The notes under the pieces: model-generated
What the model was told of the DNA's origin: nothing
Database searches by the model: none
The model's input: only the letters and a program-made list of their open reading frames with translations
Made by a program: the position numbers and the translations under genes
NCBI GenBank assembly: GCA_021796535.1
Contig: JAKABW010000005.1
Location: 1-64,000 of the forward strand
Length of the DNA: 64,000 bases
Reading direction: 5' to 3'
Origin: Actinomycetes bacterium
Lineage (GTDB): Bacteria > Actinomycetota > Acidimicrobiia > Acidimicrobiales > Bog-793
Shown here: positions 1-64,000 of the stretch, one piece after another
Layout: every line of letters begins with the position of its first letter
Position numbering within the stretch: the first letter of the stretch is position 1

Positions 1-737
1 CTCACCAAAAGCTCTTATCGGTGTCCTAGACGCCAAAGTTGTGCTTGATAAGATCAGCGCTTTTTCTCACATACCTGTCTATCTGGTCGTGATGGTTTTT
101 GGCCCTACCGGCGGATCAAAGTATTCCTATGTCGGACATGCAACGGACTACTGTTGCATGCGAAGATGTAAATGCCATGGTCTCTGAGCTTCGTTCGTAG
201 CCTCGGAGCCCCATAGATCTCCCGACTGGAGGCAAATACCTCTAAGAACTCGCTCTTTGAGCCTAGGCGTCGCTCACCGCCGTTTCGTAGCGTTCTCTGC
301 CGGCACTACACTGGCGCTAGTAACCAGATCACGATACCTTATATACTGCACACAGGATTTGAAGCCGAAAATCGTTTTAAGATTTCCTTCTTTATTCTGA
401 GCTGTTAGTTCTCTTTACAAAGCCTACGGTTCTCCTCTGCACAATGTCACCGACATCGCCCCCGGGGGCTTTCCTGGCCTTTTTGGCACTGCTAACTAAG
501 TTCGAAGGGTTGGCATCTACACCCCCAACTCCTCGGCACCTCTTGAGGGTTGTAGTTCTGTTCTCTACGAGTCTCGTGCATCACGTTTGAATTCCTAATC
601 AAAACTTCTTAGCGTCTTTGACACGTCTACTTCTCGTTCTCCATGTCTAGCATTCTCCTTGACCTTAGGGAGAACCGTGTCCCGGTTGGTGAGTAGGTTC
701 ACCTGACTTCATTCATGGGTGATCTATCCACTGCACC

Positions 738-750
738 AATTGTAACAATT
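738..750. promoter_or_regulatory. Palindrome AATTGT-A-ACAATT upstream of the XRE/ImmA gene, candidate autoregulatory operator
   Basis: Exact inverted repeat ~43 nt upstream of the ATG at 793; a TATAAT hexamer lies at 780-785, 7 nt before the ATG. Confidence 0.4.
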
Positions 751-792
751 CAGAAGTGCGGCATGTAAGTGAGTTGATGTATAATAATAATC

Positions 793-1971
793 ATGGAGGT
801 AAAGGATTTAGGGGCGCGTATTAAAACACTTCGTGATGGAATAGAGTCTATAGAGTTAGCAAAGGATGCAGGTATTGACCCTAGTGTGCTCTCGCTTATA
901 GAGGATGGCAAACGGCCGGCGAAGGTTGGAGAGATCGCAAAAATAGCTGAATCTTTAGGAATATCTCCATTGGCGATTCTGGAACCAGACTCTCTACTTG
1001 CACGATTGCCTGTAGCGGCAAGATCGACCACCGATGCGCTGGACAAAGAGATGAACGTTCGTCTAGTTGCTCTTGCAGAACTTCATCATCTTTTGTTTTG
1101 TGCGAGCATTAAGCCAACAATATCAATTTCAGATCTTCCGGATATAGAGGAACTGGAGTGGTTGGATCAGTCAAAAAAATTCGCAAACTGGGCTAAAGAC
1201 AATCTAAAATATAGCAACGGGGATGATCGCTTTAGCAATCTAGTTGTCAGTATAGAAAATAATCTTGGAATTGATATTGTAGTTGAGCCATATGATGATG
1301 CTCTCGGTTCTGCAATCACTGACAAAGAATTCCCGTTGATTCTCATCAATTCGCAACAGCCCAAAAATAGAGCACTGTTTACGCTTGCCCATGAATTGGG
1401 GCATATCTTATTTGGAGATGGTAGAACTATGATGGTTCACCGAAATCTTGAAGGCAAAGACCCTGTAGAACGCAGAGCTAATGCTTTTGCAGCTGAACTT
1501 CTCATGCCTGAAAGGGAAATCAAGAAAATGCTTAAAGCAGAGGAAACCGATTTGATGCGTTTCGCGAAACTGATGGCGCACTTCTCCGTGAGCTGGGAGT
1601 CTCTTATTTACCGTCTCCACAATCTGAGGATTATTAACTCAGCAGGTCGAGATCATTTACGGACTGTTGGATTTGCTGGAATTATTAGATCAGTTGACGA
1701 CAGTGAGCTAGTCAAAAAGCTGGAATTACAGCGCTCGTACCCAGAGCTACATTTTCCGAAGCAGCTGTCAGAAAGGCTAAAGCTAGGATACGTAAGTGGA
1801 ATCGTGAGTGTTAATCCGTTAGCAGGTATCCTTCATCGTGACTCTAATGAACTGCTTGAGGAACTCGAAACTGAACCAATTGCAGAAGAATATATTACCG
1901 AGGCACTTAATCCACTAGCAGACTCAGTAGAGGAGTCCCAAGATGAAGTTTACGCCGGCGAAGCGGTTTAG
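793..1971 (+). CDS. XRE-family HTH protein fused to ImmA/IrrE-type metallopeptidase (antitoxin-like)
   Basis: 392 aa; N-terminal HTH (LGARIKTLRDGIESIELAKDAGIDPSVLSLIEDGKRPAKVGEIAKIAESLGI) and zinc motif TLAHELGHILFG. Confidence 0.85.
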   Translation: MEVKDLGARIKTLRDGIESIELAKDAGIDPSVLSLIEDGKRPAKVGEIAKIAESLGISPLAILEPDSLLARLPVAARSTTDALDKEMNVRLVALAELHHLLFCASIKPTISISDLPDIEELEWLDQSKKFANWAKDNLKYSNGDDRFSNLVVSIENNLGIDIVVEPYDDALGSAITDKEFPLILINSQQPKNRALFTLAHELGHILFGDGRTMMVHRNLEGKDPVERRANAFAAELLMPEREIKKMLKAEETDLMRFAKLMAHFSVSWESLIYRLHNLRIINSAGRDHLRTVGFAGIIRSVDDSELVKKLELQRSYPELHFPKQLSERLKLGYVSGIVSVNPLAGILHRDSNELLEELETEPIAEEYITEALNPLADSVEESQDEVYAGEAV

Positions 1972-2549
1972 TGCTCACCCCCATTTTATACGATGCCGTC
2001 ACCTTAAACAATTTTGGTGCTATCGATAGCTTGAATGTGCTACAACGCCGTCACGAGAACCACCCCGAGCCTCGTTGGACTGAGCAAGTGTACGAAGAGA
2101 TAGAAAAAGGTGTAAAACTTGGATATTCACATTGTAAGAGAGTCATTGATCAGAAGCTATGGTTTGGTGAACCTGCCAAACTCAACCATAAAGAACAGAT
2201 ACAATTCTTCCAAACCCTCGCGGCTTTAAGCGATGGTACCGGCAAAAATAAAGAAGAGCCTACTGTTACAAAGAACCACGGGGAAGCCGCATCCATCTTG
2301 GTGGCGGAGCGACATGAAGGAACTTTTATGACCGATGATGCCGCCGCATACGATTTTGCTAAGAAGCGATCGGAGACAAGGAAGACAAATGTGATTGCTT
2401 CGATTGACCTTCTTCGTGAGGCAGTTGCGATGGGAGAGTTGAATAATGATAAAGCCGTAGCTCTTGCAACCGGAATTGAGGAGAAAGGTCGGTTTCTACG
2501 CCGGATACATTCGGATAAAATTCGAGATCCTAACTATTTTAGTCGGTAG
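1971..2549 (+). CDS. PIN-like domain protein, candidate toxin partner
   Basis: 192 aa; GTG start overlaps the upstream TAG by 1 nt; PIN-like acidic motifs YDAVTLNNF, NHGEAASILVAE, FMTDDAAAYDFA. Confidence 0.65.
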   Translation: MLTPILYDAVTLNNFGAIDSLNVLQRRHENHPEPRWTEQVYEEIEKGVKLGYSHCKRVIDQKLWFGEPAKLNHKEQIQFFQTLAALSDGTGKNKEEPTVTKNHGEAASILVAERHEGTFMTDDAAAYDFAKKRSETRKTNVIASIDLLREAVAMGELNNDKAVALATGIEEKGRFLRRIHSDKIRDPNYFSR

Positions 2550-3337
2550 GTATGCGCTAAGAAAATCACATAAGATATTCTGTTTGTCCATGTCATAGGT
2601 AGCTAGGATTGATCTCAACTATGCCATGAGATCTTAAAATCTCTCGCTAGTTCATAAACAGTTGCACTAGACTGGTGCCGCTAAACCAACCGACTAATTT
2701 GCACAGTGATGTGCTGAATGGAACGGTTGTACATGTTTGGGTATGGTCGCCGTGGGTGAAAATCAGTGAGTTCCAAATGTTGATGTGTGGTAATAGCCCG
2801 ATTGATGGGTGACATGACCGAGTGGAGAAGAGAGAATCACAAAAGTTTTTGTATGAAAATCGCTAATCTTTGTAACATGAGGAGTAAAACTATATTAATA
2901 CAAGGTATGGGGTAAAAATTCTCTGGAGGGAGGTTCTGGTTCCCCATGTTCGCTCCTGTTATATTTTGGGAAAGAGGGTTTTGCCGATAGTTACCATGAA
3001 TAGTCATCATGCAACATTGTCTGCCACAAAAAGAGCGGTATGGAGCGTCAGGGCAGTGGCTTTCCGTGAGTCTGGAGTGCCGCCGGTATCGACTCTGGGG
3101 CACAGCCAACGGTTACCGTTTGCCGTGGTCGTTTTTAGACAGTCTTTATATGCAGCTTAAACCGTTGTAATTCAGTAAAGCCGCGGTAGTTCTCCGGCAA
3201 TTCATGACATATCTTCCAAAGATGTCGGCATATCCAAATGACTATTGATATTTGTCAGAGACTGCTAATTGATGGCAACGTTATATGCGCGGTCGGAGAC
3301 AAAGAGCTCGATTTTGTGAAAATTATGCTTTGAAGGG

Positions 3338-4171
3338 TTACCTGGCGGGAAAGCCAGTGACGCGAATAATAATCGTGTCAAACCAGCGATCCGGCAGTAT
3401 ACGGCGCAGGAAGATTATTGGTTTGGCGCCATAGCCGGCAGTGTAGCGGGTTCTTGGCCGGCGCGCCGTCACTGCCATGGCGATGACATTTGCGATGACG
3501 GAAGGTGAGGAACCGCTATACGCATTGGTGTGAGAGCCGAGCAATTTTGCCATGATGGCTGCCTGCTTGGCGTACGGACCCTTACCGGAGACTTCTTTGA
3601 GTCCCTCTGCCGCAATGTCTCCCCACTCAGTCTTAATGCCACCGGGCTCAACGACGACAATATTGATTCCGAAAGGTTTGGTTTCGATCCTCATGCAATC
3701 ACTCAGGGCTTCGATGGCAAATTTTGTCGCGTGGTACCAGCCGCCGAGCGGGGTATAGACTTTGCCTCCCATCGAGCTGATATTGACGACTGTGCCGCTG
3801 TGTTGGGCGCGCATGTGCGGGAGTACGAGCTGCGTGAGGCGTGCGGCACCGAACACATTGACATCGAACTGACGGCGGGCCTCACTCATCGGCACCTCTT
3901 CAATCGCTCCGTATGACCCGTACCCGGCGTTGTTGACCAGGACGTCGATACGGCCCTCCTTATTGATGATGTGCTCGATGCCGGAACACATCGAGTTATC
4001 GTCTGTCACATCCATTGCCAGGGTTGTGATGCCCCGATCAGCCAGAGTCTGCAATCGGTCAGTGCGACGGGCGACGCCGTAGACGGTAAAACCAATGTCG
4101 TGGAGTTTCAGTGCGGTTGCTTCACCGATACCGGAGGAGGCTCCGGTGACGAGGGCGATTTTGGCTACCAT
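3338..4171 (-). CDS. SDR-family NAD(P)-dependent oxidoreductase
   Basis: VALVTGASSGIGEATA cofactor motif, NNAGYG, YHATK catalytic motif; ATG at 4171 preceded by AAGGAG. Confidence 0.9.
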   Translation of the reverse strand: MVAKIALVTGASSGIGEATALKLHDIGFTVYGVARRTDRLQTLADRGITTLAMDVTDDNSMCSGIEHIINKEGRIDVLVNNAGYGSYGAIEEVPMSEARRQFDVNVFGAARLTQLVLPHMRAQHSGTVVNISSMGGKVYTPLGGWYHATKFAIEALSDCMRIETKPFGINIVVVEPGGIKTEWGDIAAEGLKEVSGKGPYAKQAAIMAKLLGSHTNAYSGSSPSVIANVIAMAVTARRPRTRYTAGYGAKPIIFLRRILPDRWFDTIIIRVTGFPAR

Positions 4172-4182
4172 ACGTACTCCTT

Positions 4183-4214
4183 GTACTATAATGAACCAAA
4201 GTTCATTATAGTAC
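4183..4214. promoter_or_regulatory. Perfect 14-bp inverted repeat GTACTATAATGAAC-CAAA-GTTCATTATAGTAC, candidate operator overlapping TATAAT
   Basis: Direct reading; lies just upstream of the SDR gene and runs into the IS630 left end. Confidence 0.65.
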
Positions 4215-5342
4215 GGTGACACCTAAATAGCGCTCGATTGACCGACCGCTTCGAGGGCCACCCGACCTCGTCAGACCTTGGTGATGATCTGCTTGGCGGT
4301 CTTGGTCCGGATGAACGGAATGGGATCCTCGTTGTGATGGGCGATGTGGTCCTCGATGGCTTCGGCGACGCTACCGAAGCTACCCCGCCGGATCCTTTTG
4401 GTCGTGATCACTCCGAACCACCGCTCGACCTCATTTAGCCATGAGGAGCTCGTCGGGGTGAAGTGAAAGTGGAACCTCTTGTGCTGCTCCAGCCACGCCA
4501 TTACGTCGGGGTGCTTGTGGGTGCCGCAGTTGTCCAAGATGATGTTGATCTCCTTGCCCGGGGGACTTCACGATTGATAGGCGCAAAAAGGCCAAGAACT
4601 CTTCGTGGCGATGGAGCGATAAACACTCACCGATGAGCTCACCGGTGAGGACGTTGAGGACAGCGAAAAGCGTGGTGGTGCCGTGGCCTTGTAGTCATGG
4701 TTGACCCTGCTTGATCGGCAGGCTCGGTTGAGTGGGGTCCGGGCCTGGATCCGGGACTTCTCGTCGAAGCTGAACACGATGGCCCCGTCGGGTGGGTTCA
4801 TGTAAAGCCCCACGACGTCGATCAACTTGTCCTCAGAAGTGCGGGTCCGTCGAGATCTTGAAGGTCTTGACCAGATGAGGTTTGATCCCCCGGGCTTGCC
4901 ACTCCCGTTGGACGGTCGTGTGTGAGAGCCCGCAATGCTCGGCCATGGTGCGATTCGACCAGTGGGTGGCATCGCCCGGCGTCGTGTGCAAGGTGTCGTT
5001 GATCATCTGGTCGATCTGTTCTTGGGTGATCACCGGTTTGCGACCCCGGCCTTCATGCACCTCTCCCACCCACTCGACACCGTCTGACTCGAAGTGACTG
5101 CGCCACTTAGCACCGTTGAGCGTGAGACGTCGAGAGCCTCGGCGATGTTCCAAGTTGGCCACGCCGTCGCCAGCCATCAACAGGCCCTTGGCCTCCCTCA
5201 CCGCCCGGTAGGGCAACGACACGCTCGCTGCGATACCTTCGAGCGCAGTGCGCTCCTTCTTGTTCAGATGCAACGGCGCTCAGGAGGTCGGGCCATAGGT
5301 ACATCCTACAGATATCGCACGGCTATTTAGGTGTCACTACAC
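4211..5342. mobile_element. IS630-family insertion sequence (~1.13 kb) with terminal inverted repeats and TA target duplication
   Basis: Left end GTACGGTGACACCTAAATAGC, right end (rc) GTGTAGTGACACCTAAATAGC; TA at 4209-4210 and 5343-5344; encloses IS630-like transposase reading frames. Confidence 0.85.
4271..5273 (-). pseudogene. IS630-family transposase, disrupted by frameshifts/stops
   Basis: Homologous pieces split over ORFs 4833-5273 (HTH), 4568-4972 (VFSFDEKSRIQA) and 4271-4537 (DNCGTHKHPDV...SSSWLNEVERWF DDE region). Confidence 0.85.
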
Positions 5343-5384
5343 TAGTAGCACCAGGGAACAGGAGCTTCAGCTGGTCCTTCGTGT

Positions 5385-5570
5385 TTCAGCTCCAAAGGGA
5401 CTCTTGGGCTTTTTCCATCAAGAACTTGAGATCGGTATCAGACTTTGTGGTCCCGATGTGGCGGATCAGTTTCTTTTCCATACCCCGCTTTCCAGTCATT
5501 TTTCAACAATGCGGACTCCGGTGGTAGATCCCAGCTTTGACTTTTCCGAATACATGAACCAAATAGAAGG
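5385..5570 (-). pseudogene. Remnant of an IS1634/IS4-superfamily transposase N-terminus
   Basis: Reverse-strand reading gives MYSEKSKLGSTTGVRIVEK, then after a frameshift KLIRHIGTTKSDTDLKFLMEKAQESLW, resembling IS1634-type N-termini. Confidence 0.45.
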
Positions 5571-5843
5571 CCGGGTGACCAAGGTTTTCGCCATGCGGTT
5601 TTTATACTTACAGGTCAGGGAATTTACCTAACCTATTGAAGGGCACAATGTTACTTTTTTTGAATAACGGAGAAAGTCAGGAAGAAGGTCGGTCTCTGAG
5701 ACTTACTGCGGCCCACTTTGACGTGGATGTAAAAACTCTCCGATGGGAATTCAGGGAGGCAGACATACCTATTCGACCCCGCAGAGGCTGGGCCAACGCA
5801 GAGCATTTCTGACCAGCGGACATCCCCCGAACACAACGCCTAC

Positions 5844-7559
5844 TCAGCGTCTATCGACCGGTGCATTGAAGTACTGCTTATTTACCACAACGGTCTCTGT
5901 ATGTGGATCTAACCACCCAACAAAGTCTGAAACACCGAGTTGAACCTTCCCGAGCCTGCCCGTCGACACGAGAGTACAGCTCTTGCGAGTCCTAGTGAGT
6001 GCGACCAAGAGTTGACACACCTCGGCATTCGTGGGATCAGCGCTGCGCGGGAAATGCCCCTGATTTACACCTACGACGAAGACATGCGCCGACTGTAATC
6101 CCTTCGATCCCATTAGCGAGGTGAGCATGATGGTAGGTTCATCCGGATCCGCTTCGGTCTCGCTCGGAGAGGACGGGACAAGGAAGCCGGCAAGATCGAC
6201 CGCGTTAATTCCAAGAACAGCAGCCAACCTCTCCCTCTCGTCAAGAGAGAGCGACTCCTCTGCTTCTAGTCGTCTCACTAGCTCGACAACCTCAAGTTGA
6301 GTGTCGACGAACACTACCGACAGCAGTGAGCGAAGCGTCTCTTCACTCGCTAATGCACTTCTCACGACTGACTCCCAATCAATGGGCTGAAGAAGCTGCA
6401 GAAGAACCCGCCACCCAAGATTCGAATCTGCATCATGGACCAGAAACTGATAGCCATCTAGCAGCAAAAGCTCTGGAGGGTTATTGCTTGATGTCACGAT
6501 GTTTGTGAACTTGTCGCGAAGGTATTGCTCAATCTGCCCAAGAAATGGATTCGGACCGATGATCAGGGCAGTTGGATACTTCTTAGCCCGCGACTCCTTA
6601 ATGTCCGCTTGGCTTATCTCTCTAATTCGTCCTTCAATGTATCGCCCCATGTATGGCGCAGATTTGGTTTGGGTCGAACATTTGGCATGAACAATCCTCG
6701 GGTACTCCGTACTGTCCTGACGCTTCTCGGGGATGAAGCACTCGTACGGCTTGTCGAGTCGGCCATCCAACAGTCCCAACGCTCGTGCACGCTCTACCAC
6801 GGTATGGGTCGCATCAACTACCACCTGAGTGCAGCGGGTGCAGTACGGCAATTCGAACCGTGCAAACTCCTCCCCGGAAGCAAGCTTACGAATGGCGTCG
6901 GGTGTGGCGTCACGAAAGGCGTATAGGGCCTGGTCGTCGTCACCAACAATGAGGATGGGGCTCTTCTTGCCAAGTTCACGGACAAACTCAACCTCGAGGG
7001 GACAAAAGTCTTGAAATTCGTCAACTACCACCTGCGGGTATGAGGGGACTCGGTCTGTGTCGGCTTCCAGCGCACGGAACACTCGATAAACAGCATCGTC
7101 AAAGCTTACGGCATCGTAGTAAGAGCCACTTGACAGTACCCTACCCATGGATGGATCGTCTACCGCGAGATTTCGGAACAGTCCCCCCAGACTGAGGGCA
7201 TCAAGGGTTACGCCATCAACAATCCGTAGATCTTCAAGAAACAACTGCGTCAACGGTGTATAGTAATGAACGCCATGAGTTACTCCCGTGCCATCAATCT
7301 GGTGTAGCAAACGCCGAGCGAACCCGTGGAAAGAGTAAACATCTGTATTGGCTCCAATTGCCTCATCCAGGTCTTTGACGAGGCCTAGAAGGAACGTCAT
7401 TGCGAGCCCTCGGTCTTCGATCGCTGCAAGCACCTGTTGAAATGTGTAGGTCTTACCGGTACCCGGTCCAGCCACAATTAGCTTTTTCCGAGCGTCGCTC
7501 TCCAGAATTCTCCTCAGCGCCTCTGCCCGCCGCTCATGAAATTCCTCATCGCTCAACAT
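5844..7559 (-). CDS. UvrD/PcrA-like superfamily 1 helicase
   Basis: 571 aa; VAGPGTGKTYTF, VVDEFQDFCPLE, LIVGDDDQALYAFR, LTSLMGSKGLQ, VALTRTRKSCTLV. Confidence 0.9.
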   Translation of the reverse strand: MLSDEEFHERRAEALRRILESDARKKLIVAGPGTGKTYTFQQVLAAIEDRGLAMTFLLGLVKDLDEAIGANTDVYSFHGFARRLLHQIDGTGVTHGVHYYTPLTQLFLEDLRIVDGVTLDALSLGGLFRNLAVDDPSMGRVLSSGSYYDAVSFDDAVYRVFRALEADTDRVPSYPQVVVDEFQDFCPLEVEFVRELGKKSPILIVGDDDQALYAFRDATPDAIRKLASGEEFARFELPYCTRCTQVVVDATHTVVERARALGLLDGRLDKPYECFIPEKRQDSTEYPRIVHAKCSTQTKSAPYMGRYIEGRIREISQADIKESRAKKYPTALIIGPNPFLGQIEQYLRDKFTNIVTSSNNPPELLLLDGYQFLVHDADSNLGWRVLLQLLQPIDWESVVRSALASEETLRSLLSVVFVDTQLEVVELVRRLEAEESLSLDERERLAAVLGINAVDLAGFLVPSSPSETEADPDEPTIMLTSLMGSKGLQSAHVFVVGVNQGHFPRSADPTNAEVCQLLVALTRTRKSCTLVSTGRLGKVQLGVSDFVGWLDPHTETVVVNKQYFNAPVDRR

Positions 7560-8492
7560 TCATGCCCCCAGAAGCGAATATGCGCTAATGAATACTTCGC
7601 CCGTACGGGAAGCGTGCTGCCGCTTGCGTGTCAATAGCTCCGGTAGTCCGATCCGATCCTCCAACACGGCGCTTAGATCTCTTCCGTCCATTAGAAATAG
7701 CTTTGGTCGATTCTGAGAATATGTAGTCAATACGGACTCTTGGAAGCCATTGACGGAAAGGAAGAGTCCAAGGGTGTTCTCCAGCTTGCGACCGATCTTG
7801 CCGCTAAAGGAATCCAGGTCAGCAACGTCTGCCCAGTCCTTCCTCCATTTGGCCTCGAATAGATATTCAGTTCCTTCGAATGTGAACGCTCCGTCGATTT
7901 GCTCGCCAACAATTCGAAATGACGCCTTCGCGTCTATATCGAAGAGCACAAACAGCTCGTTAGGTAGTCTCTCTAGTGCGTAGCCACGAGCTTGATGATC
8001 TTCCAGCCGCGTGAGTTCGTAGAAAAGATCACAAAGTTCTCCGAGCTTGATGCGAATTTCGCGTTGTGCGGCCGCACGAGCCTCCTCCTCCCGTTGCCGC
8101 CGGGTCGCCTCTTCTGATTCGGTACGAAGGGCACGGTATGGTTCAACGAGGCCTCGGAGGCTCGCAAGGGCAGCGACGGCCTCTTTATACTTCCGTTCGC
8201 CGTCCTCGACTCGCTTTAGGTAGCTCGGGTCGGTGATGTCAGCCGTAGCCAAAATCAAGGTGAGTAGCTCGTCGAGATACTTACCCTGATTAGCGGCCAT
8301 CGTTTCGACAAGGCGAGCAACTATATTGCGCTTGTAGTCCGTCCAATCGAGATGACCAACTAGCCCTACGTCTGGAAGTACAACGCTCAGATACTCTCTA
8401 AGATCCTTTTTGTACCAGAAAACCAGGCTCAGAGCTTCCTTGAGAGGCTTTAAGATAGAGGTGTTTACTCGCTTTGAGGAAGCCGCTGTCAT
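7560..8492 (-). CDS. Restriction-endonuclease-like protein (Mrr-type PD-(D/E)XK)
   Basis: 310 aa; IDGAFTFEGTEYLFEAKWRK matches D...ExK; start overlaps upstream stop (ATGA). Confidence 0.7.
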   Translation of the reverse strand: MTAASSKRVNTSILKPLKEALSLVFWYKKDLREYLSVVLPDVGLVGHLDWTDYKRNIVARLVETMAANQGKYLDELLTLILATADITDPSYLKRVEDGERKYKEAVAALASLRGLVEPYRALRTESEEATRRQREEEARAAAQREIRIKLGELCDLFYELTRLEDHQARGYALERLPNELFVLFDIDAKASFRIVGEQIDGAFTFEGTEYLFEAKWRKDWADVADLDSFSGKIGRKLENTLGLFLSVNGFQESVLTTYSQNRPKLFLMDGRDLSAVLEDRIGLPELLTRKRQHASRTGEVFISAYSLLGA

Positions 8493-9313
8493 AATCTAAC
8501 CCACTGCTCGTGACCGAGCGGTGCTTCGTTTAGCCGATCCCAGCGGGCTCGCCAGTCCGGCAGATGCTTGTCCATCAGCTTCGTGAAACGAGGACCGTGG
8601 CTACGTTCGAGCAGATGGGTCATCTCATGGACGGTCAAGTATTCTAGGCACTCGGGATGCTTCTTAGCCAGCTCAATATTGAGCCAGATGTGCCCAGTCT
8701 CCCGGTTACAGGAGCCCCACTTCGTCTTCATGCGGCGGATGGTCCACTTGGGCACAGTAACGCTCATCTTGCGCTCCCACCTCTCGATGAGGTCAGGGGT
8801 AGCCCGCCACAGTTGGTCGCGGTACCAGCGGCCGAGGATCTCCCGCCAATGCTTGAACGTCTTTACGCGGTAGAACTTGACGTTGCGTGCGAACCAGACC
8901 CTTTGCACCGTAGCAGAAGACACGCCCTGTGCCATGGGCATCGACCGGCACGACCAGTCCGTCTCACCCTCGGACTTTTCATGCATGATCGCTTGCACGA
9001 TCTTTGTGACCTTCTGCGGCGGGATCAACGGCTTCGGGCTCCGGCCCTTGCGAACCACACCGATCCCCTTCAGGCCGTCATCCATAAACCGCTTGCGCTG
9101 GTTGGATACCGTTGTCGGCGAAACCCCCAGTCGCACACCGATCACCGTGTCGGTGACACCGTCGGCGGATAGCAACAGTGCTCGGGCGCACTGCATATCA
9201 CGGTGTCTGGCGGTATGTAAGCGGGAGAGCTTCTCGAGCACTTTTCGCTGGCCGACGGAAAGCGGCATTGGGGCAGTAGGAGAGTGCATAGGCCATCCTA
9301 CCACAAGCCCCAC
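8489..9313 (-). CDS. Chimeric protein: IS630 transposase HTH/winged-helix region fused in frame to a YgjP/DUF45-type zinc metallopeptidase
   Basis: Residues ~17-154 read as IS630 transposase N-terminus; from ~155 WYRDQLW...MKTKWGSCNRETGHIWLN...VHEMTHLLERSHGPRF (HExxH plus third His). Confidence 0.85.
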   Translation of the reverse strand: MGLVVGWPMHSPTAPMPLSVGQRKVLEKLSRLHTARHRDMQCARALLLSADGVTDTVIGVRLGVSPTTVSNQRKRFMDDGLKGIGVVRKGRSPKPLIPPQKVTKIVQAIMHEKSEGETDWSCRSMPMAQGVSSATVQRVWFARNVKFYRVKTFKHWREILGRWYRDQLWRATPDLIERWERKMSVTVPKWTIRRMKTKWGSCNRETGHIWLNIELAKKHPECLEYLTVHEMTHLLERSHGPRFTKLMDKHLPDWRARWDRLNEAPLGHEQWVRL

Positions 9314-9333
9314 TTATTTGCGAGACCCTACAC
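8852..9333. mobile_element. Truncated IS630-family element (one end only) within the chimeric gene
   Basis: End (rc) GTGTAGGGTCTCGCAAATAAG followed by TA (9334-9335), parallel to the GTGTAG... end of the first IS630; no opposite terminus found. Confidence 0.65.
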
Positions 9334-9335
9334 TA

Positions 9336-9488
9336 GTCAAGGAGGAACGGGAGCGGATCGAGATCAAGCTGTACGCCGCCAAGCAGCAACTACTCGAGAC
9401 CGCCGTCAACTAGGACACCGTCGAGGCCAACCTGACGCTGGCCATGGGGCTGGTGCGGACTGCCGACAGAGATCACAAAAAGGGTTGA
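9336..9488 (+). pseudogene. C-terminal remnant of a large serine recombinase
   Basis: VKEERERIEIKLYAAKQQLLETAVN*DTVEANLTLAMGLVRTADRDHKKG*, resembling the coiled-coil/C-terminal segment of actinobacterial serine recombinases, with an in-frame stop. Confidence 0.55.
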
Positions 9489-9503
9489 GACAACAGGAAA
9501 CTT

Positions 9504-9579
9504 TGGTGGAGGCGATGGGGCTCGAACCCACGACCTCTTGACTGCCAGTCAAGTGCTCTTCCAGCTGAGCTACGCCCCC
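9504..9579 (-). tRNA. tRNA-Ala(GGC), CCA encoded
   Basis: GGGGGCGTAGCTCAGCTGGAAGAGCACTTGACTGGCAGTCAAGAGGTCGTGGGTTCGAGCCCCATCGCCTCCACCA; anticodon loop CTGGCAG. Confidence 0.95.
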
Positions 9580-9667
9580 GGGACTACTTCATCATATCAA
9601 TCTTTTATTGGATATAAATACTTATTCTGTACTTAATCCTGTTTTAAAAAAAGTAACCTGTATAACT

Positions 9668-12175
<2,508 letters not shown>

Positions 12176-12365
12176 TAACCGCCCGACCGGGCTCGGACAA
12201 TCGGCACCTTTATAAGCAGTCCCATGTCATCAAAATGGCTTCCGTGCGGTTTTCTCTTAAAAATTTTCTCAGCTCGCGGCGGTATAAGTCCAATTTTGCG
12301 TTCTCCAAGAACGCGGCTGCAAAAAAGTCTGTAACATTAAGGAGATGTGGGCGCAAACCCAAAAC

Positions 12366-12389
12366 CCTATTCCGATGATACGGAATAGG
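12366..12389. promoter_or_regulatory. Short perfect hairpin CCTATTCCG-ATGATA-CGGAATAGG upstream of the GH94 gene
   Basis: Exact 9-bp inverted repeat ~24 nt before the TTG start. Confidence 0.3.
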
Positions 12390-12412
12390 CATAAGCGTAA
12401 GGGGAAATTAAC

Positions 12413-14860
12413 TTGAAATTCGGTCGCTTTGACGATGAAAATCGCGAATATGTAATCTCTGTACCCGACACGCCTCTCCCTTGGATTAATTATCTGGGAG
12501 TGGACGAAATGTACGGTATCTGCTCCAACACCGCGGGCGGATATACGTTTTACAAGGATGCCAGACTCAGACGCATAACCAGATACAGATACAACAATGC
12601 CCCGTTCGACGTGGGAGGGCGCTATCTCTACCTCAGGGACAACTCTTCGGGCAATTTTTGGTCGCCTTCCTGGCAGCCGGTAAAAAAGCCTTTGGACAGC
12701 TACGAATGCAGACACGGCTTGTCGTATACAAAAATTGCTTCTTCCCAACAAGACATTGCGACGGAAACCACCTATTTTATCCCTCTCGGCGAAACAGTGG
12801 AAATCTGGAGAACCCGCATCACCAACAACCGCTCCGACGCTGCCGATCTTTCCCTTTTTTCTTCGGTTGAGTTTTGCCTCTGGGACGCGCAGGACGACGC
12901 CACCAATTTCCAAAGAAACTTTTCCACCGGCGAAGTGGAAGTCGACGAAGGCGTTATCTATCACAAAACCGAATACCGGGAACGCCGCAATCACTTTGCC
13001 TACTTTGCCTGCTCCGAACCGTTGGCGGGCTTTGACACCCAACGGGAAGAATTTTTGGGACCCTACAGGGGCTTCGACAACCCCGCCGTGGTGGAAGAAG
13101 GCCTTTCCAAAAACTCCGTGGCTCACGGGTGGTCTCCGCACGGCTCCCACCACGTAAAGCTGCATCTGCTTCCCGGGGAAACAAAGGAAATTATTTTTGC
13201 TCTCGGTTACTCGGAAAACGACCCGGACAACAAATTCGATCCCCCTTCTTCGCAAATCATCAACAAGGCTTCGGTAAAACCCGTCATCCGCAAATGGCTG
13301 GATTCCGCTCGGGTAGAAGAGGGATTCAACGCTCTGAGACAGCACTGGACGGACCTGCTTTCGGTTCTCGAAGTACACACCCCCGACACAGACACCGACC
13401 GCATGGTCAATATTTGGAACGCTTACCAATGCATGGTTACTTTCAACATGAGCAGGTCAACGTCATTTTATGAATCGGGCATAGGCCGCGGGATGGGCTT
13501 CAGGGATTCCAATCAGGACCTCTTCGGTTTCGTGCACATGATTCCCGAAAAAGCCAAAGAGCGAATCATCGACATAGCTTCGACCCAATTGGAAAGCGGG
13601 GGCGCTTATCACCAGTATCAGCCCCTCACCAAGCGCGGCAACAACGACATCGGGTCCGGATTCAACGACGACCCGCTTTGGCTGATTTTGGGCGTCGCTT
13701 CTTACGTAAAAGAAAGCGGCGACGTTTCCATTCTGCAGGCTCCCGTCCCCTACGACAACAGATCGGGCAGCGAAACCCCGCTTTATGAGCACTTGGTAAA
13801 AAGCATCCACTACACTCTGGACAGGCTCGGCCCGCACGGCCTGCCGCTTATCGGCAGGGCTGACTGGAACGACTGTCTGAACCTCAATTGCTTTTCCACC
13901 ACCCCGGGCGAGCCTTTCCAAACGACGGAAAACCAATCCGGCGGCGCCGCGGAATCCGTCATGATCGCAGGCCAATTCGTATCGGCCGCCAAAGAGATGG
14001 CCGAGATTGCCGCCCTGCTCGGAAACGACGCCCAAAGCGCCGAATTTGCAAAGTACGCCGAAGAGATGACGGCTGCCGTCATGGAAAACGCCTGGGACGG
14101 ACAATGGTTCAAGCGGGCCTATGACTTTTACTCAAACCCCATAGGTTCTTCCGTCAACGAAGAGGGGAAAATCTTCATAGAGTCGCAGGGCATCTGCATC
14201 ATGGCCGGGATAGGCATATCGTCGGGTCATGCCGATACCGCTTTGGAAAGCGTCAATCGGCATCTGGCCACGGAGCACGGCATAGTTCTTCACCAGCCCG
14301 CTTACTCAAAGTATTACCCGGAATTCGGAGAGATATCTTCCTACCCCCAGGGTTACAAAGAAAACGCCGGAATTTTCTGCCACACCAACCCCTGGATCAT
14401 GATCTCGGAGGCGATGTGCGGCAACGGCGACAGGGCTTTTGACTACTACAAAAGAATCAACCCGTCCAAAAGGGAGTCCATCAGCGAGATACACAGATGC
14501 GAGCCTTACGTCTACGCCCAGATGATTGCGGGGAAAGACGCCCCGACCCACGGGGAAGCGAAGAACTCTTGGCTCTCCGGAACGGCCGCTCTCAACTTCA
14601 CGGCCATATCGCAGTGGATATTGGGCATCAGGCCCGCCTATGGCGGACTCACGGTGGATCCCGTCATCCCTTCGGACTGGTCCGGTTTTACGGCCACCCG
14701 CAAATTCCGCGGAGCCGTTTATAAAATAACCGTCGAAAAAGAACCCGGCTCTTCGGGAAGGGTGCAAGAGCTCACCGTAGACGGAACGGTTGTTTCGGGC
14801 AACACCGTACCGCTTGCCAAAGCGGGAGAAACCGTGACGGTGACGGCCAGAATTTCCTGA
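12413..14860 (+). CDS. GH94-family phosphorylase (cellobiose phosphorylase-like)
   Basis: ESGIGRGMGFRDSNQD, YHQYQPLTKRGN, GFNDDPLWLI, GRADWNDCLNL; TTG start. Confidence 0.9.
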   Translation: MKFGRFDDENREYVISVPDTPLPWINYLGVDEMYGICSNTAGGYTFYKDARLRRITRYRYNNAPFDVGGRYLYLRDNSSGNFWSPSWQPVKKPLDSYECRHGLSYTKIASSQQDIATETTYFIPLGETVEIWRTRITNNRSDAADLSLFSSVEFCLWDAQDDATNFQRNFSTGEVEVDEGVIYHKTEYRERRNHFAYFACSEPLAGFDTQREEFLGPYRGFDNPAVVEEGLSKNSVAHGWSPHGSHHVKLHLLPGETKEIIFALGYSENDPDNKFDPPSSQIINKASVKPVIRKWLDSARVEEGFNALRQHWTDLLSVLEVHTPDTDTDRMVNIWNAYQCMVTFNMSRSTSFYESGIGRGMGFRDSNQDLFGFVHMIPEKAKERIIDIASTQLESGGAYHQYQPLTKRGNNDIGSGFNDDPLWLILGVASYVKESGDVSILQAPVPYDNRSGSETPLYEHLVKSIHYTLDRLGPHGLPLIGRADWNDCLNLNCFSTTPGEPFQTTENQSGGAAESVMIAGQFVSAAKEMAEIAALLGNDAQSAEFAKYAEEMTAAVMENAWDGQWFKRAYDFYSNPIGSSVNEEGKIFIESQGICIMAGIGISSGHADTALESVNRHLATEHGIVLHQPAYSKYYPEFGEISSYPQGYKENAGIFCHTNPWIMISEAMCGNGDRAFDYYKRINPSKRESISEIHRCEPYVYAQMIAGKDAPTHGEAKNSWLSGTAALNFTAISQWILGIRPAYGGLTVDPVIPSDWSGFTATRKFRGAVYKITVEKEPGSSGRVQELTVDGTVVSGNTVPLAKAGETVTVTARIS

Positions 14861-14870
14861 TAAAATCCGC

Positions 14871-14905
14871 AACAACCCGGACCGGTTAAATCGGTCCGGG
14901 TTGTT
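14871..14905. terminator. Bidirectional intrinsic terminator between convergent genes
   Basis: AACAACCCGGACCG-GTTAAAT-CGGTCCGGGTTGTT, perfect 14-bp stem. Confidence 0.85.
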
Positions 14906-14935
14906 TGTCACAAATACCGTGTTTTCCCGCGGAAC

Positions 14936-15622
14936 CTACCCGTCAAGGCCCATCATGGGAACGGCCCGCGATATTTCGGACAGCGAATTGAGTTGGCAGT
15001 CCGCCAGGGAAAACCTGACGTCGCTTTGCTCGTTTGCCGGCGGCACGGCAATGACTCTCATCGACGCCGCTTTGGCAGCCACGACGCCGTTCAAGGAATC
15101 TTCTATGACCACGGCATGCATGGGCAACACCCCGACCAGCGTTGCCGTTGTGATAAAAATACCGGGATGCGGTTTGCCGTATATTTCGTCCTCGGCCGAA
15201 TAGATCACGGAAAACCGATCCCTGAGATTGAATTTTTTCATGACCACATCGATGATCTCGTAATTCGATCCGGAAGCCAAAGCCAACGCAACACCTCGCT
15301 CCGCAAAGAAATTGATGGCCTCTTCCGCATACGGGATCCGGACCCCGTCTTTTTCGATGCGGTCGACGATCCCTTGGATTATCTCGGAGTAAATGGTCTC
15401 GGAGATACCTTTGTCAAAACCGAGAATTGCCTGCCAGTTTCTTATCACTTCGTCCAAACGCACGCCTTTTGTCCGGCCTCCTTCGACGAGGGAAGTGACG
15501 TCAAAACCGATCTTGGCAAAGACTTGCTTTTCGACTTCCTGCCAAAAAGGTTCTGAATCGATGATGACGCCGTCCATATCAAAGATTGCGAGTTTGACAG
15601 GTATATTGTTTTCAAAAGACAT
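14936..15622 (-). CDS. HAD-superfamily hydrolase (beta-phosphoglucomutase/sugar phosphatase-like)
   Basis: AIFDMDGVIIDSEPFW, LASGSN, KPHPGIF, VIEDSLNGVVAA. Confidence 0.9.
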   Translation of the reverse strand: MSFENNIPVKLAIFDMDGVIIDSEPFWQEVEKQVFAKIGFDVTSLVEGGRTKGVRLDEVIRNWQAILGFDKGISETIYSEIIQGIVDRIEKDGVRIPYAEEAINFFAERGVALALASGSNYEIIDVVMKKFNLRDRFSVIYSAEDEIYGKPHPGIFITTATLVGVLPMHAVVIEDSLNGVVAAKAASMRVIAVPPANEQSDVRFSLADCQLNSLSEISRAVPMMGLDG

Positions 15623-15698
15623 TTGCATTCCTATCCGAACAGCCACATACAAGTGGGGCTTACTTACACGTTACAATTTACAAAATCATGTTCTCATA

Positions 15699-16571
15699 TT
15701 AGCCATTCGTTTCCCCCCGAAGATACCTTTCCAACTCTGCCGCTATTTCGTCTCCGGAGGGCAAGTTTTCATAGCTGCGATTGAGCTCTTCGTCGCCCGC
15801 ATCGACTTGCTCCTCCAGATTCCTCACCATTTCGTAGTGTTCGTCCGAAGCCGACAGCAAATTGTCGAGCTGTGAAGACAATTGGGTCTCCTCCCGGCGC
15901 AGACGTTCCAAATCCAATTCCAAGCCGCATATCCGCTCCACAACGTCCAGCAAAGCCAGTGCCGCCTGCGGATAGTACATATTGGAAACATAATGGGGAA
16001 CCTGGGCCCAGAGATTGAGAAAGTCTACCCCGGCGCGTTCCTTACACTGCTGCCCGATCACGTCGGTAATCGAAGCCGGAGCATCTATCTCTCCGTTCAG
16101 ATAACCTATTTTGCTGATCGCTTCGATATCGGAACCCGTGGCGATAACTTTTATCTGTCTGGTGTGCGGCCAGGCAAAAGGAAACGCCCCCAATCCGATC
16201 AGACGGCGGACTTTGTGTTTCTCGACCACTTTCAGTATTTCCCGACCAAACTCTCCCCACTTGTAATCCGGCTCGGGACCGGTAAGCAAAAGAATGCACT
16301 GACCCTTATGATCGCTGCAAAACTTGATGACGGGCTGAGACCACACCAGCGAAGTCAAAATGCCGTTGTGAATTTTGACCCGGGGCCTCCTTTCCCTGCA
16401 ATCCAGCAAAACGTCCGGGTCAAAAGAGTAAATGACCTCCGAACTGGTGGAATCAGCCAAGGCTTTGGCGGCCGTGGCCGCCGCGTAGCCGGAATCGATC
16501 CAGCCGTCCATGGCAATGACCATATCCAGTGAATCGGGTATATCTATATCCGGATCGTTGGCGTGCATCAC
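15699..16571 (-). CDS. PAC2-family protein
   Basis: AMDGWIDSGYAAATAAKAL, LLLTGPEPDYKW, MYYPQAALALLD. Confidence 0.8.
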   Translation of the reverse strand: MMHANDPDIDIPDSLDMVIAMDGWIDSGYAAATAAKALADSTSSEVIYSFDPDVLLDCRERRPRVKIHNGILTSLVWSQPVIKFCSDHKGQCILLLTGPEPDYKWGEFGREILKVVEKHKVRRLIGLGAFPFAWPHTRQIKVIATGSDIEAISKIGYLNGEIDAPASITDVIGQQCKERAGVDFLNLWAQVPHYVSNMYYPQAALALLDVVERICGLELDLERLRREETQLSSQLDNLLSASDEHYEMVRNLEEQVDAGDEELNRSYENLPSGDEIAAELERYLRGETNG

Positions 16572-16732
16572 ATTACCAGGCTACAGTAAATTCCTCCCGA
16601 CCGTATGATAGTTATGTGAAGGATGACCGCAAAAATTTTTTGGCCCGCGGGCCGGCCCCTTTCGTGGGCGGTACACTTTCATCCGGGACACGCCCGGTCA
16701 AAATGGGCCCGCTCCAAACATAAAAACCGGGC

Positions 16733-18436
16733 CTATCCGGTAAGGCAGGCGCCTTTGGCGCTTGCGACAGCCTGTTTGGCATGGTAGCTGGATCTCGTCA
16801 GGGGAGAACACTCCACGTGCTCAAAGCCCAAAGAGCCGGCTTTTCCTTTCAGTGTCTCAAACTCGTCCGGGGTATACCACTTGAGGACCGGAAGATGGGA
16901 AGATGTGGGACGCAGATACTGACCTATCGTGACTATGGAAACCCCGACGTTCGACAGATCGATAAGCGTATTGAAAATTTCGTCATCCGTTTCGCCGAGT
17001 CCCAGCATCAGAGAGGATTTGGTGACCAGGCCGGCTTTTTTGGCCAGGGCCAAAACGGCAAGGCTCCTCGCGTAAGAGGCTTGGGGCCTCACGGCACCCT
17101 GAAGACGCAGAACCGTTTCCACGTTGTGGTTCAATACGTCGGGACGGGCGTCGAAAATTACATTCAGCGCTTTTTGATTTCCCTTGCAGTCCGATATCAG
17201 CACTTCCACCGTGGTGCCGGGACACTCGGACCTGATGGCTTTGACGGTCTCGGCAAACGCCGCGGCCCCGCCGTCCGGTAAATCGTCTCTGGCAACGGCC
17301 GTTACCACCGCGTGTTCGAGCCCCATTTCACGAACGGCTTTTGCCACCCTCCCCGGCTCCGTCGGATCCAAAGAAAGAGGTTTTTGCGTATCGACAAGAC
17401 AGAAACCGCACGCTCTTGTGCATCTGTCGCCGTTGATCATAAACGTCGCGGTGCCGTCCGACCAGCACTCGCTGATGTTTGGACAACCCGCCTCCTCGCA
17501 TACCGTTACCAAATTGTTGGAACGCACCGTGGCATAGGAAGAGAAAAAGTTTTTTTCGGTGGAAAGCTTGGCCTTAAGCCATTCCGGCTTTTTGGCAGAT
17601 ATCTTCACCGCCGAAGACAACTCCACCCCGGCTTTTTGCAGACGGGCGGCCGCCCTGTTTTCCTGCTCTCCGCCGTAGTTTTTTTGTTCTGAACGCAAAA
17701 CTCTCGACTGCAACGTGATGTCGAAATCGCTTCCCGTCAACTGTCCCGCTTTTGAGATAAACATTCCGGCAACTTCGTCGACATCGCAGCCGTATCCCAG
17801 CAAACGAAGGGAGGTCATTTTATAATCAGAAATTCCGCACGGCACGATATGCGAGAACATCTCCATGTCCGGCGAGACGTTGAGAGCAAAGCCGTGCATA
17901 CTTCTGCCTTTGGAAACCCTGACCCCAACGGAACAAATTTTGGTCATTTCCCCCGCCGCGCTCAAAACCCAAACGCCGGGAAAGCCTTCCCTCCTTATAA
18001 ACCTGATGCCACCGTCGTTTTTTGCGTCGCATTCTTCGCTCAATTGCCTCAAAACGTCGATGACCAAAGATTCCAGCTTGCGGACATGCTCCGGTATGGC
18101 ATTGGGAGAGAGCGCCACATCGGTAATGAAATAGCCCACGAGCTGGCCGGGGCCGTGGTAAGTGACGTCGCCGCCCCTGTCTGCTTTCACCAACTCCGCT
18201 CCCACCGAGGAGAGATCGGGCAGGAGTATGTGTTCTTGTTTGGTTCTTATCCCGGCGGTATAGACATGAGCGTGCTCAAGCAGTATGAAATAGCTGCTTT
18301 CGGATTTCCATAAGCCGTGCTGCAAAGCCAAAGCATCCCGGTATTTTGTCACCGGCAGATATCGTATGTTTAACAGTTTTTCTTTCATGAAACCGCCCGT
18401 CAACGCCGGCTGTTCTGTACTGTCCCGGAGCATCAC
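16733..18436 (-). CDS. Fused lipoyl(octanoyl) transferase - lipoyl synthase (LipB::LipA)
   Basis: LipB: RGGDVTYHGPGQLVGY, HGFALNV, HIVPCGI; LipA: CEEAGCPNISECW, CTRACGFCLVDTQKP; one uninterrupted frame; start may be 18388. Confidence 0.93.
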   Translation of the reverse strand: MMLRDSTEQPALTGGFMKEKLLNIRYLPVTKYRDALALQHGLWKSESSYFILLEHAHVYTAGIRTKQEHILLPDLSSVGAELVKADRGGDVTYHGPGQLVGYFITDVALSPNAIPEHVRKLESLVIDVLRQLSEECDAKNDGGIRFIRREGFPGVWVLSAAGEMTKICSVGVRVSKGRSMHGFALNVSPDMEMFSHIVPCGISDYKMTSLRLLGYGCDVDEVAGMFISKAGQLTGSDFDITLQSRVLRSEQKNYGGEQENRAAARLQKAGVELSSAVKISAKKPEWLKAKLSTEKNFFSSYATVRSNNLVTVCEEAGCPNISECWSDGTATFMINGDRCTRACGFCLVDTQKPLSLDPTEPGRVAKAVREMGLEHAVVTAVARDDLPDGGAAAFAETVKAIRSECPGTTVEVLISDCKGNQKALNVIFDARPDVLNHNVETVLRLQGAVRPQASYARSLAVLALAKKAGLVTKSSLMLGLGETDDEIFNTLIDLSNVGVSIVTIGQYLRPTSSHLPVLKWYTPDEFETLKGKAGSLGFEHVECSPLTRSSYHAKQAVASAKGACLTG

Positions 18437-18529
18437 GTCTATCGGCCCGCCTTTTGTTCGCCAACAACAACTACTTCAAATAGCGCCACCAAAAACCGAG
18501 AGACGCTAAAATCGGGGTAAACCGGGTTC

Positions 18530-20434
18530 TCAGGACAATCCCAGTTCCTTTGTAAAGTCTCTTTCTTCCAGGGCAACGGAGATATCCCGTAAAAATGCGG
18601 CCGCATAAGAAGTGTCGATCACTCTGGCGTCAAAAGCCAGACCCAGCATTCCCATTGAGTGCACTATGATCGCTTCCTCCCCTTCCACGGTCACGACGGT
18701 GGGTTTACGCTTGATGGTGTCTATGGACAACACGGCGACTTGGGGTTGAGTAATGATGGGAAATGTCAAAGCGGCACCCATGGCTCCCTGATTGCTGACG
18801 GCTATCGTCCCGTTCGTCACGTCTTCCGCTCCCAAAGAACGGGAGCGGGCTCTCGTAACCAATTTCTTGGTCTCCGTGACGAGATCGGAAAAGCTCATGG
18901 AGTCAGCCTGGCGCAATACCGGCACTATCATGCCGTCACCTTCCAAGTTGACCACGATTCCCACGTTGATATAGTGATGGACGATGAGTTCGTCTCTCCC
19001 CACGGACGCGTTCATTTTCGGATATTTGGGAAGCACGTTGAGCAAAGCGCTCAGGACAAAGGGCAGATAGGTAACATGAAAATCAAACAAAGTGTTGGTC
19101 GGCTTATTGAGAAGCTGCCTGGCCTGTTCCACTTTTTCAAAATCGACTTCTCTGGCCACAAAAGCATGCGGCGCAATCGATTTTGACCTCACCATGTGCT
19201 CCGCCGTTACCCGTCTCATGGAGGTAAAGGGAATTCTTTCGTCGTTTTTTTGGGACGAATTGGCGGCGGACCTGGGGGCGGTTTCCTGGTTTTTTCTGTA
19301 GCTTCTGACCTCTGTTTCCGCGACGGGCTGATTCTCTGCGAGGTTGTTCCACAGCTTACCCAATATACTGGCCGTTTCGCTTGACTGGGTGACCGCCACC
19401 TGATCCTGTCCGGTGGCGACATTGGTTTCCACCGGTTGCACGTTCAGCCTTTCGGCGGCTATTTCTTCGGCCTCCAAAAAGTCGTCCGCTTCTTCGCGCG
19501 GCTTCACCCGGGAAACGGCCCGGACGGGAGGCTGCTCCTCCGGGTCTTCTTCCTTGGATACGGCCGAATCGGATTCGGTCGACGCCACACGGGCCGCGAC
19601 GTCGTCTCTGGTAACCCTGCCGCCCGGGGCGGATCCCGCAATTCCGGCAAGATCCAGATTGTTTTCTTCGGCCATGCGCCTGACGAGAGGAGAGACCACC
19701 AGACCTGCGCTTTCGGCGGCATCCGGTTCGGACGCTTCGGGGGCGGGTTCCTGCAAAACTTCGTCCGGAGAAACGTCCGGCTGGCCGAAGGCCGTCGTGT
19801 CTTCTTCGGGCAAATAGGCGTCGGGATGCATGTAGCCGGGGTCGTCCTGATTCCCGTCGGCGAGACCGGGTGTCTCCACCTCATAGTCGGCCAAGCCTCC
19901 TTCCGAGAAAAATGACTCGGTCGGCACGGGCCGGACGGCGTCGCTCCCGTAGGGGTCCCCGTATTGAGGCATTGCGGGGGTGGTTTCTTCGCTTTCGTAA
20001 TTCTCCGGCAACAAAGGAAGGCCTTCTCCGGGTGCGGATGCTTCTCTGGGTGCGGGGGCGTCCGCCAATTCGGGATCGATCGTGATTTGGTCCGTATGGG
20101 CGGCCAATCCCAACGTCGCGGTGATGGAAGCGAGATCGCGGATGGTGGCCAGGGGATCGGTTTTGGAAGCGGCTTCCGACGCGTTCTCCCGGGGGGCATC
20201 CGCCCGGGTGATAACGGCGAGCGTCATGCCCACGTCAACTGTTGCGCCTTCGGGGAAAATAATTCTTTCGATTACGCCGGAGGCCGGAGAAGGAACTTCG
20301 GAGTCAACTTTATCCGTGGAAACTTCGAAAAGGGGTTCGTCTTGGGTAACGAAATCACCCTCCGACTTCAGCCATCTGATAATGGTTCCCTCCGTGACGG
20401 CTTCGCCCAATTGAGGCATTTTTACGTCAGCCAA
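18530..20434 (-). CDS. 2-oxoacid dehydrogenase complex E2 (dihydrolipoyl acyltransferase)
   Basis: Lipoyl domain VKMPQLGEAVTEGTIIRWLKSEGDFV...VSTDKVDSEV; peripheral-subunit domain; C-terminal catalytic domain; TTG start at 20434. Confidence 0.9.
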   Translation of the reverse strand: MADVKMPQLGEAVTEGTIIRWLKSEGDFVTQDEPLFEVSTDKVDSEVPSPASGVIERIIFPEGATVDVGMTLAVITRADAPRENASEAASKTDPLATIRDLASITATLGLAAHTDQITIDPELADAPAPREASAPGEGLPLLPENYESEETTPAMPQYGDPYGSDAVRPVPTESFFSEGGLADYEVETPGLADGNQDDPGYMHPDAYLPEEDTTAFGQPDVSPDEVLQEPAPEASEPDAAESAGLVVSPLVRRMAEENNLDLAGIAGSAPGGRVTRDDVAARVASTESDSAVSKEEDPEEQPPVRAVSRVKPREEADDFLEAEEIAAERLNVQPVETNVATGQDQVAVTQSSETASILGKLWNNLAENQPVAETEVRSYRKNQETAPRSAANSSQKNDERIPFTSMRRVTAEHMVRSKSIAPHAFVAREVDFEKVEQARQLLNKPTNTLFDFHVTYLPFVLSALLNVLPKYPKMNASVGRDELIVHHYINVGIVVNLEGDGMIVPVLRQADSMSFSDLVTETKKLVTRARSRSLGAEDVTNGTIAVSNQGAMGAALTFPIITQPQVAVLSIDTIKRKPTVVTVEGEEAIIVHSMGMLGLAFDARVIDTSYAAAFLRDISVALEERDFTKELGLS

Positions 20435-21848
20435 TGTGTAACCCCCTTCCCGTAAGAGCCAGCACTGTTTCTCCGAAAGTCTCCGAAAGAGTCGGGTGCG
20501 GCTGTATGAACTGCGCCACCTCTTGGGGGGTGGCTTCCCAGTTGACGGCAAGATATGCCTGTCCCAGTTGTTCGGTAACCCAAGGACCCACCATGTGCAC
20601 GCCCAACAATTTACCGGCTTTGCCGGAAGAATCTTTTTCGCATATGACTTTCACGAATCCGTCCGTTTCACCCAAGATAATTGCCCTTCCGTTTCCTCCG
20701 AAAGGATCCTTTTTGACAAGGATATCATAGCCCACCTCCCGAGCGGCGCGCTCTGTAAGACCGACAAAGGCCACTTCCGGTGCAGAGTATATGCACCAAG
20801 GAACTTTTTGGTAATCCACGGGAAGCGCTTTTTCCCCCAAAATCTGCTTTATGACAAAAATGCCTTCGGCAAAACCGACGTGCGCCAATTGCGGCGTGTT
20901 TATCAAATCGCCTATCGCAAATACGCCTTTGGCCCCGGTCTTGAGATTCCCGTCCACCGCAACGTAACCTTTTTCATCCAGCGTGACGGCAGAGTCTTCG
21001 GAAAGCAGGGAGGCAGAATTGGGCGAGCGCCCCACCGATACGACGACCTGGTCCACTTCGACGCTGTCGCCGTCGGCAAAAGAAACCAGAACCCCTTCGT
21101 CCGAAATCACATTGTTGTTCACCTGAGCCTGTGTTTTTACAAAAATGCCTTTTCTGCGGAAAGACTTTGCCACGGTTTCGGATACTTCCTCATCGCAGCC
21201 CGGCAACAAAGTTCCGGTGACTTCCACCAGCGTTACTTTTGAACCGAAGTCGGCGAGCAGGGAGGCGAATTCGCAACCGATCGCTCCCCCGCCTATCACC
21301 AGCGACCTGCCGGGAACCGCTTTCATTTCCAGCACGTCGTCCGAAGTCAAAATGCGCGAGCCGTCAGGCACAAAACCGGGGATGCTTCTGGGACTGGAAC
21401 CCGTGGCCAGGATAATGTATTTGGCCTGCAGCAATTGCCTGTGCCCGTCGGCGGAAATAACCTCCGCGACGTTATTGGCCAACAACTTGCCCGTGCCCTG
21501 GACTATGGATATTTTCCTGTTCCGCATCAGACCTTCAAGTCCCCTGTGCAGGCGGTCCACCACCGTCGATTTGCGGCCCTGCATCACCGAAGCGTCCAGC
21601 ACCGGCGGAGAAGAGAGAACCCCGTAATCTCTGGCCTGCGAAATGGAGACAAAATTTCTCGCCGTTTCCAGCAATTCTTTTGCCGGTATGCACCCTCTGT
21701 GCAAACAGGTTCCGCCGACTTTGTCTTTTTCCACAACCGCTATTTTCAAACCGGCCGACGCCCCGTAAAGGGCGGCGGCATAGCCGCCCGGGCCGCCTCC
21801 TATGATAATGACATCAAAAAAATCTCTCGTGGTGATATCCATCGACAT
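20427..21848 (-). CDS. lpdA: Dihydrolipoyl dehydrogenase
   Basis: GGGPGGYAAALYGA, GGTCLHRGCIPAKE redox disulfide, HPTLSETFGE. Confidence 0.96.
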   Translation of the reverse strand: MSMDITTRDFFDVIIIGGGPGGYAAALYGASAGLKIAVVEKDKVGGTCLHRGCIPAKELLETARNFVSISQARDYGVLSSPPVLDASVMQGRKSTVVDRLHRGLEGLMRNRKISIVQGTGKLLANNVAEVISADGHRQLLQAKYIILATGSSPRSIPGFVPDGSRILTSDDVLEMKAVPGRSLVIGGGAIGCEFASLLADFGSKVTLVEVTGTLLPGCDEEVSETVAKSFRRKGIFVKTQAQVNNNVISDEGVLVSFADGDSVEVDQVVVSVGRSPNSASLLSEDSAVTLDEKGYVAVDGNLKTGAKGVFAIGDLINTPQLAHVGFAEGIFVIKQILGEKALPVDYQKVPWCIYSAPEVAFVGLTERAAREVGYDILVKKDPFGGNGRAIILGETDGFVKVICEKDSSGKAGKLLGVHMVGPWVTEQLGQAYLAVNWEATPQEVAQFIQPHPTLSETFGETVLALTGRGLHIG

Positions 21849-22003
21849 TAATAATTGCCTCCGATCAAACGCAAACGACCAAAAACTGGCGATTCACCCA
21901 CTTGTTTCCCGGCTCAAGGGTCGTCTGTTAGCCTATTCTACTCCGATGCCAAACGGTTCCGTCAATGCGGCAAATCTCATATTATTACTTATTGGTATTT
22001 GCG

Positions 22004-22546
22004 TCATATGAATTTGTTCGTATATAAAAAAGATATAACCTCGTCGGCACATTCCTCCGGCGGCTTATACGCGGTATCGAGCGTGATGTCGGGCGAAAGA
22101 GGTTTTTCGTATATGTCGTCTATTCCGGTGAAGTGACTTATCCCGCCTCCCCGGGCCAACTTATAAAGGCCTTTCGGGTCACGCGACTCACAGGCCTGCA
22201 AAGAAGCGGCAACGTATACTTCCACAAATGCCAGATTTTCTTCGGCATGTCTTTTTTTGATAAAATCGTGCATTTCCCTGTAGGGAGTGATGATGGGGAC
22301 CAAGACCACAAAATTCTGCTTGGCAAACAGGATGGCCACTTCGGCAGCCCTGCGCACGTGCTCGGATCTGTCGGATCTGGAAAAACCGAGATCCCTGCTG
22401 ATTCCGGAACGCAAAGTGTCGCCGTCTGCCACATAACAGGCCAGGCCTTTGCGTGAAAGTTCTTCAGATATAAAATCGGCCACCGTGGTTTTGCCGGACC
22501 CGGAAAGACCGGTGAACCAAACGGTTACCCCTTTTGACGCATACAA
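22004..22546 (-). CDS. cysC: Adenylylsulfate kinase
   Basis: VWFTGLSGSGKTTVADFI, DGDTLRSGISRDLGFSRSDRSEHVRR. Confidence 0.95.
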   Translation of the reverse strand: MYASKGVTVWFTGLSGSGKTTVADFISEELSRKGLACYVADGDTLRSGISRDLGFSRSDRSEHVRRAAEVAILFAKQNFVVLVPIITPYREMHDFIKKRHAEENLAFVEVYVAASLQACESRDPKGLYKLARGGGISHFTGIDDIYEKPLSPDITLDTAYKPPEECADEVISFLYTNKFI

Positions 22547-22680
22547 ATCGTTCCAATCGTCCGTTTCGCAGTATGTTGGCTGCGATAAAGAGCATACAGG
22601 ACAGATGCCGTTAACGTCTCAGAATAGGGAAGATCCGAGAGGTGACAATATTTTGCGGCAAATATTACGGCAAGCGGCTG

Positions 22681-23940
22681 TTACGTGTGCGTGAGCAGCA
22701 TGCCGGCGGCGACGGTGACCTGAGTCTGCTCGTCCACCAAGACAAAACTTCCGGTGGCTTTGTTGACGCGGTATTCGTCGTAGAAAAGCGGAACGGTCGT
22801 CCTGAAACTGATGCGTCCTATGTCGTTCAGACCGAGTTCTTTCGCCGATTCGTCGCGGTGTAAAGTGTTGATGTCAAGTCTGTAGCGTATCTCATGCACC
22901 AGGGCCTTACCCCAAGCCGTATTGTGCTTGATGGCGAGCTTTGTGCCCTCTTCCAGAGGTTTTTCCGACATCCAGCAGACAGTGGCAGAGAGATCCTGTG
23001 ATATATAGGGTTTGTTGTGGGGACGGCACAACATGTCCCCTCTGGAAATATCCAGATCGTCGGCGAGTCTGATGATCACGGACATGGGAGGAAAGGCCTG
23101 CTCCAACTCTTGGTCGTAGAACTCAATCCCTTCGACCTTGCTCACAAAACCCGACGGCAAAACCATCACTTCGTCTCCGACACCCAAAATTCCCGATGCC
23201 ACCTGACCGGCATAACCCCGGTAGTCGTGCAATTGCTGCGAGCGGGGACGCATAACCAACTGGACGGGAAATCTGAGGTCAATCAAATTCCTGTCGGAAG
23301 CGATGTGCACGTCCTCCAAGTGGTGCAAAAGAGAAGCCCCTTCATACCACGGCATGGCCGTGGATCTGTCGACGACGTTGTCGCCCTGCAGAGCCGATAT
23401 CGGGATAAAAGTTATATCGGGAATTTGCAGTCTGGTTACGAACGTCTCCAGTTCGGCGCGAATTTCTTGGAAACGCTCTTTCGACCAGCCCACCAAATCC
23501 ATTTTGTTGATACAGACGACCAAATGAGAAATTCGCAGCAAAGACGCAATGAAAGCGTGGCGTTTCGTCTGTTCGGTGATACCGTTTCGGGCATCCACCA
23601 GTACCAGCACCAAATCGGCCGTGGAACAACCGGTTATCATGTTCCTGGTGTGTTGGATGTGGCCGGGACTGTCCGCAATGATGAATTTCCGCTTGGGGGT
23701 GGAAAAATACCTGTAGGCTACGTCGATTGTGATGCCTTGTTCTCGCTCAGCCCGCAAACCGTCGGTCAGCAGAGCCAAGTCCACATATTCGTCGCCTCTG
23801 TCCAGGCTTGTCTTTTCGATGGCCTCCAGCTGATCTTCAAAAATCTGTTTTGAGTCGTAAAGCAGTCTTCCGATAAGCGTCGACTTCCCGTCATCCACAC
23901 TGCCGGCGGTGGCAAACCTCAACAAATCAGTCTGGGACAT
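22681..23940 (-). CDS. cysN: Sulfate adenylyltransferase subunit 1 (GTPase)
   Basis: FATAGSVDDGKSTLIGRLLYDSK, DSPGHIQHTRNM, NKMD; ATG overlaps cysD stop. Confidence 0.96.
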   Translation of the reverse strand: MSQTDLLRFATAGSVDDGKSTLIGRLLYDSKQIFEDQLEAIEKTSLDRGDEYVDLALLTDGLRAEREQGITIDVAYRYFSTPKRKFIIADSPGHIQHTRNMITGCSTADLVLVLVDARNGITEQTKRHAFIASLLRISHLVVCINKMDLVGWSKERFQEIRAELETFVTRLQIPDITFIPISALQGDNVVDRSTAMPWYEGASLLHHLEDVHIASDRNLIDLRFPVQLVMRPRSQQLHDYRGYAGQVASGILGVGDEVMVLPSGFVSKVEGIEFYDQELEQAFPPMSVIIRLADDLDISRGDMLCRPHNKPYISQDLSATVCWMSEKPLEEGTKLAIKHNTAWGKALVHEIRYRLDINTLHRDESAKELGLNDIGRISFRTTVPLFYDEYRVNKATGSFVLVDEQTQVTVAAGMLLTHT

Positions 23941-24854
23941 CAAAAATATCCTTCCCGTTTTCTGTCTTCCATCGCGGCTTCGGAAAACTTGTCGTCCGCC
24001 CTCGTCGCTCCCCGCTCGGAAATACGGGTTGTCGATATTTCCTGGATAACCTCTTCTATGGTCTTGGCTGTGGACAAAACCGGGGAAGTGCACGTCATAT
24101 CGCCGACCGTTCTGTAACGCACGCTTGCCGTATGCACCTCTTCTTCCGGATTGGCCGGATCGGGTTGGGTGTAAGGGGTGAGGGCCAAAAGCATCTGGCC
24201 TTTTCTGAAAACTTCTCTTTCGTGCGCGAAATAGATACCGGGCAACTCTATGCTTTCATTTTCTATGTATTGCCAGATGTCCAGTTCCGTCCAATTTGAC
24301 AGGGGGAATATCCTGAAGTGCTCCCCTTTCCTGTATCTCCCGTTATAAAGATTCCACAGCTCGGGTCTTTGGCGCCTCGGGTCCCATTGTCCGAATTCGT
24401 CCCTGTGCGAAAAAACTCTTTCTTTCGCCCTGGCTTTTTCTTCGTCACGGCGGCCTCCGCCAAAAACGGCGTCAAATCTGTTTCTGGCGATCGCTTCGAT
24501 CAGACTGTGAGTCTGCAACCTGTTGCGGGATGCCCCCGGTGTTTTGTCTTCTGTCACTTCGCCGTTGTCGATGGCATCCTGGACACTGCCCACGACGAGA
24601 CGGACTCCGAGTTCGGCAACACGTCTGTCCCTGAAGTCAAGGACTTCCGGGAAATTGTGACCGGTATCTATATGCAGGACCGGAAAGGGCAATTGACCCG
24701 GCCAGCACGCCTTGACGGCCAGGTGCAGCAAAACCGCCGAGTCTTTCCCGCCGGAGAAAAGAAGACATGGTCTTTCAAACTCGGCGACAACTTCTCTTAT
24801 GACATATATGGCTTCGGCTTCGAGAGCTTCTAAATGTGAAAGTGTGTAATTCAA
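23940..24854 (-). CDS. cysD: Sulfate adenylyltransferase subunit 2
   Basis: LFSGGKDSAVLLHLA, HIDTGHNFPEVL, GGGRRDEEKARAKER. Confidence 0.96.
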   Translation of the reverse strand: MNYTLSHLEALEAEAIYVIREVVAEFERPCLLFSGGKDSAVLLHLAVKACWPGQLPFPVLHIDTGHNFPEVLDFRDRRVAELGVRLVVGSVQDAIDNGEVTEDKTPGASRNRLQTHSLIEAIARNRFDAVFGGGRRDEEKARAKERVFSHRDEFGQWDPRRQRPELWNLYNGRYRKGEHFRIFPLSNWTELDIWQYIENESIELPGIYFAHEREVFRKGQMLLALTPYTQPDPANPEEEVHTASVRYRTVGDMTCTSPVLSTAKTIEEVIQEISTTRISERGATRADDKFSEAAMEDRKREGYF

Positions 24855-24921
24855 AGTATGACCATTTTAGTCATATTTTGAGACCCTTCTCTAAAAAATG
24901 GAAATTTTATTCGCCGATATT

Positions 24922-25392
24922 TTATTTTTTGCCTTCACGGGCCATGATGTCCCTGGCCGCTTTATTGGCCAAACTGTCCGCCAATTCATTAAATGTATTG
25001 CCGGCATGACCCTTCACCCATCTAAAACTTATTTCGTTTTGGCGTTCGTCTATTGTCCGAATCAGGAGCGGCTCCCAAAGGTCCCTGTTGGCCACCGGCT
25101 CCCCTTTGGAATTGCGCCAATTGTTGGCACGCCACTTGACCCACCAACCGTCTTTGAAGCAATTGACCACATAGGCGGAATCGCTCACCACGACAAGAGG
25201 TCCGGATAAGGCATTAACCGCCATCAATACCGCAAAAAGTTCCATTCTCTGATTGGTCGTTACGGACTCGGAACCGCAGTCGTGGACGGTTTCGGAAATA
25301 ACCCACGCCCAGCCCCCCGATCCCGGGTTGCCGATGCAGGCGCCGTCCGTGTACACCGTCGTGTTGCGGGTTGTTTCTTGTCCTGACATCAT
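24922..25392 (-). CDS. rnhA: Ribonuclease HI
   Basis: VYTDGACIGNPGSGGWAWV, NQRMELFAVL, WVKGHAGNTFNE. Confidence 0.95.
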   Translation of the reverse strand: MMSGQETTRNTTVYTDGACIGNPGSGGWAWVISETVHDCGSESVTTNQRMELFAVLMAVNALSGPLVVVSDSAYVVNCFKDGWWVKWRANNWRNSKGEPVANRDLWEPLLIRTIDERQNEISFRWVKGHAGNTFNELADSLANKAARDIMAREGKK

Positions 25393-25531
25393 ACGCGATT
25401 TTCTCCAACAAAAATTTTCCTACAAACAAGATAGCAGAAACAAAACCGCTCTCTCCGGCCTGAGGGCGGCGGCGTGTGCGCCGAACTGTTATGATGGCGT
25501 TAAAAATCTTCTCACAAAGGCGGCAACGGAT

Positions 25532-26128
25532 GTGAAAAACTCCCAAGAAACAATGCTCTCCCTGGCCGGGGAGGAAGCGGCGGACCGGCTGATCAGTCAA
25601 AACTTGTTTGCCCTGCTGATAGGGATGGTACTTGACCAGCAAATTCCCCTTGACAGGGCATTCACCGGCCCTTATCTGCTGGCAGAAAGACTCGGGATTG
25701 CGCTGACTCCGGAGGCGGTTTTGCAAACCGACACGGACAAATTCTATAAAGCCTTCACCGAAAAACCTGCCCTTCACCGCTTCCCCATCGCCATGGCGGA
25801 CAGGGTCCTGGGACTGTCCCAAATCCTGACGGCCAAATACCAAAACGATGTCTCTTCACTCATCGAAGGAGCAGAAAATGGCCGGGAACTGCTGAAACGG
25901 ATATTGGAACTGCCGGGATTCGGAACCCAGAAAGCAAAAATATTTATAGCGCTGTGCGGAAAACAGATGGGTCTGAAATGTCCCGGATGGGAAGAGGTGT
26001 CGTTCCCCTTCAGCGAGCCGGGTTCTCTCCTCTCCATTGCGGACATCAAGGACAAAGACTCCTTGGCAAAAGTGAGGGCAAACAAAAAGCTCCTCAAGGA
26101 GCAGGCAAAATCGGCCCAAAACAAATAG
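25532..26128 (+). CDS. HhH-GPD-type base-excision DNA repair protein
   Basis: LLIGMVLDQQIPLDRAF, LPGFGTQKAKIFIALCGKQMG; GTG start chosen over the longer ORF. Confidence 0.75.
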   Translation: MKNSQETMLSLAGEEAADRLISQNLFALLIGMVLDQQIPLDRAFTGPYLLAERLGIALTPEAVLQTDTDKFYKAFTEKPALHRFPIAMADRVLGLSQILTAKYQNDVSSLIEGAENGRELLKRILELPGFGTQKAKIFIALCGKQMGLKCPGWEEVSFPFSEPGSLLSIADIKDKDSLAKVRANKKLLKEQAKSAQNK

Positions 26129-26141
26129 GTCAAATAAATAA

Positions 26142-26175
26142 GGATGCGCGGACAAAAAACATTGTCCGCGCATCC
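26142..26175. terminator. Hairpin GGATGCGCGGACAA-AAAACA-TTGTCCGCGCATCC
   Basis: Perfect 14-bp stem 13 nt after the HhH-GPD stop; no strong U tract. Confidence 0.6.
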
Positions 26176-26561
26176 AAATATTTACCGATAACGCCTGCAT
26201 TCGCAAAAAAGGGCGGGACCGGTTCCCGGATTGCAGGCGGGCTTCCGGTCGGGATTCACCAACGGTCCGGTCAGCCGCTAGTGTCCGGACGCCTCCAGGG
26301 TCCCAAAACGTTTACTATACAGTTTGACCACCTCCTTCCTCTGGTAAAACCATTCTACAATCCGTTGTCCGGATTTGCCGTCACCTCGGACAGTTCTCCG
26401 GAACTTTGGCGGCGCCAAAGCATTTAGCGCGGCGGCGAGAACCAAAAAGCCCGGACAAAACCGGCCGGAACACGGAACGGCGCCATGGCCTTTTGGGGAA
26501 GAAACACAAAATAATTTTTACTATCGCCATAGTGGTATTTATATGAGCATAATATATAGGT

Positions 26562-27329
26562 ATGACACTTGAAACCTCCGAAGCCGTGCTGAGTATAAAA
26601 GATTTGCATGCCGTCGTGGCAGAGACCGGACGGGAGATCCTGAAAGGGCTCAACCTGGAGATAGCTCCGGGAGAAGTCCATGTCATCATGGGACCGAATG
26701 GGTCCGGCAAGTCGACACTGGCAAACGTCATTGCCGGCAACCCCACCTACGAGGTCAACAAAGGTCAGATATTTTTAAGCGGAGACGAAATAACCCACTA
26801 TCCGGCCGATGTGAGGGCAAAAAAAGGTATTTTTCTTGCTTTCCAGCAACCGGAAGAAATACCTGGTGTGCCCCTCAGCCAATTTCTCCGCCAAGCCATG
26901 TCCGAACGTCAGGCATCGCCGGTTTCCGTGCTGGAAGTAAGGGTTCAACTGCAGGAATGGCTCAAGCAGCTCAACCTGGATCCGTCATTCGCAGAGCGTC
27001 AATTGAATACAGGTTTTTCCGGCGGTGAAAAAAAGCGCAACGAAATTTTGCAAATGGCTGCCTTGTCGCCGGATCTGGCGATTTTGGACGAAACGGATTC
27101 GGGACTGGACATAGACGGTCTCAAGGTGGTGGTCGAAGGCATCAACATCATCAAGGGGTCCAACCCGGACATAGCCATTCTTATTGTTACCCACTATGCT
27201 AATATTTTGAAGGATATAGAAGTAAATAAAGTGCATATTTTTACTGACGGAAAAATTGTTGAGACCGGGGACAAAAATTTGGCATCGCTGGTTGAAAAAA
27301 GCGGATACGCCAAATGGCTCACACCGTAA
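26562..27329 (+). CDS. sufC: Fe-S cluster assembly ATPase SufC
   Basis: IMGPNGSGKSTLANVIAG, FSGGEKKRNEILQMA, LAILDETDSGLDID. Confidence 0.96.
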   Translation: MTLETSEAVLSIKDLHAVVAETGREILKGLNLEIAPGEVHVIMGPNGSGKSTLANVIAGNPTYEVNKGQIFLSGDEITHYPADVRAKKGIFLAFQQPEEIPGVPLSQFLRQAMSERQASPVSVLEVRVQLQEWLKQLNLDPSFAERQLNTGFSGGEKKRNEILQMAALSPDLAILDETDSGLDIDGLKVVVEGINIIKGSNPDIAILIVTHYANILKDIEVNKVHIFTDGKIVETGDKNLASLVEKSGYAKWLTP

Positions 27330-27369
27330 CCCGGTCCGGCATATATTGTTTTGATAAATCAGGTGAAAA

Positions 27370-28680
27370 GTGGATAACATCAATTACACAACTAATACAA
27401 TAAAAGACGGCGCCGATCCCAAATTGCCGTCAGACGACGGCAATTTACTTGATGTAGAAAGCATTAAACAAGACTTCCCGATTCTTACCCGTGAAACGGC
27501 AGGCGGACGCATCCGCTATCTCGACTCCGCTTCATCTTCTCAAAAACCCGTACAAGTCATTCAGGCAATGGATGATTACTATCGCTCAACGCACGCCAAC
27601 GTCCACAGAGGCGTCTACAGAATTGCCGAAGAGGCCACGCACCTGTACGAAAGTGCCAGAGTAGCCGCCGGCAGACTCATCGGCGCCTCCCATCCCGGAC
27701 AGGAAATAGTCTTCACCAAGAACGTCACGGAGGCCATCAATCTGGTGGCCTATACATGGGGCAGGGCCAACCTCTCAAGAGGCGACGTTGTGCTCCTGAG
27801 CGAAATCGAGCACCACGCCAACTTCGTGCCTTGGCTGATGTTGGCCGAAGAAAAAGGGGTTGAACTGCGCTACATCCCCATGGGCAAAGATTACAATCTG
27901 GATTTGACCAATATTGAGCGGCTCGCCGACGGGGCAAAGCTGATGGCGGTCACCGCGGCGTCCAACGTACTGGGCTCCATAACAAACCTCCGGACGGTCT
28001 CTGCGGTCGCAAAAGCCGCGGGCGCCCGCCTTTTGGTGGACGGAGCGCAATTCGTGCCTCACAGACTTACTGACGTCAAAAGCATCGACGCCGACTTTTA
28101 CGGCTACACCGGGCACAAACTGCTCGGCCCGACCGGCATCGGCATACTTTATGCGAAAAGAGAGCTCTTGGAAGAGATGCCGCCTTTCTTGGGAGGCGGG
28201 GAGATGATCGCCGACGTGCGTCTGGACGGTTTTTCGACCACGGAAATACCGTGGAAATTCGAAGCGGGTACGCCTCCCATTGCCGAAGCCGTCGGCTTGC
28301 ATGCCGCCATTGACTACCTGGGAAAAGTGGGAATCGACAAAATAGCCAAACACGAAAGAGCTCTCACCGCCTACGCCGTCAATAAGCTGGAGGATCATTT
28401 CGGGAAAGACATAACGGTTTTTGGCCCCAAAACGGGGAGCGACGGCGACAGAGCAGGAGTCGTCTCTTTCAAGTTTGCCGACATTCACCCCCACGACGTG
28501 GCACAGGTATTAAATGAATACGACGTATGCGTGCGCGCCGGCCACCACTGCGCCAAGCCGCTCATGAGATGCCTGCAAGTACCAGCCACGACCAGAGCAT
28601 CATTTTATCTTTACAACGACGAACAAGACGTTGACGCTTTGATTCACGCTCTCGATCAAGTGAAAAAAATGTTCGGATAG
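27370..28680 (+). CDS. sufS: Cysteine desulfurase SufS
   Basis: YLDSASSSQKP, GYTGHKLLGPTGIGILY, RAGHHCAKPLM. Confidence 0.95.
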   Translation: MDNINYTTNTIKDGADPKLPSDDGNLLDVESIKQDFPILTRETAGGRIRYLDSASSSQKPVQVIQAMDDYYRSTHANVHRGVYRIAEEATHLYESARVAAGRLIGASHPGQEIVFTKNVTEAINLVAYTWGRANLSRGDVVLLSEIEHHANFVPWLMLAEEKGVELRYIPMGKDYNLDLTNIERLADGAKLMAVTAASNVLGSITNLRTVSAVAKAAGARLLVDGAQFVPHRLTDVKSIDADFYGYTGHKLLGPTGIGILYAKRELLEEMPPFLGGGEMIADVRLDGFSTTEIPWKFEAGTPPIAEAVGLHAAIDYLGKVGIDKIAKHERALTAYAVNKLEDHFGKDITVFGPKTGSDGDRAGVVSFKFADIHPHDVAQVLNEYDVCVRAGHHCAKPLMRCLQVPATTRASFYLYNDEQDVDALIHALDQVKKMFG

Positions 28681-28722
28681 AGATAGGATATACTAAAGAA
28701 ATCAATGATGATGGGAGTTTGA

Positions 28723-29223
28723 ATGTCCGCCCTGGAAGACCTGTACAGAGAAATTATACTTGATCACTACCGCTCGCCGAGAAACAGAGGGGAACTGGAA
28801 TCCCCCCCTGCCGTCAAAGCCGAAGGCTTCAATCCTCTTTGCGGTGATGAAGTCATCATTTATCTTTCGACCAAAAACGGCGTGATTGAAGACATAAAAA
28901 TCAGCGGTCAGGGGTGTTCGATAAGTCAATCTTCGGCTTCCATGATGTCGGCAGCGGTAAGAGGCAAGTCTTTTGAACAGGTCAGGGAACTTATCGATTA
29001 CTTCAAACAAATGATGTCCATACACGAATCCCACCTTGACCAAAGCTCAGGTCAGGAAAGCGAAAACACGGAGATCACCGAAAAGCAGCTGGATCTGGAC
29101 AATATCGGCGAACTGGCCGCTCTTCAGGGAGTTGTCAAATTCCCGGTCCGCATAAAATGTGCCACTTTGGCTTGGAATACACTGGCTCAGGGCCTTGACG
29201 AATCAGAAAGCACCAAACAATAA
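28723..29223 (+). CDS. sufU: SUF-type scaffold/sulfurtransferase SufU
   Basis: DLYREIILDHYRSPRNRG, NPLCGDEV, GQGCSISQSSASMM, IKCATLAW. Confidence 0.95.
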   Translation: MSALEDLYREIILDHYRSPRNRGELESPPAVKAEGFNPLCGDEVIIYLSTKNGVIEDIKISGQGCSISQSSASMMSAAVRGKSFEQVRELIDYFKQMMSIHESHLDQSSGQESENTEITEKQLDLDNIGELAALQGVVKFPVRIKCATLAWNTLAQGLDESESTKQ

Positions 29224-29563
29224 CCTCGGTTGCTGCAAAAAACCGCAAAGGCGCGTGGTCGGCAGCGGGCTAAGGGTTGTCGCATCGGACCTATTGGCGA
29301 TCCCGTTGCCGAAAGATTTCGCTAAAAATGCCGCAAAAAGTTTCTGCCTTAGTCCGCTTCATCAAAAACCAAAAAAACCCAAACAGTAAATTCTGTGAAA
29401 AAATTATGTCGTAAATACATGTATAACCAAGACGTGCCAATGCGGACGCTGTATCGGCGACGACCTTCGTTATCAACTTATTAACAGCAGCGAAAACTCC
29501 CCGAAAAGACGCTTGCATATGCTAGATTTGACTAGTCCTGTAAGATAAAAAGCTTGGAAGACA

Positions 29564-31435
29564 TTGTCTATAAACATCTTTGACATAATAAAAACTAAGT
29601 CCATAAGTCTTCTCAAAAGTAGACTTTTATGGCCTGTACTTGTATATTTTTTGTTATCTGCCCTTGCCTATTGGCCGGTACAACCTTTGAGTTCTACCCA
29701 TGTGGTGACTTGCGGATGTTATGACATAGCCGAGCAAGCTTGGTTTCTGGCCTGGACACCTCATGCCATTTTGAACGGGATGAATCCATTTTTTACCCAT
29801 GCCCTGAATTATCCCTATGGGGCAAATCTGGCGTCCAATACCACCATGCCGTTGCTCTCCATACTTGTTTCTCCGATCACTTTGCTGCTTGGCCCCATAT
29901 CTTCGTTTAACTTACTGATCAGACTGGCTTTTGCTCTGAGTGCCACTTCGATGTTTTTTGTCCTCAGGCGTTATGTAAAATACGATGCCCTTTGTTTTAT
30001 CGGAGGACTGCTCTACGGTTTTTCCCCTTATATGATCGCCCAAAGTGCCCTCCATTTGAATTTGGCATTTGTGGCTTTGTTCCCACCGATCATTGTCGCC
30101 TTGGACAATCTTTTCATAAGACAGACCAATACTCCGAGACGCGACGGATTGGTACTAGGTCTTTTGGTAACGGCTCAGTACTTTATCTCTTCTGAGTTGG
30201 TGGCCGATCTTGTTTTGCTGTGTGCAATAGCCGTCGTTATTTTGGCGGTATTCAATCCGAGAAAAGCAAAAGAGAGATTTTTTTACTCTCTTTACGGCAT
30301 CTTTTGGTCAGCTGTGCCACTGGTGCTGATAGCCGGATACCCGATTGTCTTTTCTTTCAAAGGACCGGAACATGTGGCTGCGCTTCCCACGCTGAAAAAC
30401 GGAAATAAATTCATATCCGCCGACCTCCTCAGTCCCATCGTTCCCACATCCCATCAGCTGATAGGCTCGGCGACTTCCAAGCTGACGGGCGACTCCTTTA
30501 TCATGAGTCCCGGAGAAAACGGTGCCTACGTCGGCATCCCGCTTATTCTGGTGACAGGTTTTATCCTGACTTACCTCCGCAAGAATAGGGCAATCCGTTA
30601 CCTCGGAGCGATGGCCGTTGTGTCTTTTATCATCTCTCTCGGTCCTCAGCTTTATCTGGACGACACGGACCAAAATATTGCCCTGCCTTTTACCTTCCTG
30701 GAAAAAATAAAAACCCTCTCTTTGGAAGTTCCTTCCCGCTACATGCTGTTTGCCTATCTGTGCCTGGCAATGCTTTTAGCCGTGGGCCTCGCCGAAATCT
30801 ACGAAAAAGTCCGGGGACACTTGGAGAAGAAAACACCTTCTTTGCCCGCCGGAAAGCTCAAAGCGTCTCTTTTGGTCTCCCTAATAGCCATCCTGGCACT
30901 TGTGCCTCTTTTGCCCGCCCTGCCTCACAAAGAAGCAAAAGTCAATATCCCCAAATACTTTTTCACGAGTCAAGTCACCAAAATCCCTTCCGGGTCCACC
31001 GTGCTGGCCTACCCTTATCCGATGTTCACCACAAACTATGCCATGATGTGGCAGATACAGAGCAGTTTCAGATTTAATCTCTTGGGCGGCTACGTGTTCA
31101 CGCCGATTCAGACAAACGGTCCCTCGAACGCGGGCCTGGGAGGCGGAAATTTGCCGTGGACTCTCAATCCGGCATTGGTGGAGATCATGTTCGAGGAAGG
31201 TTACGGAGGCGTCCCGCACGGCGTCGCACCGCCGCCACCTCTCCCGTGGGCATTTGACCAGGTAAGCGAATTTTTCGCCAAATACAAAGTTTCGACGCTA
31301 CTGGTGAAACCCATGGGAGCCGATCCGCATCTGGTAGTCAGTTTTTTCACCCACATGTTTGGCAAACCCGATAAGTTTGGGAAAATGGATATTTGGTACA
31401 ACGTGGACACAAGAAAAATATTGCCTCAGTCATGA
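29564..31435 (+). CDS. Multi-pass membrane protein, GT-C glycosyltransferase-like, copy 1
   Basis: 623 aa, many hydrophobic segments; acidic motif CGCYDIAEQAWFLAW after TM1; loop DLLSPIVPTSHQL. Confidence 0.7.
   Translation: MSINIFDIIKTKSISLLKSRLLWPVLVYFLLSALAYWPVQPLSSTHVVTCGCYDIAEQAWFLAWTPHAILNGMNPFFTHALNYPYGANLASNTTMPLLSILVSPITLLLGPISSFNLLIRLAFALSATSMFFVLRRYVKYDALCFIGGLLYGFSPYMIAQSALHLNLAFVALFPPIIVALDNLFIRQTNTPRRDGLVLGLLVTAQYFISSELVADLVLLCAIAVVILAVFNPRKAKERFFYSLYGIFWSAVPLVLIAGYPIVFSFKGPEHVAALPTLKNGNKFISADLLSPIVPTSHQLIGSATSKLTGDSFIMSPGENGAYVGIPLILVTGFILTYLRKNRAIRYLGAMAVVSFIISLGPQLYLDDTDQNIALPFTFLEKIKTLSLEVPSRYMLFAYLCLAMLLAVGLAEIYEKVRGHLEKKTPSLPAGKLKASLLVSLIAILALVPLLPALPHKEAKVNIPKYFFTSQVTKIPSGSTVLAYPYPMFTTNYAMMWQIQSSFRFNLLGGYVFTPIQTNGPSNAGLGGGNLPWTLNPALVEIMFEEGYGGVPHGVAPPPPLPWAFDQVSEFFAKYKVSTLLVKPMGADPHLVVSFFTHMFGKPDKFGKMDIWYNVDTRKILPQS
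29587..30378 (+). repeat. 792-bp direct repeat, copy 1 (pairs with 31437-32228)
   Basis: Line-by-line identity with the second copy at a constant 1850-bp offset. Confidence 0.93.
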
Positions 31436-33291
31436 GAATAAAAACTAAGTCCATAAGTCTTCTCAAAAGTAGACTTTTATGGCCTGTACTTGTATATTTT
31501 TTGTTATCTGCCCTTGCCTATTGGCCGGTACAACCTTTGAGTTCTACCCATGTGGTGACTTGCGGATGTTATGACATAGCCGAGCAAGCTTGGTTTCTGG
31601 CCTGGACACCTCATGCCATTTTGAACGGGATGAATCCATTTTTTACCCATGCCCTGAATTATCCCTATGGGGCAAATCTGGCGTCCAATACCACCATGCC
31701 GTTGCTCTCCATACTTGTTTCTCCGATCACTTTGCTGCTTGGCCCCATATCTTCGTTTAACTTACTGATCAGACTGGCTTTTGCTCTGAGTGCCACTTCG
31801 ATGTTTTTTGTCCTCAGGCGTTATGTAAAATACGATGCCCTTTGTTTTATCGGAGGACTGCTCTACGGTTTTTCCCCTTATATGATCGCCCAAAGTGCCC
31901 TCCATTTGAATTTGGCATTTGTGGCTTTGTTCCCACCGATCATTGTCGCCTTGGACAATCTTTTCATAAGACAGACCAATACTCCGAGACGCGACGGATT
32001 GGTACTAGGTCTTTTGGTAACGGCTCAGTACTTTATCTCTTCTGAGTTGGTGGCCGATCTTGTTTTGCTGTGTGCAATAGCCGTCGTTATTTTGGCGGTA
32101 TTCAATCCGAGAAAAGCAAAAGAGAGATTTTTTTACTCTCTTTACGGCATCTTTTGGTCAGCTGTGCCACTGGTGCTGATAGCCGGATACCCGATTGTCT
32201 TTTCTTTCAAAGGACCGGAACATGTGGCAGGATCCGCTTATTCCTCAGGAACGATGAGTGCCTTTCACACCGACCTCCTCAGTCCCATCGTTCCCACATC
32301 CCATCAGCTGATAGGCTCGGCGACTTCCAAACGAACGGCAAACCTGTTTGTCGGCGGAAGCAAATCGGAAAACGGCGCCTACGTCGGCATCCCGCTTATT
32401 CTGGTGACAGGTTTTATCCTGGCTTACCTCCGCAAGAATAGGGCAATCCGTTACCTCGGCACAATGGCCGTTGTGTCTTTTATCATCTCTCTCGGTCCTC
32501 AGCTTTATCTGGACAACACGGACCAAAACATTGCCCTGCCTTTTACCTTCCTGGAAAAAATAAAAACCCTCTCTTTGGAAGTTGTGTCCCGCTACATGCT
32601 GTTTGCCTATCTGTGCCTGGCGATACTCTTGACCGTGGGCCTCGCCGAAATCTACGAAAAAGTCCGGGGACACTTGGAGAAGAAAACGCCCTTGGTACCC
32701 GCCGGAAAGCTCAAAGCGTCTCTTTTGGTCTCGATAATAGCCGTCCTGGCACTTGTGCCTCTTTTGCCCGCCCTGCCTTACAAAGAAGCAAAAATCAATA
32801 TCCCCAAATACTTTTTCACGAGTCAAGTCAACAAAATTCCTTCCGGATCCACCGTACTGACCTACCCCTATCCGGTAATCACCACAAACTATGCCATGAT
32901 GTGGCAGATACAGAGCGGTTTCAGATTTAATCTCTTGGGCGGCTACGTGTTCACGCCATTTTTGCCGACGACACCCAATGCCAAAATCACCGGCGGAGGG
33001 TTCGGCCCCGTGATCTTCGAAGGAGGAACGGTGCCGGTAGTGCTCTTTGAGCAGGCCTATGCCGGACCGCCCAAGTCGGGCCCGAACGTTATCCCTCCGC
33101 TCCCCTGGGCGTTCGCCCAATTGAAGACCTACCTTGCCGCATACCATGTCAATGTGATTATCGCCGCCAGAGTCGGCAAAGACCCCGGATATGCCACTGT
33201 CTTTTTATCAAAAGCCCTGGAAATGAAACCTGAGCATTTCGGCAACGTCGACATCTGGTTCAACGTCGGCCGCTCGCCGTTATTGAAATAG
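31432..33291 (+). CDS. Multi-pass membrane protein, GT-C glycosyltransferase-like, copy 2
   Basis: ATG overlaps copy-1 stop (ATGA); N-terminal third identical to copy 1, C-terminal part divergent. Confidence 0.7.
   Translation: MRIKTKSISLLKSRLLWPVLVYFLLSALAYWPVQPLSSTHVVTCGCYDIAEQAWFLAWTPHAILNGMNPFFTHALNYPYGANLASNTTMPLLSILVSPITLLLGPISSFNLLIRLAFALSATSMFFVLRRYVKYDALCFIGGLLYGFSPYMIAQSALHLNLAFVALFPPIIVALDNLFIRQTNTPRRDGLVLGLLVTAQYFISSELVADLVLLCAIAVVILAVFNPRKAKERFFYSLYGIFWSAVPLVLIAGYPIVFSFKGPEHVAGSAYSSGTMSAFHTDLLSPIVPTSHQLIGSATSKRTANLFVGGSKSENGAYVGIPLILVTGFILAYLRKNRAIRYLGTMAVVSFIISLGPQLYLDNTDQNIALPFTFLEKIKTLSLEVVSRYMLFAYLCLAILLTVGLAEIYEKVRGHLEKKTPLVPAGKLKASLLVSIIAVLALVPLLPALPYKEAKINIPKYFFTSQVNKIPSGSTVLTYPYPVITTNYAMMWQIQSGFRFNLLGGYVFTPFLPTTPNAKITGGGFGPVIFEGGTVPVVLFEQAYAGPPKSGPNVIPPLPWAFAQLKTYLAAYHVNVIIAARVGKDPGYATVFLSKALEMKPEHFGNVDIWFNVGRSPLLK
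31437..32228 (+). repeat. 792-bp direct repeat, copy 2
   Basis: See 29587-30378. Confidence 0.93.
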
Positions 33292-33659
33292 CGGCGGACC
33301 GGTCTTCCCGAGCCGATCCCGGATGCGGGAACGGTCAGAACCGGCGAAGTAACATGTCCTCCGAAAGCCGTCTCGCCAACGAATTCTGTTTCTTCCCGCC
33401 GGTCTCGGAAAGCTCCGAGAGGAGTTCCCGGCGAAAGCCGCTCACGAAACTGGCGACAAAAGGCGGACAACGACCGGACCTGCTTCGGCCTCGGGTTCCG
33501 CCGCAACAATTTTCTGGCCACACCTCCGCCGCCTAAGTCAAATATTTCCCCCAAGATCTCCGCCGACAGGAGCGACGGATTCCCGCGGCGGGATTGTCAA
33601 AGAACGAAAAACCGGCAGTTCCCGTCGGGAATCGCACCATACCGCCCAAATAACGGATT

Positions 33660-34421
33660 TTATCCGTACACCCCGTACATCATCTTTGCAAAAAGCAGGA
33701 TCAAAAAGACCGTGTACCCGTAGTTTATGTATTCTGATTTTATTTTCTTGCCCAGCATGAGCAAAGCCCCCGCGCGGGCTCCCGCGATTACGGCGAGCGA
33801 CAGAGAAGCAACAAATATCCATGAGGCATGCAGATCGCCCAAACGTCCCGCCAGGCCCGACAGGGAATTCAAAACAACCAAAAAAGAGGAGAGAGCCGCT
33901 GCTTTTTTACCCGGGTAGGAGAGAAGGAGGAGGACTGGAACCAAAAGAGATCCCCCGCCCAGTCCCACCATTGCCGAAAAAAAGGATATACCCACGACGG
34001 CAAACAACAAATAAACGAATTCCTTTTTGTCAAAGACGAGCGAACTGCTTGGGTCAGGTTTTTTTATCTTCAGGGACATCGCTGTGCGAATAGCGACAAA
34101 CAATACCGCGGCGGCAAATATCTGAATCATTGCCTTATCCGGTACATACCTCGCCGCATAGCCGCCCAGCAAAGCGGCCGACACCGCCGGAAGCGCCACT
34201 TTCAATGCAATCGGCCACTCTGTCATGGATCGTCTCGCATACGTGAATGCCGCCGTGGCCGAAGTCAGTCCGGTCAGCACAAGTGCCGTGGGTTGAGCGA
34301 CGGATTTTATGGCATAGCCAAAAAAAATCATTGCCGGAACATAAAACATCCCGCCGCCCAGACCGAGCATCGCAAAAAAAACAGAGGATACAAATATTAC
34401 CAGAACAAGCAAAAACAACAT
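33660..34421 (-). CDS. TSUP family (TauE/SafE-like) transporter
   Basis: AMLGLGGGMFYVPAM and AMVGLGGGSLLVPVL repeated motifs; ~8 hydrophobic segments. Confidence 0.85.
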   Translation of the reverse strand: MLFLLVLVIFVSSVFFAMLGLGGGMFYVPAMIFFGYAIKSVAQPTALVLTGLTSATAAFTYARRSMTEWPIALKVALPAVSAALLGGYAARYVPDKAMIQIFAAAVLFVAIRTAMSLKIKKPDPSSSLVFDKKEFVYLLFAVVGISFFSAMVGLGGGSLLVPVLLLLSYPGKKAAALSSFLVVLNSLSGLAGRLGDLHASWIFVASLSLAVIAGARAGALLMLGKKIKSEYINYGYTVFLILLFAKMMYGVYG

Positions 34422-34428
34422 AAAATAT

Positions 34429-35046
34429 TTATGATATAAACATTTTATTAGCACATGGTTGACAATAATCTTTTCCGTCGTAAGAAACGACATATGACGT
34501 CACGACGGCTTCTCCGCAGGATTCACATATTACGGCTTCGAATAAAGACTGCTTTTGTTGTATCGGATAGCCCTCCATGCGCTTATATGAGAACAATTCG
34601 GTGTCGCTTGCCTCCAAAACACCGTTGACAACAAAATCTATATCTTCCTGCGGCAATTGATTCGGGGGAACTTTGTTCTTTCTCATTTTGAAAAAGTTCG
34701 TTTCCATAAAACCCATCAGCACTTCGCTTCGCAGCAGGACGCGCACGGCTTTCTTGGATGAGGGCTGGATGAGGGTAAAGGCGAATTTTCCCAACGGATT
34801 TTTGGAAATGTTGTCTTTGCCGAAAGTGGTGCCGGCCGCATACTGCACGCCGTCACCGAAGCAATTGGCAAAGTGGCTGTTTCCTGTTTCCACTATTCCG
34901 AGCAGTTCGTGGTCTTTGGCTCTTTCGGTATTCAACAATTCTAAAGCCAGATACCCGGCTCTTAAACCGTAAAGGGAGGCGGGACAGCGGTGACCGTGAA
35001 AGGCAGCCAAAGATTCCAAGGTTTTTTCGTTTACATATTGCGGCAT
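34429..35046 (-). CDS. FmdE-like protein with C-terminal zinc-ribbon
   Basis: FHGHRCPASLYGLRAG, CFGDGVQYAAGTTFGKDN; C-terminal CESCGEAV...CQPCANK. Confidence 0.85.
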   Translation of the reverse strand: MPQYVNEKTLESLAAFHGHRCPASLYGLRAGYLALELLNTERAKDHELLGIVETGNSHFANCFGDGVQYAAGTTFGKDNISKNPLGKFAFTLIQPSSKKAVRVLLRSEVLMGFMETNFFKMRKNKVPPNQLPQEDIDFVVNGVLEASDTELFSYKRMEGYPIQQKQSLFEAVICESCGEAVVTSYVVSYDGKDYCQPCANKMFIS

Positions 35047-35050
35047 GAGG

Positions 35051-35088
35051 TACTCCTTTATATTGATAACTATCGATATAAAGGAGTA
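35051..35088. promoter_or_regulatory. Palindrome TACTCCTTTATAT-N12-ATATAAAGGAGTA containing the FmdE gene Shine-Dalgarno
   Basis: Exact 13-bp arms; one arm contains AAGGAG 6 nt before the ATG at 35046. Confidence 0.75.
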
Positions 35089-35160
35089 TAGGATGATCTG
35101 TCGGCCTTGATGAGTGTCCAAAGACCCTAAGTGCCGCACTGATTTTGTCGGCAGATCTTT

Positions 35161-36012
35161 TTATGCCGATAGGACTTTTATCCCGTCGACATCGGGCAAC
35201 AGCAATTCCGATTTGCCGTCAAGCCCGGATTCGGCCAGCACGGCTGCTCCCTTTTCACAAACGCGCCCCGCCGTCGTTTTCTCACAGATTCCCAGTATCG
35301 CCGAACCCGCCCCCGACCAGCAGGCCGCCAACGCTCCGCCTGCCACCAATTGGGACATCAAATAATCGGCTTCCGGAAACAGCTTAGCTCTGTATCGTTG
35401 ATGCAGACGGTCTTCACAGGCTTCCTGCATAAGATTGTCGATATCGGCAAAACCGGCTATCAGCATCGCCATCCTGCCCAAGTTGAATATGGCATCCTCG
35501 CGCATAATCATTTCCGGCAAAACCGACCTGGCCTCTTTGGTGGTAAGTTCTTTGTCCGGTATGAGCAACACAAAAGCGAGCCTGTCGTCAAGGGGGAGTC
35601 TTCGCACCGCCGCGTCGCCGGCCACGGCCACCAGGCCCCCGTGAAAAGAAGCTGCGGCATTCTCACCGTGTCCTTCAAATCCTATGGCGACGGACAAGGG
35701 GTCCCGTGCTCCGCAGGCGGCGGCGACCCCGAGGGCAAGGGCAGCCGAAGATCCCAGGCCTCTGGCAAGAGGAATTTCTGAGGAGATAACAATTTCCGCG
35801 TCGGTGTGACCCAAAACCTCTCCGACCACACGCGCCGCCAAATGCGATTCGTCCGCCGGCAAATGACTTCCTTCGCCAAAAGAGAGTATGGAGAGTCTGT
35901 TGGCCGGCTTTACTTCAACTTCCATATACTTGCCCAGCGCCACGGCCAGCACGTCAAAACCGGGGCCCAGATTGGCAGACGAAGCGGGAACTCTTACTTT
36001 CATATCAAACAC
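35161..36012 (-). CDS. thrB: Homoserine kinase
   Basis: VPASSANLGPGFDVLA, IPLARGLGSSAAL (GHMP motif). Confidence 0.93.
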   Translation of the reverse strand: MFDMKVRVPASSANLGPGFDVLAVALGKYMEVEVKPANRLSILSFGEGSHLPADESHLAARVVGEVLGHTDAEIVISSEIPLARGLGSSAALALGVAAACGARDPLSVAIGFEGHGENAAASFHGGLVAVAGDAAVRRLPLDDRLAFVLLIPDKELTTKEARSVLPEMIMREDAIFNLGRMAMLIAGFADIDNLMQEACEDRLHQRYRAKLFPEADYLMSQLVAGGALAACWSGAGSAILGICEKTTAGRVCEKGAAVLAESGLDGKSELLLPDVDGIKVLSA

Positions 36013-36031
36013 CTGTCTCTTGAAGCATGCG

Positions 36032-37582
36032 TCAGCCCTTCGCCGTTATGAACTTATAGTCGACGGGAAGTCCTGCGATCGGAGATAAATTGATGACCGG
36101 AACACGTTTTATCACATTCCCGGCAACGGCCAAATTCAAATACCCCACCGTAGAAAACTTATGTCTCCCCGGCAAGGCAAAGTTGGGTACGGACAGCGAA
36201 AGGTTGATCCTCATATGGGGCCAGGCGGCAATTTTGACTGGATGCCTGGAGGTGCGCAACAATACTCTGGATGTGATCCATTTCGGCAAGACATAACCTA
36301 CCAATCTGTTTTTTTCCGGAATCACATAGGGCACCAGAACTTTTTTTGCCTGTCCCAGCAGCTGCTCATCGGCGGCTGCCGCCTGATAAAGACCGTTGGG
36401 CTGTCCCGTGACGCCGGTGACCACCAATACGTTTTGCGTCCCCACCTTGGTATAGGCGGCAGTCACCAGACAACCTCCGGCATGACCGGTAAAGCCGGAT
36501 TTGACTCCTATAATTCCGTCCCTCCCGAGAGCGGGATTATAATTCGTGATGGTTCCCACCACCGGAAAAGGCAGCGAAGCGTTGCGGACGATGGACCTGA
36601 CGGCCTGATTGGCCATAAGTATCGAGGCCAGCTTGACCTGATCGGCCGCCGTGGATTCAGAACCGCGGTTCACTCCGTTGGTGTCCACGTAGTGGGTTCC
36701 CGTCAGACCGAGCACCCGTGCCTCGGCATTCATTTTGGCGACAAAAGCGGGGATGCTGCCTGCATCCCATTTGGCCAAAACATCTGCTATGTTGTCGCCG
36801 GACGGGATCAAAAGCGCCTCCAAAAGCTGTCTTTCGGTCAGCAATTCGCCGTTTACAACTTTTACGTTGCTCAAGTCGTTTTGGTCGTCATAAATATATT
36901 CGGCGACATCCGCCTGATTGATCCTGACGGCCGGACCGCTTTCGTTCGGTCGGAGAGGATGATCCTTCAGAACGATATAAGCCGTCATCATTTTGGTAAG
37001 ACTGGCTATCGGCACCGTCTTTTGCACGGGCGAAGAAGACACCAGCCCTTCTCCCATCACATAAACAGCACCCTCCCCGGTTTTTGGCCAGACGAAGCGG
37101 GAGGGAGCGCCTTTTACCACCAACAAGTTTCTCACCGTAAGACGGGCTCCGGAAGCCTTGGCAAATACCTTGTGATATTTGATGGATCCCGAAGATCCCA
37201 CCACCGCACTCGTCAGATAAGCCGGCAAAAAAATAAAAATAAAGAGCACGGAACCGGCCATTATTCTGTTTCGCCTTATTTTTTTCCGTCTGAGGGCGCG
37301 ACGTCTCTCGATTTCGGCCAGTCTCTTGGGCGAAAGGGGCGGTCGGGCCAATACGGAGCGGTCTCCGGACACCGCTTTTGGCTTAAGGGAAGCGGGGGGT
37401 TTCTGGCCGTAACGGACGCCCCTCACCACCCTGTCCGATCCCGCCGCGACGCGAACGACGTCTCTCGGAACGGCTCCCGCCGGGCGGGCCACGTCTTTTC
37501 GCACCGGTCCTTTCGTCCCCGGCACGCTCCGCCGCTGAGCCGGGCGGTAACCTCCCGGATCCGAATCGAAACTACCTGACAC
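36032..37582 (-). CDS. D-alanyl-D-alanine carboxypeptidase (serine, PBP5-like)
   Basis: PIASLTKMMTAY (SxxK), SGDNIAD (SxN), GVKSGFTGHAGGC (KSG); N-terminal basic region and TM. Confidence 0.92.
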   Translation of the reverse strand: MSGSFDSDPGGYRPAQRRSVPGTKGPVRKDVARPAGAVPRDVVRVAAGSDRVVRGVRYGQKPPASLKPKAVSGDRSVLARPPLSPKRLAEIERRRALRRKKIRRNRIMAGSVLFIFIFLPAYLTSAVVGSSGSIKYHKVFAKASGARLTVRNLLVVKGAPSRFVWPKTGEGAVYVMGEGLVSSSPVQKTVPIASLTKMMTAYIVLKDHPLRPNESGPAVRINQADVAEYIYDDQNDLSNVKVVNGELLTERQLLEALLIPSGDNIADVLAKWDAGSIPAFVAKMNAEARVLGLTGTHYVDTNGVNRGSESTAADQVKLASILMANQAVRSIVRNASLPFPVVGTITNYNPALGRDGIIGVKSGFTGHAGGCLVTAAYTKVGTQNVLVVTGVTGQPNGLYQAAAADEQLLGQAKKVLVPYVIPEKNRLVGYVLPKWITSRVLLRTSRHPVKIAAWPHMRINLSLSVPNFALPGRHKFSTVGYLNLAVAGNVIKRVPVINLSPIAGLPVDYKFITAKG

Positions 37583-40214
37583 GGCTCTTCATCTCTTCGA
37601 ATTCTTCCCTGCTCATCAAAACGGAACGGGCTTTCGATCCTTCCGCCGGACCCACGACGCCCTTTTGCTCAAGCAGATCCATCAGCCGACCCGCCCGGGC
37701 AAAACCCACGCGCAGTTTCCTCTGCAACATCGAAGTTGAGCCCATTTGAGCCTGCACGACCAATTCCATCGCCTTTTCCAGCAATTCGTCGTCCGTGCCA
37801 GCGACGGAATCGAGATCGTCGGACGGCAAAGCGCCCTCTTCCCCCTGGATCCCCTCCTGATATTTCGGTTCGCTCTGATTCAGCCAGAATTTGACGGCTT
37901 CCCTGACTTCTTCTTCGGAAACCCACGGACCCTGGATTCTCCTCGGTACGCTGGAGGTGGCCGACAACAGCAAAAGATCCCCTCTGCCTATCAGTCTCTC
38001 CGCCCCCGGCTGGTCCAGAATGACCCTGGAATCGGCCAGAGAAGACACCGAAAAGGCAAGACGGGAAGGAATATTGGCTTTGATGACACCCGTTATCACA
38101 TCAACCGAAGGGCGCTGGGTGGCAATCACCAAATGGATGCCTACGGCCCTTGCCATCTGGGCTATCCGACATATCGAGTCCTCCACGTCCCTGGCCGCCA
38201 CCATCATCAAATCGTTCAGCTCGTCCACGACAACGAGAACGTAGGGAAGCGGCTCAGGAAACGAATTGTCCGATTCTCCGAAATCTCTGCCGGACTGGGC
38301 AAAGACCGGATTACCGTCTTTTGAATCCGAAAGAGGAGCGCCGTACTCTTTTCCCGGGGAAAATACGGTTTCCGGTTCGTCTGCTTCCCCGGGGATGAAC
38401 TTGGCGACAATTGCGTCCATTCTCTCCGCACCCGCGTCGTATTTAAAAAGAGTGCCTTCCAAAATAGCCTGATTGTAGCCCGTGATATCTCTTACTCCGG
38501 CTTCGGCAAGGAGGTCGTAACGCCTTTCCATCTCGGCCACAGCCCAGTTCAAAGCGTTGGCGGCCTTCTTGGGATTGACCACAACGGGGGTCAGCAAATG
38601 AGGCAAGCCGTTGTATTGACCGAGTTCCACACGTTTCGGGTCCACCAGGATCAGGCGGACCTGGTCCGGCGTGGAACGCATCAAAATGGAGGTAAGCAGA
38701 GAATTGATACATGAGGACTTGCCGGCGCCGGTGGCTCCGGCTATAAGCAGGTGCGGCATCTGTGCCAGATTGACCATAACGGCCCTGCCCGCTATGTCCC
38801 TGCCGAGTGCCACGTCCAAAGGATGCGTGGATCTTTTGGCCTCGGGGGAAGAAAGGACCTCCCCCAAAGTCACCAAATGCCGATCCTCGTTGGGAACCTC
38901 CACCCCTATGGCGGATTTCCCGGGGATCGGCGCCAAAATCCTGACATCCGGAGAAGCCATCGCGTAAGCGATGTCTTTGGCCAGACTCGTCACCCGAGCC
39001 ACCTTGACGCCCGCTCCCAACTCGAGTTCGTAGCGCGTGACCGTGGGGCCGGCGGTAAAGCCGGTGAGATGCGTTTCCACCCCGTGGGATGCCAGAGCCG
39101 CTTCCAGCGCCAGTCCCCTCGAGCGGATGGCCTGCCTGTCGATATCTTGTTTGTCCCCCATCTTAAGCAATTTCAATTTGGGCAGCCGCCAAAGAGTCTG
39201 CTTCTTGGCAAACGACAGCAACGAAAGCTGCTCGCCGTGTTCCGCCTCCGCCGACGGCTTTGCTTCGGCGGAAAGAAACGGCTCTTTGCCGCCCGGGAAT
39301 GCGGCGGACGGGAAGTCTCTGTCTTCCCCGGCGGGGGCCGGCAATGCGGTTTCCTCAGCCGGAAAGTCTTGCACGGAAGAGCTCCCGTCGGAAACCCCCC
39401 CGGACAGATCGTCGTCAAAAGCGCCCAAAAACACCCGCGGCGCACTCTTGGAAACGGCGGCGGTATCCGGAGTCGGTCCCGGCAAAACCGGATCGCGCAA
39501 ATAAGCTTCCGCATCTTCCTCCCCGGAGGGTTTTTCGCTTGGCTCCCTCAAAGAAAGAGAGCTTTTGGCCCCCTTTATGACCCCAAAGAACCTTTTGCCA
39601 AATCCCTTGGATACCGATCTGGCCTGCATGGAAACGGATCCGGCGGCGGAAAGAAAAAATACCAGCGCGAAAACAACGGCTGCTCCCGCCGTTCCTATCA
39701 GCGAAGCCGCTCCGACGGCCAAAGCGGATCCGACATAGCCCCCGGCGCCGCCCAAATGCGGAGCGGCGACGGAAAGACGGGGGGATCCGGCGGCAATTGC
39801 CGCCAGTCCGTCTCCCGCGATCCACAGGAAAAACAGGGAGAAAAAGATTCCGGCCAGTCCTCTTCTGGGTTTTTTTGCCGTCAGTGTGATGCCGGAAGCA
39901 AGCATGGACACGGGCAAGATATCCGCGCCCCACCCGAACGCCAGAGCGCCGTACTGACGCAAAAATCTGCCGGTCGGACCCAAAACGTCCAGATAAATTC
40001 CCAAAATAAAGAACAGGGCCAGAATAATTAAAACCCAGCCGGCGATTTCGTCTCCGGCTTTTGAGCGGTTGGGGTCCGCCCGCAAAAATCCGGCTTTTTC
40101 TTCCGAAGGTTTGGCTTTGGCGTTGGGGAGAGTCCTTTTTGCGGCAGACGATGCCCGAGAGACGGATGCGCCCGAAGCCGAGGCTACTGTTTTCTTATTG
40201 GCCCGTCCTGTCAT
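37572..40214 (-). CDS. ftsK: DNA translocase FtsK/SpoIIIE
   Basis: N-terminal TM region; AGATGAGKSSCINSLL Walker A; VVVDELNDLMM; IATQRPSVDVITG; C-terminal gamma domain. Confidence 0.95.
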   Translation of the reverse strand: MTGRANKKTVASASGASVSRASSAAKRTLPNAKAKPSEEKAGFLRADPNRSKAGDEIAGWVLIILALFFILGIYLDVLGPTGRFLRQYGALAFGWGADILPVSMLASGITLTAKKPRRGLAGIFFSLFFLWIAGDGLAAIAAGSPRLSVAAPHLGGAGGYVGSALAVGAASLIGTAGAAVVFALVFFLSAAGSVSMQARSVSKGFGKRFFGVIKGAKSSLSLREPSEKPSGEEDAEAYLRDPVLPGPTPDTAAVSKSAPRVFLGAFDDDLSGGVSDGSSSVQDFPAEETALPAPAGEDRDFPSAAFPGGKEPFLSAEAKPSAEAEHGEQLSLLSFAKKQTLWRLPKLKLLKMGDKQDIDRQAIRSRGLALEAALASHGVETHLTGFTAGPTVTRYELELGAGVKVARVTSLAKDIAYAMASPDVRILAPIPGKSAIGVEVPNEDRHLVTLGEVLSSPEAKRSTHPLDVALGRDIAGRAVMVNLAQMPHLLIAGATGAGKSSCINSLLTSILMRSTPDQVRLILVDPKRVELGQYNGLPHLLTPVVVNPKKAANALNWAVAEMERRYDLLAEAGVRDITGYNQAILEGTLFKYDAGAERMDAIVAKFIPGEADEPETVFSPGKEYGAPLSDSKDGNPVFAQSGRDFGESDNSFPEPLPYVLVVVDELNDLMMVAARDVEDSICRIAQMARAVGIHLVIATQRPSVDVITGVIKANIPSRLAFSVSSLADSRVILDQPGAERLIGRGDLLLLSATSSVPRRIQGPWVSEEEVREAVKFWLNQSEPKYQEGIQGEEGALPSDDLDSVAGTDDELLEKAMELVVQAQMGSTSMLQRKLRVGFARAGRLMDLLEQKGVVGPAEGSKARSVLMSREEFEEMKSRVR

Positions 40215-40317
40215 ATTTGTTCTGCTTTTCGGTGCGTTCGTCACAATAACATTAAAACTTACACTATTTATAACCTGATATTGAGTTATATACAAGCACC
40301 CGCGGCAAAAGATAACC

Positions 40318-42288
40318 TCAATTGCGCAAGATGATGTCCAGAGGGTTTTTGATGGTGGGCATCACCAGAGATACCTGAATCGGATTTTTCCACATCAAAA
40401 TTCTGTAAGGACCGTCCGTCATTTGAGTCTTGGGTACTCCGTATGTTTTCTCCGCTGACAGCGTGTTTACTTTGCGCCAAGGCTGGTAAAGGTTGTAAAT
40501 AAAGAATTGGAATTGATGCCCGGCGTACCAATTCTCGGTGGACTGACGCCCGTAACGTCGCAGTCTGTCGGCGGCGGCGTTCGTGACGGGTCTTATGGCG
40601 ACTCTGCCTTTTGATTCCACGGTGACGATGGAGGAAACCCAATAAGCGCCCACCCCTTGGGTCAGTCCTTTTGCCTCCAGGTAAGTTACCAGCCCTTTGA
40701 GAGGCTGGGAAGCTGCCGGCAGAGCCATTTCGTTTTTGACCTGCACGGCGCCGGCGATAAGCGACAGAAAGGTGACCAACGGTATTATTGCCACAAAGGA
40801 ATACCTAAAAAACTTTTTCCCAAAAAAACTTTTTGTGCGATCCGCGCCGCGTGCCGGATTCTGCCCGGCCGGTTCTTTTTCCAAATGCATGGGGGTTTGC
40901 TCCGGCTCGAACAGGGAAGAAGTCTGAGGTTCGCTTTGTCCGACATCTGACAGATAATCATTTTGTGCGGCAAGCGGGTAGGAAAACCCGTCGCCCGCCC
41001 CGACCACGGGAAACACGCCCACGGCAGAAGAAACGGCGGATTGCCGTGAGGAAACACTTTTTGCCGCCACAGCCCGGATGGGGCGCAAAGAGGAAAAAGA
41101 GTGCGACGGGAAATGACTTTCCTGTCTTTTGTCTGAAATAGCCGCCAAGGCATAACCGAGCACCCTCCCGGTCAGGACGACGGCAAAAAATATCGCCGGA
41201 TCCATGTACTTTGAATACTGGGTATTGTTGCTGGTCGCCCCTCCGATAAAAGTCACGAAGTCGGCGAATATACCGAGCAAAAGCAGGTCGTTGAAGTGCC
41301 ATTCCTTGGGATCTGCGTTGAAATTGCCTTTATTGCCCCTGAAAATCGCAACCACAGTGTTGCCCAAAGAAAACAACACGACGGCACATATCACAAACAG
41401 CATCACGGCGCGCAAAACTTCCGGAAGCAGGTCGGCATTGGAAGGAGCGGAGGAAATGGAACCGACGCCGAACATGGCCGCCATGCGTCTCGGGATATAA
41501 CCTACGTTTGCGCCGATTTGCGACAACTTCAACGGTATGTTTCTGTTGACCAGTTCAAAAGTACCGAAAACATCGGCCAAGAGACGCAACCCTATCGCCA
41601 GCGGCATGCTGAGCAAACCGGCAAAAAATGTTTTGGAACCGGCAGAAAACTTCCTGCTCCGCAGCATGGCCACTATCCCGCTTATGACAATTGCAGAAAC
41701 GCCGAAATCCACCAAAAGCAGGTCACCCAGCAGCGCTATTGCCAAAATAAAAGTGGCCAAAACCGCCGAAGGCCAAGTTTGCCGCCTGCCGAGTAAGGCA
41801 AATGCCGCCAGACAATACAGCACGGTGGCCACGTGCCAGGGCCCCTGCAGAAAGTAGTAACTAAGATCCGGACTCGGCAAGGCCAGACAGATCAGCACCA
41901 AAAGCGGACCGAAGAACCCAACCGGCTTTTTGTCCGGTCTGTAGACCAGCAAAACCGCGGCCGCTATCGTCATCGCGGCGATAAAAGACGGCGTCAGGGT
42001 CAGCAGTGCCGGCCCGAAGCCCACTATTTTAATCAAAAGTGCGTTAAACATCGCGTCCAGAGTCCAAAAAGAATCCAGCGACATGGACCAGCCGCGCAGC
42101 AACCAATTGCCGCGCGAGATGGAGAGACCTTCCAAAATGACGGTGGCCCCGTCCGAGTCACCGGGAACATACCTTGTGGATATGGCGTTTAGAAAAGGGG
42201 TCAGTACCGCCGTGATGGCAACAAAAGTGAAAAGCCTGTAGAAAAAAATCTTGAGCTTGGCTTCCCCGGCGGACACATCACGGTTCAT
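40318..42288 (-). CDS. Multi-pass membrane protein, possibly GT-C-like
   Basis: 656 aa hydrophobic protein; YVPGDSDGATVILEGLSISRGNWLL motif after TM1; located between rnj and ftsK. Confidence 0.6.
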   Translation of the reverse strand: MNRDVSAGEAKLKIFFYRLFTFVAITAVLTPFLNAISTRYVPGDSDGATVILEGLSISRGNWLLRGWSMSLDSFWTLDAMFNALLIKIVGFGPALLTLTPSFIAAMTIAAAVLLVYRPDKKPVGFFGPLLVLICLALPSPDLSYYFLQGPWHVATVLYCLAAFALLGRRQTWPSAVLATFILAIALLGDLLLVDFGVSAIVISGIVAMLRSRKFSAGSKTFFAGLLSMPLAIGLRLLADVFGTFELVNRNIPLKLSQIGANVGYIPRRMAAMFGVGSISSAPSNADLLPEVLRAVMLFVICAVVLFSLGNTVVAIFRGNKGNFNADPKEWHFNDLLLLGIFADFVTFIGGATSNNTQYSKYMDPAIFFAVVLTGRVLGYALAAISDKRQESHFPSHSFSSLRPIRAVAAKSVSSRQSAVSSAVGVFPVVGAGDGFSYPLAAQNDYLSDVGQSEPQTSSLFEPEQTPMHLEKEPAGQNPARGADRTKSFFGKKFFRYSFVAIIPLVTFLSLIAGAVQVKNEMALPAASQPLKGLVTYLEAKGLTQGVGAYWVSSIVTVESKGRVAIRPVTNAAADRLRRYGRQSTENWYAGHQFQFFIYNLYQPWRKVNTLSAEKTYGVPKTQMTDGPYRILMWKNPIQVSLVMPTIKNPLDIILRN

Positions 42289-43937
42289 TCCATCACTACC
42301 ATCGGTATGACTATCGGCCGGCGCTTGGTGTATTCGTAAATCAATTTAGAAATTTCGCGCTTGATGATTCTCTTTATTTCAACGGGGTCGGCACTTTGAG
42401 CCACAAGGGCATACGTTACGGCTTCTCTGATTACGCCGAGTGCCTGTGGCAAAAAAATTTCCTCCTCTCCCGCACCCAGCCATCCGCGAGAGGTTATGCA
42501 CGGCTCGCCTACTATTTTCTCTCCGGAAACCGCCACAGCAATCGTCACGACGCCGTCCGATGCCAAAAACCGCCTGTCGCGCAAAACGTCTTTCATTTCG
42601 CCTATGGTCCCGTCGACATACACATAAGGGGCGGGAATTTTATTGACTATCTTTACGCTGTCGTCTTCCAGCAAAACCTGATCGCCGTCCTCGCAAATCA
42701 CTATATTTTCTTGCTTTACCCCGGCCTCCGCGGCAAGACCGGCGTGAGCCAGCAAATGTTTGCGTTCCCCGTGAACAGGTATGAAACAGCGGGGTGCCGC
42801 TATATTGAGAAGAGTCGCCAATTCGCCCCTGCTGGCGTGCCCGCTGGCATGCACATGAGCTACTTCCGAATCTATGACTTCTACATTCTTTCTGGCCAAA
42901 TTGTTCATTACTTCAGCGACCGACCATTCGTTACCGGGAATAACATGCGATGAAAGTACAACCAAATCATTGTCGGTAAGTGTTATGTTTTTGTTTTCTC
43001 CGGATGCTAAAAGAGTTAAGACTGACATGGGTTCGCCCTGCGAACCCGTAGAGATGACGCAAATTTCGCCCGGTTGGTAATTGCCAGCCGATTCGATGTC
43101 TATCAGTACGTTGCCGGGGATATCGATAATGCCGATCTCTTTTGCTATGGATACGCTTCTCAACATAGAGCGGCCCACCAGAGCGACCTTGCGTCCGCTC
43201 TTTACGGATGCGTTGATCAATTGCTGTATCCTGTGGATGTGGGAGGCAAAACACGCCACGATGACTCGCATGTCGGCGTGTGCCATAAAAATGGCTTCCA
43301 GGACTTTCCCCACGCCGGACTCGCTGTCCGTAAAACCGGGTTTGTCGGCATTTGTGGAATCTGCAAGCAGCAGCGTGATGCCTTCTTCTTTGGCAATCTG
43401 ACCTATGCGGCCCAAATCAATTTTCCTGTTGTCCACCGGGGAAAGATCTATTTTAAAATCTCCCGAGTGGAGTATGACCCCCGAATCGGTGTGAACGGCC
43501 ACGGCAAATGCACAGGGGACAGAATGGGTAACGGGAATGAATTCCACGTCAAAGGCACCTATGATCCGTCTTTCTCCGTCTTTTACCACAACAAGCTTAT
43601 CGTGCAAAGAAATACCGGCTTCTTCGATCCTGCCCCGCGCTGTTTCCAAAGTAAAAGCGGATCCGAACAGCCTGGTGTCAACGTTTTTTAGCAGATATGG
43701 CAAAGCCCCCACGTGGTCTTCGTGTCCGTGTGTCAGCACGATGCCGTCAATGTTGTCTTTCCGCTCCAAAATATACGAAAAATCCGGCAACACCAAGTCC
43801 ACTCCGGGCATGTCGGGATTGGGAAACATGATTCCGCAATCCAATATCAAGAGACGCCCGTTTTTTTCCAAAACAGCGCAATTCCTGCCTATTTCCCCCA
43901 AACCGCCCAAAAATGTTATTTTGATCTCTTTGTTCAA
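42285..43937 (-). CDS. rnj: Ribonuclease J
   Basis: FLGGLGEIGRNCAVLE, LTHGHEDHVGALPYLL, HVHASGHASRGELA; TTG start at 43937 overlaps dapA stop. Confidence 0.93.
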   Translation of the reverse strand: MNKEIKITFLGGLGEIGRNCAVLEKNGRLLILDCGIMFPNPDMPGVDLVLPDFSYILERKDNIDGIVLTHGHEDHVGALPYLLKNVDTRLFGSAFTLETARGRIEEAGISLHDKLVVVKDGERRIIGAFDVEFIPVTHSVPCAFAVAVHTDSGVILHSGDFKIDLSPVDNRKIDLGRIGQIAKEEGITLLLADSTNADKPGFTDSESGVGKVLEAIFMAHADMRVIVACFASHIHRIQQLINASVKSGRKVALVGRSMLRSVSIAKEIGIIDIPGNVLIDIESAGNYQPGEICVISTGSQGEPMSVLTLLASGENKNITLTDNDLVVLSSHVIPGNEWSVAEVMNNLARKNVEVIDSEVAHVHASGHASRGELATLLNIAAPRCFIPVHGERKHLLAHAGLAAEAGVKQENIVICEDGDQVLLEDDSVKIVNKIPAPYVYVDGTIGEMKDVLRDRRFLASDGVVTIAVAVSGEKIVGEPCITSRGWLGAGEEEIFLPQALGVIREAVTYALVAQSADPVEIKRIIKREISKLIYEYTKRRPIVIPMVVME

Positions 43938-44845
43938 CGGCTGCTGTCCGTCCTGCTTTGCATATCGCTCAAGATATCCCCGGCCAGGTCCGGAAGCCAT
44001 GGCTCATAGGCGCCCAGAGGCAAACGACAGGGTCCGGAGGGAAGACCCATTGCCTTCAGCATGGCTTTGGTGGGAAGAGGGTTGGGATGCACTTCCCCAG
44101 TCTCAAACTCATAAGACGGAATCAGCAATTGGTTCAGGCTTACGGCTTTCTCGATATTGCCGGACATGAATTGTCCGATCATCTCCTTCATGATGACACC
44201 GCACCAGTGCGAAGCGACGCTTATCACGCCGACGGCTCCCACGCTGAGAAGGGGAAGCGTCAAAGCGTCGTCGCCGGAGTAACAAAAAAATCCCCCGGGT
44301 GCATCCTTTATCAACTTGGCGGTCTCCCCGACATCCTGGGCGGCGTCTTTCAGGCAGGTAATATTTTTTGCCTCTTTGGCCAGCCCCAGGATCGTCGCCG
44401 TCGATACTTTTCTGCCGGTGCGGACCGGGATGTCGTAGATAATGACTTCCAGATCCCCTGCCGCTTCTGCAACAGCCAGGAAATGGCTTTTTATGCCGCT
44501 TTGATTGGGACGCGAATAATAAGGAGCCACCGCCAAAATACCTGCCGCTTTCGTTGCGTGAACCGCTTTTGTCAGTTCGACGGAATGGCGGGTATCGTTG
44601 GAAGTGGAACCGACGATCACCGGCACGGTGACGGCTGCGCTGACGGCTTCGTAAAGATCCGTTCTTTCTTTGTCGTCCAAAGTGGAAACTTCGCCCGTCG
44701 TGCCGGTTATGGCCAAGGCATCGCTTCCGTTTTCGCCCAGATAACGGGCAAGCCGCACCGCACCGTCGATATCCAAATCTCCCGATTCAAGAAAAGGAGT
44801 TGCCATTGCAGTTATTACTTGTCCAAAAAAAGGATGAGTCCGCAC
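43934..44845 (-). CDS. dapA: 4-hydroxy-tetrahydrodipicolinate synthase
   Basis: ALAITGTTGEVSTLDDKER, YYSRPNQSG, CLKDAA, YSGDDALTLP. Confidence 0.95.
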   Translation of the reverse strand: MRTHPFFGQVITAMATPFLESGDLDIDGAVRLARYLGENGSDALAITGTTGEVSTLDDKERTDLYEAVSAAVTVPVIVGSTSNDTRHSVELTKAVHATKAAGILAVAPYYSRPNQSGIKSHFLAVAEAAGDLEVIIYDIPVRTGRKVSTATILGLAKEAKNITCLKDAAQDVGETAKLIKDAPGGFFCYSGDDALTLPLLSVGAVGVISVASHWCGVIMKEMIGQFMSGNIEKAVSLNQLLIPSYEFETGEVHPNPLPTKAMLKAMGLPSGPCRLPLGAYEPWLPDLAGDILSDMQSRTDSSR

Positions 44846-45052
44846 TTCACCACCAAACTTTGCTACATCTGTTTATTGCCAGCCTATCAGGAAACGGGCT
44901 TGAAAAATTTTATCTTTTGTATTCCCAGATCAACTTTTGCCAAAAGCCGCTTGAACTGCGCTCTGCGGCCCCGGGGTCGGAATAAGGTATAAAAGCCGAA
45001 ATCAATTGCACAAATTGACGTGGCGCCCTTCTCCAAAACTTAGAATACAACT

Positions 45053-45901
45053 ATGACACTTAAAGTAGGCATAAACGGGGTTGCGGGCAAAATGGGCTCG
45101 ACAACAAAAGCGGCGCTGCAAAAAGAGCCGTCGCTGGAACTTAGATGCGAAATAGATCAGAGGTTTTCCGGCAAAGAAAGTTCCCCGGCGGACGCTTACG
45201 GAAGCGGCGAGAAATGTCTCCAAGCCGCTTCGCTCGATAACCTGGAGAGGCTTTGTGTCGCAAACAACCAAAACCCGCGGGATATGATGGATATTCTGAT
45301 AGATTTTACCGATGCCGAGACTCTTTTTGCCACGGCACTGTGGTGCGTAAAAAGCGGCGTCCATCTGGTTTCGGGCAGCACGGGGCTCTCCGAAGAAAAA
45401 ACAGCACACCTGGAAGCACTTTTTGCCGACCCAAAGGCGCCCAATTGTGTTCTGGCCCCGAATTTCTCAATTTCGGCTCTTGTGCTTATGCATCTCGCCA
45501 AAGTTGCCGCCCCCTACTTCGACAGCGTCGAAATCATCGAATTGCACCACGACGAAAAAAAAGACGCTCCCTCGGGAACGGCTGTCGCGACGGCACGCCA
45601 CATTGCAGGGTCACTGGAAAAAGCGGGGGTCTCTTTGCGGCCGGATCCGACGGAAACGGAAAAAATACAGGGAGCCAGAGGCGCCGAAGCGGCTCACGGG
45701 ATCAAAATACATGCGGTGCGCTTACACGGATTGGTGGCGCACGAAGAAGTGCTTTTCGGCAGCACCGGGCAAAGCCTCACCCTGAGGCAGGACTCCTATG
45801 ACAGAACTTCTTTTATGCCCGGCGTGATGCTGGCGGCAAAATCGGTATCTGAAACACAGGGGATGACCCTGGGCTTGGAAAAATTGCTCAATCTCTCCTG
45901 A
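45053..45901 (+). CDS. dapB: 4-hydroxy-tetrahydrodipicolinate reductase
   Basis: GINGVAGKMG, IDFTDAET, APNFSI, ELHHDEKKDAPSGTA. Confidence 0.95.
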   Translation: MTLKVGINGVAGKMGSTTKAALQKEPSLELRCEIDQRFSGKESSPADAYGSGEKCLQAASLDNLERLCVANNQNPRDMMDILIDFTDAETLFATALWCVKSGVHLVSGSTGLSEEKTAHLEALFADPKAPNCVLAPNFSISALVLMHLAKVAAPYFDSVEIIELHHDEKKDAPSGTAVATARHIAGSLEKAGVSLRPDPTETEKIQGARGAEAAHGIKIHAVRLHGLVAHEEVLFGSTGQSLTLRQDSYDRTSFMPGVMLAAKSVSETQGMTLGLEKLLNLS

Positions 45902-45909
45902 ACAGGGAT

Positions 45910-47136
45910 TTAGCTGTAGCCGTGCCAGTCTTCTTCGACAAAAGGTCCCACCACCGAAAGAGACTTCGGTTGACTGAATATGTCCCGGCTAACCCTGATG
46001 GCGTCTTCCAAAGTGGTGGATTCGATGCGCTTGACGATCTCTTCGACACTCAACACGTCGTTGTGCAAAAGCAAAGACGCCCCCACCCGTGACATGCGGG
46101 ATCCGGAATCTTCTATATTCAAAAGCGTTTCGGCGCAAAGATGTTTTTTTGCCGCGTCCAATTCGTGCCGGTCGATCTGCCCGTTAGCCATCAAATCCAG
46201 CTCGACGTTGAGAAGTTCCAAGACCTGACCCGCATTCACGGGGTTGGTGCCCAGCGAAACTATAACCGCTCCCGTGTCTTCGAAAGCCACTCTCTCCGAA
46301 CCTATCGAGTAGGCCAGCCCTTTTTCTTCCCTGATTTTTTGGAAAAGTCTGGAAGCAAGACCGCCTCCCAGAATTTGATTGATCGCGGCAAGGGCGTACC
46401 TGTCCGGTGAATGTCTGTCTATGGCTTTGATGCCGACGGCAATCTGTGTCTGTTCGGTGTCGCGTTCCAGAACTTTCAGAGGTACGGACGGCGTATCCGG
46501 CGTAAAGCGCTTGGGCTTCTCCCCGCTTCCCCCCGCGTCAAAACAGTCTTTGATGCGTGAGGCAATTTTTTCGTGGTCGAGATTACCGGCGGCGGAAAAA
46601 ACCATGTTTTTGGGAAGATAGTATTTTGAAAAAAACGACCTGATCTCTTCGACTTCAACCGAGGAAATCACGGAAGGTATTCCCAAAACGTCGCGTCCCA
46701 AGGGATGACCGGGGTAGAGAGCCTCGAAAAGGTGCTCGATCACCAAATCGGACGGTTCGTCCAGATGCATCAGCACCTCTTCTAGGATCACCTGACGTTC
46801 CGAGGCAACTTCATGTTCCAAAAAAGAAGGGTCGGTCAATATGTCGCACAATATGTCGAGGCCCAGGTCAATGTCTTCGGCCAAAAGCCTTATATAAAAT
46901 GCCGTGTACTCTTTGGTGGTGAAAGCATTCATATCCCCGCCGACGCTGTCGATTTGCTCGGCTATGTCTTTGGCAGTTCTGGATGAAGTGCCTTTGAAGA
47001 GCAGGTGCTCCAAAAAGTGCGACACTCCGGCCAGAGTCTCCGACTCGTCACGGGAACCGATGCCGACCCAAAAACCCAGACAAAGGGCATCCGAATACGG
47101 CATATGCTCGGTGACGACGCGTATGCCGCTTTCCAA
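45910..47136 (-). CDS. M16 (pitrilysin) family zinc peptidase
   Basis: GVSHFLEHLLFKGT (HxxEH), AFTTKEYTAFY, GLAYSIGSE. Confidence 0.93.
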   Translation of the reverse strand: MESGIRVVTEHMPYSDALCLGFWVGIGSRDESETLAGVSHFLEHLLFKGTSSRTAKDIAEQIDSVGGDMNAFTTKEYTAFYIRLLAEDIDLGLDILCDILTDPSFLEHEVASERQVILEEVLMHLDEPSDLVIEHLFEALYPGHPLGRDVLGIPSVISSVEVEEIRSFFSKYYLPKNMVFSAAGNLDHEKIASRIKDCFDAGGSGEKPKRFTPDTPSVPLKVLERDTEQTQIAVGIKAIDRHSPDRYALAAINQILGGGLASRLFQKIREEKGLAYSIGSERVAFEDTGAVIVSLGTNPVNAGQVLELLNVELDLMANGQIDRHELDAAKKHLCAETLLNIEDSGSRMSRVGASLLLHNDVLSVEEIVKRIESTTLEDAIRVSRDIFSQPKSLSVVGPFVEEDWHGYS

Positions 47137-47150
47137 TTCAGAACAGGTTA

Positions 47151-49574
47151 TCAGCGCCTCTGCCCGCCTCTTCTGCCCGGACCGCCCGGCCTGAAATTCC
47201 TCTTAGGCGCCATAAAGGGCTTCTCGTTGACATAGCCCAAGTCGCCGAGTTCGGAGGATATTTCCTGGCTGAACTCATCTTCAAAAGTAACGTATTGAGA
47301 ACCCGTCTGCTGTTCGGTCTTATTCGAAACGGCCTCTTCGCCGCCGTCGAAAGACTGTCTGTCGCGGGATGGTTTGAACCCGGAATCTTCATCGGAGTCT
47401 TCCGAATCCCCGGCGGCTCTCACCAGAGAAATTTTACCCTGGTCGTCTATGTCGAGCACTGTTACTTTCACTTCTTCACCCATACTCAAAACGTCCTCAA
47501 CGCGTTCCACTCTTTTGGTGGACGACAGCTTGGAGATGTGCAGCAAACCGTCTCGCTGCGGCAAGATATTGATGAAAGCGCCAAACTTGGTGATGCTGAC
47601 GACCTTGCCCACATAGGTGGCACCTATTTCTGCCACCGGGGGATTCAAAATCATGTCTATACGCTGTTTGGCTTCGTCGACGGCTGCGGAATCTTTGGCC
47701 CCGATAATCACTTTTCCTACCACACCGTCGTCGTCTATCGTGATCTCGGCACCCGTATCCTGCTGCAAAGTATTGATCGTCTTGCCTTTTGGACCGATGA
47801 TCTCTCCCACTTTATCTATCGGGACTTCGAAGGTGATGATCTTGGGGGCGATGTCTTTCACTTCTGACCTGGGTTCGGCTATGGCCTGACGGATGACTTC
47901 CAGGACTTTCAGTCTGGCTTCTTTGGCCTGTTCCAGGGCGGAGGCCAAAACCTCGGCCGGCAAGCCGTCTATTTTGGTGTCCAGTTGCAGCGCCGTCACC
48001 ACGTCTTTGGTGCCGGCCACTTTGAAGTCCATGTCACCGAAAGCGTCTTCCGCTCCCAAAATATCGGTGAGGGTAATGAAGTGACCGTCATCGGAAATAA
48101 GACCCATCGCTATACCGCCCACGGTGTCTTTGATCGGCACACCGGCATCCATCAGAGAAAGAGTGGAGCCGCAAACGGATGCCATGGAGGTCGAGCCGTC
48201 GGAAGAGATCGCTTCCGATACCAGTCTCAGCGTGTAAGGAAAGTCTTTTTCGGGCGGGATAACCGGGAGCAGGGCGCGCTCGGCCAAAAGACCGTGCCCT
48301 ATCTCACGCCTCTTGGGCCCGCGCATGAATCCCACGTCACCGGTGGAGTAAGGAGGGAAGTTGTAGTGATGAATATAGCGCTTGTGCTCCTCCGTGCCGA
48401 TTGAATCCAGCAATTGATTCATTTTTGGCATGCCCAAAGTGGCAATATTGAGGACCTGGGTGTCGCCGCGCTCAAAAAGACCGGAGCCGTGGGCGGTTGA
48501 AATCAAGCCGACTTCGGCACTCAGGGGTCTGATGTCTCTTACCCCTCTCCCGTCTATGCGGATGCCCTCTTCGAGGATCCTTTTCCTGACCAATTTCTTG
48601 GTGTAAGAACGGGCTGCGGCGGCAATTTGGCGCTCCGCCGCCGGGAAGGTTTCCGCCAGCAATTCCTGTACTTTTTTCGTGGCGGCAGCCAGGGCATCCG
48701 AGCGCTCGTGCTTGACGGTAATGGCGTTGGCCTCTTTGATAAGATCGCCGCCGGCTTTTGTTACCGCTTCGTAAATCTCATCGGAGTAGTCGCTGAAAAG
48801 CTCGTAGGCGATTGTCGGTTTTGCGCCGGCTTTTTCCGCCAGCTTTTTCTGCAATTCTATGGATTCGCTTATCCATGTTTTTGACGCTTCCAGGCCTTCC
48901 GCTATCACCTGTTCGGTGACTTTGGGAGAACCCTGTTCAAAATTGTCAAACGCCTGCTCGGTGGCTCCCGCCTCTACCATCATGATGGCTATTTCGTCTT
49001 TGCCGTTCTTTTGAACGGCCCTCCCGGCGACCACTATTTCAAAAGAAGACGCGTCCCCCTCCTGGTAAGTGGGGTTGGGAATCCAGGTGCCTGCTGCTGT
49101 GTAAGCCAGCCTTACCGCCCCGACGGGACCGTCAAAAGGTATGCCGGAAATCATCAAAGCAGCCGAAGCTCCGTTGATGGCCAAAACGTCATAAGGATTT
49201 TCCTGATCCGCGCCGAAGACAGTCGCCACCACGTGAACGTCGTTGCGAAAGCCGTCCGGGAAACAGGGTCTGAGCGGTCTGTCCGTGAGCCTGGCGGTCA
49301 GGGTCGCTTGATCCGTGGCTCTTCCTTCTCTGCGGAAAAACGATCCGGGGATTTTGCCGGCCGCGTACATTCTCTCTTCCACGTCCACAGTGAGAGGGAA
49401 AAAGTCCTGCCCCTCTTTAACGGATCTGGAAGCTGTGGCGGCGACCAGTACAACCGTTTCGCCGACTTGGACGACTACGGATCCGTCCGCTTGACGGGCC
49501 AGTTTGCCCGTCTCAAATGTCAATGTTTTGTCCGTCCCGGAAATTGGTGACGAGACTGTGATGGCTTCAGCCAT
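47151..49574 (-). CDS. pnp: Polyribonucleotide nucleotidyltransferase
   Basis: RNase PH repeats, KH motif IIGPKGKTINTLQQDTGAEI, S1 domain GATYVGKVVSITKFGAFINILP. Confidence 0.96.
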   Translation of the reverse strand: MAEAITVSSPISGTDKTLTFETGKLARQADGSVVVQVGETVVLVAATASRSVKEGQDFFPLTVDVEERMYAAGKIPGSFFRREGRATDQATLTARLTDRPLRPCFPDGFRNDVHVVATVFGADQENPYDVLAINGASAALMISGIPFDGPVGAVRLAYTAAGTWIPNPTYQEGDASSFEIVVAGRAVQKNGKDEIAIMMVEAGATEQAFDNFEQGSPKVTEQVIAEGLEASKTWISESIELQKKLAEKAGAKPTIAYELFSDYSDEIYEAVTKAGGDLIKEANAITVKHERSDALAAATKKVQELLAETFPAAERQIAAAARSYTKKLVRKRILEEGIRIDGRGVRDIRPLSAEVGLISTAHGSGLFERGDTQVLNIATLGMPKMNQLLDSIGTEEHKRYIHHYNFPPYSTGDVGFMRGPKRREIGHGLLAERALLPVIPPEKDFPYTLRLVSEAISSDGSTSMASVCGSTLSLMDAGVPIKDTVGGIAMGLISDDGHFITLTDILGAEDAFGDMDFKVAGTKDVVTALQLDTKIDGLPAEVLASALEQAKEARLKVLEVIRQAIAEPRSEVKDIAPKIITFEVPIDKVGEIIGPKGKTINTLQQDTGAEITIDDDGVVGKVIIGAKDSAAVDEAKQRIDMILNPPVAEIGATYVGKVVSITKFGAFINILPQRDGLLHISKLSSTKRVERVEDVLSMGEEVKVTVLDIDDQGKISLVRAAGDSEDSDEDSGFKPSRDRQSFDGGEEAVSNKTEQQTGSQYVTFEDEFSQEISSELGDLGYVNEKPFMAPKRNFRPGGPGRRGGQRR

Positions 49575-49718
49575 GGTTCTCCTTTATGGCATGTGGGCAT
49601 TCATACCTTAAAACACCATTTCCGGGTAGGAGTTTGTAGCACTCGGAATATGGGCAAAGGATAAAGAGGCCGCTTTTTGGTAATAAGACAGCCACAAACA
49701 GCGGCTGTTCGGACGTGT

Positions 49719-49976
49719 CTAGCGGCGTATGCCTAAGCGCGCTATCAAAGAACGATAGCGCTCGACGTCGTTTTCTCTGGTGTAATCTAAAAGCTTTCTC
49801 CTGTGACCTATGAGTTTCATCAGGCCCCTGCGGGTGTGGTGGTCTCCTTTGTGCACTTTCAAGTGCTCGGTCAGGTGGTTGATTCTGTCAGTCAACAATG
49901 CCACCTGCACTTCCGGCGAACCGGTATCGGTCGGATGCAGCTTATAATCGCTGATAATATTTGCTTTGTCTTGCAT
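49719..49976 (-). CDS. rpsO: 30S ribosomal protein S15
   Basis: [49 protein letters not shown]. Confidence 0.97.
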
Positions 49977-50099
49977 CAGTTGCAAACCTTCACTCCTAAA
50001 TAATTTATACAATATTATTTATACTACTTATTTTGCCTATTTTAAGGTCAAAATCAATTGTTTGCACCCCAAAACCGCTTCGGAAAAACAAGTGTCCGC

Positions 50100-52010
50100 C
50101 TATACGTCATTCGGATCCACCGAGACTTTGACGTTTTTTCTGGGAAGAGAAGCCTCCTTCAGAATTAAAGCCAGTTCTTCTTCGTCTTTGGCTCGCAACA
50201 AAAAAGAGCCTTGGCCATATTCTGCCACCTCCAGGCGTCCCTCCAACTCCCGCACCGCTTCTTTGGCCGCCGAGCCGGAAACAAGGGCCAGGGCCGAATA
50301 GGGAGGAAGCCTCAATTGTTCCCGCAGCCGCTTCTCCTGTTCCCAGAACAAAGACGGATCCCCCGCCGCCGCAGCCAGAATTACGGGATGATCGGGGATT
50401 CTGGTCTGTATGACAATGCGCCTTTTTAAATTCCTTTCGCCGGAAGTAAAAGATCTGGGGGTCAGCAGCCTGGCGGCGGAGGCCAATTGTGACAAAACTT
50501 TTTCCCCGCTTTTATATTTAGGACGCAAAAGATCTTGGTCTATATCCAGGAATACCACGACGGAAGCCCGCCGAACTGCATAAAGGACGGCTTCCGTGCC
50601 TATCAGCACCCGTCCCGTTTCGGCCTCGGCGGGAGAGTCTGCCGTAATTTCGTTCACCTGTCTTCCCAACAGCGACGAAAGCTCTCCGGCGACCTTGTTT
50701 ACCCCGGGCTGAATCGTACTGAGCCCCGTGGAGCCGCAGGCGGCACAGACTTTGGGTCTTTGCCTGCCGCACAGTTTACACGACAAAAAATCGGTATAGA
50801 CCGCATCCGCAAAAGGCTCTTCTCGCTCCCCTCCGACTTCGTTTCTCTTCTTTGGCTTCCCCGTTACCTCACAGGCCCCCCGACAAAACTCGCAACGCAC
50901 GACTTCCCCGCACTTTTGACATGCCAAAAGCCTGTCGCGCCCTTTTCTGTTGTAGAAGAACACCGCCGGCATATCCGGCTCTTCTTTCAGCCTGGCATCC
51001 ACCAAAGACCTGAGCGCGGGGGAATAAAGTCCGGTTCTCGGATCGTCGGGTCTTCTGTCCATTACCTGGACGTAAGGCCAAGCTCCGACGGCTGCCGCTT
51101 TCGGCAGGGAAATGCTTTGCGCCCCGGGTTCCGGAGCAGGAATCGGCGATATCAAAATACAGGCAGCGCCGGCAGCGCGGGCCCGCTCAACAGCCAGCCG
51201 CGTGGCTTTCCAAGTGGGCGTCCTCTCCTCCTGATAGGCTTCGTGGTGTGCGTCGAATACGACGACGGCACCCAAATCCCGTACCGGTGCCAAGACGGAG
51301 CGCCTGTTGCCGAGCACAATTTCCGCTCCGCTTGCCGCAGCGGCCCAGTCGCCGGGAATGTCGGCCACGCCGATGTTTCTTTTCCTGAGATACGCGGAAA
51401 GATTCCTGGCGTCTTTCCTGAAGGCGGTGAGCACAAGACAGGTTTTTCCCGGGGCGGTGCGGTCCGGATGCCCGTCAGCCGCTCCTGTTTCTTTTTCCCT
51501 CAGGAGGAGATGGATGAGGAGCATAACGTGCGAGCGGAGAAGCAGGGGCGGAATCTCCAAGAGAGTGACGCCCCCTTCCAGTGCCGTTCGCAGGCGGACA
51601 ACTATCTTTTCCAGCAAAGGGCTCTCTTGAAGAAGAGAGGAGACATCGGCCGCCGGAGTTTTGGGACGGGCCGCCGGGGTTGCCGGAGACTTTACGAGCA
51701 CCGGCGGTTTGGCCGAAACAAGAAAAGGCCTGAGTCCCCCGCAATACAGAGAGGCCCCGAAACGGCAAAGTTCGACAACTTCCGGCGGCGGACCGAGCGA
51801 AAGAAACTTCTCGATCGGCAAAAGAGTGAATTCGCTCGCTTTGGTGTCAATATCAAGCACGAAACCCCTGACGGATCTGTGTTGCAGGCTTATCCTCACT
51901 ATCGAACCCACCCGTACGGAGTCTTCCATTTCCGGGGGTATCAGATAGTCGAAACATTTGTCAAAACCTGCCACGTCCGGCAAGACTGTTGCCACCTTCG
52001 GTGCAGACAT
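50100..52010 (-). CDS. priA: PriA-like primosomal protein N' lacking recognisable ATPase motifs
   Basis: Zinc-binding region CQKCGEVVRCEFC...CKLCGRQRPKVCAACGS; Walker A absent and DEEH replaced by DAHH. Confidence 0.85.
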   Translation of the reverse strand: MSAPKVATVLPDVAGFDKCFDYLIPPEMEDSVRVGSIVRISLQHRSVRGFVLDIDTKASEFTLLPIEKFLSLGPPPEVVELCRFGASLYCGGLRPFLVSAKPPVLVKSPATPAARPKTPAADVSSLLQESPLLEKIVVRLRTALEGGVTLLEIPPLLLRSHVMLLIHLLLREKETGAADGHPDRTAPGKTCLVLTAFRKDARNLSAYLRKRNIGVADIPGDWAAAASGAEIVLGNRRSVLAPVRDLGAVVVFDAHHEAYQEERTPTWKATRLAVERARAAGAACILISPIPAPEPGAQSISLPKAAAVGAWPYVQVMDRRPDDPRTGLYSPALRSLVDARLKEEPDMPAVFFYNRKGRDRLLACQKCGEVVRCEFCRGACEVTGKPKKRNEVGGEREEPFADAVYTDFLSCKLCGRQRPKVCAACGSTGLSTIQPGVNKVAGELSSLLGRQVNEITADSPAEAETGRVLIGTEAVLYAVRRASVVVFLDIDQDLLRPKYKSGEKVLSQLASAARLLTPRSFTSGERNLKRRIVIQTRIPDHPVILAAAAGDPSLFWEQEKRLREQLRLPPYSALALVSGSAAKEAVRELEGRLEVAEYGQGSFLLRAKDEEELALILKEASLPRKNVKVSVDPNDV

Positions 52011-52065
52011 CTCCTTTAAAAGCCGGACGGAAAGACAGGCATTGCCATAAGAATAAGAATGCGCC

Positions 52066-53268
52066 CTAAAGGCCGAGTGCTCTGCGCAAATCGTCGGCTT
52101 TCGGCACCGCCTCCCAGGTCATGTCCGGATCGTTGCGGCCGAAGTGGCCGTAAGCGGCGGTTTTGGCGTAAACGGGTCTGCGCAAATTCAGATCGGCTAT
52201 GATGGCGGCCGGTCTCAGGTCGAAAAGCTCTTCCAGGACGGAGGATATTTTGGCGGGATCCGCTTTTTCCGTGCCGAAAGTATCCACCATGACCGACACG
52301 GGCCTCGCAACGCCTATGGCATAAGCTATCTGTATTTCGCAGCGTTCGGCGGCTCCCGCCGCCACCACATGCTTGGCTACCCATCTGGCTGCATATGCGG
52401 CAGAGCGGTCTACTTTGGAAGGGTCTTTTCCCGAAAAAGCTCCGCCTCCGTGCCGGGCCATGCCGCCGTACGTGTCGACTATGATTTTCCTGCCGGTCAG
52501 ACCGGCGTCGGCCTTCGGGCCTCCGAGTTCAAAACGACCGGTCGGGTTGACAAACACTTTATAGCCGGCGGTATCCAGGTTATCTGGCAGTACCGGTTTA
52601 ATGACGTGCTCTATGATATCGGAGTACAGTCTGCCGCCGGGGAAAACGTCCACATTCGCATCGTGCTGGGTGGAAATCACTATGGTGTCGACCGCCACAG
52701 GCCTGTTGTCTTCGTAGCGGATGCTTACCTGAGTTTTGCCGTCCGGGCGCAGATAGGGAAGTACGTTTTGTTTTCTGACTTCGGCCAGTTTGTGCGCCAG
52801 TTTGTGCGCCAACCAAATCGGAAGCGGCATCAAGTCGTTGGTTTCGTCCACGGCAAAACCGAACATCATTCCTTGGTCGCCGGCCCCCTGACTGGAAATC
52901 ACGTTTTCTGACTCAAAACCGGCTCTTACTTCGTATGCCTGGGATACGCCCTGGTCTATGTCGGGAGATTGCTCACCTATGGAAACGATGACGCCGCAGA
53001 CGTTTCCGTCAAAGCCGGCCGCGTCGTTGTCGTAACCGATATTGCAAATCGTCTCTCTGGCAATACGGCTGATGTCGACATATGTGGAAGTCGTAATCTC
53101 GCCTATGACGGCGACGAGGCCCGTTGTCAGAGCCGTCTCACATGCCACTCTTCCGTTGGGGTCATTGGCCAGTACGGCATCCAGCACGGAGTCCGATATC
53201 TGATCGGCTACTTTATCGGGATGACCCTCGGTAACGGACTCTGAAGTAAAAATAAAACTGCTGGCCAC
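52066..53268 (-). CDS. metK: S-adenosylmethionine synthetase
   Basis: [57 protein letters not shown] start with GGAGGAG upstream. Confidence 0.97.
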
Positions 53269-53404
53269 GCTTTCTCCTCCAAATTGCAACCCGCCGGGAA
53301 GGGCTGGCGACGAAAATAATCTTTCGGACAACTATAGTCTATTATGCCATACGCAAAGGCAAAGCACCGGCACTTAACTTTAGCCTATCACCGAAAAACT
53401 AGCG

Positions 53405-54799
53405 TCAGGATGCGGGCGACATCGGATAAAATTGTTCCAAGAAGTCCAAGATTTTTTCCGATATTTCGGATTTTGGCAAACGGCCGATCGCAAGCGAAGC
53501 GCCCGACTTTTCATAAACCGAGACTTCGTTCGCATCCGCGTCAAAACCTATGTCTTCTCTGGAAATATCGTTGACGACAATCATGTCCAGTTTTTTTGCC
53601 AAAAGCTTTTGTTTTCCCCTGACCGACAGATCTCCTTTTCCGCTTTCGGCGGCAAAACCCAAAACAAATTGGCCGGGGCGCCGTATGGCGGTGCAGGCGG
53701 ACAAAATATCTTCGGTCTCCTCAAAGTCCACGGTCAATATGCCGTCTTCTTTTTTGTATTTGCCCTCATATGTTTTTTTCGGCCTGAAATCCGCCACGGC
53801 GGCTGCCATGATCAAAACGTCGCCGTCCGCAAAACGGGACAAAACGGCCTTTGCCATATCGGCCGCCGTCCGTATCAAAATGACTTCGACGGGACCCGGA
53901 AGACCTCCTCCCGACAGAGTGCCGCCGGAGACGCCGCTTTGATCCCCCCGCAAAAAGACAAGACCATAATTCGTTACGGCCGACTCCACGGCATACTCCG
54001 GGGCCACCAGGGTTACTTTTGCCCCTCTTTGTGCCGCGGCCAGAGCCAGGGATATCCCCTGCTTTCCGGAAGAACGGTTTCCGATGTATCTCACCCCGTC
54101 GATCGGCTCTTTTGTCCCTCCGGCGGTCACCAGCACGTTTTTGGCGCGCAAAAGAGATTGTTTCCCGGATACAAACCAGCTTTCCGGAGCATCTCCGGAA
54201 ACGGCCCGCTTTTGAGTCGGCTGTTCCGAAAGCGCGTTGTTGCGGGCTCCGACGGCAAATATTTGAGCGGCGGCGGCCACGATCTTGTCGGGATCGGAAA
54301 AACGGCCTTTCCCGATGTCTCCGCCGGCAAGGCGCCCGGTCTCCGGACCCACAAAGGCTACTCCGGCCTCCGTCAGTCTTTTGACGTTGGCCTCCACCAA
54401 AGGATGCTCCCACATCTCCGTGTGCATGGCGGGACACACCAATACGGGGGCTTTGGTCGCCAACAGAAGGGAGACCAAAAGGTCTCTCGAAACGGCATTG
54501 GCGTACTCGCCTATCAGTCTGGCCGTCGCCGGGGCGACAATGACCAAATCGGCGGCTTTGGCAAGAGAGATGTGAGGCGCCGCCAAAGAGTCGTCAAACA
54601 GATCGGTTTTGGCCGGTTCGCTGGCCAAAGCGGAGAAAGTTCTCGCATCGACAAAGCGGCCGGCCGCTTTCGTGACCACCGGTATGACATATGCCCCTCG
54701 GACGACAAGTTCTCTGCAAAGCTCCACCGCTTTGTAAGCCGCTATGCTTCCGCAGACACCGAGGACAACAGTCTTGGATCGAAATAAATCATCTGACAT
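53405..54799 (-). CDS. coaBC: Bifunctional phosphopantothenoylcysteine decarboxylase / phosphopantothenate-cysteine ligase
   Basis: GVCGSIAAYKAVELCRELV, CPAMHTEMW, TAGGTKEPIDGVRYIGNRSSGKQG. Confidence 0.95.
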   Translation of the reverse strand: MSDDLFRSKTVVLGVCGSIAAYKAVELCRELVVRGAYVIPVVTKAAGRFVDARTFSALASEPAKTDLFDDSLAAPHISLAKAADLVIVAPATARLIGEYANAVSRDLLVSLLLATKAPVLVCPAMHTEMWEHPLVEANVKRLTEAGVAFVGPETGRLAGGDIGKGRFSDPDKIVAAAAQIFAVGARNNALSEQPTQKRAVSGDAPESWFVSGKQSLLRAKNVLVTAGGTKEPIDGVRYIGNRSSGKQGISLALAAAQRGAKVTLVAPEYAVESAVTNYGLVFLRGDQSGVSGGTLSGGGLPGPVEVILIRTAADMAKAVLSRFADGDVLIMAAAVADFRPKKTYEGKYKKEDGILTVDFEETEDILSACTAIRRPGQFVLGFAAESGKGDLSVRGKQKLLAKKLDMIVVNDISREDIGFDADANEVSVYEKSGASLAIGRLPKSEISEKILDFLEQFYPMSPAS

Positions 54800-54904
54800 A
54801 GGCAGTTCCAGCATACCTTACGGCAGAAACCCACAGAGGAAAAGCGCGGCATTCATATCCGCGCCGCAAGATACAGATTTTGTGACAACAATAAAAGAAA
54901 GGGG

Positions 54905-55297
54905 CTATGCCTCTTCTTCGGGAGAAGCGGCATCGACGGCTTGATCCGGCGTCGGGGTTTCCCCGACCGATACGGCAAGCGGATCACCGGCACCGTCTTC
55001 TCCGTCATGGGCTGTCTCTTCAAGGGTTGCGTCGGCCGGCTGTTCGTCTTCTCCGTCTCTTACCGGCAAAACTTTCCCCTGGGCAATTTCTTCGAGAGCT
55101 ATCGTCAAAGGCTTCCTGGCGATCGAAGTCACCTGAGGAGGCACTATCGAACCGAGTCCCTCTCCCAGTTGGTTAAAATACGCGTTGATTTGTCTGCCCC
55201 GCTTGGAAGCAAGCGTGACCAAAGAAAACTTGGAATTCGTGACTTCCAAAAGCTCCTCGATGGGAGGATAGATCATCGTGTTCCGCTGCTCTGACAT
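54905..55297 (-). CDS. rpoZ: RNA polymerase omega subunit with acidic C-terminal tail
   Basis: [49 protein letters not shown]. Confidence 0.88.
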
Positions 55298-55398
55298 ATA
55301 CTTTAAACTCCAAAATTTCCAAGTACCAAGCATCTTATTGTAACAGCTTTATGCCGCCGAAAAGAAGGCTTGGTCATATTCACGCGGTTTGACTCATG

Positions 55399-55436
55399 AA
55401 AAACAGATGGGAACTCATCATCTCAGTTCCCATCTG
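55399..55436 (-). terminator. Intrinsic terminator downstream of mihF
   Basis: CAGATGGGAACT-N9-AGTTCCCATCTG, perfect 12-bp stem followed by TTTTT on the minus strand. Confidence 0.85.
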
Positions 55437-55441
55437 GAATG

Positions 55442-55472
55442 TGCCCTTATCAGCCTTTGGCCGATAAGGGCA
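55442..55472 (-). other. Second stem-loop upstream of the terminator: TGCCCTTATC-N11-GATAAGGGCA
   Basis: Perfect 10-bp outer stem plus GCC/GGC inner pairing. Confidence 0.6.
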
Positions 55473-55586
55473 AGGACATATATATCGAGTCAAAACCTGA
55501 GCCGTACTTTTGCCTGTAAAAGCGCGAAACTAAGGTCTGCGCTCTTCACAAACCCGATAAATCGCCCGGCTGCCCGAAGGCTACCG

Positions 55587-55904
55587 TTACTTTTGAGTAA
55601 GCTGCAGAACCTGCTCTTTTTGGTTTGAGCCGAGGCCCTGGAGGCGCCTGGCCTCACTGATGCCTATCTGCTCCATAAGTCGTCTGGCCTTGACTTTGCC
55701 GATACCCGGCAAAGACTCCAATACGGCCAGCACTTTCATTTTTCCTACGATTTCGTCCTTCTCTGCTTTTTCGAGAAGTTCTTTTAAAGTCACCCTTCCT
55801 GTCTTCAGGTGATCTTTAATTTCGGCACGTTCTTTGCGTGCTTTGGCCGCTTTCTCTAGTGCTGCGGCTCTCTGTTCTGGTGTAAGGCTTGGTGGTTGTG
55901 GCAT
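55587..55904 (-). CDS. mihF: Actinobacterial-type integration host factor (mIHF)
   Basis: LTPEQRAAALEKAAKARKERAEIKDHLK...VLAVLESLPGIGKVKARRLMEQIGISEARRLQGLG. Confidence 0.95.
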   Translation of the reverse strand: MPQPPSLTPEQRAAALEKAAKARKERAEIKDHLKTGRVTLKELLEKAEKDEIVGKMKVLAVLESLPGIGKVKARRLMEQIGISEARRLQGLGSNQKEQVLQLTQK

Positions 55905-56005
55905 GGTGTTTTACGTTAGCGCAGCAAATCGCTTTTTGCATGGACTAAATGGAATTATTTTTAGAAATTCGATTTTTTTTTCTTAAAATTTCACCAAGTG
56001 CAAAA

Positions 56006-58195
56006 TTATTTTTTGCCGCTTTTACCAAAAGCCCAGTTTTCAGGGGTTATCGCACCCGAGGGCCCAAATCCGATAAAACCCGTCAAATCTTTTTTGGCCT
56101 GCACCAAATCCTCTGCCGGAGTCGGTTCGTACAGGACGGGCAAGTCGTTTCCCAGGAAGGACAGATACTGCTTTGCCGCGGCGGAATCTGTTCCGGACAA
56201 AAGCGACGACAGTAACGATTGATAATTGGGGTTGGTAAAATTTGAAGCATTGGCACTCGAACCGGCGTCAAGCAAAGACTTGGCCGTCGGGGCGTAAGAA
56301 AGAGCGTAGCTCCAGCCGCCAAAGTAAGCGACGGAAAAATCGCAAGAGGTCTCCCGCAACGTACAGCCTCCGAGGTTTGCCAACAGCTGGCCGGCGGAGA
56401 GCGGCGTGAGGCCCATTTCTATGCCAGCCGCGGCAAAAGACTTGGCTTCCAGTTCCAGTTCGTCCTGAATGGTCATATCTCCCGACAGATACTCTATTTG
56501 CAGCTGCAATTGCGTCCCCTGGGGAACCGACGTCCCGCATCCGGCTTTTGCCATACAGACGTCCACTCCGCCCTTATTTATTTTCCAGCCGTGACTGACA
56601 AGTATCCCAACCGCTTTGCTCTGATTGTAGACGTAAAGCGGCAGGTCCCGATATTTCGGGGTGCCGTAAACTAAGTTATAGCCCGGGATAAGGTTATAAG
56701 TCGGTTTGGCGAAGCCGCCGTAAACGTTTTTGACGATGGCATTCTGATCGATCAGGTACTGCAAAGCTTTTCTGACGTAAGGCAGACGCAACAGTTTCCC
56801 AGACAAAGAGCCGTTTTGGTCAAAGTTGTAAACGGCAAAATCCACATTGTTGTCGTAATTTACGATCTGGCGGTAACCGGCGTGCACCTCCGACAAAATA
56901 ACGGAATTTGACAAATTCGAGACGACCTGCCCGGAAGAAGAAGTGACCGGAACCGTGACGGTAGTCGTTGTCCCGGTTCCCGAAGATCCGCTGTTATAGA
57001 CGGGGGGCGGCAATACGAGATACCCCAAAGACAACTGCCCCAGGGACAGAGCCACCAATTCGTTGTCGTAAGAAGTAAAAGGAATCTCCACAAACTCGGA
57101 CACTTTGGCCTGCACCGGACCGGAATAACGGTTATTGGGCCGGAAAACGGCTTCCCCCGGTGGCATCATCGCTGAAAGCCTCCAGGGGCCGTCGACGACC
57201 TGCCAAATGGGATCGGAGGCAAACGACAGATATGCCGACCTTTCGTACCTGTTGGCCATGGGTTCGTAGCCGGACTGCTGAGCCAAAAACTCATAGACCG
57301 CTTCGCAGGCGTCGGCCCCGGCTGAGGAGGGCAGGTTCTGAGCGTTTAGCGTTACGGAAGAAAATCCCGCCGAGGCGCACCCACCCTGGCCGGGGGGTTC
57401 GTTCTGGTCATCCACATCCCACGCCGCAGGCAACGGAACGATTTGGGAGAGCTCGTCGTCGGTGAAAATTGACGGGTTGGTCGGAACGTAGAGAGTCAGT
57501 CTGATCACCGAAGGGGACACTATCGTGACGCCGCTTACGTCCGCCGGTATTCCCGTGGCTGAATAAGGGGCAAAACGGTGTTGTGGCCCTTCTATTTTAA
57601 CCAAATTCAGCCAAAAAGCCACGTCTTCGGCATTGACCTTTTCACCGTTTGACCAGGACCACATCTTCATTTTTATGGTTACCACTCTGTCCCCCGAAGA
57701 AAAGACCGGCGGATAGGCCAGGGAAAGGCGCTCGTTCAGCGTCGGTTTGGCGGCATTGGAAAACCAGTAAAGCGGCCTGTACATCAAATAGTCAAACTGT
57801 TGGTAATTCGTCGTATTAAAGACTCGCGGACCCTGAATCGGAAAAATAAAATCGGGGATTTTGTTGACCTGCTCGGCAAAAGTGATTACGGCATGCGAGC
57901 GGGCGGTTCCTGCGGATTTTTTGGCCCTGTGTTTGGATTTTCCGGAAGTGCGCAGGCTTATTTTTGACGACAGGGACGCTTTGGCCGCGCCGAGGCCTAC
58001 GTTCGGGCGGGAGAGACCGTAACGGGGCAAAAATGGCTTTTTGCGGGAATATACGACCGCTGTCCGGTGAGTTGTCGCGTTGCCGTTTTTGGAGAAAATA
58101 CCGCCGCCGCCGGGGGGAATAAGCATAATAACGAACAGCGCGACGGTCGGCAAGAAAAACTTTCTTTTCACAAATGTCGGTTTGGTATTTGTCAT
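56006..58195 (-). CDS. Extracellular solute-binding protein family 5 (peptide/ABC-type), orphan
   Basis: Hydrophobic N-terminus; YLMYRPLYWFSN, MWSWSNGEKVNAEDVAFWLNL, LPYVRKALQYLIDQNAIVKNVYGGFAKP. Confidence 0.88.
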   Translation of the reverse strand: MTNTKPTFVKRKFFLPTVALFVIMLIPPGGGGIFSKNGNATTHRTAVVYSRKKPFLPRYGLSRPNVGLGAAKASLSSKISLRTSGKSKHRAKKSAGTARSHAVITFAEQVNKIPDFIFPIQGPRVFNTTNYQQFDYLMYRPLYWFSNAAKPTLNERLSLAYPPVFSSGDRVVTIKMKMWSWSNGEKVNAEDVAFWLNLVKIEGPQHRFAPYSATGIPADVSGVTIVSPSVIRLTLYVPTNPSIFTDDELSQIVPLPAAWDVDDQNEPPGQGGCASAGFSSVTLNAQNLPSSAGADACEAVYEFLAQQSGYEPMANRYERSAYLSFASDPIWQVVDGPWRLSAMMPPGEAVFRPNNRYSGPVQAKVSEFVEIPFTSYDNELVALSLGQLSLGYLVLPPPVYNSGSSGTGTTTTVTVPVTSSSGQVVSNLSNSVILSEVHAGYRQIVNYDNNVDFAVYNFDQNGSLSGKLLRLPYVRKALQYLIDQNAIVKNVYGGFAKPTYNLIPGYNLVYGTPKYRDLPLYVYNQSKAVGILVSHGWKINKGGVDVCMAKAGCGTSVPQGTQLQLQIEYLSGDMTIQDELELEAKSFAAAGIEMGLTPLSAGQLLANLGGCTLRETSCDFSVAYFGGWSYALSYAPTAKSLLDAGSSANASNFTNPNYQSLLSSLLSGTDSAAAKQYLSFLGNDLPVLYEPTPAEDLVQAKKDLTGFIGFGPSGAITPENWAFGKSGKK

Positions 58196-58546
58196 GGAAG
58201 CAATCTCGTTTACGTTTTGAAATTTTTGCTATCCAACACGTTAGCAAAAATACCGGCGCCGCAAGCGACGGCTGCCGAGACACAAAACTTTGTCGGTGAA
58301 ACCCGTTTCCCTCTAAGGCATGCCGAGCCGTACTCTCCGCCGGACGGCGACAACTCCGAAAAATCTGAGTTGCGACTTTTCCTCTCTTTTGGCTTTGACG
58401 TCCCTGGTCAAGACATCGCCGGGCGGCACTTATATGGACAGCAATTTGACACGATCGGGTATGCCGGCATCTTTCAGACTATGTCTACTGCGGGGCTCGT
58501 AAAGAGATCGGCTGACCATACCCAGGCAAGCATCTGTTGATAGCGA

Positions 58547-60820
58547 CTACTCAAATATTAGCTCCTCTTGCAGTTTATGATAAATATCTATCTTGACGTC
58601 GATATCTATCTCGCTGACCAACCAACCGGCCATTTGTGCTTTTTGCTTAAAGTCGTAAATTCTGTTTACACCTTTTATTTCTTTGAGCGTTACGACCAAT
58701 CCAAACTTGATACCATGGTCAGACCGCTTTCCCAAACGTTCTTTTGCCTTAACACTGATACCCCACATACCTCGTTCTGAATAGACTTTCCTTGCTTTAA
58801 GATGTTCTCCGTATTGCTCCCTTATATGCTTCGTATTGTCCCACTTGCGAAACGATTTTCTGGCCTCCGCCTCGTATGTATAGTGCCCTTCGACATTTTG
58901 CATATTCTTATTTATGGGTCTTATGCCTTTGTTTGGGTCGAATCTTCCCAAAGATACGTCAAGTTCGGTATTGGTATAGTCGACACCCTGCTTGAAGGAG
59001 CAGTCGGGAAAGTAGCAAAGGGTGGCTTTTGCCACAAAGGTGTGCTCGCCTTTGACAACCGGAACGGGAATACTATAAGTATAAGTATCGTATTGCAGCG
59101 ATTCACCGTTTATAACAAACTTTATTTCATGGTCTTTTGATCTTACAATGTTTTCAATTCTTCTCGGCACGACCCCGTGTCCGACCAGAGGCGCCAATTT
59201 TGAGTTATTTCCGGTATCATTCCAATCAGCGGCGGCATCCACTATCAAGGCCTTCGCCACTTCACGGCTGAGTCCCAACACCTCCGTCAAGTATGCCAGT
59301 TTGCGGGCAATCCACGGTGCGGCAAATGACGTGCCTGCCGTCAATTTATAACACGAAGTCGATTCGCATACCTGTATCAGTGTTTCGCAGTTTTGGCCGT
59401 CACCGCCAAATGTACTGACATCAGGTTTATTGAAAAAAGAAAGGACCCTGCCTCTTCTGGAATAAGACGCGGGGTTGCCTTTACTGTCGACAGAATTGAC
59501 CACAATTGCATTGATGGAGTCAGCGGGAGCACCGATCAACATCTCTTCTCTGTCGTCAGAGAGTTTATTGGTGCCGGCTATTACAAAAATAATGTCATTT
59601 TCGAACTGCAATCTGTCCAATACCGACGCCTCCGGAGAAATAAAGTTTTCATGTACTTCCAGCGGCGAGCCCAACGACAGGTTCCATACTTTAATATCGG
59701 GGTTGGCGGAAACTATTTCTTTTAGAAGATTCATCACACTAAAAGAACTGTATTTCCCGCCCTTGGCTACTCCAAAATGTCTCACCCTAAAACGACCGCA
59801 CCCATCGTCCAATGCGGGATTCAATTGAGGGCCGTCCACTATGATCGACGATACCGCCGTTCCGTGCCGGTAATCGCCATCGTCTTCCGGTATTTCCGGA
59901 TCGGTTTTGTCATGATATTCTACCCAATCGCCAAAATATACAGATTTGTCAAACAACGTATCGATGACTCCGATCACCGGCTCGTCGGCAGGCATGTCAA
60001 TGGAAAAAGACGGGCCGGATTCCGCATCCGCAGTAAAATCTTCCAGACTTAGATTATTTATATCTTCTAAAGCCATAGCAATAAGATACGGGGCCTTATT
60101 CTGAAGGAGTTCTATTGCTTTTGGCTGTAGCAGCATCATGGTATTGGTGTCGTAAAACATTTTATAATCTGTTGAGGCTATCCCAATATTTCTTAAAATC
60201 ACATCCATATCCTCATCAGTTGCATATAAAGTGACAACCTGTCGAGTGCCGGGATTCGCACTTTGATGTGGGATGCCGAAACTTTTTATGTAGTATGAAT
60301 CGACAATGATCTGTAAAAAATTTGATTTCGAGATGGCGTAATCAAGAAACTCAATACCGTGAGAGGCTCCATTAGCACCTATATCTTCTTCTATACACTT
60401 CTCGGTAATGCCGTTGCTAAAATGCTCGTCCAGGATTTTGATACTGTTTTCGATATTGGTAACGGTATTCCGAACTACCTCACGCATAACGTAATGAGTA
60501 ATTACATGTTTCGGATTTTTTACATCTGTATTGTCAAAACGGGCACCCACAACAGACTCATTTGGCGGTTTATCATTTTTTAAGTATGCGCTTATTCTAT
60601 TGCTCTTTGCCATGACACCTATATAGTGTACGTCTATCAGGATACCCTTGATAAGTCTCTCACCGTTCCAGTATTGTTGAATATCTTTTAAGTCGTTTAG
60701 TAACTTTCTCAAGTGGGTAGAAGTGACCGGTTTTGCGTTTTTCGGAAGCCTCGGGGGACCCGGCCTACCGGTATTCGGTCTGTGATTTAAATTACCTTTC
60801 AGCTGCAAAATATTGTTCAT
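58547..60820 (-). CDS. Subtilisin-like (S8) serine protease, IetS-like
   Basis: Catalytic triad: VIGVIDTLF (D), DYRHGTAVSS (H), AGTSFAAPWIA (S); ~200-aa C-terminal extension; partner of the AAA ATPase. Confidence 0.85.
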   Translation of the reverse strand: MNNILQLKGNLNHRPNTGRPGPPRLPKNAKPVTSTHLRKLLNDLKDIQQYWNGERLIKGILIDVHYIGVMAKSNRISAYLKNDKPPNESVVGARFDNTDVKNPKHVITHYVMREVVRNTVTNIENSIKILDEHFSNGITEKCIEEDIGANGASHGIEFLDYAISKSNFLQIIVDSYYIKSFGIPHQSANPGTRQVVTLYATDEDMDVILRNIGIASTDYKMFYDTNTMMLLQPKAIELLQNKAPYLIAMALEDINNLSLEDFTADAESGPSFSIDMPADEPVIGVIDTLFDKSVYFGDWVEYHDKTDPEIPEDDGDYRHGTAVSSIIVDGPQLNPALDDGCGRFRVRHFGVAKGGKYSSFSVMNLLKEIVSANPDIKVWNLSLGSPLEVHENFISPEASVLDRLQFENDIIFVIAGTNKLSDDREEMLIGAPADSINAIVVNSVDSKGNPASYSRRGRVLSFFNKPDVSTFGGDGQNCETLIQVCESTSCYKLTAGTSFAAPWIARKLAYLTEVLGLSREVAKALIVDAAADWNDTGNNSKLAPLVGHGVVPRRIENIVRSKDHEIKFVINGESLQYDTYTYSIPVPVVKGEHTFVAKATLCYFPDCSFKQGVDYTNTELDVSLGRFDPNKGIRPINKNMQNVEGHYTYEAEARKSFRKWDNTKHIREQYGEHLKARKVYSERGMWGISVKAKERLGKRSDHGIKFGLVVTLKEIKGVNRIYDFKQKAQMAGWLVSEIDIDVKIDIYHKLQEELIFE

Positions 60821-60824
60821 ATAC

Positions 60825-61916
60825 TTATTCTTTCAATTCACGGGATACCTGACTTTTTGAAACACCTGTCAAAATTTCTATATCGCGGACAGAAAACCCT
60901 TCTTGTTGAAGCTTTTTTAAGTCACTGCTTGTCTGGTGTATGGCTTCGTATAGCTTTTTCAAATAATCGAATTCACTCGATGAATCACTGAAAGCCATCG
61001 CCCTTTTTATTATATTTTTCAGTTCGCCGGGATAAGGGATATCGTTCATGGTAGCCATGATTTTCCTGAACAAATTTATATTGCGTCCGGCAAATTTAAA
61101 CTTTGGCAACAAACTATTGACAATTGATTCGGCAACTTCCATGAGGTCTTCTCTGCTGTATCTGTTAAAATTGATGACAGCATCAAATCGTCTTGTTAAA
61201 GCTTTGTCAAAGCGATTATACAGGTTCGTGGTAGCCACAAGCACGACACTGTCGCTTAGTCTGTCAAGACCTTTGAGGACTGATGAAGTGACCCGCCCCA
61301 TTTCTCGCAAATCGTTAGAGTTGACGCGATCCATGGCTATTGCATCTATTTCATCAAATAAGATAATCACTTGATCCGGATTTGGCAGAGCATATACCTC
61401 TTGGAATAACGATGCAATATTCTTTGAAGTTTGACCAAGTTTACTGTCAATAATACTGTCGAAATTAACGGCATACAGGTCACGCTTCAGTATGCGTGCT
61501 ATCTGTTTTGCAGTTTCGGTCTTACCTGTACCCGGATCGCCTTCAAATAAAAACTTGTTCATCCCGCCATTGTAATTAATTGAATTAATAACACCCAACA
61601 CATCATTTTTGATCAAAACAGGAAGCGGTAACGGGGTGGCATCCAAATTTATCTTACAGAAAAAGGACGATTCGTATTCGCTGCTTTGCGGCAGAAAAGT
61701 ATTGACGCCGGAAAGCAAGGCCATTATATATTCAGCCAGTTGTGAATCACCGCTCTGATCAAACAAGCGCGCTATGATGTAAGCTTCGTTTCTGAAACCG
61801 GCCTCGTTATTCTCAGAGTGGTACTTTATAAGATTGAGTATGTTTCTTTTGCGCATTTGTTCCGCCACAAGCCCATCATAACAACCTTGGGACAAGGTTA
61901 CAATATTTTGGGACAC
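60825..61916 (-). CDS. AAA ATPase, IetA-like, with C-terminal HTH-like tail
   Basis: FEGDPGTGKTETAKQIAR, VIILFDEIDAIAMDR, LVATTNLYNRFDKALTRRFD; tail GFSVRDIEILTGVSKSQVSRELKE; 4-nt gap to protease gene. Confidence 0.87.
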   Translation of the reverse strand: MSQNIVTLSQGCYDGLVAEQMRKRNILNLIKYHSENNEAGFRNEAYIIARLFDQSGDSQLAEYIMALLSGVNTFLPQSSEYESSFFCKINLDATPLPLPVLIKNDVLGVINSINYNGGMNKFLFEGDPGTGKTETAKQIARILKRDLYAVNFDSIIDSKLGQTSKNIASLFQEVYALPNPDQVIILFDEIDAIAMDRVNSNDLREMGRVTSSVLKGLDRLSDSVVLVATTNLYNRFDKALTRRFDAVINFNRYSREDLMEVAESIVNSLLPKFKFAGRNINLFRKIMATMNDIPYPGELKNIIKRAMAFSDSSSEFDYLKKLYEAIHQTSSDLKKLQQEGFSVRDIEILTGVSKSQVSRELKE

Positions 61917-62063
61917 AAAGTCATAATATTGTATTCTCTCTGTGTGCTATACCATCTTCCATGGATATTATCGCCACGCTTTTTATGAAAACACGCCACA
62001 TTACAACAGTCTTATTAGCGGCAACCCACAAATGTCCATCGGATAACGGAACAAGAAATACCG

Positions 62064-63011
62064 CTAATCGCGACAGGCTGCCCCCACAATATCGCTCAGC
62101 TTTTCTATGCCGTTGGCCAGACAGAATTTCCCGATTTCGCGCAAGACATTGAGAGTGGCCTTGGGGTTGGCCAAGGTCGCCGTCCCCACTTCCACGGCAT
62201 TTGCCCCGGCCATCATCATGGCTATGGCATCTTCGCCGTGAGAAATTCCTCCCACGCCTATGATCGGAGCCCCAGGAAAAGCTTTGCGGCAATCATAAAC
62301 CGCCTTTATGGCCACCGTATGCAGAGCCCGGCCGGAAAGTCCGCCCGAAATACCGCCCAATTTGGGCTTTCTTTCAAGAATGTCGATCGCCATGGCCGGC
62401 ATGGTATTTACCAGCACCAGTCCTTCCGCCCCGTTTTCCAAAGCGGCTGCGGCGACTCGCGTCAATTCGCTTGCCGCCGGCGAAAGCTTGACAAAAAACG
62501 GCAGACCGAAATCTTTCAGTGCCGCCGCGATCTCTCCCGTCTTGAGCGGAGAGTACGAAAAAAGTTTGCCGGCATCCTCCACGTTGGGACAGGATACGTT
62601 AATTTCCGCCGCCAGCAGATCGTCTTTTACGGAAACCAGTTTTTCTGCCGCAGCGGCAAAATCCGCCACCGTTTTGCCCCAAACGGAACAGATTACTTTG
62701 GCTCCGCTCCGTTTCAGGGCGGGCAAATCCGTTTCCAGCCATGAGTCGATGCCGTCTCCCTGCAAGCCCACGCTGTTCAGCATCCCGACCGTCAGTGGCA
62801 CAAGCCTGGGGGCTTTGTTGCCTGGCGTCGAAAATACGGCCACAGACTTTGTCACGACGGCCCCGAGCAAAGAAATATCGAAATAGTCCGCCAACTCGGC
62901 AGCGTGACCGGCCGTGCCGGAAGCCGTCAACACCGGATTCTCGAGATGCACGCGGCCGAGCTCACAGGATAAATCCGGGCCGGCCGGCAGAATGTCTTTC
63001 TTATTTTTCAA
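62064..63011 (-). CDS. pyrD: Dihydroorotate dehydrogenase (class 1B-like)
   Basis: NPVLTASGTAGH, INVSCPNVEDAG, IIGVGGISHGEDAIAMMMAGANAVEVGTA; TTG start overlaps carB stop. Confidence 0.92.
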   Translation of the reverse strand: MKNKKDILPAGPDLSCELGRVHLENPVLTASGTAGHAAELADYFDISLLGAVVTKSVAVFSTPGNKAPRLVPLTVGMLNSVGLQGDGIDSWLETDLPALKRSGAKVICSVWGKTVADFAAAAEKLVSVKDDLLAAEINVSCPNVEDAGKLFSYSPLKTGEIAAALKDFGLPFFVKLSPAASELTRVAAAALENGAEGLVLVNTMPAMAIDILERKPKLGGISGGLSGRALHTVAIKAVYDCRKAFPGAPIIGVGGISHGEDAIAMMMAGANAVEVGTATLANPKATLNVLREIGKFCLANGIEKLSDIVGAACRD

Positions 63012-64000
63012 GTTGGTTCGCCCCGGTAAAAAAATGCATTTCCTGCAGCGGGACGACATCCAAACCTTTGGAATTGACTTCACCGATGCTGGAGGCGGCG
63101 GCCTTGGCCGCCGAAACCGTCGTGATGAGGGGTATGTGATTCACCTGCGCCACATGCCGTATGTACTGCCCGTCGGCGTGCGGACCGCGCCCTCTCGGGG
63201 TGTTGATCACCAGATGCACCAGCTTTTGCTCTATCAAATCCACCGCCGTGCCGAAATAATGCCTGTCGGAAGTGTCCGATTCCGCTTTGCCGTCCATGGA
63301 GAGTTTGGCCACCAAAATATCCGGAGCAACGCCGTTCTCCGACAGGTAGTCATAAGTGCCGCTCGTGGCAGCTATTTTGAAACCGTTTTCTTGCAATATT
63401 TTGGCGACTTTCAAGCCCTGAGGCTTATCGTGGTCCGCCAGGGACATGAATACGCCGCCGGAACGCGGGATGGTATTTGACGCCGCCAGTTGGCTCTTGT
63501 AAAAAGCCAGACCGAAGTTGGGAGCTATCCCCATCACTTCGCCGGTGCTACGCATTTCCGGGCCCAGCAGGGCATCCACATCAGGAAAGCGGTCAAAGGG
63601 CAAAACCGCTTCTTTTACGCAGACAAACTCACTTTGCCTGGCGCTTGCCGCGGTCGGCGTGTCGCGGGTCCAGTCTTTTCCGAAGACGTCAACGCCTTCC
63701 GGTATGATGCCGGAACCGGTCAGTTCCGCTATGGACTCGCCGGCGATGACCCTGGCAGCTATTTTGGCAAGCGGCACACCGGTGGCTTTGGCCACGAACG
63801 GCACGGTTCTGCTGGCTCTGGGGTTGGCTTCTATCACAAACACTTTGCCGTCTTTTACGGCGTATTGAACGTTGAGAGGTCCGACGACCGCAAGGGCCGC
63901 CGCAATTCTAAAAGTATAGTCTTTTATCACGGCAACGACGTCTTCCGGAAGCGTGGGAGGAGGCGTCGCACAGGCCGAGTCGCCGGAATGGATGCCCGCT
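63001..64000 (-). CDS. carB: Carbamoyl-phosphate synthase large subunit, C-terminal part (runs off the window)
   Basis: FVIEANPRASRTVPFVAKATGVPLAKIAARVIAG, VSMADHDKP-like motif, MGS-domain TSGTYDYL; reverse-strand reading continues to the window end (SGDSACATPPPTLPE). Confidence 0.95.
   Translation of the reverse strand, partial: AGIHSGDSACATPPPTLPEDVVAVIKDYTFRIAAALAVVGPLNVQYAVKDGKVFVIEANPRASRTVPFVAKATGVPLAKIAARVIAGESIAELTGSGIIPEGVDVFGKDWTRDTPTAASARQSEFVCVKEAVLPFDRFPDVDALLGPEMRSTGEVMGIAPNFGLAFYKSQLAASNTIPRSGGVFMSLADHDKPQGLKVAKILQENGFKIAATSGTYDYLSENGVAPDILVAKLSMDGKAESDTSDRHYFGTAVDLIEQKLVHLVINTPRGRGPHADGQYIRHVAQVNHIPLITTVSAAKAAASSIGEVNSKGLDVVPLQEMHFFTGANQLEK

What the first reader, a model, noticed from the sequence alone, without database searches (positions are those of the whole stretch)
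5844..9313. Three-gene metallopeptidase / PD-(D/E)XK nuclease / UvrD-like helicase operon: candidate anti-invader system
Seen: three minus-strand genes, stop/start overlapping (ATGA at 8489-8492) or directly abutting (7559/7560), encoding a YgjP/DUF45-type zinc metallopeptidase, a protein with an Mrr-like D...ExK motif, and a compact 571-aa SF1 helicase. They lie in an IS-rich segment next to a tRNA. Established: UvrD-like helicases (e.g. GajB of Gabija), Mrr-type nucleases and YgjP peptidases (beside type I restriction genes) recur in defence loci. Inference: this specific trio may be an undescribed or poorly described defence module; I do not recognise it as a named system.
Basis: partly seen in the sequence, partly recalled or inferred. 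Interest (0 to 1): 0.75.

Follow-up and report, generated by a model that had tools for sequence, protein, structure and literature searches.

The report
Severed tail of restriction operon
These genes are what is left of a larger bacterial DNA-restriction operon whose main genes were cut away by a jumping gene, leaving a conserved DNA-cutting enzyme and a rare small helicase that probably still help resist foreign DNA.

Summary
The three minus-strand ORFs are real, but they are not an intact three-gene system. ORF 1 is a chimera: about 155 codons of a truncated IS630 transposase joined in frame at 8848-8851 to the C-terminal half of a YgjP metallopeptidase. The middle gene encodes an Mrr-like PD-(D/E)XK nuclease behind an all-helical N-terminal domain; the third is a compact SF1A helicase.

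The source is visible. In a same-order genome (G134), a complete type I restriction operon hsdM-hsdS-ymh-hsdR-ygjP-nuclease is 78% DNA-identical to the window over exactly ygjP-3'+nuclease (7548-8847). A second (G859) carries the 83%-identical nuclease in the tail of another hsdMSR operon. The helicase has two full-length relatives: one directly after hsdM-hsdS-hsdR-short ygjP (Dormibacterota), one beside DNA methyltransferases (Paraconexibacter). So the helicase too is a restriction-operon accessory.

The window is therefore the severed tail of a type I restriction operon, at a variable site by tRNA-Ala, missing hsdMSR and the 5' part of ygjP. The nuclease is strongly constrained (dN/dS 0.045). 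The full trio was found nowhere else; each pair recurs, but the nuclease-helicase pairing arose separately. Most likely a restriction accessory nuclease plus helicase; anti-invader function is inferred, untested.

The parts
9504..9579 (-). tRNA-Ala(ggc); edge of the variable region. DNA homology with three same-family genomes stops at its 3' end
8851..9339 (-). Truncated IS630 family element (5' part only); supplies the first ~155 codons of the chimeric ORF
   Evidence: NF033545 E=3.5e-12; 84% DNA identity to G000:C14 copy, ending at 8851
8489..8848 (-). ygjP 3' fragment (zinc metallopeptidase core with HExxH); 5' part of the gene missing; in frame with the IS630 fragment
   Evidence: PF01863 positions 95-206/207; 79% aa identity to residues 126-242 of the intact G134 YgjP; dN/dS 0.09
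7560..8492 (-). 310-aa nuclease: all-helical N-terminal domain (~11-162) plus Mrr-like PD-(D/E)XK domain (~166-297), motif E174, D200, E213-x-K215
   Evidence: 88% and 83% identical genes in type I RM operon tails
5844..7559 (-). 571-aa compact SF1A (UvrD/GajB-like) helicase with all core motifs; no counterpart at this position in G134
   Evidence: PF00580 1.3e-18; PADLOC GajB 5.7e-25; full-length relatives L023 and L024
4271..5273 (-). Second, frameshifted IS630 transposase (different element) on the far side of the locus
   Evidence: NF033545 matches in three frames; no DNA similarity to the 8851-9339 fragment

Best explanation
The locus is the surviving 3' tail of a type I restriction-modification operon. 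The ancestral order was hsdM-hsdS-(x)-hsdR-ygjP-nuclease, followed by an interchangeable accessory gene (a 224-aa gene in G134, a compact SF1 helicase here). An IS630 element and a deletion removed hsdM, hsdS, hsdR and the 5' part of ygjP, fusing the rest of ygjP in frame to the transposase start (shown by comparison). The nuclease gene is under purifying selection and the helicase frame is open with all motifs (shown), so both are probably still made. Inferred mechanism: the helical N-terminal domain senses or assembles on invading DNA, the Mrr-like domain cuts it, and the helicase unwinds or clears the cut DNA, as GajB is thought to do in Gabija; in the parent operon this would back up HsdR. 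Here it would work without methylation-guided restriction, closer to a type IV-like or abortive nuclease. The YgjP remnant is probably non-essential.
For: Complete operon in G134: N6_Mtase, Methylase_S, Hypoth_ymh, HSDR_N/SWI2_SNF2, full YgjP, nuclease; DNA homology 78% over exactly 7548-8847, bounded by the IS630 junction and the helicase start. G859: hsdM-hsdS-hsdR-AAA-DUF3644-nuclease-DUF2130-GajA-GajB. The window, G134 and G859 nucleases form one clade, support 100/98. L127: hsdM-hsdS-x-nuclease-hsdR. Helicase relative L023 (46%) follows hsdM-hsdS-hsdR-short YgjP with a 3-nt gap; L024 (43%) lies beside methyltransferase genes. No HSDR_N in the window's genome, controls positive in 9 of 14. 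dN/dS 0.045; lineage changes 17 against 12, no clear acceleration. Nuclease model pLDDT 88.7, best PDB match MspJI.
Against: No expression or activity data. dN/dS mostly reflects time before the deletion. The genome is 92% complete, so hsd genes could lie in missing sequence; hsdM and hsdS were not searched separately. The helicase is absent from the G134 tail and no close relative of it is in the G859 tail, so it may have been acquired independently. Nuclease relatives are mostly solo genes, so nuclease and helicase need not cooperate.
Confidence: 0.72

Rival explanations
1. Nuclease and helicase are an autonomous two-gene anti-invader module (Gabija-like logic with an Mrr-type nuclease in place of GajA) that merely sits in restriction loci.
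For: The two genes abut with no spacer. In viral contig L121 a full-length nuclease relative is followed after 30 nt by a GajB-like helicase.
Against: The L121 helicase is from another clade (24% identity over part) and its nuclease is not close to the window's, so the pairing arose separately. In G134 and G859 the nuclease has no such helicase next to it. L023 and L024 have the helicase without the nuclease.
Confidence: 0.2
2. Dead relic: a degraded restriction locus with no function, not yet eroded.
For: Truncated ygjP fused to a truncated IS; decayed IS630 on the other side; hsdMSR gone; no sigma-70-like promoter found by a simple scan.
Against: Two fully open frames (310 and 571 codons) with intact motifs; no marked excess of amino-acid changes on the window lineage (17 against 12); dN/dS 0.045.
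Confidence: 0.25
3. A novel three-gene defence system of metallopeptidase, nuclease and helicase, as first read.
For: Contiguous, overlapping genes; the peptidase core retains HExxH. A short YgjP of 129 aa lies between hsdR and the helicase in L023, so a short YgjP can be a natural part.
Against: ORF 1 begins as IS630 transposase; the trio was found nowhere else; the intact relatives are type I RM operons.
Confidence: 0.04

Closest known systems
Type I restriction-modification operon with accessory genes (precedent: TgvAB embedded in the Vibrio cholerae VPI-2 type I operon, PMC11411939)
   Same: Accessory nuclease gene coupled to hsdMSR-ygjP by ATGA overlaps; the parent operon is intact in G134 and another hsdMSR operon carries the gene in G859
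   Different: In the window hsdM, hsdS, hsdR and the 5' part of ygjP are gone. TgvAB is GmrSD-like and embedded; this is an Mrr-like nuclease in the tail
Gabija (GajA + GajB)
   Same: Helicase is GajB-like by profile (PADLOC 5.7e-25); nuclease gene next to SF1 helicase gene
   Different: No GajA (OLD-like ATPase-TOPRIM); the nuclease is PD-(D/E)XK; the helicase matches GajB models mainly over residues 150-260. G859 carries a genuine Gabija downstream of the related nuclease
Mrr / MspJI type modification-dependent (type IV) nucleases
   Same: Mrr_cat fold; best solved match MspJI, then AspBHI; relatives score for PF04471
   Different: N-terminal domain is a helical bundle, not the winged helix of Mrr or the SRA-like domain of MspJI (domains as in PMC12707154); modification dependence unknown
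YgjP-like metallopeptidase (PF01863)
   Same: C-terminal core with HExxH; sits after hsdR in relatives G134 and L023
   Different: N-terminal half replaced by IS630 transposase sequence

Membership tests
Type I restriction-modification system | HsdR, HsdM and HsdS present | tested here: not met
   None in the locus; no HSDR_N in the 92%-complete genome, controls positive. HsdM/HsdS not searched separately genome-wide
Type I restriction-modification system | Locus derives from the tail of such an operon | tested here: met
   78% DNA identity to the ygjP-nuclease tail of the complete G134 operon, bounded at both ends
Gabija | GajA: OLD-like ATPase with TOPRIM nuclease | tested here: not met
   No such gene between tRNA-Ala and the second IS
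Gabija | GajB: UvrD-like helicase | tested here: inconclusive
   Profile 5.7e-25, but also generic UvrD; best stretch covers residues 174-260
Mrr-type PD-(D/E)XK nuclease | Mrr_cat fold with D...E-x-K | tested here: met
   Relatives pass the PF04471 cut-off; E174, D200, E213, K215 invariant in nine sequences; model pLDDT 88.7, MspJI best PDB match
Mrr (type IV restriction) | N-terminal winged-helix DNA-binding domain | tested here: not met
   Model has only helices in residues 11-162
Mrr (type IV restriction) | Cuts modified DNA | not testable with these tools
   Needs biochemistry
YgjP metallopeptidase | Complete YgjP domain | tested here: not met
   Only profile positions 95-206 of 207, fused to transposase; the HExxH core remains
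SF1A (UvrD/Rep) helicase | Walker A, DExx, GDxxQ, motif V/VI arginines | tested here: met
   PF00580/AAA_19; GPGTGK, DExQD, GDDDQALY, KGL and motif VI R523 invariant in three relatives

The most novel reading that the evidence does not exclude
A previously unnamed pairing of an Mrr-like nuclease carrying a helical sensor domain with a rare compact SF1A helicase family works as a stand-alone anti-invader module after being freed from its type I restriction operon: restriction operons as nurseries from which new defence systems bud off.
Probability: 0.18. Interest if true: 0.6.

Novelty: new variant of a known kind. Interest (0 to 1): 0.4.

Why it matters
It explains an apparently new three-gene defence system as the severed tail of a type I restriction operon, a warning for guilt-by-association searches. 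It also points to two uncharacterised accessory families of restriction operons: a helical-domain Mrr-like nuclease that moves as a single gene between unrelated hsdMSR operons, and a rare compact SF1 helicase that follows hsdR-ygjP in another phylum. Both can be tested for whether they back up type I restriction.

Tried and rejected
Helicase structure from three sequences: pLDDT 39.9, not used. Viral-contig scan with the helicase family: only generic UvrD proteins. Helicase in plasmids: no relative beyond generic; phages weak only. SEFIR-UvrD fusion in Rhodococcus (L131) was checked as a possible nuclease-helicase fusion: its N-terminus is SEFIR, not the nuclease. Integration-site duplication of the tRNA 3' end: none in the window, and no second exact copy in the genome. 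Search of the window's genome with the G134 HsdR: nothing, repeated with a controlled family search. Papers on YgjP next to restriction genes: no relevant text found in the held library. Gabija membership rejected for lack of GajA.

Full report
Observation. The three ORFs exist at the stated coordinates, with the ATGA overlap at 8489-8492 and genes 2 and 3 abutting at 7560/7559. A tRNA-Ala(ggc) lies at 9504-9579 and a decayed IS630 transposase at 4271-5273. The helicase (PF00580, 1.3e-18) and YgjP (PF01863, 3.1e-36) calls hold.

ORF 1 is a chimera. Its residues 43-155 match IS630 transposase and 151-263 match only positions 95-206 of 207 of YgjP. At DNA level, 84% identity to another IS630 copy of the same genome stops at 8851, and 78% identity to an intact ygjP begins at 8847 (alignment). 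The join keeps the frame. The HExxH core is kept; the N-terminal half is lost. A naturally short YgjP (129 aa, profile 114-194) occurs in L023, so the remnant cannot be declared dead.

The middle protein. It has no family match itself (only a weak PHROG of unknown function, E 0.058), but relatives at 21-58% identity pass the Mrr_cat cut-off, and E174, D200, E213 and K215 are invariant over nine sequences. A model from nine sequences has pLDDT 88.7: helices over 11-162, then an alpha/beta nuclease domain. The best solved matches are MspJI and AspBHI (E 7e-4 to 1e-2; low TM-scores because only the C-terminal domain aligns).

Where it comes from. In G134 (same order) the gene order is hsdM, hsdS, Hypoth_ymh, hsdR, intact ygjP, nuclease (88% identical), then a 224-aa gene of unknown family, not the helicase. 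DNA homology to the window covers 7548-8847 only: it ends at the IS630 junction on one side and 12 bases into the helicase on the other. In G859 (same order) an 83% identical nuclease lies behind a different hsdMSR set, in the order hsdM-hsdS-hsdR-AAA ATPase-DUF3644-nuclease-DUF2130-GajA-GajB. G134 and G859 share DNA similarity in the nuclease gene only, so it moves as a single gene. In both, the nuclease start overlaps the preceding stop by ATGA, as in the window. These three nucleases form a clade with 100/98 support. A more distant relative sits between hsdS and hsdR in viral contig L127. Other relatives are mostly solo, often near AbiE, Hachiman, Qat, Gabija or Abi genes.

The helicase. 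Three full-length members were found: the window, L023 (Dormibacterota, 46%) and L024 (Paraconexibacter, 43%), with all SF1A motifs invariant. L023 reads hsdM-hsdS-hsdR-short ygjP-helicase with an ATGA overlap and a 3-nt gap. L024 is beside two methyltransferase genes and a protein with an HNH-like motif, read divergently. It is rare: 1 of 296 class genomes (own) and one 94-aa fragment in 397 phylum genomes. The genome-contig scan is pattern-based, so the number found is a lower bound. The helicase is thus itself a restriction-operon accessory.

Do nuclease and helicase belong together? In L121 a full-length nuclease relative is followed after 30 nt by an SF1 helicase, but that helicase is from another GajB-like clade and the nuclease is not closest to the window's. 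The pairing therefore arose at least twice, which is suggestive, not proof.

Selection and setting. Nuclease window against G134: dN 0.067, dS 1.5, ratio 0.045; YgjP fragment 0.09. Three-way comparison: 17 changes on the window branch against 12 on G134's, no clear acceleration. leuS-tRNA-Ala is syntenic in three same-family genomes, and homology stops at 9506, at the tRNA 3' end; what follows differs in each. It is a variable site; no attachment duplication or integrase was found. No HSDR_N is found in the genome.

Conclusion. Shown: chimera, parent operon, nuclease fold, helicase motifs, restriction-operon company of both genes. Inferred: that nuclease and helicase are expressed, act on invading DNA, and cooperate. 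Precedent for accessory defence genes lodged in a type I operon is TgvAB (PMC11411939).

Noticed in passing
window 58547-60820 (-) and 60825-61916 (-): An IetAS anti-phage system: AAA ATPase (IetA, PADLOC 1.5e-45) followed by subtilase (IetS, 4.3e-65), in a low-GC stretch (43.6% for IetS).
   Followed up: partly
window 793-2549 (+): HTH + M78 (ImmA/IrrE-type) peptidase, PADLOC RmrA/CapP-like, overlapping by one base a 192-aa gene of unknown family.
   Followed up: partly
L018:1561-3138 (-) (G164:C14): Retron-type reverse transcriptase (type XI/XII-like RT, PADLOC 5e-132) fused to the same Mrr-like nuclease domain (PF04471 2e-6) instead of the protease or TIR of known fusions: possible new retron effector.
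   Followed up: partly
L152:25-15529 (G859:C171): Defence supercluster hsdM-hsdS-hsdR-AAA-DUF3644 (PDC-S19)-Mrr-like nuclease-DUF2130-GajA-GajB on one strand.
   Followed up: partly
L131:3365-5929 (Rhodococcus rhodochrous plasmid NZ_CP120358.1): SEFIR domain fused to a GajB-like UvrD helicase in one 854-aa protein; no GajA next to it in the annotation.
   Followed up: partly
window 9504-9579: 3' side of tRNA-Ala(ggc) next to leuS is a variable site in four genomes of the family.
   Followed up: partly
L016:13015-13689 (G134): 224-aa gene of no known family occupies the place held by the helicase in the window: a second interchangeable accessory gene.
   Followed up: no
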